Below are positions 1-39,059 of a stretch of DNA of 39,059 nucleotides, piece after piece. Position 1 is the first letter of the stretch; the number at the start of each line of letters is the position of its first letter. This stretch comes from Chloroflexota bacterium (lineage in GTDB: Bacteria > Chloroflexota > Dehalococcoidia > SZUA-161 > SpSt-899): contig JABMQN010000008.1 in NCBI GenBank assembly GCA_013203045.1, positions 1-39,059 of the forward strand, given 5' to 3'. The notes under the pieces are model-generated. The model was not told the origin of the DNA, made no database searches, and saw only the letters and a list, made by a program, of their open reading frames with translations. Position numbers and translations under genes: made by a program.

Positions 1-36
1 CTGGCAATAGAAATGCCAGTGATGAGGAGGTGGATC

Positions 37-1314
37 GTGAGAATAGCAATCAGGAATGGTACCATTCTATCGCTGGTTTTGTTGTTGGTTCTGGTATTAC
101 TGAGTGCATGTGGTGGGAATGGTGATGATAATGATGATGATGCGACAAAACCAACCGTACCTACAGCTACACAGACAACTGACCAGGTTACTAAAACCAA
201 GATCACAATCGGCAACCACACAGACAAGACCGGGGTTGCCGCCAATGCCTTGGCGTATATCGATGCGGCACTGGTGGACGTTATCGAGTATTACAACGAG
301 AATAACCTTATCCCGGGTGTCGAGGTGGGTTTGGCTGAATATGATGGCCAGGCAGATCCTGCCAAAGATATCCCTGGGTATGAGTGGCTAAAAGACAAAG
401 GAGCAGACGTTATCACAGCATGGTTTCCGGCTGTGGCTGTGACGTTGCGGCCTTACGTAGATGCAGATGGGATTCCTTTGTTTGGCACCATTGTGAGAAG
501 TGATATACTGTATCCCCCTGGGCATTTATTCATTACGAGCGCTCTTCTCGAGTCCCAGGCCTGGACCATGATCAAATGGGTTGCTGAAAATGACTGGGAC
601 TACCAGACCAAAGGCCCTGCGAAAATTGGGGGTGTTTGCTGGGATACCGACGATTGTGATATCTATTTCAACACATTTGAGAAATATGCCGAATTGTATC
701 CGGATCAGGTTGAGTGGGTAAGCGGTCATATTGCTCCTGCTGCCACATTTATGTGGTCCTCCGAAGTTGAGGCGCTCAAGCATTGCGATTATGTATGGGT
801 GCCCAATGCGCTGGGTAATTTTGTCCGGGAGTATCGTCAGGCAGGTCATACAGGAAAATTTTTAGGGACCAGTGCCCAATTAGCTTTCTGGGGATTGATT
901 GAAGATATGGGGCTCTGGGATGAGGTAGATGGTTCGCTGTTCCTCTCAGACACTGAATGGTGGGATGAGACAGGAGAAGTTCCCGACTTCATAAATCAGC
1001 TATTACGCGATAATCACCCAGACTCTGCTGATGAAATTATGCGGACAAAATCATATTTTGCTGCGATTAATGTCGTGTTCATAATGGAGATCATCAAATC
1101 CGCTGCGGAAAATGTTGGTCCCGAGAACCTTGATTCGCAGGCTATCTACGATGCAGCCCAATCAGCTACCCTGGCATTTGATGGCCTGCAGCGCCACAGT
1201 TTCACCGAGACCAAACGGGCGTCACTTGATCGAGCCGCAATTTATGTGGCGGATGGAGCTGAGGAGAACATAGTTAGGATAAGTGACTGGATCTCCATTG
1301 AAGCAGCCCCGTAG
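37..1314 (+). CDS. ABC-type solute-binding lipoprotein (branched-chain amino acid / LivK-like periplasmic binding protein)
   Basis: Hydrophobic signal plus lipobox LLSAC|GG, then 'ITIGNHTDKTG...ALVDVIEYYNENNLIPGVEVGLAEYDGQ'. GTG at 37 preceded by GAGGAGG (24-30); the ORF track opens at ATG 13. Paralogous to 2556-3815. Confidence 0.8.
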   Translation: MRIAIRNGTILSLVLLLVLVLLSACGGNGDDNDDDATKPTVPTATQTTDQVTKTKITIGNHTDKTGVAANALAYIDAALVDVIEYYNENNLIPGVEVGLAEYDGQADPAKDIPGYEWLKDKGADVITAWFPAVAVTLRPYVDADGIPLFGTIVRSDILYPPGHLFITSALLESQAWTMIKWVAENDWDYQTKGPAKIGGVCWDTDDCDIYFNTFEKYAELYPDQVEWVSGHIAPAATFMWSSEVEALKHCDYVWVPNALGNFVREYRQAGHTGKFLGTSAQLAFWGLIEDMGLWDEVDGSLFLSDTEWWDETGEVPDFINQLLRDNHPDSADEIMRTKSYFAAINVVFIMEIIKSAAENVGPENLDSQAIYDAAQSATLAFDGLQRHSFTETKRASLDRAAIYVADGAEENIVRISDWISIEAAP

Positions 1315-1371
1315 ACTTCGATAGTGGTGGTCTACATATACACGATTTAGCCAAAACAAGGGGGAATGATT

Positions 1372-2487
1372 ATGCTAACCAAATACGATGAATTCCTGTG
1401 TCATCAAACTGTTTCTACATTCGATCATCCCAACACCAGTGCCAGGGAGTGGACCGAGCGTATCTGGTTCATGGCTCATGATACCAAAGGAGAACTAATA
1501 CTCGTAGCCGGTTTTGGCTATTACCCCAATCGTAATATAATGGATGCATTTGTGTGTCTGGCGGTTGAAGGGAAGACCCAGCATGTAGTTAGGGCTTCTC
1601 GGGAGTTGAGACCGCGGATCGATGAAATTGAGGTGGGCCCGTTCTCTTGGGAAGTGATCGAACCTATGCGAAAACTCAGAGCCAAACTCGGTGATAACGA
1701 TTATGGCGTGAGCTATGAAATAAACTTCGATGCCACCATGCCGCCACATGAGGAAGACCCTCCGCAATTCTACCGAATTCGAGGCCGGGTGGTCGAGGAT
1801 ATTTGTCGTTATTTCCAGGTGGGCAAACCAACCGGTTGGATCAAGGTCGATGGTCAGACTCACAATATCGATCCTAATTCCTGGCGGACCTATAGAGATC
1901 GTTCCTGGGGCATTCGAAGAGGTGCCGTAGAATACATGGAGACCTGCGTGCAACCGGGCGAGATTCCGGTTGGTCTTTTATACAGCGGAGCATCATGGCA
2001 ATTCGATAACTGGGGTACATGTTACCATACCCGCGAAGACTGGGATGGTACACCCACCAACTTCAGTGGGGCAGAGTTCTATCCGTTGGGCAGCGGTAAA
2101 AACGAGCTGCATCTGGCCAGTATGGAGCACAATTTCACTTTCCGCTCCGATGTGCCGGGATTACGTCAGGTGAATGGTGGTAATGTCATTCTCAACGCCG
2201 CCAATGGTTCCAAAAAGGATGTTTCGATCCGGCCGCTTGGTGTTATCTATATCGGAACAGGCGGATACAGCCCGGCCAATTTTAGGGGATTTACTCACGG
2301 GCTTTGGATGGGACCTTCCTGGATCGATGGGTTTAAGCTGGATATCTCTGATCCCAAGACAATTCAAGAGAGCACTTTTCTGGATGAGCTGGTTTGCGAA
2401 TTGCGTTGCGGTGATGAGATTGGATATGGCATGACGGAGATCGTAGTTGTTGGTAAGTATCCCAAGTATGGATATGAGGGATTCTAG
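1372..2487 (+). CDS. AttH/lipocalin-like (DUF7064/7065-type) protein of unknown function
   Basis: Contains 'VGKPTGWIKVDGQ...YRDRSWGIRRG' typical of AttH-like folds. Paralogue of 12852-13943 (shared MLTKYDEFLCHQTVSTFDH start and GDEIGYG..E.VVVGKYP.YGYEG end). Start chosen at 1372 to match the paralogue; ATG 1366 also possible. Confidence 0.6.
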   Translation: MLTKYDEFLCHQTVSTFDHPNTSAREWTERIWFMAHDTKGELILVAGFGYYPNRNIMDAFVCLAVEGKTQHVVRASRELRPRIDEIEVGPFSWEVIEPMRKLRAKLGDNDYGVSYEINFDATMPPHEEDPPQFYRIRGRVVEDICRYFQVGKPTGWIKVDGQTHNIDPNSWRTYRDRSWGIRRGAVEYMETCVQPGEIPVGLLYSGASWQFDNWGTCYHTREDWDGTPTNFSGAEFYPLGSGKNELHLASMEHNFTFRSDVPGLRQVNGGNVILNAANGSKKDVSIRPLGVIYIGTGGYSPANFRGFTHGLWMGPSWIDGFKLDISDPKTIQESTFLDELVCELRCGDEIGYGMTEIVVVGKYPKYGYEGF

Positions 2488-2555
2488 TACCCGTTTACCA
2501 GCAATGGTATAGCTGTGAACTGTTCGCAGTAACGTTGAGCTACCAGGAGGTGAAA

Positions 2556-3815
2556 ATGGCAAGCCCCGCTAAGATATTAGCTATCTTACTGGTCAGTTTG
2601 CTGCTGGCATTGTCGCTATTGTCTGCCTGTGGTGGAGGGAATGGGGATAAAGCTACGGCACCATTGACAGAGGGACTTGGAACGGAAGATGTAGTCATCA
2701 CCATAGGTAACCATTCAGACCTCACGGGACCAACATCGAATGCGATGGATAGTATAAATGCAGCACTCGATGATCTGGTTGAGTACTTCAATGATGAAAA
2801 CCTTATCCCTGGAGTTGAGTTGAAAGTTGTCACTTATGATGGACAAATGGACCCTGCCAGGGATATTCCTGGCTATGAGTGGCTAAGGGGGAAAGGTGCA
2901 GATTTGATCTTTGCTGTTCTTCCCCCTACAGTAGTAATTTTGCGTCCTATAGTTGAAAAAGATGAGGTCGTTTTGTTTGCAGCAGCTGCTGATAAGAAGC
3001 AGCTCGACCCTCCTGGATATACGTTTAGTTTGGGTACCATTCCTCAACATGAAGCCTTAACTATGCTCAAATGGATATCGGAAAACGATTGGGATTACCA
3101 GACAAATGGGCCGGCCAAAATTGGTGGGGCTTCGTGGCAGGACGCTTATTCTGGTTCATTCTTTGATGCGGCAGAGGAATATATCGAGGTCCATCCGGAT
3201 CAGTTCGAATGGGCTGGAGGACACTTGGCTCCGGTTGGTACATTTACATGGGGGCCTGAAGTTGAAGCACTTAAATACTGTGACTATGTATTTTCGCCAA
3301 ACCCGATGGTTACATTTGTCAAAGAGTTACGGAATGCAGAATCGAAAGCCAAATTGATTGGCACCGATATTCATGCCGCTTTCCTGGGAATGATATCAGA
3401 TGCAGACCTTTGGGACGAAATTGATGGAATGCTATTTATCCGGTCCTCTCTGTGGTGGAATGATGAAGGCATGATGATCGATTTGACAAAGGAGATTCTG
3501 TATAAGAACCATGCTGACTCGGCCGAAAAAATTAAAGCATCTGGCAATGGCTACACAGCCATTGTGACATTCTATGCGATGTTGAGTATCATTGCAGACG
3601 CGGTTGAAACAGTAGGCTCCGACAATTTTGATTCTCAGGCACTTTATGATGCTGCACAATCGTTTTCACTGACCATTGATGGTGTTGAACGTTACAGTTT
3701 CGATGAGACAAAGCGGACTGCTACCAACTATTATGTGATGTCCGAAGCAAGAGGTGCTGAAGGGGACATTTTCAGGATTGGTACTGAATGGATCCCTATG
3801 GTTGTTGCACCATAA
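2556..3815 (+). CDS. ABC-type solute-binding lipoprotein (LivK-like), paralogue of the first CDS
   Basis: Lipobox LLSAC|GG; 'ITIGNHSDLTGPTSNAMDSINAALDDLVEYFNDENLIPGVELKVVTYDGQMDPARDIPGYEWL'. AGGAGG at 2545-2550 upstream of ATG 2556 (ORF track opens at TTG 2535). Confidence 0.8.
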   Translation: MASPAKILAILLVSLLLALSLLSACGGGNGDKATAPLTEGLGTEDVVITIGNHSDLTGPTSNAMDSINAALDDLVEYFNDENLIPGVELKVVTYDGQMDPARDIPGYEWLRGKGADLIFAVLPPTVVILRPIVEKDEVVLFAAAADKKQLDPPGYTFSLGTIPQHEALTMLKWISENDWDYQTNGPAKIGGASWQDAYSGSFFDAAEEYIEVHPDQFEWAGGHLAPVGTFTWGPEVEALKYCDYVFSPNPMVTFVKELRNAESKAKLIGTDIHAAFLGMISDADLWDEIDGMLFIRSSLWWNDEGMMIDLTKEILYKNHADSAEKIKASGNGYTAIVTFYAMLSIIADAVETVGSDNFDSQALYDAAQSFSLTIDGVERYSFDETKRTATNYYVMSEARGAEGDIFRIGTEWIPMVVAP

Positions 3816-3878
3816 ATATAGTGAACAACCCTATAACCTGTTTGGTTATCTTGTCTAAAAATCTGGGAGGTTTGAATA

Positions 3879-4922
3879 ATGGCCGAGAGAGATATCTATC
3901 AGGAATTACTGGACATGATAAACAGGGAGGACGTGGTAGGATTGCCGGATACCCCGTCAATGCTGAAAGTTCTCCAATTGCAACTAACCCCCGAAGAGGC
4001 AGAACTGGCTCTTAAGATTGGTCTTGCGGGTGGAACGCTGGAGGAATTATCAGCCAAGTTGGGCATAGAGAAAGAGACACTATTTAAGAAATTGTGGACC
4101 ATGGCTGACAAAGGCACCGTGTGGATAGACCCGGGTGGTGTGAATAACCCCAATTGCAGGGTGCTTGGGGCTGCTGCTCCGGGATTAAGCGAAACTGGCA
4201 TCTGGGGGAATATCAGGTTTCCGTATGATGTCGAATTGGCCAAGAACATGCATCAGGTGATGTGGGAGTGGGCCAGGGATAAACTCTGCACACTTGGATT
4301 CCCCTTCGCACCTGTCTGGGCTCATCCGTGGGCGCTACCGGATGATGCGAAACCCGAAGAAAACCTGGCGGAATTTCTTAAGAGCCAAGAGCACTTCAGT
4401 GTATCGTTCTGTCCCTGCCGGCTCTCTCACTGGATTGCTGATCCCGGCAATCATTGCGAGCATATTCCAGAAACCTGTCTTCATACCGGAGATACCAGCC
4501 GATGGTGTGTAGAACATGGTCAGGGACGCGAGATCACCTATGAAGATGCTCTTGAACTTTTGAGGAAGACAAATGCCGATGGACTGGTTCATACCATCAA
4601 CATCAACGGTTTTATCTGCAATTGCTGTGATGACTGCTGCCCCCTGTTTATGGGGTTCCACAAATTGAACGTCAAGACGATGGTCCCATCTCCCTTCATA
4701 CCAAAGATCGATGAAGACACGTGTATTGCATGCGGAGACTGCGCAGACCTATGTCCGGTGAAGGCTGTAAAAGTTGAGAAAATTGCCACAGTCGATGGTG
4801 ATATCTGCATTGGATGCGGTGTATGTGTTACGCACTGTCCATCTGAATCTATGGCTCTGGTCAGAAGGCCTGATTCTGAAGTAACCCAGATTCCGGATGA
4901 TGTAAAACAGCATATGGGATAG
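3879..4922 (+). CDS. Cys-rich 4Fe-4S dicluster ferredoxin-like protein, ~345-aa family, copy 1
   Basis: wHTH-like N-terminus (TPEEAELALKIGLAGGTLEELSAKLGI), CPCRLSHW..., ICNCCDDCCPLF, then CIACGDCADLCP and CIGCGVCVTHCP. Confidence 0.8.
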   Translation: MAERDIYQELLDMINREDVVGLPDTPSMLKVLQLQLTPEEAELALKIGLAGGTLEELSAKLGIEKETLFKKLWTMADKGTVWIDPGGVNNPNCRVLGAAAPGLSETGIWGNIRFPYDVELAKNMHQVMWEWARDKLCTLGFPFAPVWAHPWALPDDAKPEENLAEFLKSQEHFSVSFCPCRLSHWIADPGNHCEHIPETCLHTGDTSRWCVEHGQGREITYEDALELLRKTNADGLVHTININGFICNCCDDCCPLFMGFHKLNVKTMVPSPFIPKIDEDTCIACGDCADLCPVKAVKVEKIATVDGDICIGCGVCVTHCPSESMALVRRPDSEVTQIPDDVKQHMG

Positions 4923-4966
4923 CCATGCCCATAGTGCGAACACAGTAACTCAAGGAGGTTCAGTCA

Positions 4967-6001
4967 GTGGCAGAAAAGGATATCTATCAAGAAGTATTGG
5001 ATATGGTAAACCGTGAGGACATAGTCGGCTTACCGGATACCCCGTCGATGCTTAAGGTTCTGCAATTGCAATTCACACCTGAAGAAGCCGAGTTGTCTTT
5101 GAAGATAGGTCTAACTGGGGGAACTCTGGATGAGCTATCAGAGAAGACAGGGATAGCCAAAGATGAACTCAAGAAAAAGCTCTGGACCATGGCCGACAAA
5201 GGCACCATGTGGATCGACCCGAGGGGTGATAATCCGACCTATAGAGTATTGGGAGCTGCTGCTCCAGGGCTCATTGAAACAGGCATGTTCGGCAACATCC
5301 GCTTCCCCTATGATGTGGAACTGGGGAAAGCCCTTCACCCGGCAGTAGTCGAATGGGCCAGAGACCGGCTCTGCACCCTGGGTTTCCCTTTTGCGCCCAT
5401 CTGGGCTCACCCCTTCATTCTCCCGGATGATGCCAAACCTGAAGAGAACATCGCCGAATTTCTTAGGGGTCAGGATTATTTCAGCGTATCGTCATGTCCC
5501 TGTCGCCTCTCCCACTGGATAAGTGATCCGGGTAACCATTGTGAGCATATGTTGGAGACCTGCTTGCATTCTGGGGAAGCAGCACGGTGGTTTGTTCAAC
5601 ATAATCAAGGACGCGAGATTACCTACGAAGATGCTCTTGAACTGCTTAAAAAGGCGAACGCTGACGGGCTGGTACATTCCATCAATATCAACGGATTCAT
5701 ATGTAATTGTTGCACCGATTGCTGTCCCTTGTTCGTAGGCTTCTATGAGTTCAATACCAAAACTATGGTCCCCTCTCCATTCATACCGAAGATTGAAGAG
5801 GACGAATGCGTTGCTTGTGGGGATTGTGCTGATATCTGCCCCATGAAAGCTATTACGGTTGATCAAATTGCAGTCGTTGATCCAGATACATGCATTGGCT
5901 GTGGTGTGTGCATCACGCATTGCCCATCAGAAGCGATGGCATTTATGAGGAGACCGGAACAAGTCGAACTACCCGAAGACGTAGCCAAACACGTCGGGTA
6001 G
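4967..6001 (+). CDS. Cys-rich 4Fe-4S dicluster ferredoxin-like protein, ~345-aa family, copy 2
   Basis: GTG start after AAGGAGG; same architecture as copy 1: CPCRLSHW, ICNCCTDCCPLF, CVACGDCADICP, CIGCGVCITHCP. Confidence 0.8.
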   Translation: MAEKDIYQEVLDMVNREDIVGLPDTPSMLKVLQLQFTPEEAELSLKIGLTGGTLDELSEKTGIAKDELKKKLWTMADKGTMWIDPRGDNPTYRVLGAAAPGLIETGMFGNIRFPYDVELGKALHPAVVEWARDRLCTLGFPFAPIWAHPFILPDDAKPEENIAEFLRGQDYFSVSSCPCRLSHWISDPGNHCEHMLETCLHSGEAARWFVQHNQGREITYEDALELLKKANADGLVHSININGFICNCCTDCCPLFVGFYEFNTKTMVPSPFIPKIEEDECVACGDCADICPMKAITVDQIAVVDPDTCIGCGVCITHCPSEAMAFMRRPEQVELPEDVAKHVG

Positions 6002-6081
6002 GTGAGGATTAATATTGTGCCCTGAAATTTCAAGTCTTACGCAAAATGGTAATATCGCGGCGGATGGTGTAGCACTTATCA

Positions 6082-6206
6082 TCCCTCCCTCGACGGGAGG
6101 GATTAGAGGGAGGGTGAAAGTCAGGAGTAGCAGACCGCTTCAATAACTGGAAACTAAGCCAAAGTTATCACCCTCACCCAACCTCTCCCGTCAGGGCAGA
6201 GGGGTT
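6082..6206. repeat. Imperfect inverted-repeat intergenic element (MITE-like)
   Basis: Left arm ccctccctcgacgggagggattagagggagggtga is roughly the reverse complement of right arm tcaccctcacccaacctctcccgtcagggcagagg. Left arm contains its own hairpin atccctccc/gggagggat (6081-6103). Confidence 0.65.
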
Positions 6207-6255
6207 TTGTTGCTTGTCCGGGATAGGTGAAGGTTAATATTAGGAGGATTGATCA

Positions 6256-7296
6256 ATGGCAGAGAAAGATGTTTATGAAGAACTGGCAAATATGTATCTT
6301 ACGGAAGATTTTGTCGGTATACCAACGACACCTGCTTTTATGAAGCTTCTTCACTTGCAGTTTACGCCGGAGGAAGCGGCTTTATCACTGAAGGTGCGGT
6401 TCGATGGCGGAACACTGGATGAATTATCCGGGAAAACCGGCATGGATAAGGACAAGCTTAAGGAGATGTTCTACACCATGGCGGACAAAGGCACTATATG
6501 GTTCGATCCCGGTGATGACGATCCCGTCTATAAAGCAGTGCTGGCCGCTGCACCCGGACTGGTTGAAACCGGCATCTGGGGCGGTATCCGGCATCACTAT
6601 GATGTTGAACTGGGCAAGGCACTTTACGAGGTTGTTGCCGAGTGGGGAAAGCAAACGTTGTGTAACCTGGGCTTTCCTTTTGCTCCGGTATGGGCGGCGC
6701 CATCCGCATTACCCGATGATGCGCTTCCGGAGGAGAACTTGGCTGAAGTACTTAGAGCGGAGGACCATTTCAGTGTAGCCCACTGCCCCTGCCGTACCAG
6801 CGCTCAACTTCACCATCCCGGCGAACACTGTGATCATTTAATTCAAACATGCCTTCACTCTGGCCCTGTCAGTCGCTGGACCTCCAAGTTTGGGCTGGCC
6901 AAAGAAATAACCTACGATGAGGCTATGGACCTGCTGAAAAAGGTCAATGAAGACGGACTTGTTCATACCCTCAACATAAACCACTGTGTTTGTAACTGCT
7001 GTAATGACTGTTGTCCTATCTTCACAGGGCAGCTCCAGCACGGTGCGCAGACAATCATCCCGTCACCGTTTGAGGCAACTGTAGATGAAGGAACGTGTAC
7101 TTCTTGCGGCGATTGTGCGGATGCGTGTCCAATGGGTGCAATCGCTGTAGAGGGATTCGCCGAAGTGAATCAAAGTCTGTGTATCGGGTGCGGAGTGTGT
7201 GTTACTCGATGCGATACAGGAGCTATGACATTGGTTCGACGGCCCAGCCCCGAAGAATCTCAGATCCCGGACGATGTCAAAGAGCACATGGCATAG
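6256..7296 (+). CDS. Cys-rich 4Fe-4S dicluster ferredoxin-like protein, ~345-aa family, copy 3
   Basis: Same architecture: CPCRTSAQ, CVCNCCNDCCPIF, CTSCGDCADACP, CIGCGVCVTRCD; RBS aggagg upstream. Confidence 0.8.
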   Translation: MAEKDVYEELANMYLTEDFVGIPTTPAFMKLLHLQFTPEEAALSLKVRFDGGTLDELSGKTGMDKDKLKEMFYTMADKGTIWFDPGDDDPVYKAVLAAAPGLVETGIWGGIRHHYDVELGKALYEVVAEWGKQTLCNLGFPFAPVWAAPSALPDDALPEENLAEVLRAEDHFSVAHCPCRTSAQLHHPGEHCDHLIQTCLHSGPVSRWTSKFGLAKEITYDEAMDLLKKVNEDGLVHTLNINHCVCNCCNDCCPIFTGQLQHGAQTIIPSPFEATVDEGTCTSCGDCADACPMGAIAVEGFAEVNQSLCIGCGVCVTRCDTGAMTLVRRPSPEESQIPDDVKEHMA

Positions 7297-7330
7297 CAGA
7301 CAAGTCGGCTGAAAACTGGAGGGATCATCA

Positions 7331-7750
7331 ATGATTGAAGTGAAAGTCGAGGGTGAGATGGCGTTCAGCGCTGAAAAGGTCTGGGGAGTAATCGCTGACT
7401 TTGGAAACGTCGACTGGGTTCCCGGCGTTGAAAAGGTGGAGCTGGAAGGAGAAGGGGTCGGAATGATAAGGCACCTCACTGTTCCAGTATTTCCACAACT
7501 GCACGAGCGTATGGATGCCATCGATAGCGAAAAGATGATTCTCGATTATTCCATTCCCTCCGTAGAATTTTTACATCTGAAGGACTATAAAGCCCGTGCT
7601 CAAGTTAGTGAACTCGAGGGAGAGCGATGTGGATTGGTATGGTCTTGTGTCTCTGAGGTGGATGGTGTGGAAGATGCGCAGGCAATCTCTGAAACTGAAG
7701 CGTTTTATAGGGATATCATGACTTGGATCGGTGATTACCTTAGCAAGTAG
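7331..7750 (+). CDS. SRPBCC / START-like (polyketide cyclase/dehydrase-type) family protein
   Basis: MIEVKVEGEMAFSAEKVWGVIADFGNVDWVPGVEKVELEGEGVGMIRHLTV... is the classic SRPBCC N-terminal pattern; ggaggg RBS. Confidence 0.8.
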   Translation: MIEVKVEGEMAFSAEKVWGVIADFGNVDWVPGVEKVELEGEGVGMIRHLTVPVFPQLHERMDAIDSEKMILDYSIPSVEFLHLKDYKARAQVSELEGERCGLVWSCVSEVDGVEDAQAISETEAFYRDIMTWIGDYLSK

Positions 7751-7803
7751 CACTTTAAGGCACTAAGTTGGGTTTTAACTATCACTAGCAAAGGAAATAG
7801 GGT

Positions 7804-8586
7804 GTGCAAATGGATGAAACAGATCCTGCGTTGTCTGCGTCCGGAGAAATGAACAATAGCGAGCGTCTATTCGAGATCGAAGGGCGCACTCTCGGTTTCC
7901 CGTCGCTGTATCCGGACGCCTCTTCTGCTTTGGGTCTCTTTCTCGTACCATCGCGTACTGCTAATGAGTTGATTAAGGATAGTGGCTTCGAGGTGGCTCA
8001 GGCTTTACCAGGCCGGGCGATTTTCTCGTTGTCTTGTGTCGATTACCGCGATTCGGATTGTGGTCCCTACCGAGAGATCTCTATGGCTTTCTTCGTGAAA
8101 AAGTATGGACGTTCAATAGGGATACCTTATTTAGGGACGTGGCTGGATATCGCTCGTGACCGAGCAGCCACCTTTATCTGGAAGCTCCCGGTCACAACTC
8201 GAACGGCATATGATGCGGGGGTCTTAATGTGGGGCCTCCCGAAGACCATCGATGAGATCGATTTCAATATTGCTGACGAGAATGCGACGTTCGATCTGAA
8301 TGTTGAGGGTCGTAAGGTTCTTAGTTATACAGTTCGTGCCGTCGGCAAGGATAATCAGCCTCGTGGTAGATCGGCCCTCTATTCAATATACGAAGGATCT
8401 CCACATGTTACCTATCTTTCCCATGAATACCGGGATATGGGGAGACAGTTCAGAGGCGGTGACCTTCAACTCGGTGATCATCCTATTGCAGATAAGCTTC
8501 GCGGTTTGGGTTTACCACGTAAACCTCTCATTGCTGTGTGGATAGGAAAACTTGCTCTTGAAGTTGATGCTCCGGAGAAACTGTAA
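7804..8586 (+). CDS. Acetoacetate decarboxylase-like family protein
   Basis: ADC-like pattern 'LFLVPSRTANELI...GRAIFSLSCVDYRDSDCGPYREISMAFFV...MWGLPKTIDEIDF'. Confidence 0.7.
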   Translation: MQMDETDPALSASGEMNNSERLFEIEGRTLGFPSLYPDASSALGLFLVPSRTANELIKDSGFEVAQALPGRAIFSLSCVDYRDSDCGPYREISMAFFVKKYGRSIGIPYLGTWLDIARDRAATFIWKLPVTTRTAYDAGVLMWGLPKTIDEIDFNIADENATFDLNVEGRKVLSYTVRAVGKDNQPRGRSALYSIYEGSPHVTYLSHEYRDMGRQFRGGDLQLGDHPIADKLRGLGLPRKPLIAVWIGKLALEVDAPEKL

Positions 8587-8654
8587 AGTCAAACAAAATA
8601 AAAGGATAGCAGGGCTAGGCTCCTATCTGCCCTTATCCAAAAGAGGTTAAGTAC

Positions 8655-9659
8655 ATGTCTGAAAATGATGTTTATGAAGAACTGGCTAAAATGATCGGCG
8701 AGGAAGATGTCGTGGGCATGCCGCCTACACCGGCGTTTATCGATGTTTTGCGATTGCAATTTGCCCCGGACGAAGCGGATTTGGCACTGAAAATTCATCT
8801 CTCCGGTGGTACTCTTGACGAGCTTTCCGAGCGACTGGGCATCGAAAAAACCAAGCTGTACGAGAAATTCATGGTCATGGCTGACAAAGGCACTATCATT
8901 TACGATCCGGCGGACGAGGACCCTGTTTACAGATGCGTGGGCATGACGGCCGGAGGCCTCACCGAAACTGGTGTCTGGGGAGGAATCCGGTTCCCTTATA
9001 CAGTGGAATTGGGCAAAGCTATCTATCGCGCCATGAGGGACCATTCCGAATTGGCCCTGGGTAAGCTGGGATTCCCTTACACACCAGTGTGGGCTGCCAA
9101 AATGGCCCTGCCGGAGGATGCCACTCCGGAAGAGGACCTTACCGAGGCAATCAAGGAAGCGGGTCACTGGAGCATCTCTCCATGTCCCTGCCGTATGGCC
9201 CGAGTACTCACGACTCCCGAAGATCCCTGCCAGCATATGTTGCATACATGCGTTCACACCGGTGCTCTGAGCAGGTGGGCAGTCAAACATGGAATGGCTC
9301 GTGAACTGACCCATGAACAAATGGTGGAACTACTGAGAGAGTGCAATGAAGATGGTCTGGTTCATACGATCAACATCTACGGGCAGATTTGTAATTGTTG
9401 CGAGGATTGCTGCGGTATTTTCGAAACATTCAAGATGGGGGCACCCACTTTCATTCCTTCCCCATTTATGGCGCAGGCTAATGAAGACACATGCACGGCC
9501 TGCGGTACCTGTGCAGAACGTTGCCCGGTGGATGCAATTGAGGTAGATGCCTTTGCCATCGTTAGCCAGGACAAATGTATTGGATGTGGGGTATGTGTTC
9601 CCACCTGTCCTGCCGATGCGATTAATCTGATTCGACGCCCCACACCTGAGCAAGCCTGA
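8655..9659 (+). CDS. Cys-rich 4Fe-4S dicluster ferredoxin-like protein, ~345-aa family, copy 4 (immediately upstream of AOR)
   Basis: CPCRMARV, ICNCCEDCCGIF, CTACGTCAERCP, CIGCGVCVPTCP; 22-nt gap to the AOR gene. Confidence 0.8.
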   Translation: MSENDVYEELAKMIGEEDVVGMPPTPAFIDVLRLQFAPDEADLALKIHLSGGTLDELSERLGIEKTKLYEKFMVMADKGTIIYDPADEDPVYRCVGMTAGGLTETGVWGGIRFPYTVELGKAIYRAMRDHSELALGKLGFPYTPVWAAKMALPEDATPEEDLTEAIKEAGHWSISPCPCRMARVLTTPEDPCQHMLHTCVHTGALSRWAVKHGMARELTHEQMVELLRECNEDGLVHTINIYGQICNCCEDCCGIFETFKMGAPTFIPSPFMAQANEDTCTACGTCAERCPVDAIEVDAFAIVSQDKCIGCGVCVPTCPADAINLIRRPTPEQA

Positions 9660-9681
9660 GCCCCATCATTTTGGAAGTGAG

Positions 9682-11658
9682 ATGTCAACATTCGGATATG
9701 CCGGGAAGATTTTATGGGTAGATTTATCTTCCGGTGAAATAACTGAATCCCCCACTCACGATTATGCCGATAGGTTTCTTGGCGGCAGAGGTTTTGCTGC
9801 CAAAATCTATTGGGATGAAGTCCCCCCAGAAACCGAAACGTTTGATGAACGCAACACGCTGATATTTGTCTGTGGTCCTCTGTGCGGTCTTCCCGGCATC
9901 AGTAGTTCCAGATGGACAGTATGTGGCAAGTCACCAAAAAGCCCGGGGACATTCAACTATGGTAGCTTTGGTGGAACATGGGGAGCCGAGATGAAATTCG
10001 CCGGTTATGATGCCATTGTAGTTCAAGGGAAATCGGATAAACCGGTCTATTTGTCTATCAATGATGGAACCGCGGAATTGAAAGACGCCTCTAGTCTCTG
10101 GGGAAAAGGTGCTATTGAAACTCGGGAGATGTTGAAAGGTGAAATGGACAAATCGGTGAGAGTTGTGGCCATCGGCCCGGCTGGAGAAAACCTAGTAAAC
10201 TTTTCTCTCCTAACAGCTGATAACGAAGCTACTGGATCCGCTGGCCTTGGCGCCGTGATGGGTTCAAAGAAACTGAAAGCGATTGCGGTAAGGGGCACAA
10301 AGCGAAAAGTGAACGTAGCCCACCCAGAGAAATTCAAAGAGCTTCAGCACTATTTCCGAGATTCGGGCCGGAACTTCCCGGAATTCCTCAATCGATGGGT
10401 AAGAGATCCGTTTAATGAGTTCAAAATTGTCCCAGGCCCGGAGATGAAGAAGGACCCTTGCTATGGTTGCCTTGGCCGGTGCCCCAGAAAAGTCTATCAG
10501 GCCGCTGATGGGAGAACCGGTAAGTTCTTCTGCCACTCCGCCTATTTTTATCAACCCTGGGCAGACCGGTATTACGGGGACTGGAATGAGAATCCCAACG
10601 ATGTTCCCTTCAATGCTACACAGCTTTGTGATGATTATGGGCTTGAGGTGAAGGCTGTCGACCTTACCATAAGCTGGCTCCTAGCCTGTTATGAGGCCGG
10701 GATAATCACCGATGAGAGTATCGGCATACCGATATCAAAGCTTGGCAGTATGGAGTTTATTGAGACCCTGGTACAAAAGATTTCTTTCCGTGAGGGGTTC
10801 GGGGACCTTTTGGCGCAGGGAATCGACAAAGCAGCGGAGGCGTTGGGTCCAGCGGCCAAAGAACAAGTTGAACGCCAGGGCTATCTTTCCACTCACGGGG
10901 CCGATGTATTCGGGCCCCGAGTTTATATTGTCAGCGGACTGCTCTACGGAATGGAACCACGGCAACCCATCCAGCAACTGCATGAAGTAGCCTTCGTAGT
11001 TGCCAAATGGACCCTTGCAGCTATCCACGGTCCCGAGATGAGTCATGTATCCACAGAGGTGCTGCAGGCTATCGCTCGCAGATTCTGGGGAAGCGAATCG
11101 GCTGTCGATTTCTCCACTTACGAAGGTAAGGCATTGATGGCAAAGAAAATCCAGGATCGCCAGTACGTAAAAGAAAGTCTCATTCTGTGCGATTTCCTGT
11201 GGCCGGTAGTCGATCTCGAATCCAGTGAAGACCATGTTGGTGACCCTACACTCGAGAGCAGGATTCTCTCTGCTGTAACCGGAAATGAAGTTAGTGAGGA
11301 AGACCTTTACAAGATAGGCGAAAGGGTCTTTAATCTACAAAGAGCCATTCTGGTGAGAGAAGGGCACAGGGGAAGGGAATTTGATACACCACCAGAGCGC
11401 TGCTTTACCGTACCGGTAGAGTTTGATGTGGCTAGTCCCGATTGTCTGATGCCGGGCAAGAATGGCGAATTGATATCCCGAAAGGGAGCAGTGGTGGATA
11501 GGGAACAGTTTGAAAGAATGAAGGACGAATACTACAAAATCAGGCAGTGGGATGTTGCGACGGGCCTGCAGACAAGAAATCAACTGGAGGAATTGGACTT
11601 GGGTGACATAGCCAATGATCTTGAAAAACGAGGGCTTTTAGGTATAGGAGTACGATGA
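9682..11658 (+). CDS. Aldehyde:ferredoxin oxidoreductase (tungsten AOR family)
   Basis: GYAGKILWVDLSSGEI...RFLGGRGFAAKIYWDEV N-terminus; CYGCLGRC Fe-S motif; later LILCDFLWP fits the fourth ligand position. Confidence 0.92.
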   Translation: MSTFGYAGKILWVDLSSGEITESPTHDYADRFLGGRGFAAKIYWDEVPPETETFDERNTLIFVCGPLCGLPGISSSRWTVCGKSPKSPGTFNYGSFGGTWGAEMKFAGYDAIVVQGKSDKPVYLSINDGTAELKDASSLWGKGAIETREMLKGEMDKSVRVVAIGPAGENLVNFSLLTADNEATGSAGLGAVMGSKKLKAIAVRGTKRKVNVAHPEKFKELQHYFRDSGRNFPEFLNRWVRDPFNEFKIVPGPEMKKDPCYGCLGRCPRKVYQAADGRTGKFFCHSAYFYQPWADRYYGDWNENPNDVPFNATQLCDDYGLEVKAVDLTISWLLACYEAGIITDESIGIPISKLGSMEFIETLVQKISFREGFGDLLAQGIDKAAEALGPAAKEQVERQGYLSTHGADVFGPRVYIVSGLLYGMEPRQPIQQLHEVAFVVAKWTLAAIHGPEMSHVSTEVLQAIARRFWGSESAVDFSTYEGKALMAKKIQDRQYVKESLILCDFLWPVVDLESSEDHVGDPTLESRILSAVTGNEVSEEDLYKIGERVFNLQRAILVREGHRGREFDTPPERCFTVPVEFDVASPDCLMPGKNGELISRKGAVVDREQFERMKDEYYKIRQWDVATGLQTRNQLEELDLGDIANDLEKRGLLGIGVR

Positions 11659-12731
11659 TGACTGAAGGAAATACAGGAGAGTTGGAATCAATCCGGAAAG
11701 GTCTAACAGGCTGGCTTGAAACCCAGTGGAAGGATGCCGCCGAGCTGGAAGTATCCGGACTGAAAAAACCTGAAGTAGGCGCATCAAGCGAGACTCTATT
11801 CTTCGATGTCACATGGAAGGAGAAAGGTACACAGCAAACGAAAGCTCTGGTCGCACGTATAGGGACAACGTCTGGCCCTCAAGTTTTCCAGGTTTACGAT
11901 CTGGCAAAGCAATACAAAATCATGGATACCCTGGGGAAGACCGACGTATTAGTGCCACAATTGTACGGCCATGAGGATGATCCAGGTATCATCGGAGCAC
12001 CATTCTACCTTATGGGACGGATCGAGGGCAGGGTACCAATGGAAAGCCCCCCATATCACATGGAAGGTTGGTTGGGAGAGTGCACTCCGGAGGAACGATC
12101 CCAGCTATGGAAGAGCGGTATCGAAGCTTTTTCCAAAATTCACAAACTCGATTGGAAAGCGCAAGGTTTTGAATTTCTCGATCGGCCAGAGCGAGGGGAA
12201 AATCCACTTGATCAGGAACTCCATTTCTATCAGGAGTATTACGATTGGACCAGAGAAGGGCGAACTCATGCCCTGTGTGAAGAAGCCATGGCATGGCTCC
12301 AGGCCAATAAACCCCAGAATCAGGAACCGGTGAGTGTTCTTTGGGGAGACACCAAAATCGGGAATATGATTTTCCAGGGAACCAATTGTGCCGGACTTTT
12401 TGACTGGGAACTGGCTCACCTTGGTAACCCCATCGATGATGTAGCCTGGTATATGATGCTCGATAGATGCCTCAGTGAGGGTATCGGTGTTCCACGACTT
12501 TCGGGCTTGCTCAGTCGGGACGAGACGGTGGCGTATTGGGAGACAGTGAGTGGGATGAAAGCTGTAAATTTCGAGTACTATGAATTCTTAGCTTACTATC
12601 GGTTCTCGGTCATCATGTATCGAATTATATCGGTCCGCAAAGAAACCGGCGAATGGCCCGCTGACGATACCTATGATGTCTGGAATCTCGCAACTAACAT
12701 CCTTGAGAAAGAGATGGCTCTGCGACGGTAA
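11655..12731 (+). CDS. Phosphotransferase family protein (APH / ACAD10-like kinase fold)
   Basis: VLWGDTKIGNMIFQG...GLFDWELAHLGNPIDDVAWYM; start overlaps the AOR stop (ATGA). Confidence 0.85.
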   Translation: MMTEGNTGELESIRKGLTGWLETQWKDAAELEVSGLKKPEVGASSETLFFDVTWKEKGTQQTKALVARIGTTSGPQVFQVYDLAKQYKIMDTLGKTDVLVPQLYGHEDDPGIIGAPFYLMGRIEGRVPMESPPYHMEGWLGECTPEERSQLWKSGIEAFSKIHKLDWKAQGFEFLDRPERGENPLDQELHFYQEYYDWTREGRTHALCEEAMAWLQANKPQNQEPVSVLWGDTKIGNMIFQGTNCAGLFDWELAHLGNPIDDVAWYMMLDRCLSEGIGVPRLSGLLSRDETVAYWETVSGMKAVNFEYYEFLAYYRFSVIMYRIISVRKETGEWPADDTYDVWNLATNILEKEMALRR

Positions 12732-12750
12732 GATGGACATTCCAGACTAT

Positions 12751-12829
12751 TGTCATTCTGAACGAAGTGAAGAATCTTACCTTGAAGACTTGGAGATTCT
12801 TCAGTCGCGAAGCTCTTTCAGAATGACAT
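12751..12829. repeat. Palindromic intergenic repeat, family A copy 1
   Basis: tgtcattctgaacgaagtgaagaatct ... agattcttcagtcgcgaagctctttcagaatgaca; terminal inverted repeats tgtcattctgaa/ttcagaatgaca. Confidence 0.85.
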
Positions 12830-12851
12830 ACTGAACAAGGAGGCAATTTGT

Positions 12852-13943
12852 ATGCTCACAAAATACGATGAATTTCTTTGTCACCAGACCGTATCTACTT
12901 TCGATCACGTTGAGACCAGTGCCCGACAATGGACCGAGAGGGTTATTCTTCACACTCACGATACCAAAGGCAAATTTCATCTGAGTAATGGATTCGGCAT
13001 CTACCGCAATCGGAATATCATCGATGCCTACGCATGCCTCAATTTGGACGATCAGACCCAATACAATGTTAGAGCTTCCCGTGAACTTCTGAGTCAACCG
13101 GATGAACTCACGGTTGGGCCTTTCTCTTATGAAATCATAGAACCTCTTAAAAGAGTTCGTTACTCTCTGGCCGAGAATGAACATGATCTCAGCTACGACC
13201 TGGAGTTCGATGGAATCATGCCCTGTCACGAAGAGGATTTACAGTTCTTCCGAATCCGCGGGCGAGCCGAAGAGCATGTGGTGCGCTACGATCAGGTCGG
13301 CAGGGCAAGTGGATGGATCAAGGCTGGCGGGCAAAAATATGAAGTGGATAAGTCCAATTTCTATGTGGAAAGAGACCATTCTTGGGGATTGAGACGAGAT
13401 GGTGTTCCAGAAGTTGGTGTCCAACCGGGTGATATTCCTGAGGGATATCTATACAGTTGGGCCGTGATGCAATTCCCCACGTGGGGCGCTGCATATCACA
13501 TAAGAGAGCTCTGGGATGGCACCCCACTTCTTTCCAGTGGTGGGGTGTTCTATTCGTATGGAAGCCAGAAAGAGGAGTTGAAAGTCAACAAGATCGAACA
13601 CGATTTTCAATTCCTGCCCAAAAGGAGGAAGGCCGCTTCAGGTCGAGTAAAGCTTCATACTTCCGATGGTTCCACTGTTGATATTTCAATGAGACCTCTT
13701 TCATATGCTTGCCTAAAAGCAGGCGGCTATTTCGGGCATAACGGTTTTGTCCACGGCCAATGGATGGGAGAAAACTGGAGTGACGGATACAAGCTGGATT
13801 TGACCGATCCTGCGGTTCTTGACGATGTCTCTTTCCTCGATAACACATCTTGCGAGTTGAAGTGCGGTGATGAAATCGGTTATGGAGTATTGGAGCTGGT
13901 CGTGGTTGGCAAATACCCTCGATATGGATATGAAGGGTATTAG
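12852..13943 (+). CDS. AttH/lipocalin-like (DUF7064/7065-type) protein, paralogue of 1372-2487
   Basis: 'YDQVGRASGWIKAGGQKYEVDKSNFYVERDHSWGLRRDG' motif; aaggaggcaa RBS upstream. Confidence 0.6.
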   Translation: MLTKYDEFLCHQTVSTFDHVETSARQWTERVILHTHDTKGKFHLSNGFGIYRNRNIIDAYACLNLDDQTQYNVRASRELLSQPDELTVGPFSYEIIEPLKRVRYSLAENEHDLSYDLEFDGIMPCHEEDLQFFRIRGRAEEHVVRYDQVGRASGWIKAGGQKYEVDKSNFYVERDHSWGLRRDGVPEVGVQPGDIPEGYLYSWAVMQFPTWGAAYHIRELWDGTPLLSSGGVFYSYGSQKEELKVNKIEHDFQFLPKRRKAASGRVKLHTSDGSTVDISMRPLSYACLKAGGYFGHNGFVHGQWMGENWSDGYKLDLTDPAVLDDVSFLDNTSCELKCGDEIGYGVLELVVVGKYPRYGYEGY

Positions 13944-14002
13944 TTCATCATAACAACTGCAAACAATATGGTAATCATAAAATCGAATCTGCAAAAGGAG
14001 AC

Positions 14003-15163
14003 ATGGAAATCATGAGACATCTGAGTATATTGGGTTTTATCTGTTTAGTAGTAGTCCTTGTTACCAGTATAATCGCGTGCGATTCCGATAGCGATTGTGA
14101 TTGTACGGAACCAGTCTCAACTGAAGAAACGATTTCAATTACAGAGACTCCAAAAGTTGAACAACTACCTGATACCAGCGAAATTATGCCAACTGAAACC
14201 ATTGAGGAGATATTTGTGAGTGACCTTATGTTAGAGGGAGCGGCACCGTGGACATCCACTAATTTTACAAATGACTCAGAGGACTTTCAATTTGCCATTG
14301 TCTCTGATCGTGCTGGGATACATAGGCCAGGAGTATTTGCAGGAGCGATGGATCAGCTAAATCTGCTTCAACCCGAGTTTGTGATAAACATCGGTGACTT
14401 GATTGAGGGCTATACTGAGGATGAAGTTGAATTAAATAAGATGTGGGAAGAAGTTGACGGAATGATCGACAGCCTGGAAATGCCGTTCTTCCGCGTGGTG
14501 GGCAATCATGATATGGGGAATGACTTCATGCGGCAAGACTGGTTGAACCGATACGGGAAAGACTATTATCACTTCGTTTACAAGAATGCGTTATTCCTCT
14601 GTATTTCAACAGAAGATCCTCCGAGCCCTCTCCCCATAGAGACATTGGAACAGCTCAAATGGTTTGTGGATTTCATGGAAAACGATCCTGAAGCAGCGGT
14701 TCAAATGGCCTTGGATTACTATGGCAACAAAAGCGAATATGAAGAAGATGCCGAAGACTATAGTGCTACAGAAGTAGCCAATATCAGTAATGAACAAGTC
14801 GAGTACTTTCTGAATGTCATCGAAGAGAATCAAGATGTACGATGGACCTATGTGTTCCTGCATAAACCAGCCTGGAGAGAGGAATACCAAAGCTCGAACT
14901 ATACCACGATCGTTCAAGCATTGGGTGACAGACCATATACCGTGTTTGCAGGGCATGAACACAAATATCAGTACGAGGAAATAGGTGGCCGGGACCACAT
15001 TATACTTGGAGCTACCGGTGGTTTGATGAAAGGTGCCGGACCAGCATATATTGATCACATTTCCTGGGTAACGATGTCTGATGATGGTCCGGAGATCAGT
15101 AACCTTAAACTGGATGGGATTTTCGGGAAAATGGTAGAACTTGATGATGACTCTGATTCTTAA
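14003..15163 (+). CDS. Calcineurin-like metallophosphoesterase, probable lipoprotein
   Basis: Signal ending SIIAC; metallophosphoesterase blocks GDLIEGY, VVGNHDMG, HKPAW, FAGHEHKY. Confidence 0.85.
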   Translation: MEIMRHLSILGFICLVVVLVTSIIACDSDSDCDCTEPVSTEETISITETPKVEQLPDTSEIMPTETIEEIFVSDLMLEGAAPWTSTNFTNDSEDFQFAIVSDRAGIHRPGVFAGAMDQLNLLQPEFVINIGDLIEGYTEDEVELNKMWEEVDGMIDSLEMPFFRVVGNHDMGNDFMRQDWLNRYGKDYYHFVYKNALFLCISTEDPPSPLPIETLEQLKWFVDFMENDPEAAVQMALDYYGNKSEYEEDAEDYSATEVANISNEQVEYFLNVIEENQDVRWTYVFLHKPAWREEYQSSNYTTIVQALGDRPYTVFAGHEHKYQYEEIGGRDHIILGATGGLMKGAGPAYIDHISWVTMSDDGPEISNLKLDGIFGKMVELDDDSDS

Positions 15164-15285
15164 TTTTGTTTACGTAAGAAAGTTGCTGGGTTCTACTGAA
15201 AAGCGTATAATACTGGCACCCAACTTCGCTGCTCAGACTGCCGAGCAAAACGAAGTTCATGAAAACTGACGATTTGGCTTGAACC

Positions 15286-15330
15286 AAAGCTCATAAACGA
15301 TTGCGAGTTAGCTCGTTTGTGAGCTTTTTT
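15286..15330 (+). terminator. Rho-independent terminator
   Basis: aaagctcataaacga (15286-15300) pairs with tcgtttgtgagcttt (15313-15327; one G-T pair), followed by a T run. Confidence 0.88.
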
Positions 15331-15354
15331 ATGTGTGAGTTGGAGGATATCCTA

Positions 15355-16668
15355 ATGATTGATACCCCATCATATGAAGAGCTGGGACGACGTCTGAATG
15401 AGATGGAAAAACAAAATACTTCTCTCATCGAGACAATTGAAAAATTGCGGGAGAGTGAGGAGCGGCTTAAAACTATTTTCGAGAATGCTGATGATCACAT
15501 TGCCTACATCGGGCTGGATGACAGGATCATTGACGTTAATCACAAATTTGAGGATATCTTCGGGCACAACAGAGATGACGTTCTAGGTAAGAAGTTTTAC
15601 GAATTCAGTGTGCTGAGTCCAGAGGATTGGCAAAGGAGCCTGGAGTATACCCGGGGAGCGATCGGGGAAGACCCGGGGCACAGTCCGGTACTGGAGTTTG
15701 AAGCTGTTGCCAAAGATGGTCGCAAAGTCTATTTGGAAGTGAATCCCAGAGCGGTAGTCAAAGACGGTGAAATCGTCGGGTTTCTCTCGATTACCCGAGA
15801 TATTACGGAACGTAGACGTGCGGAGGACGCACTACGCGAGAGTGAAGAGAAATTTAAAACCATTTTTGAGAATGCCAATGATCATATTGTGTATATTGAT
15901 GTTGATGGTACAGTGATCGATATTAATCAAGCGTTCGAAGATATTCTTGGCTATAAACGTGAGGAAGTAATTGGGAAAAAATTCTACGAATTTGAGGCGT
16001 TGAATTTGGGAGATTGGCAAAAAGCCATTGATGCAGCTAACGATTTGCTGGAAGGTAAATCTGTAGAAGATCAGGTGTTTGAGTTTGAAGCTATCGCAAG
16101 TGATGGCAGAACGATATACATAGAAGTAAATCCCAAGGCGGTGGTGAAAGATGGCCGGATCGTGGGTGTCCTTGCTATTACACGGGATGTTACTGCGCGT
16201 AAACAAGAGCGTGACGACTTGGAGGAATTGGTGAAAGAACGGACTTCTAACCTTGAAGAAGCCAACACGGCGTTGCGCGTCATGCTTAAAAAAGCTGAAG
16301 AAGTGAAAACCGAGATGGAAGACAGAATTCTATTCAATGTGAAGGAATTCGTATTCCCGTATTTGGAGAGACTTAAAAGAAGTCCTCTAAGCGAAATACA
16401 GATGACGCATTTGGAAAATCTGGAAGAAAACCTCAATGATATCACTTCCCCATTCCTCCATGGTATATCCACACGATATATGAGGCTTACACCCACTGAA
16501 ATACAAGTGGCGAATCATATCAAGCAAGGCAAAACAACCAAAGAAACTGCTCAACTGCTGAATATGTCTCCGAGGACAATCGAAACACACCGATATAACA
16601 TAAGGACCAAACTCGGTGTTAAAAATGAGAAGGTGAACCTCAGGACCTATCTTTCATCATTCGTATAA
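15355..16668 (+). CDS. PAS-PAS-LuxR-type HTH regulator
   Basis: Two PAS repeats (LKTIFENADDHIAYI.. / FKTIFENANDHIVYI..) plus LuxR HTH 'LTPTEIQVANHIKQGKTTKETAQLLNMSPRTIETHRYNIRTKLGV'. ggagg (15342-15346) then ATG 15355; the ORF-track start at 15301 lies inside the upstream terminator. Confidence 0.88.
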   Translation: MIDTPSYEELGRRLNEMEKQNTSLIETIEKLRESEERLKTIFENADDHIAYIGLDDRIIDVNHKFEDIFGHNRDDVLGKKFYEFSVLSPEDWQRSLEYTRGAIGEDPGHSPVLEFEAVAKDGRKVYLEVNPRAVVKDGEIVGFLSITRDITERRRAEDALRESEEKFKTIFENANDHIVYIDVDGTVIDINQAFEDILGYKREEVIGKKFYEFEALNLGDWQKAIDAANDLLEGKSVEDQVFEFEAIASDGRTIYIEVNPKAVVKDGRIVGVLAITRDVTARKQERDDLEELVKERTSNLEEANTALRVMLKKAEEVKTEMEDRILFNVKEFVFPYLERLKRSPLSEIQMTHLENLEENLNDITSPFLHGISTRYMRLTPTEIQVANHIKQGKTTKETAQLLNMSPRTIETHRYNIRTKLGVKNEKVNLRTYLSSFV

Positions 16669-16742
16669 TACTTAGAATTAACTAGTCATTATATAGTCAT
16701 TAGTAAAGTATATAGGGTATCAGGTTAGCACTATGGTTGGTA

Positions 16743-16803
16743 GGTAGAAAAATGGTATTCTGACAATACTTTCCCTTAAAACCGGTAGAAATGGTGATCT
16801 GAC
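16743..16803 (+). promoter_or_regulatory. Candidate tandem operator: two ggtagAAA-ATGGT-TCTGAC direct repeats
   Basis: ggtagaaaaatggtattctgac (16743-16764) and ggtagaaatggtgatctgac (16784-16803), start-to-start spacing 41 bp, between the regulator and the next operon. Confidence 0.4.
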
Positions 16804-16860
16804 TTTTCGGAAATGGCGTTATTAGTGCCTAATATGAAGTCTTAGCTGGAGGAGAAAAGA

Positions 16861-17787
16861 ATGCACAATGAAACAAGCAAGGCTCTTTACGAAGCATTGT
16901 CTTTGGAAGATAAGAACGATTTTTTCCCTGCTTATCTCTATCTGAAATATATTGACCATTTCATGAGTAAAGTACTTCAATCATTGGGCATGCCTACAAC
17001 AGAACTTCCGTTCGAGTTAGGTGCCGATCTAGACGCGATGATGGAAGCTTACGTCCAGGAAGTCTCCGAAGCAGCTCCGAGCGCAGATACCAGCATCTAC
17101 CATGCCAAAGTGATAAAACTGAAGGATGCTCTCCAATTGGTGACACAGAAAGCGGATGTTGAATTGGATATCTCGGAGAAAGTGATTCCCTTCAAAGTGG
17201 CCAAAGACATTCTTCTTCATAATCCGGACTCCATCGCAGTAGGAAGGTGTCCCTGCCGAGCAGCAGCAGAGAAGTCCTGTCTACCACCTCCGATGGAAGT
17301 ATGCCTCTTTGTCGGTGATCCCATTGCTTCTTTCATTGGTGACCAGAACCAGCATTTCCGTCCGTGTACACAGGAAGAAGCAGTGCGTGTTCTTGAGGAG
17401 TCTCACAAGAATGGATTCGTACAAACTGCGTGGTTTAAAAAAGAACTTGGTAATAGTTTCCACATGATATGCAACTGTTGCAGTTGTTGCTGCATGGGGA
17501 TCAAGATGTGGAATTTGTTGGAAGGCACCGTTCCTATTATGGCCCCTTCCGGGTATGTGGCTGAAGTAGGCGATGATTGTTCCGGGTGTGCCACCTGTGT
17601 GGATGAGCATGCTTGCCATTTTAATGCCATTACCATGAGTGAGGAAGGGGATAAGGCGGTTATCAATTTCGATAAGTGCATGGGATGCGGTGTTTGCGAG
17701 GATGTCTGTCCGGATAAGGCAATAAGGCTTCGCCGCGAACCGGCAAAGGGAGAACCTTTGGACCTCGCCGAATTGATGGGGCAGTAG
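16861..17787 (+). CDS. Cys-rich 4Fe-4S ferredoxin-like protein, 308-aa family, copy 1
   Basis: CPCRAAAEKSC, ICNCCSCCCMG, CSGCATCVDEHAC (atypical), CMGCGVCEDVCP. Confidence 0.8.
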   Translation: MHNETSKALYEALSLEDKNDFFPAYLYLKYIDHFMSKVLQSLGMPTTELPFELGADLDAMMEAYVQEVSEAAPSADTSIYHAKVIKLKDALQLVTQKADVELDISEKVIPFKVAKDILLHNPDSIAVGRCPCRAAAEKSCLPPPMEVCLFVGDPIASFIGDQNQHFRPCTQEEAVRVLEESHKNGFVQTAWFKKELGNSFHMICNCCSCCCMGIKMWNLLEGTVPIMAPSGYVAEVGDDCSGCATCVDEHACHFNAITMSEEGDKAVINFDKCMGCGVCEDVCPDKAIRLRREPAKGEPLDLAELMGQ

Positions 17788-17818
17788 TCCAATTGATGTT
17801 AAGGGGGGGGGTAGACAA

Positions 17819-18745
17819 ATGCGTAACGAATTGACTCAGGCGTTGTGGGAGATATTTCCCCAGGGAGAGAAAGGGGATTTCTACAATATCTACATGTATT
17901 TAAAGCACCTGGACCATTTCATATACAAAGCGCTCGAAGTTTCGGGTATGCCCGCCAAGAGGCCTGAAAGCGAAATAAGTGAAGATGTTGAGGAGATGCT
18001 GGAGGCCGTTGTTTTAGACATTGCGGAGAATGCGGGCAGTCGCGATACAAGTACATATCATGGCAAAGTGATAAAGCTTAGGGAGGCTTTGCAGTTTGTT
18101 AGCCAGAAAGAGAACATCTCATTGGAGGCTCCAGAGACTGTGATCCCCTATAAACAGGCAAGGAGCATCATTTTAGAAAACCCCACGTCTCTTGCGGTGG
18201 GGGAATGCCCATGCCGAGCGGTTGCGGAAAACCCCTGTTTACCTGAGGGGGAAAGGGACGTATGTCTGTTCGTCGGTGATCCGCAATCTGCTTTCCTCGC
18301 AGAGTATAATCAGAAGTTTCGGAGTATCACTCAAGATGAGGCTGTTCGCATCCTCGAGGATGTTCACGAGAAAGGATTTGTACATTGCGCCTACTTCAAA
18401 AAACATTTCGCCCGTCGATTCGTGGCTATCTGCAATTGTTGCAGTTGTTGTTGCCAGGGAATGAAGGCTTGGAACATGTTTGGGGGAGCCATTCCGATCC
18501 TTGCATCTTCTGGGTATGTCGCGGAGATAAGCGACGAATGCATGGGGTGTGGTGATTGTGTGAGCACATGCAATTTCTTTGCCATCAGCATGGATGAAAA
18601 CGAACAGAAGGCCGTTGTTGATTTGGAAAAATGTATGGGATGCGGTGTTTGCGAAGATAAATGCTCAACTGGGGCTATCAGTCTCAGAAGGGAGCCCTCA
18701 AAAGGGGAGCCTTTGGATCTGGCTGAGTTGCTGAACAAAGTGTAA
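17819..18745 (+). CDS. Cys-rich 4Fe-4S ferredoxin-like protein, 308-aa family, copy 2
   Basis: CPCRAVAENPC, ICNCCSCCCQG, CMGCGDCVSTCN, CMGCGVCEDKCS; collinear with the preceding CDS. Confidence 0.8.
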   Translation: MRNELTQALWEIFPQGEKGDFYNIYMYLKHLDHFIYKALEVSGMPAKRPESEISEDVEEMLEAVVLDIAENAGSRDTSTYHGKVIKLREALQFVSQKENISLEAPETVIPYKQARSIILENPTSLAVGECPCRAVAENPCLPEGERDVCLFVGDPQSAFLAEYNQKFRSITQDEAVRILEDVHEKGFVHCAYFKKHFARRFVAICNCCSCCCQGMKAWNMFGGAIPILASSGYVAEISDECMGCGDCVSTCNFFAISMDENEQKAVVDLEKCMGCGVCEDKCSTGAISLRREPSKGEPLDLAELLNKV

Positions 18746-18772
18746 TAAATCCAAGTAGGAGGATTAGTATAT

Positions 18773-19060
18773 ATGATCGTAGTAGTAGCCAAAATCAAAG
18801 CCAAAGCAGGAGAAGAAGGAAAGGTCGAAAAGGCACTGCGAGATGTTCTTCCCAAAGTGAGAGAAGAGGAAGGAACCCTTTCTTACACACTGAGTAAATC
18901 TCAAAGCGACCCAACCACACTCCTGGTTCTGGAAAAATACAAAGACATGGACGCGTTCGTATTCCATAGTTCAACCCAATATCTGGCAGAGATGTTCGCT
19001 GAAATAGTGCCTGTTCTTGATGGGGATCTGTCAGTAGAACTGTTTGATGAAATAGCCTAA
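18773..19060 (+). CDS. Antibiotic biosynthesis monooxygenase (ABM / YgiN-like) domain protein
   Basis: MIVVVAKIKAKAGEEGKVEKALRDVLPKVREEEGTLSYTLSKSQSDPTTLLVLEKYKDMDAFVFHSST; aggagg RBS. Confidence 0.85.
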   Translation: MIVVVAKIKAKAGEEGKVEKALRDVLPKVREEEGTLSYTLSKSQSDPTTLLVLEKYKDMDAFVFHSSTQYLAEMFAEIVPVLDGDLSVELFDEIA

Positions 19061-19093
19061 ACCTTGCTCGTGCGTAACGATACAAAATTATGA

Positions 19094-19171
19094 TGTCATT
19101 CTGAGGGAGTTAATCGACTGAAGAATCTCCATTCCCATACAATAAGATTCTTCACTTCGTTCAGAATGGCA
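19094..19171. repeat. Palindromic intergenic repeat, family A copy 2 (inverted relative to copy 1)
   Basis: tgtcattctgaggga ... agattcttcacttcgttcagaatggca; the right arm is the reverse complement of copy 1's left arm with one mismatch. Confidence 0.85.
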
Positions 19172-19194
19172 CAGCATAACTGAAGGAGAATACA

Positions 19195-19977
19195 ATGATT
19201 GTCGGAGGATGTGACATCGGTTCCACCACTGGTAAAGCAGTGATTATGAAAGACGGGGAAATAATTGCAAGTACTATCATCCCCTCTACCACCAAACCGG
19301 AGGAAACGGCCCGCATGGCCATGGATGAAGCCTTAAAACAGGCGGATCTATCTTCAATTGATGATCTGGACTACATCGTGGGCACGGGTTACGGCCGGCT
19401 CAAAGTTCAATTTGCCAAAGAAAACATCTCGGAAATATCCTGTCATGCCCGGGGAGCTCACTGGATGAGTCCCACGGTAAGAACAGTAGTTGATATCGGT
19501 GGACAGGACTGCAAAGTAATGTCTATCAGCGATGAAGGCAAAGTCGTGGAATTCGTGATGAATGACAGATGCGCTGCCGGCACCGGCAGGTTTTTTGAAG
19601 GAATGGCCAGAGTGCTGCATTGCGGACTTGATGGTATATCATCCCTGGAAAATCAGGGGGCAGAACCGTCCACCATCACCAGCCAGTGCAGCGTGTTTGC
19701 CGAATCTGAAGTTGTTACCCTGATCAACGAAGGGAGCGACTTGAAAAACATCATCGCCGGAATCAACAATTCGGTATCAGGCCGCCTGAATTCGATGGTC
19801 CGAAAAGTTGGGTTGGTTGAAGATGTAGCTCTAACAGGCGGATGCGCCAAGAATGCGGGTCTGGCCAAAGCGCTGGAAAAACATTTAAAAGTAAGCGTGA
19901 AACAATTGCCCCATGACCCGCAAATAGCAGGTGCCGTGGGAGCGGCTCTAATCGCAGTAGAAAAGGCAGCAGGCTAG
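19195..19977 (+). CDS. Acyl-CoA dehydratase/reductase activase (BadF/BadG/BcrA/BcrD/HgdC ATPase family)
   Basis: GCDIGSTTGKAVIM, VVDIGGQDCKVM, NDRCAAGTGRFFE, LTGGCAKN. Confidence 0.93.
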   Translation: MIVGGCDIGSTTGKAVIMKDGEIIASTIIPSTTKPEETARMAMDEALKQADLSSIDDLDYIVGTGYGRLKVQFAKENISEISCHARGAHWMSPTVRTVVDIGGQDCKVMSISDEGKVVEFVMNDRCAAGTGRFFEGMARVLHCGLDGISSLENQGAEPSTITSQCSVFAESEVVTLINEGSDLKNIIAGINNSVSGRLNSMVRKVGLVEDVALTGGCAKNAGLAKALEKHLKVSVKQLPHDPQIAGAVGAALIAVEKAAG

Positions 19978-20004
19978 AATCTTCAATCAAAAGGGGAAAG
20001 CGAA

Positions 20005-21150
20005 TTGGAAACAAACATCAAATCAAAAACGCTTGATGAATTCAAAACAATCACCGGAACCATGATCAATCCGGCAGTACAAGAATGGAAAGACAACGGG
20101 GGCAAGGTTATCGGGTATTTCTGCTGCAACATACCTGATGAAGTTATGACTGCCGCCGGAATACTTCCGTTACGCTTAAGAGGAACGGGCAGCACCGGAA
20201 CAGAGCTCTCGGATGCATTTTACTCCAGCATCAACTGCTCATTCCCTCGCCACGTTTTCAACATGGCTCTCAACCATGAATTCGACATTCTCGATGGGCT
20301 CATCGTTCCCAACAGTTGTGATCACATTCGTCGAATATACGATAACTGGCTCCGCCAACTGGATATCGGATTTCTTGAGATGTTCAACCTTCCCCGAAAG
20401 GTCGAAGAACCTCAGGTTCAGTGGTACAAAGATGAAGTGCATCTTCTGGTGGAAAAGCTCGAAAAGCAATTTGGAGTTGAGATAACTGAAGAGAAGCTCA
20501 AAAATGCCATAAAACTCCACAACGAAAACAGGCGGCTGTTAAAACAAATCTACGAACTGCGCAAAGTGGATAACCCTCCAATTACCGGCGGTCAGATGAT
20601 CGCAGTGATAGTGGCTGGCACCGCCATCCCCAGAGACAAGTACAACGAAATGCTTAAAGAACTGCTGGAAGATCTCAAGGGAGCCGAGGGCATCAAGGAT
20701 CATCGGGCACGACTGATGGTATTAGGCGGCATTCTTGACGACCCTGAATATATGGATATCCTTGAGGACCAGGGCGGACTGGTAGTTACCGATTCAATCT
20801 GTTTCGGAACTAGGCTTTTCTGGACCGAAGTCAGCGAAGAGGGCGACCCGTACGAAGCCATCGCCAGATACCAGATACAGCAACGGCCAACCTGCCCCCG
20901 CAGCTATGGGGATCAGCCCAAGAGAGCCCAATATCTTCTGGACATGATCAAAGAATTCAAGGTAGATGGGGTTATCGGCGAAAGACTTCTGTTCTGTGAC
21001 TCGTGGGTGGTCGAGCACTACATGAACGATCAGGACCTTAAAGAAGCCGGAGTTCCATTCCTGAAGCTGGACCGGGAGTACATCCTGAGCGGCAAGGGGC
21101 AACTACGAACCCGGGTTCAGGCATTCCTGGAAATGCTGGGAGGTAAATAA
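20005..21150 (+). CDS. 2-hydroxyacyl-CoA dehydratase / benzoyl-CoA reductase-like subunit (HgdB/BcrC-like), pair 1 subunit a
   Basis: GYFCCNIPDEVMTAAGILPLRLRGTGSTGTELSDAFYSSINCSFPRHVFNMAL...PNSCDHIRRIYDNW; TTG start. Confidence 0.88.
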   Translation: METNIKSKTLDEFKTITGTMINPAVQEWKDNGGKVIGYFCCNIPDEVMTAAGILPLRLRGTGSTGTELSDAFYSSINCSFPRHVFNMALNHEFDILDGLIVPNSCDHIRRIYDNWLRQLDIGFLEMFNLPRKVEEPQVQWYKDEVHLLVEKLEKQFGVEITEEKLKNAIKLHNENRRLLKQIYELRKVDNPPITGGQMIAVIVAGTAIPRDKYNEMLKELLEDLKGAEGIKDHRARLMVLGGILDDPEYMDILEDQGGLVVTDSICFGTRLFWTEVSEEGDPYEAIARYQIQQRPTCPRSYGDQPKRAQYLLDMIKEFKVDGVIGERLLFCDSWVVEHYMNDQDLKEAGVPFLKLDREYILSGKGQLRTRVQAFLEMLGGK

Positions 21151-22487
21151 TGGATAACACTGATCTTAGCACACTTGGTCGGAAAGAAGTTCTGGAAAAA
21201 TCACTGACCCGCTATAGGAAGGAGCGCGACTGGTTCCAGATGTTTCTGGACGCACTCAGTATGATGCCGGAACTGAGCGAGGAAGACATCCTCCAGCAAA
21301 AAATGCTCACCATCCTGCTAGAATCGAAACAAACAGTTCTGGATTGCGCTGAAAACAACAAACCGTTTATCGCTGGATACTTTTGCAATGCGCCTGAGGT
21401 TTTCCATGCCATGGACCTCCCCTGGTACATGCTTATGGAAACGCCCTTCTTAGCAGCCTCCGCACCCTATTTGGCAGATGATATCAAGGGAACAGAGGAA
21501 ATCGGGCTTGGCTCCGACCTGTGCACTGCCATCAGACTCCCGATTTACTACATCGAAACAGGGCAAATGCCCATCCCTTCGGCCGTTCTGGGATTGATCT
21601 ATCCCTGCGATGGCGCACCCATGCTGCATCAGGTAATGATGCACAACAAGGCATGGAAGGACGTTCCTGTATACGCCGCGGATCCGCCGTATACTTCGGA
21701 TGAACGTGCAATAGACTATTTCGCCGATGAACTCAAACGGATGGCTGAGTTTCTTCAGAAGCACACCGGACATTCACTGGATATGAAGAGGCTGGCGCAG
21801 GTCTGCGAAGACGGCAACAAGACATACAGCAAATGGCAGGAGTACAATGAGCTAAGGCGCGCGGTACCCTGTCCTCATGGTTGGAGCATAGGTGGGCCAC
21901 AGGCCTTTGCAGTAAGCCAGTGTTTTGTGGCCGGCGATCCCAAGTGCACCGACTGGTTCGAGCAACTGGTCAAGTGCGCCGAAATTCGGGTGAACGCCGG
22001 TGAAGGTATTCCCGGGGTAAAGGAAAGAATCCGCTACTTCTGGTTTGATATCATGCCTTACGGATGGATATTTGAATTGATGCCCTGGCTGGAAGAAGAA
22101 TGGGGCGCGATACTGACAATGGATATGTTCGGGAACTATCCATATACGCTAATTGATACTTCCAGTGAGGAGAAGATATGGAAGGGACTGGCCAAGAGAA
22201 ATCTTATTGACGCGCCCATGATCCGGCAGGCACGCGGCACAGCGGAGAACTTCTCTAACGATATCCGCCGGATTGTGAAAGACTACAAGATCGATTGTGT
22301 TATCTGGCCGGGGCACATGGGTCACAAGGATGGGTCGGCCGCCGGCGGAATCATGCGCCAGACCTGCCGGGAACTGGATGTTCCTTTCCTGCAAATCGGG
22401 TTGGATCTCTTCGACAGGGCATATACCAACCCTGATGAAGTAAAAGACAAGATATCGAAGTTCTTCACCTCGATGGGGCTGGGATAA
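21150..22487 (+). CDS. 2-hydroxyacyl-CoA dehydratase / benzoyl-CoA reductase-like subunit, pair 1 subunit b
   Basis: TAATG overlap with preceding CDS; 'NKPFIAGYFCNAPEVFHAMDLPWYMLMETP...IDCVIWPGHMGHKDGSAAGGIMRQTCRELDVPFLQIGLDLFD'. Confidence 0.85.
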   Translation: MDNTDLSTLGRKEVLEKSLTRYRKERDWFQMFLDALSMMPELSEEDILQQKMLTILLESKQTVLDCAENNKPFIAGYFCNAPEVFHAMDLPWYMLMETPFLAASAPYLADDIKGTEEIGLGSDLCTAIRLPIYYIETGQMPIPSAVLGLIYPCDGAPMLHQVMMHNKAWKDVPVYAADPPYTSDERAIDYFADELKRMAEFLQKHTGHSLDMKRLAQVCEDGNKTYSKWQEYNELRRAVPCPHGWSIGGPQAFAVSQCFVAGDPKCTDWFEQLVKCAEIRVNAGEGIPGVKERIRYFWFDIMPYGWIFELMPWLEEEWGAILTMDMFGNYPYTLIDTSSEEKIWKGLAKRNLIDAPMIRQARGTAENFSNDIRRIVKDYKIDCVIWPGHMGHKDGSAAGGIMRQTCRELDVPFLQIGLDLFDRAYTNPDEVKDKISKFFTSMGLG

Positions 22488-22559
22488 TAGAAATCAGGAG
22501 AGTTCTCCCTCTGGTAAAGCCTGTCCTGAGCGCAGCCGAAGGATGGATAAATGGAAACC

Positions 22560-22594
22560 GCGGGCGGTGGTAGGCGACTCTTATCATCGCCCGC
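22560..22594. other. Intergenic hairpin between the two dehydratase subunit pairs
   Basis: gcgggcggtg (22560-22569) pairs with catcgcccgc (22585-22594; one G-T pair), no T-tract. Confidence 0.5.
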
Positions 22595-22642
22595 TTAACT
22601 ATCCAATCTTGAATCGACTCATTATAGAAGGAGGATGACATC

Positions 22643-23788
22643 TTGGAAACCAAGTTGAAATCTAAGGCGCTTGATGAATTCATTCAAGTGGCCAGTACCA
22701 TCGCCAATCCCGAGATTCAAAAATGGAAGGATAACGGTGGCAAAATCATGGGTTACTTCTGTTCTGCTATGCCCTCTGAACTGATTACCGCCGCCGGCAT
22801 GCTCCCCTTCCGGCTAAGGGCTACCGGAAGCACCGGAACAGAGCTTTCGGATTCGTATTTCAGCAGCATCAACTGCACCTTTCCCCGACACGCGTTCAAC
22901 ATGGCGCTCAAAGGTGATTTCGATTTCATCGATGGGCTGGTAATTTTCAATAGTTGCGACCATATCCGTCGGGTTTATGATCACTGGATTCGCCAGCTAG
23001 ACACTCCTTTTGTTAAGATTCTGAGCCTTCCCAAGAAGTCGGGGGCTCAACAAGTGGAATGGTTCAGGAGCGAATTGGCTATTCTGAGAGAGAATATGGA
23101 AACCCAGTTCGGGGTGAAAATCACCGATGACAAACTAAAAGAAGCTATCAAAATCCATAACGAAAGCCGACGACTCTTGAGAGAACTCTATGAACTGCGT
23201 AAAAGTGATAATCCTCCCATTACCGGCGCTCAGACGATGGCCGTTACGGTGGCCAGTACAGCCATGCCTCCGGAGCGGTATAACCAGTTATTAAAAGAGC
23301 TTCTGGATGATGTCAAACGTGCGGAAGGAAACACCGATTATCGGGCGAGATTGATGATCCTCGGGGGCGAACTCGATAATCCGGAATTCCTTAAGGTTAT
23401 TGAAGACCTGGGCGCATTGGTGGTAACCGATTCGGTTTGCTTCGGTTCAAGACTACTGTGGAAGGATGTGGATGAAAGTATCGATGACCCCCTCACAGCC
23501 CTTGCTCAATATCAGGTTAACGAACGGCCTTCCTGTGCCCGCATGTTCACTGAATATGAAAAGAGAGCCGAATATGTTCATAGCATGCTTAGTGATTTCA
23601 AGGCTGACGGGGCCATTTTTGCACGGCTCACTTTCTGTGAGGTATGGGGATTTGAACAATACTCAATGATCAATGATTTTAAGGAGTGGGATATACCCCT
23701 TCTTTGTATCGACCACGAGTATACGTTGAGTGGAGTCGGACAGCTACGGACACGGGTCCAGGCATTCTTGGAAACGATGGGGAAATAG
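22643..23788 (+). CDS. 2-hydroxyacyl-CoA dehydratase / benzoyl-CoA reductase-like subunit, pair 2 subunit a
   Basis: TTG start; METKLKSKALDEF... collinear paralogue of 20005-21150. Confidence 0.88.
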   Translation: METKLKSKALDEFIQVASTIANPEIQKWKDNGGKIMGYFCSAMPSELITAAGMLPFRLRATGSTGTELSDSYFSSINCTFPRHAFNMALKGDFDFIDGLVIFNSCDHIRRVYDHWIRQLDTPFVKILSLPKKSGAQQVEWFRSELAILRENMETQFGVKITDDKLKEAIKIHNESRRLLRELYELRKSDNPPITGAQTMAVTVASTAMPPERYNQLLKELLDDVKRAEGNTDYRARLMILGGELDNPEFLKVIEDLGALVVTDSVCFGSRLLWKDVDESIDDPLTALAQYQVNERPSCARMFTEYEKRAEYVHSMLSDFKADGAIFARLTFCEVWGFEQYSMINDFKEWDIPLLCIDHEYTLSGVGQLRTRVQAFLETMGK

Positions 23789-23790
23789 AA

Positions 23791-25092
23791 ATGGATGAGA
23801 AGAAAGAAAGAAGTCTATCCAGAATAAGAGAAGAACTGGCCATGTATGAGCCTGTAGTCGAACTTCTAAAACTAGAGCCGGGGGAAATGGGTCATCTCCA
23901 GTTACCGATAGTAGAAAACATCGTTGAACAGCATAAAGGGACTATAGAATGTGTCGAGGAAGGGAAAACGTTTTTGGCCAGTCAGTTTACAAACCCGGTT
24001 GAGATTCTGACGGCCATGGATGTTCATTGGTATTTTCATATTCAGCAGCTTTTTGCTGCTAGCGGTAGTGGCGGCGGATTGCACACAGACGAAGATCTTG
24101 AAGGAGCTGATAAGCTCAATATACCCAGAGACTGCTGCACGCTCATCCGTCTGGGGCATTATCTCCAGGTTGCCGGATTGTATCCGATACCGACGGCTTA
24201 CCTTTCAATTACAGAGCCTTGTGACAGTATAGCTGGTTGGCATGCAGCTTTTATGCACCATCCGGATTGGCGTAATATCCCTGTCTTTGCACCGGACCCG
24301 CCCTATCACACCGACGAAAGGGCTATCGACTATTATGCCAGGCAGATGAGGGAAATGGTTGATTTCATCACTGAACACACCGGTCAAACGCTTGACATGG
24401 ACCGACTCAGAGAGACAGTCGAGGAAACGAATAAGGGTTATGCGTTGTGGATGGAATACAATGAAATCAGAAGGTCTTCACCAACTCCCCACAGCTACAC
24501 ATTACCTCTATCATGTTTCTTTCAGATCAATACTTTAGGAGCAGGTGACCCCAAGAAAACGCTCTGGTATAAAGACATTGTTGCCGATGCTGAGAGGCGA
24601 GTGAAAGAGAACAAACCCGAGTTCCCGAATCAGAAAATAAGGGTGTTCTGGTATGATATCCAACCCTTCTACTTTGGAGAAATCGTGAGTTGGCTGGAAC
24701 AGGAGTGGGGTGGAGTTATTGCAATGGATATGGTGAGCTATTGCCCCTATGAACTGATAGATACCTCCACTGAGGACAGTATGTTCCAGGGGCTTGCCAA
24801 GAGAGCTTTCCAACATGGACCCATGGTACACCAGGGACGGGGATTGGCAGAAAATGTTATCTATGATATAACTCGAATCGTAAAAGACTATAAAATTGAC
24901 TGCGTGATTTTCCCGGGCCATATGGGGCACAAGGATATGGCTGCCAGCAGCAGTATTATGAGGGAAACATGCCGGGAACTCGGTGTCCCGTTCCTCTACA
25001 TTGGGTTGGATGTAGCCGACCACCGATATACCACTGCGGATGAGATAAAGGATAGGATATCCCAGTTCTTTACCGCTATGGGTCTGGGATAA
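23791..25092 (+). CDS. 2-hydroxyacyl-CoA dehydratase / benzoyl-CoA reductase-like subunit, pair 2 subunit b
   Basis: Paralogue of 21150-22487 ('IDCVIFPGHMGHKDMAASSSIMRETCRELGVPFLYIGLDVAD'). Start at ATG 23791 just after the upstream stop; the 23686 ORF start lies inside the upstream gene. Confidence 0.85.
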   Translation: MDEKKERSLSRIREELAMYEPVVELLKLEPGEMGHLQLPIVENIVEQHKGTIECVEEGKTFLASQFTNPVEILTAMDVHWYFHIQQLFAASGSGGGLHTDEDLEGADKLNIPRDCCTLIRLGHYLQVAGLYPIPTAYLSITEPCDSIAGWHAAFMHHPDWRNIPVFAPDPPYHTDERAIDYYARQMREMVDFITEHTGQTLDMDRLRETVEETNKGYALWMEYNEIRRSSPTPHSYTLPLSCFFQINTLGAGDPKKTLWYKDIVADAERRVKENKPEFPNQKIRVFWYDIQPFYFGEIVSWLEQEWGGVIAMDMVSYCPYELIDTSTEDSMFQGLAKRAFQHGPMVHQGRGLAENVIYDITRIVKDYKIDCVIFPGHMGHKDMAASSSIMRETCRELGVPFLYIGLDVADHRYTTADEIKDRISQFFTAMGLG

Positions 25093-25111
25093 CTGTTAAC
25101 TGGGGGGCTTC

Positions 25112-25882
25112 ATGTCCAAGTACGATGAACATATAGAAAACGTCGATAAGTATCTGCGAGGGCGGCAGGTGCGGGAGTTCAACTGCCCCCCTTCGGTCGA
25201 TGACCTGAAAAAGGATTTGCCGGTTCAAGTAGGTCCCAGATCCAATCCCGGAATAATCCTTCGATCAGATATGTTTGCTGAACTGGGCAACCCGGCCGAG
25301 GGCTCCAGCGGATTTATCGTATGGACCGAGGATACTTCGCTGGTTCGCGATGGCAGAATTACCCTCATTGGACCCGATATCCCGGATTTGGAAGGAGCCA
25401 GCGTGCCTTTCGGGCAGGTATTGATGATAGCCGGAGAAAAGCTCGATACCGAAGTCCAGGAGAGAATTGAAGAGTATCAACACATTTCCGATTACCTTGA
25501 AGGGTACATGGTTAGAAGCTCATCTCAAAGTATCTGGGGGAGAGTGAGTAAGGATTCTGTGGCCAAAGGTTTCAACATGGAGATATTGGGTAAAGCCTTG
25601 ATGATCAACATGAAATCCAATGTGCCTGAAATTGAAGCCATGGAAGTAGTCTTTGTAACCTCCAATAAGGATGATGTCAAACAACTGGGCGAGATCGCTG
25701 TTGAGGTTGATGATGTTAGGAAGGATATTATTAAGGCTGTCTGGAAAGAACGAGGGTATGATTTAGACTGTGATCTCGATTGCAACTCATGCGAATCCAA
25801 GGTAACTTGCGATGATATCAGGGATATAATCCGTGCTCAGAAGGAAAAGGGGACGGCTGAGATAGGCGGAAGCGAGGGATAG
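25112..25882 (+). CDS. Short CO dehydrogenase/acetyl-CoA synthase beta-subunit (CdhC/AcsB)-like protein
   Basis: 'FIVWTEDTSLVRDGRITLIGPDIPDLEGASVPFGQVLMIAGEKL...IWGRVSKDSVAKGF' resembles the CdhC/AcsB core; ends with Cys-rich DCDLDCNSCESKVTC instead of an A-cluster region. Confidence 0.65.
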   Translation: MSKYDEHIENVDKYLRGRQVREFNCPPSVDDLKKDLPVQVGPRSNPGIILRSDMFAELGNPAEGSSGFIVWTEDTSLVRDGRITLIGPDIPDLEGASVPFGQVLMIAGEKLDTEVQERIEEYQHISDYLEGYMVRSSSQSIWGRVSKDSVAKGFNMEILGKALMINMKSNVPEIEAMEVVFVTSNKDDVKQLGEIAVEVDDVRKDIIKAVWKERGYDLDCDLDCNSCESKVTCDDIRDIIRAQKEKGTAEIGGSEG

Positions 25883-25884
25883 AT

Positions 25885-26688
25885 ATGGCTGAGCCATCAC
25901 TTCAAAACAAAAACCTTTTTGCGGTGTGTGGCAAAGGTGGTGTAGGCAAAACTGCCATCACTGCCATGATGAGTCGCGTACTGGTTGAAAACGGTAAAGC
26001 CGGAAAACTGCTGGTAATAGATGCCGACCCTGCCATGGGCCTTTTAACTGCTCTGGGCATCCGGGTCAATCGTACTATGGGGCAGGTCCGCGAGGATATT
26101 ATTAGAACCTCACGTAGCGGCAAACAGCAAGATAAAGACCACATTATAGATTCACTCGACTATATGGCGTTTGAGGCACTCGAAGAACTGGATGATTATG
26201 CTCTGCTGGCTATGGGACGCACCGAAACGCTGGGCTGCTATTGCCCGGTCAACACCCTTTTGCGAGGAACCATTGAAACCCTATCGAAAAGTTTCGATAC
26301 TATTCTTATTGATGGTGAAGCAGGATTAGAGCAAATTAACCGGCAAGTGGTTCGTCGATTAAACACACTTATCATCGTCTCGGATGCGACTGCACGTGGT
26401 ATTGAGACGGCAGAGATGATCAAAGATATGGTGGAAAACGATAAAGTGATCCAGTGTGAAAGACTCGGATTGATCTTTAACCGTGTTTCCAGCAACGAGG
26501 ACCTGCTCAGAAAAGCGGTGCAGAAGATCGGTCTTGAGCTTTTTGGAATAATTCCTCAGGATGAAAACATCGCGTATCATGATTTGGTGGCAAAGCCAAT
26601 TACTGAATTGCCAGCCGATTCGCCAGGCCTTGTTGCTGTCCGTGACATTGTAGAGAATGCGATCGGAATTAAATCGCATATATCTTGA
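25885..26688 (+). CDS. CooC-type / MinD-family P-loop ATPase
   Basis: FAVCGKGGVGKTAITAMMSRVL (deviant Walker A), LLVIDADPAMGLLTALGI, ETLGCYCPVNTLLR, ILIDGEAGLEQINRQV. Confidence 0.85.
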   Translation: MAEPSLQNKNLFAVCGKGGVGKTAITAMMSRVLVENGKAGKLLVIDADPAMGLLTALGIRVNRTMGQVREDIIRTSRSGKQQDKDHIIDSLDYMAFEALEELDDYALLAMGRTETLGCYCPVNTLLRGTIETLSKSFDTILIDGEAGLEQINRQVVRRLNTLIIVSDATARGIETAEMIKDMVENDKVIQCERLGLIFNRVSSNEDLLRKAVQKIGLELFGIIPQDENIAYHDLVAKPITELPADSPGLVAVRDIVENAIGIKSHIS

Positions 26689-26808
26689 CAGCTTTTTAGG
26701 AGCATGGTATATTTTCGCATGTGAAGCTTGCTCTGATAAGTGGGGATAAGTGAATCAGTGTGTCATTTCTTCATGTGAGCGCGAACAATTTAAAAAAAAG
26801 GGGGAGTA

Positions 26809-28668
26809 GTGGGAACTTTTCAAGGTAAGATACTTGAGGTAAACCTGACCAGTGGGACTATTGGTGAATCCATGGTTGACAAGGATATATTAAGAAAATA
26901 CATCGGCGGGAGCGGCCTGGCAGCAAAACTGTTTTTCGATTGTGTATCTCTGGATGTTGAGCCTTTATCACCGGATAATGTGATGTATGTAATGGCAGGG
27001 CCTCTTGGTGGCACGGCCATGCCGGGCGGGTCCCGGTTTTCCGTTTGTGCCAAGTCGCCTCTGACCACCATGTGGGGCGAGAGTTCCTGCGGAGGCACGT
27101 TCGCGGCCTGGCTTCGTTCTGCCGGCTATGATGGCATTGCTATTAAAGGGGCTTCAGCCAAACCTGTATGTTTGGTAATTCAGGATGGAAAGGCAGAAAT
27201 CAAAGATGCCGCTGATCTCTGGGGCAAAGGCACTTATGATACTATCGATACTCTCAGGGAACAAAACGGCGGAAAAACCAAAGCCAGTGTCCTGAGTATT
27301 GGCCAGGCCGGGGAAAACCAGGTACGATATGCGGCTATTGCCAATGAGAAAAGGGACTTTCTTGGCCGCACCGGTATGGGCGCGGTGATGGGATCTAAAA
27401 AACTCAAAGCTATTGTAGCTATTGGAACCGGCAAAGTAGACGCGGCGGTGCCGGATGTTTTTGCGGAGAAAAGAAAACAGTTTACTGAGAATGCCAAAGG
27501 CCATTTCATAGTTGATATCGTTAAGGCTGGCGGTACCAATGGAGCGCTGGATATTGGTGCCATGATGGGTGATCTGCCGGGCAAGAATTGGGTGATGGGC
27601 GATATGAGCGCATATGGGCCCAAGATTGGCGGCGGGGTGCTCAACAGCGAGCAATTCCTGACTGGCACCGATCAATGCCACGGCTGTCTGGTGAACTGCA
27701 AGCGAGTTGTCAAAAAGGAGAATGGTTCATACCCGCTCAAAGGAACGGCTGGACCGGAATACGAAGGTGTTGCCAGTTTCGGTTCCTTGCTGATGATCGA
27801 TGACATGGCGGCAGTCATAAAGATGAATGAGATGTGTAACGACTACGGCATGGATGTTATCTCCTGCGGTTCTACCATTGCCATGGTCATGGATTGTGTT
27901 GAGCAGGGCATTATCGGTTCAGGGGATACCGATGGTGTGGAGTTTAAGTGGGGTAACATCGATGCGGTTATAAAAACAATCGAGAATATCGCTAACCGCC
28001 AAGGATTCGGAGATACCCTGGCAGAGGGCAGCAAGCGTGCCGCTGAGAAGATCGGCAAGAATGCTTCCGATTATGCAGTTGAGGTGAAAGGTATGGAAGT
28101 GCCCATGCATGACCCCCGGGCTTTTCATAGTATGGGACTATCCTACGCTACAAACATTCGCGGTGCTTGCCATACAAACGATTTGAACTATAGCGCTGAA
28201 CAGGGTATTCTTGTCTGGCCGGAAATAGGCATCAATGGCGGATATGATCAGAAGTCGAGTGTGGGCAAGGCTGAGTTGACAGTGATTTCTCAAAATTTGG
28301 GGCAGGTTATCAACTCGGTGCCGATATGCTACCTTCTTATGTCTGTAATCACCTCAGCAGAACTGGTGGAACTTACGAACGCGGCCAGCGGTTTCGACTA
28401 TACACTGGAAGAACTGATGACCTGTGGCGAAAGGATATGGATGCTCAAACGGGGCATGAACAATCTCATGGGTATCACTGCTGCGGATGACACCTTGCCG
28501 AAGCAAATACTGACTCCTCCTCCAGATGGGGCTGCTGCCGGTTCGGTGCCTGATTTGAAGCTTATGTTGAAGGAATTCTACGAAATCAGAAAGCTGGAAT
28601 CCAACGGCCGCCCCGGCAAGGAAAAGCTGGAATCTCTGGGATTGGGCGATCTGGCTGCCAAGCTCTAA
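26809..28668 (+). CDS. Aldehyde:ferredoxin oxidoreductase (tungsten AOR family), second copy
   Basis: GTG start; GTFQGKILEVNLTSGTIGESMVDKDILRKYIGGSGLAAKLFFD; TDQCHGCLVNCKRVV; late PICYLLMSV. Confidence 0.92.
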   Translation: MGTFQGKILEVNLTSGTIGESMVDKDILRKYIGGSGLAAKLFFDCVSLDVEPLSPDNVMYVMAGPLGGTAMPGGSRFSVCAKSPLTTMWGESSCGGTFAAWLRSAGYDGIAIKGASAKPVCLVIQDGKAEIKDAADLWGKGTYDTIDTLREQNGGKTKASVLSIGQAGENQVRYAAIANEKRDFLGRTGMGAVMGSKKLKAIVAIGTGKVDAAVPDVFAEKRKQFTENAKGHFIVDIVKAGGTNGALDIGAMMGDLPGKNWVMGDMSAYGPKIGGGVLNSEQFLTGTDQCHGCLVNCKRVVKKENGSYPLKGTAGPEYEGVASFGSLLMIDDMAAVIKMNEMCNDYGMDVISCGSTIAMVMDCVEQGIIGSGDTDGVEFKWGNIDAVIKTIENIANRQGFGDTLAEGSKRAAEKIGKNASDYAVEVKGMEVPMHDPRAFHSMGLSYATNIRGACHTNDLNYSAEQGILVWPEIGINGGYDQKSSVGKAELTVISQNLGQVINSVPICYLLMSVITSAELVELTNAASGFDYTLEELMTCGERIWMLKRGMNNLMGITAADDTLPKQILTPPPDGAAAGSVPDLKLMLKEFYEIRKLESNGRPGKEKLESLGLGDLAAKL

Positions 28669-28694
28669 TATTTAATATAACAGTTGCTTTTTGG

Positions 28695-28739
28695 GCGGTA
28701 CCTTTCTATGATGTATGGAAAGGTACCGCTTTTTGTTTT
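28695..28739 (+). terminator. Rho-independent terminator
   Basis: gcggtacctttc (28695-28706) pairs perfectly with gaaaggtaccgc (28718-28729), followed by tttttgtttt. Confidence 0.9.
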
Positions 28740-28754
28740 ATAATCTGTGCCTTT

Positions 28755-28820
28755 CCGTTCATGCTGAGCCAGTCGAAGTATGAACCCGTTCCCCTTCGAC
28801 AAGCTCAGGGCGAACGCTTT
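28755..28820. repeat. Palindromic intergenic repeat of the 'TTCGACAAGCTCAGGGCGAACG' type
   Basis: cgttcatgctgagccagtcgaagtatgaac ... cgttccccttcgacaagctcagggcgaacg, imperfect inverted repeat. Confidence 0.75.
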
Positions 28821-28848
28821 TGTATATCATATTTTGGAATTTGTCAAA

Positions 28849-29568
28849 ATGCTCACCGAACAAGAACTGCAACGATACAAAAGGCAACTGATGATTCCTG
28901 ATTGGGGCGAAGAAGGTCAGGAGAGGCTCAAAGGATCCAGAGTGGTGGTAGCTGGGGCAGGTGGACTTGGTTCAGTGGTGCTGACTTACCTGGCGGTTGC
29001 CGGTGTGGGTTCGATTCGAATCATTGATAACGATGAAGTGGATCTCAGTAATCTGAATCGGCAGATACTGCACACGGATGGCAATATCGGGAAGGCGAAG
29101 GTTGATTCGGCAAGGGAAAAACTGCAGGCCCTGAACCCGAATGTTGCAATTGAGACCGTTTCTGATGGTATCGACGAAGGGAATGTCTATGAGCTGGTTG
29201 AAGACAGACTTATAATTGATGCGCTGGACAATTTGGAGGCCAGGCTCTTGTTGAACAAAGCGGCCCTCAAGGCAAATCTCCCGCTGTTTCATGGTGCAGT
29301 TTATGGGTTTGAAGGCCGGGCGACAACACTGATACCCGGGAAAACACCCTGTTTGCGGTGTCTTTATAAAGGCAGTTTATCGGGTGAAATCCCGGTAGTT
29401 GGTGCCACGCCCGGAGTAATCGGGTGTATTCAGGCCACTGAAGTGATCAAGTATATCCTGGGTCTTGGCGAGTTGCTCACCAACAGACTGCTTGCCTATG
29501 ATGGACTCAATATGAGTTTCAGTGAAGTCAAGCTGAAAAGAGATCTCAATTGTGAGGAATGCCAGTGA
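28849..29568 (+). CDS. ThiF/MoeB/HesA-family adenylyltransferase (E1-like)
   Basis: MLTEQELQRYKRQLMIPDWGEEGQERL, VVVAGAGGLGSVVLTYLAVAGVG, DNDEVDLSNLNRQ, Zn pairs CLRC and CEEC. ORF-track start 28780 lies in the intergenic repeat. Confidence 0.9.
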   Translation: MLTEQELQRYKRQLMIPDWGEEGQERLKGSRVVVAGAGGLGSVVLTYLAVAGVGSIRIIDNDEVDLSNLNRQILHTDGNIGKAKVDSAREKLQALNPNVAIETVSDGIDEGNVYELVEDRLIIDALDNLEARLLLNKAALKANLPLFHGAVYGFEGRATTLIPGKTPCLRCLYKGSLSGEIPVVGATPGVIGCIQATEVIKYILGLGELLTNRLLAYDGLNMSFSEVKLKRDLNCEECQ

Positions 29569-29837
29569 GTGTTACAGTTACCATGTCAGATCTTTTGCGT
29601 AGAGCTACCGGACAGAGCGAACCTGTACAGGTATCGGCTGCTAGTTCGCTGGAATGCGTGCAAGAAGTGGCAAACCGGTTCCCGATATTGAAGAAATGGC
29701 TATATGACGAAGAAACCAAACTGAAACCACAAGTCTGGTTGAGTTTGAATGGGGAAAGAATTTACGAAGATGAATTCACCAGAATGCTTAAAGATGGTGA
29801 TGAGCTTTCGATAATGTTAGCCGTTTTAGGTGGATGA
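29559..29837 (+). CDS. MoaD/ThiS-family ubiquitin-like sulfur carrier protein
   Basis: 92 aa, '...DGDELSIMLAVLGG' with terminal Gly-Gly; overlaps the ThiF-like gene stop. Confidence 0.88.
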   Translation: MPVSVTVTMSDLLRRATGQSEPVQVSAASSLECVQEVANRFPILKKWLYDEETKLKPQVWLSLNGERIYEDEFTRMLKDGDELSIMLAVLGG

Positions 29838-29858
29838 TCGTGGGAGATTGGAGATAAA

Positions 29859-30626
29859 ATGCTGGCTGACAAATTCCGATTGGATGGCAAGGTAGCGATC
29901 GTAACAGGTGCTAGTAGAGGCATGGGAGAGTGCATCGGACTTACTTATGCTGAGGCTGGCGCCAATGTGGTGTTTGCCGCACGGACTGAAAAGGACATTC
30001 AGGCCAATGTTGAAAAGGCCAAAGCGTTCGGAGTACAGGCAATTGCTGTTCCCTGTGACGTCAACGATGAAGGGCAGTTGCAGGTTTTGGCAGATAAGAC
30101 AATCGAAAACTTTGGGAAAATTGATATCGTTGTAAATGTTGCCGGAGGTGCTTTGCCAAATCAGATCGCCAATACTTCACGCGAAAAATTACATGAAGCA
30201 TTCGATTTCAATGTTGCCTGGATATATAGCTTCATTCGAATCTGCTTGCCTCATCTTCAAGCGAGTAAGGGGTGCGTGATAAGCATCAGTTCAGCAGCGG
30301 GGCACATTGTTCAACCGAATTTCTCTGTTTATGGAACGGTAAAAGCGGCACTTGATCAAATGACCAGAATGCTGGCCTCTGATCTGGCTCCCGATGTGAG
30401 AGTCAATGCCATCGCTCCGGGATCAATCATGACCGATGCTTTGAAGATGTTCCTGGATGAAGCTGCATTGCAGAAGATGAGTGACCTCACACCGATGAAA
30501 AGATTAGGCGAGTCAGAAGACATTGCCATGGGTGCCCTGTATCTTGCTTCTCCGGCAGCCAGTTGGGTTACGGGTAAAGTGCTGGAAGTCGATGGTGGCA
30601 TGGTTACTACCAATATGCCTTTTTAG
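29859..30626 (+). CDS. SDR family oxidoreductase
   Basis: LDGKVAIVTGASRGMGECIG, NVAGG, ISISSAAGH, YGTVKAAL, VLEVDGGM. Confidence 0.92.
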   Translation: MLADKFRLDGKVAIVTGASRGMGECIGLTYAEAGANVVFAARTEKDIQANVEKAKAFGVQAIAVPCDVNDEGQLQVLADKTIENFGKIDIVVNVAGGALPNQIANTSREKLHEAFDFNVAWIYSFIRICLPHLQASKGCVISISSAAGHIVQPNFSVYGTVKAALDQMTRMLASDLAPDVRVNAIAPGSIMTDALKMFLDEAALQKMSDLTPMKRLGESEDIAMGALYLASPAASWVTGKVLEVDGGMVTTNMPF

Positions 30627-31849
30627 TGAGCGAACTGCTCTATAAGTCGTGCTGCTTCAGAAGCTCCTCCGTATTCCCGCATTTTATCGCCAATACACCG
30701 GGCGTTTTCCGCATAGGAAGGTTCTGATAGTACTTTCCTCACTTTGTCCCTTACCTCCTCTACTGAGACGTGTTTCTCCATTTCTTCGTCCTCTCTCGGG
30801 ATGATCAACTCGGCTGCTCCCAGTTCGGTTATCCGGCGAGCATTACTCTCACGTTCAGAGAAAGTGGGAATAATGACTGCAGGAGTGTTGGTGTAAGGGC
30901 CTGTACAACTGGCACCATGTCCGCCATGATGGACAATTGCGTTAGCACGCTCTGCCATAAGAAGGCCGGGAACATATGTTTCGTAGATGAAGTTATCGGG
31001 AAGTGAAATTGAATCGCTCGGTAAATCACGATATCCCGTGGACAGGACAACTTGCACATCTTCATCTGCCAGTGCCTCGATGCAAGCTTTCATAACGATG
31101 GCCGAATCGCCTATGGTGATAAAAGGCTCGAAGTAGCGTGGGGTTGCTGTGTATACCCATATAACCGGCTTTTCCGGATCGAGAGAGGCAATGTTGTCCG
31201 GAAGTTTTGCATCGGGTTTCTGGTGAAGGATTGGCCCAATATACACCACGTCTGTCCCTTTAGGTAAAGGATCAGTATCGGGAATTCCGGCAATCAGCGT
31301 TAAATCTCCCACGTGCATTTCATCGGTCTTGTTAATAAGGGCAAGTCCGTACTCAGCCAGCACTCGATTAACAACCGGTACACAAGTCGGGACATTATCG
31401 GGCATATCTTTCCACCAAATCAGGTCCTGCCCTTGCGGGTGCATATCAGCCTGTAGGATCGATACAAGAGGCTTGCCCATAGCTCGGGCAACGATGCATG
31501 CGGTAAGACCCCAGGTATCGACGATGATGTCTGGGGAGTATTCCCTGATCACATCTTTCATTCCCTCACACTCGTTGCGCAAGAAATCCTCGTCCTGACA
31601 TCCATAGAAGCAATAGAAGTGATCCATATTCCAAGGTTGTTGAAAGGGAGGAAGAACAGTTGGGAAGCCTCTTTCTCTGAAAGCTAAGTTCGGCAATTCA
31701 AAATCGGAGAGTAGTTTTGCTGGCGCTGTCTCCTGATTACAGAAGGCAACATCATGCCCCTTCTTTAGCAATTCAAGCGCAATCGGTATGCTACGATTGG
31801 GCAAGCCCAGATCGTTGGTAAACATCATGGTGAAAAGGAATCTGCTCAT
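30623..31849 (-). CDS. Macrolide/UDP-glycosyltransferase-type (GT1, MGT) glycosyltransferase
   Basis: GT1-like 'ANAIVHHGGHGASCTGPYTNTPAVIIPTFSERESNARRITELGAAELI' donor-binding motif. Confidence 0.8.
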   Translation of the reverse strand: MSRFLFTMMFTNDLGLPNRSIPIALELLKKGHDVAFCNQETAPAKLLSDFELPNLAFRERGFPTVLPPFQQPWNMDHFYCFYGCQDEDFLRNECEGMKDVIREYSPDIIVDTWGLTACIVARAMGKPLVSILQADMHPQGQDLIWWKDMPDNVPTCVPVVNRVLAEYGLALINKTDEMHVGDLTLIAGIPDTDPLPKGTDVVYIGPILHQKPDAKLPDNIASLDPEKPVIWVYTATPRYFEPFITIGDSAIVMKACIEALADEDVQVVLSTGYRDLPSDSISLPDNFIYETYVPGLLMAERANAIVHHGGHGASCTGPYTNTPAVIIPTFSERESNARRITELGAAELIIPREDEEMEKHVSVEEVRDKVRKVLSEPSYAENARCIGDKMREYGGASEAARLIEQFAH

Positions 31850-31855
31850 GAGTTG

Positions 31856-32476
31856 TTATCCTTTCGTATTTGGTGATGCTATTACTACAAGGGGTTCAAG
31901 GCTCTCTTGCTTCGTTGGCCAGAGCTGGTTCTTTTCCAACAAAGGTTCAATTCCGCCGTATTCAACATAGTCTTTATAACGTCGATGGTGTTCTTTTCCT
32001 GCAGCGAATTCCATAAACCTGGTAAAATACGCTATCGGAGAGTGGGAAACAGGTACGTGATAATCAATGAAGACCAGCATTCCATCCGCTTTTACCACCC
32101 TCTTCATTTCTGAAATGATGGTGTCTCGTTCGAGTCTATTCTTTTCATGAAGTGCCAGGCAGATCGATGCATAATCGAACAGGTTTTCTGCGAAAGGTAA
32201 ATCCAGAGCGCTTGCAGCCTGAAAGGAGACGTTCCTCAATCCTTTCTTTCTCGCCCTCTTCTCCGCCAGTTGTATCATGCGAGGATCCGTATCTATCCCT
32301 ATGGCATTGATATTCTTCATCGCGTAGTGAAGTGACTGTGATCCTGTGCCACAGCAAACATCCAGAACCCTGTCACCCGGTTTCATTTCAGCGAACTCCG
32401 GGATACGAGCTCTAAGAGACTGCATTATTGGGTCGACCATTCTACAGGCAAGATAACAACCAAATGCCAGTCTCAT
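31856..32476 (-). CDS. Class I SAM-dependent methyltransferase
   Basis: GDRVLDVCCGTGSQSLHYAMKNINAIGIDTDPRMIQLAEKRARKKG; LPFAENLFDYASICLALHE. Confidence 0.9.
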   Translation of the reverse strand: MRLAFGCYLACRMVDPIMQSLRARIPEFAEMKPGDRVLDVCCGTGSQSLHYAMKNINAIGIDTDPRMIQLAEKRARKKGLRNVSFQAASALDLPFAENLFDYASICLALHEKNRLERDTIISEMKRVVKADGMLVFIDYHVPVSHSPIAYFTRFMEFAAGKEHHRRYKDYVEYGGIEPLLEKNQLWPTKQESLEPLVVIASPNTKG

Positions 32477-32554
32477 TGATATCTCCGGAAAGTGCTCATG
32501 GCAAAATTGTGAGTTTTCCCCGTATATAATCTCTGCATCTGCTTTAGAATATCA

Positions 32555-33028
32555 TCATTTCTTCTCAATTATCCATTCACAGTGGGAATCCCCTGCTGTC
32601 ATCATCTTAGTTGTTGTTATTTTATACTCGGGGTTAATCGCTTTTCCCATCCCCTCAGCCACAAGAGTAAATGCCTGGCAGAAGCCCGGTGATAGGCTCT
32701 GGAATGGGCACTGATAACTTTCTTTTACAACCCTGTCCGGGCTTGCTTCGGTGACTTTACCTTCGACCTTGAGCACCTCCTGTTCATAGAGGCAAAAAAG
32801 AGATGCGATGGTAGTGGCATCGTTGCCGGTAATTCCCATCATCTCTGCGAAGATGGGTGCCGGTTCTCCTACTTTCTCGAGATGAGGCCGCAAGATTTCT
32901 ATGGCCTCCTCTGCGCCAAACCTATCTGCTAGCGCCTGGAATGATGCGTCACACATTTGCCCCCACGTGGCTAACGCAAGCTGGATCGCCTCCTGTAGTT
33001 CAACCTTCGGTATGTTTAGTTCTGCCAT
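32555..33028 (-). CDS. Small Cys-containing protein, possibly ATC-hydrolase-like or V4R-like
   Basis: 'ESYQCPFQSLSPGFCQAFTLVAEGMGKAINPEYKITTTKMMTAGDSHCEWIIEKK' with the C-terminal G(D)xxCxW/F pattern of these families. Confidence 0.5.
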   Translation of the reverse strand: MAELNIPKVELQEAIQLALATWGQMCDASFQALADRFGAEEAIEILRPHLEKVGEPAPIFAEMMGITGNDATTIASLFCLYEQEVLKVEGKVTEASPDRVVKESYQCPFQSLSPGFCQAFTLVAEGMGKAINPEYKITTTKMMTAGDSHCEWIIEKK

Positions 33029-33046
33029 TCTTTACCTCCGTTCTCC

Positions 33047-33195
33047 GTAGCACGACCCTTTAGGGTCGCCTTAAGCGAGGCTGAGTCCGCCGAAAATTAT
33101 CCTTCGTCAAACTTCGGCTGGCATAGCCCAAAGGCGAAGGCGAGGCCGTGCCAGTCAAAGCATAACGCGGAGGCTAGGCTAAAGCCTTGCGCTAC
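33047..33195. repeat. Long palindromic intergenic repeat
   Basis: gtagcacgaccctttagggtcg at left end; gcggaggctaggctaaagccttgcgctac at right end, whose reverse complement gtagcgcaaggctttagcc matches the left end imperfectly. Confidence 0.6.
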
Positions 33196-33414
33196 ATTCT
33201 AAACGACTTCATTTCACAAAATCGAAAGAATGTTTATTGAAGTGTTCAAATACTAAGCGTTTTATCTGTTTTCAACAATGGTGCCGTCACCAGTCACAGA
33301 TATTCTACTTTCCCGATCTTTATTGGGGGTACCATGCTGAAGCATAGTGGTGGCATAATGGGCAGACTAATAAAGTATCCCGATCGACTGGTCAATAATA
33401 ATGATGATCCACAA

Positions 33415-33447
33415 AAAGAGCAGAGCTATAATGAAGCTCTGCTCTTT
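33415..33447. terminator. Perfect 12-bp hairpin, terminator-like
   Basis: aaagagcagagc (33415-33426) / gctctgctcttt (33436-33447), flanked by A-run and T-rich sequence; a second hairpin ggcgcaggg/ccctgcgcc at 33460-33490. Confidence 0.8.
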
Positions 33448-33556
33448 GTTAATTTATTTGGCGCAGGGTGAGGGAGTTTTCCCCTGCGCCTGTCAACGGT
33501 AATCAAGTTTTGTAATCGTGGTCTTCGATATTCGAACAAAAAGGATTGGGCCCTGC

Positions 33557-34099
33557 CTACTCCATCTCGTCGAAGCTCTGGATCCGGCTCATGATTCCTT
33601 CTTTGAGCCGTTCATTCTCTCGCTTTAGCTCATCTATCTCTGCTCGACGCAGCATTTGTTCTCTCCAAAGTTCATGCTGTGATTTGAGATCAACCAGTTC
33701 TGATCGGCGCATTAGCTGATCTTTGAGTTTTTCGTTTTCTTCGTTAAGCTCCGCTATTTTGGCCAGGCGCGTCTCTTCTATCATGCTCTTTTCCGGGGCC
33801 GGGGCAGGAACTGGTGCAGGCGTAGGAATGGGTTGAGGAACTGCTTCAACTTGTGGAGCGGTTGAAGTAAACAGACGACGCAGGTTGCGCCCCGTCACTA
33901 TCTGTTTTGCAGCTAGGTTTCCAGTGCAGTACATCGCAAAGAGTCCGAGGAACATGGCTATTTCCTCACCACTGAGTTTGTTGAACCAGGCCAGAGGTAC
34001 TCCTACTGCCAGTGTGATGATAAATGCCCACAGTTTCCTCGATTTAAAGCCACCATCGCTCGCCAGGTCCTTAATTATCCAGGGTTGCATACTTGCCAT
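33557..34099 (-). CDS. Holin-like membrane protein with Pro-rich linker and C-terminal coiled coil
   Basis: Two hydrophobic segments (LWAFIITLAVGVPLAWF; IAMFLGLFAMYCTGNLAA), PIPTPAPVPAPAPE linker, repeated heptad-like RRSELVDLK/RRAEIDELK. Start at ATG 34099 with ggaggt upstream on the minus strand. Confidence 0.6.
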   Translation of the reverse strand: MASMQPWIIKDLASDGGFKSRKLWAFIITLAVGVPLAWFNKLSGEEIAMFLGLFAMYCTGNLAAKQIVTGRNLRRLFTSTAPQVEAVPQPIPTPAPVPAPAPEKSMIEETRLAKIAELNEENEKLKDQLMRRSELVDLKSQHELWREQMLRRAEIDELKRENERLKEGIMSRIQSFDEME

Positions 34100-34493
34100 A
34101 TAGACCTCCAGTACGCAAAGAACCAATGTCTGGTTCTTCGCCAGTATCCCTACCGTAACATACAAAGGTAAAAAATCAGGTCAACAAAAGTAGAAGGGTG
34201 GTTAAAAGGGGGTAAATATTGGGTAAAACTCTTTAGCGTAGAAGTGAAGATATCACAGAATCCGAGCATACATCAAATATCTGATATGCGAAGCGTAGGA
34301 ATTAAACAGACGTATAGGAACAGGTTAGCAGAAAATGCGGATTGACAGCGCCTGGGAGTAATCGTTATCATTTAAAACTATAGGGATCTTCAGTTGCCGA
34401 ATACAGGCGGCAGGTACATTTCTGCAGTTGTCCTCTGGCTTTTTACCTGAATCCCATTTGTTTGTTCCATTATGTTATGGCTGTGTTATCGAG

Positions 34494-35231
34494 ATGGTAG
34501 ATAGAAGAACTACACCGGACATCCTGGCTGCCTTAGGAGCCTTGCCGAAGGAAAAAACTGAACCTAATTTGGGAGCTGATTTGGATTCTTCCTTAAATCA
34601 GAGTCCGAACAAGCCAGTGCAGAAATCCCCGGAACGATTAGAGGAGACGTTTAGTCGTGCCGTTCAATCTGTAGTATCACTTGGCAGAGTGCTGGGTCGA
34701 CGAAAGTTGATTCATTGGTTAGACGAGATTCGTGACACAATCGTTGCACAAAAGGAAGAAGAAACGGCAGGGGTGTTGTCAATATCAGATGTCTCAGGGT
34801 GGCTTAGAAAACGCCTGGGAGCTGCTAGTACGATCCGGCACTACCTGGCCACTGGGCGCATAGTTGAACACCCTTACAAAGTGGATATCTGGACGCGTTT
34901 TAATGGCAAACCGACTCGGATAGACATGTGGATCGAATGCAAAGATCAGAAGTCCCCGATAAAGCGTAAAGACGTATTGGCACTGGTAAGAAAAGCGGTG
35001 GATGTATTTTATGCAGCACACGCTGATAAGAAAGATTTTTGGTTTGACAGACTGATGCTTATATCAAGTGCCCCATTCGATCCTAAGGCAATAGAGGCGG
35101 CCAACCGATATGGAGTCACTTGCGTTATTTACGATGGTGCAACGTATCGAATCGAGGCATACAAGGATTGGCAGAGAAAACCCAGGTGGTTAGATGAGGC
35201 CGAGATAGCTCTCGACAGGTTGCAGGGCTAA
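34494..35231 (+). CDS. Possible PD-(D/E)XK (Mrr-like) nuclease-fold protein
   Basis: 'VDIWTRFNGKPTRIDMWIECKDQKSPIKRKDVLALVRKAVDVF...' gives a D...ExK arrangement. ORF track opens at 34428. Confidence 0.45.
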   Translation: MVDRRTTPDILAALGALPKEKTEPNLGADLDSSLNQSPNKPVQKSPERLEETFSRAVQSVVSLGRVLGRRKLIHWLDEIRDTIVAQKEEETAGVLSISDVSGWLRKRLGAASTIRHYLATGRIVEHPYKVDIWTRFNGKPTRIDMWIECKDQKSPIKRKDVLALVRKAVDVFYAAHADKKDFWFDRLMLISSAPFDPKAIEAANRYGVTCVIYDGATYRIEAYKDWQRKPRWLDEAEIALDRLQG

Positions 35232-35266
35232 CTAGCACTTGATTGCAAAATAGGCATAACATCGCC

Positions 35267-35353
35267 CGTTTATACTTCGAGAGCCTCAGTGCGAACGGGC
35301 TGACGATCTGGCCCTCTTTCTTCCGTTCGCCCTTGATCCTGTCGAAGGGTATG
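35267..35353. repeat. Palindromic intergenic repeat related to 28755-28820
   Basis: tatacttcgagagcctcagtgcgaacggg ... cgttcgcccttgatcctgtcgaagggta, imperfect inverted repeat. Confidence 0.6.
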
Positions 35354-35442
35354 GAAGCCTCAAAGGTTATTATGCGAAATTATGAAACTTAGTACCAGAC
35401 CCTTGAGCGCTCGCTTGCATTGGATTTTTACCATATGGGATA

Positions 35443-35952
35443 TCATTTCATTGGTTTCGACTTTAGAAAAGCGAGCATCATTTCAGATGGGCTAACATCT
35501 GCTTTTTGAGTTCCAGTGGCTCCATTTATTCCCGCCAATATGTCATGCTCTCGTGCCTTTCGAAACTCCACCGCGGCTTCGAATGCAGCCTCTCGTGAAT
35601 CATAGTGATGATAATAAAATTTCTTACAACGAGTTACGTTCTTTTGAGGCCGCCAACTTACACTGAAGCAAGGTAGTTTTTTGCCTGTCTTCGACCTGTC
35701 ATGAGTGTCAGATACTCCCACAACCCCGGATGTATTATTTCGTAGAGGTTTCATCCGCAAGCGAGTGGATGCATATGATGGAGGATGCTGGCGCTCATAC
35801 TCTTCCCTGTATTTTTGTGCAGCTTCAAGGGCCGTCTCCCTACCTCCATGCACTCCATCGCTGAACATTTTGGAATGAGTTCCACCGTCTCGAAATACAC
35901 GCACAAACCAGCCGTGAGTATGGTTAGAATCGATTCTTGAAATACCTTTCAT
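35443..35952 (-). CDS. Protein with two AP2-like DNA-binding domains
   Basis: 'GISRIDSNHTHGWFVRVFRDGGTHSKMFSD...GGRETALEAAQKYREE' and 'SGVVGVSDTHDRSKTGKKLPCFSVSWRPQKNVTRCKKFYYHHYDSREAAFEAAVEFRKARE'. Confidence 0.65.
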   Translation of the reverse strand: MKGISRIDSNHTHGWFVRVFRDGGTHSKMFSDGVHGGRETALEAAQKYREEYERQHPPSYASTRLRMKPLRNNTSGVVGVSDTHDRSKTGKKLPCFSVSWRPQKNVTRCKKFYYHHYDSREAAFEAAVEFRKAREHDILAGINGATGTQKADVSPSEMMLAFLKSKPMK

Positions 35953-36178
35953 TTTTGATCATTTGCCTATGATTTATGTTGTATCCTAGAAGCTAGTTTA
36001 TCATGGTTTTAAGGTATATGCATTCGTTTTTGGTATTTTAGACAAACGGAGAAATTGGTTAGCTAGATACAGGTGGTGTATAATTAGCCCCAAGGCAGGA
36101 TACAATTTCTTACGGTTTCTCCAAATTCTCGTTTCACATTGATAGTATTTGGCGATTGACATCAAAGGAGGCACGGAA

Positions 36179-36361
36179 ATGCCAATGCAAGGATTTGAAT
36201 GCAATGCGTGTGGGGTCAGTTTCGAGGATATGATAGCAGAAAGTCCCGAACAAGAGGTCGAGATCAAATGTCCTCAGTGCGGCGGTAAGGATGTAGTACG
36301 GTCGGAAACTGCTAGCGAGTTTTTAGAGCTTCTTAACGAAATGGGCCGAACGGGTGGCTGA
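36179..36361 (+). CDS. FmdB-like zinc ribbon protein
   Basis: MPMQGFECNACGVSFEDM...IKCPQCGGKDVVR; aaaggagg upstream of ATG 36179. Confidence 0.75.
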   Translation: MPMQGFECNACGVSFEDMIAESPEQEVEIKCPQCGGKDVVRSETASEFLELLNEMGRTGG

Positions 36362-36490
36362 TGCTAGTTGTTTTGGGTCCGTGAGTCCCACATTTGATAA
36401 AACACTGATGAGTTCATAGGTAATACTATCGTTTCTCACCTCGAAGGCTGAGGTCTGGATACCTTTTTATCGAAGGGAGGGTAGTATCGA

Positions 36491-37843
36491 ATGAAAATTT
36501 TATTCGTATATCCAACAAAACTGAATGCCTCGGGGGAACCAATCAAATACAGGAAGGCGTTTCTTCCTCCTCTAGCCCTGGCCATTTTGGATAGCCTTAC
36601 CCCAGATAAGCATGACGTCAGGATAATTGATGATATTGTAGAAAACATCGATTTCTCTGTTCATTATGATTTGGTGGCCATCACCGCTATGACAATGCAG
36701 GTTGAAAGAGCCTATCAGATTGCAGATGTTTTTCGGGAAAGAGGCGTTAAAGTCATCATGGGTGGTATGCATCCAACGGTGCTGCCTCAAGAAGCAAAAC
36801 AGCATGCCGACTCGGTAGTCATTGGAGAAGCAGACAATATATGGGAGCAGATTCTGGATGACTGCGAGAACAATACTCTCAAGGATTTCTATCAGGATGC
36901 ATCATTTCCGGATCTTCAGAAACCTGTTATCCCCAAATGGGACAATGCGAACCTTAGAGTCTATCCAAAACGTATTGGTGCAAAGTTACCAATGATGCCG
37001 ATATTCACAACACGAGGCTGTCCATTAGGCTGCACGTTTTGCAGTGTTACCAAATTTTTTGGGAAGTCAACACGGGTGAAACCTGTATCGCATGTCATTC
37101 AGGAAATAGAGAGCACAGGAGCAACGGAATATCTTTTCGTTGACGATAATATCACCTGCAATCCTGACTACAGTCGTGAACTGTTCGGTGCACTCGCCGG
37201 AAGAAACCTGAACTGGATGTCACAGATCAGCACCACAGTAATGAGAAATCCGGATTTGATTGATCTGGCAGCAAAGGCAGGATGTACTGGTGTGCTGGTT
37301 GGCGTCGAATCGCTGAGCCAGTCAAGCCTCAAATCGGTGAATAAAGGATTTAACAAAGTTGAACAGTACGAGGAAATGATTGGGCGAATGCACAAAAATG
37401 GAATCAACCCTTGCCTGAGTTTCATTTTTGGTTTCGACGAGGATACACCGGATCAGTTCAGGCATACCATAGAATTTTGCAGGAAGAATAAAATTGGGTA
37501 TGCGACTTTCTGGATTCTCACACCTTTGCCGGGTACAGATCTTTTTACCGAAATGGAGAGTGAAGGAAGGATCGAATACGATAACTGGTCAATGTTTGAT
37601 TTGACCAATGTAGTGTTTGAACCCAAAAACTTCTCTAAGGAACAACTGTACGAAACTTACTGGAAGTCTTATAAGGAGTTGTATACGACCAAGAATATCA
37701 TCGGAACAGTGTGGCATGATATCAGGATAGCTAAGAATCCGATCCGCGAATTTCTCAATAGTGTGTTTGTTCAAACTTATTTCAGAAGGAAAGTCTACTC
37801 ACATGATCACCCACTTATTGGGGGTGTTGGGATAATCAGATAA
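36491..37843 (+). CDS. B12-binding domain radical SAM protein
   Basis: N-terminal B12-binding-like domain (PPLALAILDSLTPDKHDVRIIDD...VKVIMGGMHPTVLPQEA) and radical SAM CxxxCxxC: TTRGCPLGCTFCSVTKFFG. Confidence 0.92.
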   Translation: MKILFVYPTKLNASGEPIKYRKAFLPPLALAILDSLTPDKHDVRIIDDIVENIDFSVHYDLVAITAMTMQVERAYQIADVFRERGVKVIMGGMHPTVLPQEAKQHADSVVIGEADNIWEQILDDCENNTLKDFYQDASFPDLQKPVIPKWDNANLRVYPKRIGAKLPMMPIFTTRGCPLGCTFCSVTKFFGKSTRVKPVSHVIQEIESTGATEYLFVDDNITCNPDYSRELFGALAGRNLNWMSQISTTVMRNPDLIDLAAKAGCTGVLVGVESLSQSSLKSVNKGFNKVEQYEEMIGRMHKNGINPCLSFIFGFDEDTPDQFRHTIEFCRKNKIGYATFWILTPLPGTDLFTEMESEGRIEYDNWSMFDLTNVVFEPKNFSKEQLYETYWKSYKELYTTKNIIGTVWHDIRIAKNPIREFLNSVFVQTYFRRKVYSHDHPLIGGVGIIR

Positions 37844-37850
37844 ATCGATG

Positions 37851-37900
37851 CCGAATTGATACCCCGCGGCAGAGCAGCGGGGTATCAATTCGGAATTTTG
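37851..37900 (+). terminator. Terminator-like perfect 17-bp hairpin
   Basis: ccgaattgataccccgc (37851-37867) / gcggggtatcaattcgg (37877-37893), 9-nt loop, followed by aattttg. Confidence 0.8.
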
Positions 37901-38020
37901 TATTTATCGCGGCAAGCCGCGGGGAATTTACCCGGCGATCGATTAAATGTGACTATGAAGCTCACGTAAGCAATGAATGAACTTTTGGGGAAATCCAAAC
38001 AGGTCTAAAAGAATATATTC

Positions 38021-38224
38021 TTAGACACAGATACTTACTTCGTAATGCTCTACAGATTCAAATCCAGTACCATCGCAAGCCGGACATTCATATAGCTGGC
38101 TTCCACTTCCGGTACACTTATGGCAACGCACTTGCCCAATATGATTGTATTTACCTGTACAACACTCACAGGGAATTATCACGTGTCCTATTCCATAGCA
38201 TTCAGAGCAGAGTTCTACTGCCAT
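38021..38224 (-). CDS. Stand-alone DnaJ-type Cys-rich zinc-finger mini-protein
   Basis: 67 aa with four CxxC(x)G-like units: CSECYGIG, CECCTGKY, CHKCTGSG, CPACDGTG; minus-strand 'aggaggtt' upstream of ATG. Confidence 0.65.
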   Translation of the reverse strand: MAVELCSECYGIGHVIIPCECCTGKYNHIGQVRCHKCTGSGSQLYECPACDGTGFESVEHYEVSICV

Positions 38225-38431
38225 ATTGTCTAACCTCCTGGTAATCTAACTCTAGAATACCCTGGCGAATTTTCCTCTCACAATACAGATAACATGCAAA
38301 TACTGCCAGTGGAATCCCCCAAAAGACACAACTCGATCTTTAATCCCTCTGGGCATGTAATACTGCTGTAACATTTCGTTGGTATAATTCAGGCAACGTG
38401 GATTCTATTAAGAGAAAGGAGTCTGACGTTT

Positions 38432-38959
38432 ATGAAGGTTTACCTTGCTGGACCGGATGTATTCTTTCCTAATGCCATGGAAATCGGTGAGGCTAAAAAA
38501 CAGATTTGTGCTCAGTATGGCTTTGAAGGAGTTTTTCCATTGGAGGCCGACTTTTCTGTATTGTTTGATCTAGAGGATCCTGCTGAACAAGGTCACAAGT
38601 CCTTTGACTTGATGGTGGAATTGATGGATAGCTGCGACCTTGTAATTGTGAACCTGACACCATTCCGAGGCCCAAGCATGGATGTTGGTACGGCTGTTGA
38701 GGTGGGTTATATGTATGGATGCTCAAAGCCGGTCTTCGGCTATACCAATGTCAGAGCTGATTATAAGGAGCGTGTCAATCCCGATGGTTTCATAGTCGAG
38801 TCTTTTGGGTTGGTAGACAATTTAATGGTTGAGGGCCCCATTTATCGGACAGGCGTTGTCGTAGTCCGTGCGGATGTTTCGCCGGATGATATTTACACAT
38901 CACTCGAAGGTTTCACTGAATGCGTACGGCAAGCAACGGATTTGCTCTTGCATCAATAA
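38432..38959 (+). CDS. Nucleoside 2-deoxyribosyltransferase-like protein
   Basis: MKVYLAGPDVFFPNAMEIGEAKK...DLVIVNLTPFRGPSMDVGTAVEVGYMYGCSKPVFGYTN. Confidence 0.88.
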   Translation: MKVYLAGPDVFFPNAMEIGEAKKQICAQYGFEGVFPLEADFSVLFDLEDPAEQGHKSFDLMVELMDSCDLVIVNLTPFRGPSMDVGTAVEVGYMYGCSKPVFGYTNVRADYKERVNPDGFIVESFGLVDNLMVEGPIYRTGVVVVRADVSPDDIYTSLEGFTECVRQATDLLLHQ

Positions 38960-39059
38960 TTGTGGTTGCAAAGAAAACACAGAGATCATGTATTGGCTGT
39001 TTTTGAGGGACGGTGCAAAGGTGGGGGGGGGGGGGAAAATGTTAAAATTAAAACAAAAA

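Follow-up and report, generated by a model that had tools for sequence, protein, structure and literature searches.

A cysteine-rich domain in small Dehalococcoidia proteins, related to the N-terminus of IsrA, a putative isoprene reductase, is a likely site of an additional metal-sulfur centre

The 39,059-nucleotide stretch of Chloroflexota DNA analysed here (the window) encodes a series of related proteins in which two ordinary [4Fe-4S] ferredoxin motifs follow a region rich in additional cysteines, raising the question of what these cysteines bind and what kind of protein carries them. In the first of the proteins (copy 1) the Cys-rich signature lies at positions 4402–4653, where the first-pass annotation had placed it, and corresponds to residues 175–258. 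Copy 1 consists of a winged-helix-like region (residues 1–85), a Cys-rich domain which we refer to as Cys6 (residues 86–272), and an ordinary 2[4Fe-4S] ferredoxin (residues 275–325). The positions of all copies and their neighbours are given in Table 1.

Table 1. Cys6 genes of the window, their motifs and neighbouring genes
Feature	Positions	Strand	Remarks
Copy 1, 347 aa	3879..4922	+	ORF; AlphaFold2 model, pLDDT 92.6
Copy 1 motif 1, CPCR...C...C	4410..4478	+	C178, C180, C193, C200; sequence CPCRLSHWIADPGNHCEHIPETC
Copy 1 motif 2, ICNCCDDCC	4614..4640	+	C247, C249, C250, C253, C254
Copy 1, two ordinary [4Fe-4S] motifs, CIACGDCADLC and CIGCGVCVTHC	4722..4838	+	Pfam Fer4; individually 4722-4754 and 4806-4838
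Copy 2, 344 aa	4967..6001	+	76% identical to copy 1; motifs 5495-5563, 5699-5725
Copy 3, 346 aa	6256..7296	+	58% identical to copy 1; motifs 6784-6852, 6988-7014
Copy 4, 334 aa	8655..9659	+	54% identical to copy 1; motifs 9183-9251, 9387-9413
Aldehyde ferredoxin oxidoreductase (AOR) family (tungsten enzyme), large subunit	9682..11658	+	AFOR_N, AFOR_C; likely partner of copy 4
Copy 5, 308-aa type, CNCCSCCC	16861..17787	+	motifs 17248-17304, 17467-17493
Copy 6, 308-aa type, CNCCSCCC	17819..18745	+	motifs 18206-18265, 18428-18454
Acyl-CoA dehydratase/BCR-type activase and two pairs of HGD-D (benzoyl-CoA-reductase-like) subunits	19195..25092	+	PF01869, PF06050, TIGR00241; possible partners
CooC/AcsF-type ATPase with GCYCP (CxC)	25885..26688	+	best PDB match CooC1 3kje, E 7e-11; possible nickel insertase

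The signature, CPCR-x(6-12)-C-x(6-8)-C followed by [IV]CNCCxxCC, is present in all six window paralogues, as had been claimed, and in each of them precedes both ordinary ferredoxin motifs; the variant CNCCSCCC noted for the 308-aa type occurs in both proteins of that length. In copies 5 and 6 the spacing within motif 1 is shorter than in the 334–347-aa copies 1–4, and the winged-helix-like N-terminal region is largely missing. Position 252 is Asp in copies 1–4 and Cys in most relatives. The domain tree places copies 1–4 together as a tandem expansion (support 0.87) and assigns copies 5 and 6 to a second subfamily that also includes other genes of the window genome. The number of paralogues initially given, six, is correct for the window but an undercount for the genome, because the latter holds 21 copies of the domain; none of 39 relatives exceeds seven. 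In the window genome the Cys6 domain occurs in no open frame of more than 456 aa. By its RpoB this genome is closest to Dehalococcoidia (69% to the genome of L072, with nearly the entire query aligned).

Pfam and NCBIfam models matched the ferredoxin part of the window proteins and left the Cys6 region uncovered; residues 1–270 have no known domain model apart from weak helix-turn-helix (HTH) matches. Matches to pentatricopeptide repeats and DEPTOR in the domain-profile searches involved short helical stretches only and were judged spurious. Similarly, sequence searches against the PDB matched the Fer4 part alone, with no solved structure over the Cys6 region. The AlphaFold2 model of full-length copy 1, built from a 90-sequence alignment, has a pTM of 0.89, and the isolated domain was predicted with pLDDT 86.3 and pTM 0.83. 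Foldseek searches with the full model gave good scores to ferredoxin domains only, and those with the isolated domain returned nothing with E <1.

Conservation of the cysteines was assessed in an alignment of 90 members with a mean column identity of approximately 26%. Sixteen columns are invariant in this alignment: C178, C180, C200, C247, C249 and C254 (copy 1 numbering), the eight Fer4 cysteines and two glycines; C193, C250 and C253 are conserved in at least 90% of the members. Cysteines at ten positions were further counted in 194 aligned domains, some of them redundant. All ten are kept in 110 domains, nine in 63, eight in 1, seven in 10 and six in 10, and none of the 194 has fewer than six. 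Judged from these alignments, the Cys pattern of the family is far beyond chance. The core six (178, 180, 200, 247, 249 and 254) include both CxC pairs, and since at least six of the ten cysteines are always kept, it is very likely that the Cys6 domain holds an extra metal-sulfur site. Some members of the IsrA type, discussed below, read CxCR...S...C and ICNCAPGVC and thus retain the core six only, spanning both motifs. Six cysteines are also found in some divergent stand-alone members, among which C193 occasionally replaces C200. Two independent cubanes are less well supported by the six-Cys members than a single site built from both motifs, to which most stand-alone members would add accessory cysteines.

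A published relative of the domain is found in the isr operon of Acetobacterium wieringae, described by Kronen et al. in 2023, which encodes the putative isoprene reductase IsrA (PMC10134865). The first ~270 residues of IsrA align with the corresponding residues of the 350-aa ferredoxin of the same operon and matched no known domain (PMC10134865). Six cysteines, the CxC pairs 180/182 and 254/256 among them, are near one another in a ColabFold model of IsrA and were suggested as the ligands of a fifth Fe-S cluster, 'cluster V', at the end of the substrate tunnel; the site is hypothetical and may involve nickel, and three nickel chaperones are encoded in the operon (PMC10134865). We found no report of the isolation of cluster V. 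When the domain profile was run against 291 genomes of a single Clostridia class, approximately 20 proteins of 830–990 aa matched with E values of 1e-30 to 1e-48. The three of these that were scanned for domains contain Cys6 followed by Fer4, Fer4_20 and Pyr_redox_2. The spacing between the two CxC pairs is 74–75 in the Clostridia proteins and 74 in IsrA, the first Fer4 motif starts at 292–308 in their shorter forms and at 289 in IsrA, and hypA and/or hypB adjoin 13 of 16 of the Clostridia proteins. The Clostridia proteins were assigned to the IsrA family by this domain layout, spacing, length and neighbourhood, and in the tree they form one clade inside the Cys6 family. On the grounds of these profile matches, architecture, spacing, association with hypA/hypB and position in the tree, the window proteins are stand-alone relatives of the IsrA N-terminus. 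The earlier annotation overlooked that the domain is widespread and has a published relative.

The window proteins and IsrA share the homologous domain with its two CxC pairs and six core cysteines, the winged-helix-like N-terminus and an ordinary Fer4 motif just after the domain. They differ in that the Fer4_20 and Pyr_redox_2 (FAD/NAD(P)H) module is absent from the six window proteins, which instead have two adjacent Fer4 motifs and three or four more motif cysteines, and in that no hypA or hypB lies within the window. The isr-operon 4Fe-4S ferredoxin VUZ27135.1, compared by its published description, resembles the window proteins in its length (350 aa) and in having an IsrA-like first 270 aa followed by Fer4, but only one [4Fe-4S] cluster was predicted in its C-terminal part (PMC10134865). 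By homology to the published IsrA prediction, the six cysteines would also be grouped in space in the window proteins. The suggestion that the dense cysteines form an additional metal site is well supported by conservation across phyla, by retention of at least six of the ten cysteines, and by homology to IsrA with its grouped cysteines (PMC10134865); the accompanying suggestion of a non-standard cluster is a plausible hypothesis, strengthened by the published relative, considering the six thiolates, the two CxC pairs and the nickel chaperones beside many relatives.

The strongest competing explanation is that the window proteins are polyferredoxins, in which C178/C180/C193/C200 would bind one extra [4Fe-4S] cluster and C247/C249/C250 or C253/C254 another, giving a wire of four [4Fe-4S] clusters like the small subunits WorS and AorA of aldehyde oxidoreductases. 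Most members have 16–18 conserved cysteines, so that four cubanes could be accommodated. The small subunits of Class II WOR do carry four [4Fe-4S] clusters, and, as in the WorS/AorA systems (PMC13328260), the gene for an Fe-S protein with cysteines sufficient for several clusters is found beside an AOR gene, in our case that of copy 4. However, the window proteins are twice the size, have only two canonical CxxCxxCxxxC motifs rather than four, and carry an unrelated Cys6 domain whose motifs do not follow that pattern. Moreover, two Cys4 cubanes are impossible in members with only six cysteines in the region, and the cysteines of both motifs are grouped in the published IsrA model (PMC10134865). 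We consider a four-cluster wire unlikely, though it deserves more weight than the other alternatives considered below.

Other known Fe-S proteins were also compared. The C-terminal ~50 residues of the window proteins resemble bacterial 2[4Fe-4S] ferredoxins, from which the proteins differ by a further ~270 residues containing the conserved Cys-rich domain. The double-cubane [8Fe-9S] HGD-D family was rejected: the Cys6 proteins have no PF06050 match, and the HGD-D subunits are encoded by separate genes. The HdrB-type CCG cluster (CX31-39CCX35-36CXXC) does not fit in spacing, C200 being 49 residues from C249-C250, and no CCG model matched copy 1 at E values up to 0.05.

The genes surrounding the Cys6 copies share a theme of anaerobic redox chemistry, which would suit the role of a redox module. 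Copy 4 ends 22 nt upstream of the AOR gene. Among 13 Cys6 loci of the window genome, five have one of the 23 AOR matches no more than 5 kb away (p ~0.002 under random placement, with the 5-kb cut-off chosen after looking at the data), and an arrangement of AOR, kinase-like and Cys6 genes recurs on contig C270. The 23 matches, which are to the aldehyde ferredoxin oxidoreductase C-terminal domain, represent an unusually high number of putative tungsten enzymes for one genome. On contig C173 an HGD-D pair, a CooC-type ATPase and two Cys6 genes recur together. For the HGD-D region of the window (19195-25092), the best curated match is to the double-cubane reductase family, below its cut-off (211 of 350 bits). 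CooC/AcsF-type CxC ATPases are encoded near Cys6 genes both in the window (25885-26688) and in L189 (3983-4729), in both cases directly downstream of HGD-D genes or of an acetyl-CoA synthase (ACS) beta fragment; they may be nickel insertases for some client. The ACS-beta relative of the window (25112-25882) is short and stand-alone, with the CdhC domain only (E 3e-24) and a Cys-rich tail; a full-length ACS frame of 742 aa is found elsewhere in the genome. Two further proteins of the window (1366-2487 and 12852-13943) resemble each other, and the second clearly belongs to the Rv3169 family (E 2e-99); the cluster in which both are encoded also contains branched-chain-type ABC binding proteins.

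Nickel maturation genes are found near other members. In the window genome, hypA at the end of contig C50 and hypB at the start of C253, contigs with overlapping ends, adjoin a further copy of Cys6. A search for the large subunit of [NiFe]-hydrogenase found none above cut-off in this genome, which is 92.6% complete. In L008, L024, L044 and L047, hypB, with or without hypA, adjoins stand-alone members or lies near them; the 2023 isr study did not find such an association for its stand-alone ferredoxin (PMC10134865). Old-yellow-enzyme-type flavoproteins, FAD oxidoreductases and acyl-CoA dehydrogenases are further neighbours of the family. Speaking against a role with a partner enzyme, many members elsewhere have no obvious partner, 42 of 85 being without a close neighbour on the same strand.

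Taken together, the explanation that we find likely is that the Cys6 domain, homologous to the IsrA N-terminus, carries an extra polynuclear metal-sulfur site and exchanges electrons with a partner enzyme through the attached ferredoxin. The Cys-rich motifs would be the metal-binding core of an unnamed domain which is also the N-terminal part of IsrA. The six core thiolates, assisted by up to four accessory cysteines, would hold one or more such sites, and the ferredoxin part would pass electrons between this centre and the partner. In this Dehalococcoidia lineage the likeliest candidates for the partners are tungsten aldehyde oxidoreductases and HGD-D/benzoyl-CoA-reductase-like enzymes, which would replace the FAD/NAD(P)H module to which IsrA has the domain fused; this assignment of partners, drawn from the gene neighbourhoods, we regard as tentative, with a chance of being correct that falls a little short of even. 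The proteins are most likely redox modules that feed anaerobic reductases or oxidoreductases or are part of them. A bolder and rather doubtful extension is that Cys6 is a small portable module bearing a new catalytic cofactor of the metal-sulfur type, either high-nuclearity Fe-S or Ni-Fe-S, whose maturation would involve HypA/HypB- or CooC-type proteins. The module would serve anaerobic C=C or acyl reduction, being flavin-fused in IsrA and, in Dehalococcoidia, Desulfobacterota and Lokiarchaeota, a separate subunit of tungsten or HGD-D enzymes.

A very different function, that of a redox-sensing transcription regulator whose winged-helix N-terminus binds DNA and whose Fe-S sites respond to a metabolite or to the redox state, would be in line with the low-significance winged-helix profile matches (TrmB in 34 and NirDL-like HTH in 12 of 90 members). 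HTH regions of the NirDL type occur in enzymes too, however, and the N-terminal region in question is common to stand-alone members and IsrA-type flavoproteins but largely lacking from the 308-aa copies, and the genes stand in tandem and beside enzymes, which makes such a role highly improbable. Least probable of all is that the extra cysteines bind zinc in a purely structural role, as dense cysteines do in some known zinc sites, because six to ten of them exceed the need of one zinc and every member has two Fer4 motifs and anaerobic redox contexts.

The family extends well beyond the window genome. At least 412 related loci were found in a scan of GTDB genomes, the best 80 of which belong to Lokiarchaeota, Desulfobacterota, Firmicutes, Chloroflexota and others. 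A plasmid collection yielded four weak relatives only, which bear the annotation '4Fe-4S binding protein' or '4Fe-4S dicluster-binding protein' or lack one altogether. Divergent shorter members of 271–291 aa are encoded in L189 (6700-7512), L188 (8355-9197) and L199 (960-1832); one directly adjoins an AOR gene and one a full-length copy. Literature searches on the CNCC motif, on the combination of BCR, AOR and Dehalococcoidia, and on newer isoprene reductase work found no characterised family member and no study of the Cys6 site more recent than 2023. We thus found no paper describing the family as such, its site having already been hypothesised in IsrA.

The six-Cys site proposed for IsrA is accordingly also present in small proteins of ~340 residues, which can be numerous within one genome, are found in distant phyla and are encoded beside tungsten and benzoyl-CoA-reductase-like enzymes. 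Such small stand-alone members could be the simplest route to the nature of the six-Cys metal site, and metal data on one of them would also let a large unannotated family, now known only as '4Fe-4S binding protein', gain a name and a function.

Follow-up and report, generated by a model that had tools for sequence, protein, structure and literature searches.

Gene organization of the locus

We analysed a stretch of 39,059 nucleotides (hereafter the window) from the genome of a Chloroflexota bacterium of the class Dehalococcoidia. Its forward strand carries a gene cassette that begins with a class-I activase (19195-19977; BCR/acyl-CoA dehydratase type, ASKHA ATPase; PF01869, 207 bits; TIGR00241, 260 bits). 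The activase gene is followed by two copies of an enzyme pair that resembles 2-hydroxyacyl-CoA dehydratase (HAD) and benzoyl-CoA reductase (BCR), here called HGD-D. The first comprises subunit A (20005-21150; PF06050, 314 bits), with six cysteines (C40, C78, C105, C266, C297 and C331), and subunit B (21150-22487; PF06050, 139 bits), with C125, C153 and His392, the latter within a PGHMGHKD motif. The second comprises subunit A (22643-23788; PF06050, 314 bits), in which the six cysteines are kept, and subunit B (23797-25092; PF06050, 166 bits), which also has the PGHMGHKD motif. Then come a gene encoding a 256-aa protein, here called tACS (25112-25882), and, in tandem on the same strand and separated by 2 bases, a gene encoding a 267-aa CooC-type ATPase (25885-26688).

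Apart from tACS, no CODH or ACS (acetyl-CoA synthase) gene was found in the window, as the initial annotation had stated. At the scale of the genome this no longer applies: a full-length ACS of 742 aa is encoded with CoFeSP genes on another contig (G000:C35), and a CODH/ACS-type CooC lies beside a methyltransferase-like gene on contig C209 (gene names read from sequence in both cases). This genome is assembled in 277 contigs and is 92.6% complete. In the order to which the window belongs, genomes with tACS usually hold a normal full-length ACS too.

Downstream of the cassette, an aldehyde ferredoxin oxidoreductase-like (AOR) gene was identified on the same strand (26809-28668; PF01314/PF02730). 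In one relative (G008:C189, L152), the end of a clade-II tACS gene at a contig edge is also followed by an AOR gene, so the AOR is possibly a member of the pathway. Behind the AOR gene lie a ThiF-like gene and a gene for a 92-aa MoaD-like protein (28780-29837); a ThiF homologue also trails tACS-CooC in L066 and L127. The window additionally encodes four paralogous Cys-rich dicluster ferredoxin-like proteins of 334-347 aa (3879-4922, 4967-6001, 6256-7296 and 8655-9659). Homologues of these proteins recur beside HGD-D/CooC loci, and they may act as electron donors. A 340-aa dicluster ferredoxin-like protein lies near the HGD-D-CooC genes of G000:C173 (L107:6549-9732) and G558:C349 (L129), directly downstream in L129.

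tACS corresponds to the A2 domain of acetyl-CoA synthase

The CdhC/AcsB-like core initially proposed for the 256-aa protein was recovered by a profile search. PF03598 covers residues 36-186 (25217-25669; the CdhC part, i.e. the CoA-binding A2 or middle domain of ACS) with 86.2 bits for a cut-off of 24 (E = 2.8e-24), and this match was found in all 31 aligned members of the family. Solved ACS/CdhC chains match tACS with E-values down to 3.7e-23, the alignments starting at residues 29-41 and extending up to residue 229. Against the CdhC equivalog model, tACS covers the first 193 of 460 positions and scores 105.7 for a cut-off of 356. The structural comparison suggested at the outset gave the same picture. 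The AlphaFold2 model has a mean pLDDT of 88 and a pTM of 0.81 (60-79 pLDDT in the Cys tail), and Foldseek returned only ACS entries below E = 0.001 (E = 1.5e-15 to 4e-15), the best fits having an rmsd of 2.2-2.5 Å over about 170-184 columns with 32-34% identity.

The Cys-rich end noted in the initial annotation, DCDLDCNSCESKVTC, is indeed there. It contains the motif C220-x3-C224-x2-C227-x5-C233 (25769-25810), placed by alignments of the family and of ACS, and these four cysteines (window numbering) are conserved in the tACS family: they are invariant in 12 close members, and the first one is missing in the Jordarchaeia. The segment CNSCESKVTC of tACS aligns without gap with CQSFAPTHVC of ACS (18 ACS sequences compared). 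C224 and C233 fall on the A-cluster Fe-S cysteines C509 and C518 of Moorella thermoacetica ACS, and, across a small gap, C220 matches the first A-cluster cysteine (C506); the Moorella numbering is that of the alignment with solved chains. Of the four cysteines that hold the A-cluster Fe-S unit, three are kept in the tail of tACS, together with a new one. The latter, C227, stands at the position of Phe512, which forms the CO alcove of ACS (PMC11474084, which also gives the ACS domain borders). The nickel ligands CGC, which 17 of these 18 ACS sequences carry, have no counterpart in tACS in this alignment, and the A1 and A3 domains of ACS are absent. The sequence thus shows tACS to be a stand-alone A2 domain whose Cys4 tail stems from the A-cluster nest and lacks the Ni-binding CGC. 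Compared with ACS/CdhC (AcsB; M. thermoacetica 1oao, M. thermophila 9c0s), it is alike in the A2 fold and the three A-cluster Fe-S cysteines; it differs by the loss of A1, A3 and CGC, by the replacement of Phe512 by Cys, and by its partners, which are HGD-D and activase genes rather than CODH/CoFeSP.

Relatives of tACS were found in GTDB contigs with the family alignment, while a single-sequence scan gave none. They are mostly 239-282 aa long, share 31-53% identity, and occur in the order and class of the window and beyond: in GTDB records, Dehalococcoidia, Deltaproteobacteria, 'Proteobacteria', Binatota, Actinomycetes, Desulfatitalea and Jordarchaeia (Asgard). As these genes form a family of uniform length with intact ORFs, the word 'truncated' of the initial annotation does not hold if it means a damaged ACS. 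A decayed ACS and CooC stranded beside unrelated genes would explain the loss of two of the three ACS domains, but this is scarcely credible given the intact, conserved ORFs, the four conserved cysteines, a neighbourhood kept across distant bacteria and Asgard archaea, and the presence of a full-length ACS at another site of these genomes.

tACS is associated with HGD-D enzymes rather than with CODH/ACS

We compared the window with 30 GTDB loci (31 loci in total). The position of tACS/CooC outside any CODH/ACS operon, first noted in the window, was observed in all 31. Conserved adjacency with HAD-like genes, which the initial annotation proposed to look for, was found in 28 of the 31 loci, where HGD-D genes adjoin tACS. 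The three others are two contig edges (L057 and L070) and a 4-kb Jordarchaeum contig carrying CooC (L069). The activase is present in most loci and CooC is adjacent in 18 of the 31. No CODH or CoFeSP gene was seen beside tACS in the loci with listed flanks and, conversely, none of the 28 loci of full-length ACS examined, most of them over +/-1.5 kb, had HGD-D genes nearby. Membership of tACS in a CODH/ACS operon is therefore ruled out, its neighbours being HGD-D and activase genes. With a strong profile match, and relatives that carry no adjoining full CODH/ACS genes, the initial reading of a repurposed pair stands.

tACS genes beside an HGD-D pair are found in Chloroflexota, proteobacteria, Binatota, Actinomycetes and Jordarchaeia, with two layouts. 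Clade I presents the activase, HGD-D A and B, tACS and CooC. Clade II presents an acyl-CoA dehydrogenase, HGD-D A and B, usually the activase, a 147-aa protein and tACS; in these loci (L071-L078) there is no adjacent CooC and the B subunit is of the Cys type. The 147-aa protein precedes clade-II tACS in L071 (2458-2898), L072 (7557-7997), L073 (7557-7997), L075 (7539-7997), L077 (4414-4854) and L078 (1340-1777); the L073 copy was scanned and gave no Pfam match. In the Jordarchaeia (L067, L069 and L070), tACS has only three tail cysteines, and L067 adds HGD-D genes, two activases and CooC. These archaeal loci suggest a transfer between domains.

The window holds the gene set of BCR/HAD systems, i.e. 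two HGD-D subunits and a BcrAD-type activase; NF040772 scores are below cut-off. Subunit A copy 1 matches BzdN (E = 1.3e-50) with all six cysteines aligned with BzdN cysteines, and six cysteines hold the [8Fe-9S] (double-cubane) cluster of BzdN (PMC11971306). Each of these positions is conserved in 25-27 of 26-27 sequences, L061 lacking three of them. The B subunits of the window do not have the three-Cys active-site [4Fe-4S] set of BCR/HAD; they have Cys, Cys and His. His392 of copy 1 aligns with Cys380 of BzdO and with the SCK cysteine of HadB, and both B subunits of the window (21150-22487 and 23797-25092) have His where the third Cys of the active-site cluster would be. The motif P-G/A-HMGHKD was found in B subunits of all 30 orthologous loci. 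At this third position, the window and its orthologues have His, and clade II and the Jordarchaeia have Cys. The His-type B subunits would thus be predicted to ligate their cluster by two cysteines and one histidine. The His-type B is not a strict cause of the presence of CooC, as L062, L063, L066 and L067 pair CooC with a Cys-type B. Relative to BzdNO(PQ), HadBC(I) and the double-cubane cluster protein, the cassette shares the paired HGD-D subunits with activase and the BzdN-type six-Cys A subunit, and differs by the Cys-Cys-His active-site cluster of B and by the added tACS and CooC.

CoA esters are the substrates of HGD-D enzymes (PMC11971306), and the neighbouring genes (acyl-CoA dehydrogenase, thiolase, ChsH2-type OB protein and acyl-CoA ligases) suggest a CoA-ester substrate. 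In L049, L051 and L054, ChsH2-type OB-fold, thiolase-like and acyl-CoA dehydrogenase genes lie by the cassette and resemble steroid side-chain degradation sets.

Co-occurrence and copy number

Among 393 genomes of the class of the window, a His-type B gene was detected in 23 and tACS in 26, with both in 21 (Fisher P = 5e-28, inflated by the relatedness of the genomes). The two genomes with a His-type B and without tACS (G540 and G558; 72% and 85% complete) also lack the cassette activase. All 24 genomes with a cassette-grade CooC have tACS (P = 2e-36, likewise inflated by relatedness). In addition, distances of tACS correlate with those of subunit A, the activase and CooC (0.85-0.89). By sequence, tACS and CooC are inherited together with an HGD-D pair and its activase.

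The genes of the cassette differ in copy number. In the genome of the window, four His-type B genes on three contigs were found for one tACS. Several other genomes carry 2-4 B genes for one clade-I tACS and one activase; in the sampled relatives, the activase is 70-78% identical, single and located at the tACS locus. In this clade, activase, tACS and CooC are single-copy, with up to four His-type B genes per genome. As judged from these gene counts, one activase-tACS-CooC set accompanies several enzyme pairs with a Cys-Cys-His B subunit. A link between tACS and the dehydratase-type (HGD-D) enzyme is very probable, and conserved adjacency together with genome-level co-occurrence supports the repurposing toward the adjacent dehydratase-type system proposed initially.

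CooC also occurs with HGD-D genes lacking tACS

The identification of the second gene of the pair as a CooC-type ATPase was corroborated by a match with CooC of C. hydrogenoformans (PDB 3kje, E = 6.8e-11), by conserved residues and by a tree that places it in a cassette clade. It carries the P-loop GKGGVGKT and a CxC metal-site motif (GCYCP, residues 118-120; 26236-26244), and K17, K22, C118 and C120 are invariant in 19 of 19 CooC sequences. Cassette CooCs are 36-39% identical to CooCs of CODH/ACS operons. In the tree, they form with two paralogues a single group, sister to the CODH/ACS-operon CooCs, the support for the joint group being 100/98.

One of these paralogues lies directly behind another HGD-D pair in the genome of the window (G000:C173), with the same arrangement in G558:C349, and the second lies behind an activase (G003:C2). 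No tACS was detected by the family HMM at these three loci. CooC thus goes with HGD-D systems even where tACS is missing, and a role of CooC as maturase of tACS alone is weakened. In comparison with the CooC/AcsF nickel-insertion ATPases (3kje), the cassette CooC shares the deviant Walker A motif GKGGVGKT and CxC; it differs by its own clade and by its place behind HGD-D/activase genes, with or without tACS.

Possible roles of the activase-tACS-CooC set

We tentatively favour, as the leading interpretation and at somewhat less than an even chance, a shared activation/maturation module, formed by activase, tACS and CooC, for BCR/HAD-like HGD-D enzymes. AcsF inserts nickel into ACS in an ATP-dependent manner (Gregg 2016, cited in PMC10134865). 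CooC would recognise tACS much as AcsF recognises ACS, and would spend ATP on loading metal into the B-subunit cluster or assembling it there. The tail of tACS would bind a [4Fe-4S] cluster, and tACS would dock on the enzyme via its CoA-binding face, as an adaptor or a cluster carrier. The activase would then inject low-potential electrons, with turnover on the acyl-CoA substrate. A maturation module is preferred over a fixed subunit because several enzyme pairs go with a single copy of the set and CooC follows HGD-D. The same single-copy pattern beside multiple enzyme pairs tilts the initial alternative between metallocluster assembly and CoA-ester handling toward assembly/activation.

Several points argue against a maturation module. 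Clade II has no adjacent CooC and a Cys-type B. The single-copy pattern would also be expected of a non-stoichiometric catalytic role such as electron relay or substrate delivery, as it is for the activase. In the tACS model, the tail is predicted with only moderate confidence. Moreover, BzdNO was produced heterologously and its structure solved with its clusters, which we read as including the double-cubane (PMC11971306), so BCR-type clusters seem not generally to need tACS/CooC. For this reason, and since L061 keeps tACS and CooC despite three lost A-subunit cysteines, CooC-tACS is less likely to be a double-cubane builder.

Close behind comes a possible role of tACS as an accessory subunit, to which we give about one chance in three: tACS would bind the CoA moiety of substrate or product, its [4Fe-4S] tail would relay electrons from activase/ferredoxin to HGD-D, and CooC would mature the tACS site only. 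A2 has been seen interacting with CoA (PMC12289521, citing the C. autoethanogenum structure), HGD-D enzymes work on CoA esters (PMC11971306), C220/C224/C233 are conserved and aligned with A-cluster Fe-S ligands, and clade II retains tACS without an adjacent CooC. However, a single tACS for up to four enzyme pairs per genome and the related CooCs found by HGD-D without tACS fit this role poorly.

The metal concerned may be nickel, as a possibility: it is the known metal of CooC (Gregg 2016, cited in PMC10134865), yet tACS no longer has the residues that bind Ni in ACS. It is rather unlikely that the Cys2His active-site cluster takes up Ni or a hetero-metal via the CooC-tACS module, which would make the enzyme a Ni-Fe-S CoA-ester reductase or dehydratase. 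A nickel centre of tACS itself is more doubtful still. The tACS-CooC pair would then be a minimal AcsF-ACS pair for a separate reaction, e.g. acyl transfer, and the HGD-D adjacency would reflect a common pathway. CooC keeps CxC and the P-loop, its nearest non-cassette relatives are CODH/ACS-operon CooCs, and A-cluster-derived cysteines are retained in tACS; but the CGC Ni ligands and the entire A3 domain are lost, the alcove Phe is replaced by Cys, and adjacency to HGD-D and activase is near-exclusive.

Probable reuse of an acetyl-CoA synthase domain outside carbon fixation

The component families of the cassette are already known. No description of the tACS family or of this gene arrangement was found in the literature searched, which mostly excluded subscription papers, and we know of no report of the combination of tACS, CooC and HGD-D. 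A parallel is the putative isoprene reductase operon of Acetobacterium (IsrA with HypA/HypB), which likewise joins a reductase with conserved nickel metallochaperone genes; these genes served to infer their target (PMC10134865). That operon differs from the cassette in its unrelated chaperones and in having no ACS-derived protein.

On the basis of gene content and conservation, tACS is probably a helper gene that anaerobic bacteria and Asgard archaea have conserved for a BCR/dehydratase-like enzyme, and not carbon-fixation machinery. The CdhC profile alone would misassign tACS genes to the Wood-Ljungdahl pathway. For an enzyme of the BCR/HAD family, the cassette predicts a new Cys2His cluster ligation as well as a step devoted to maturation or activation. 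Outside carbon fixation, in a CoA-ester enzyme system of uncultured anaerobes and Asgard archaea, a module taken from one of the most ancient carbon-fixation enzymes would have been put to new use along with its metal-inserting ATPase.
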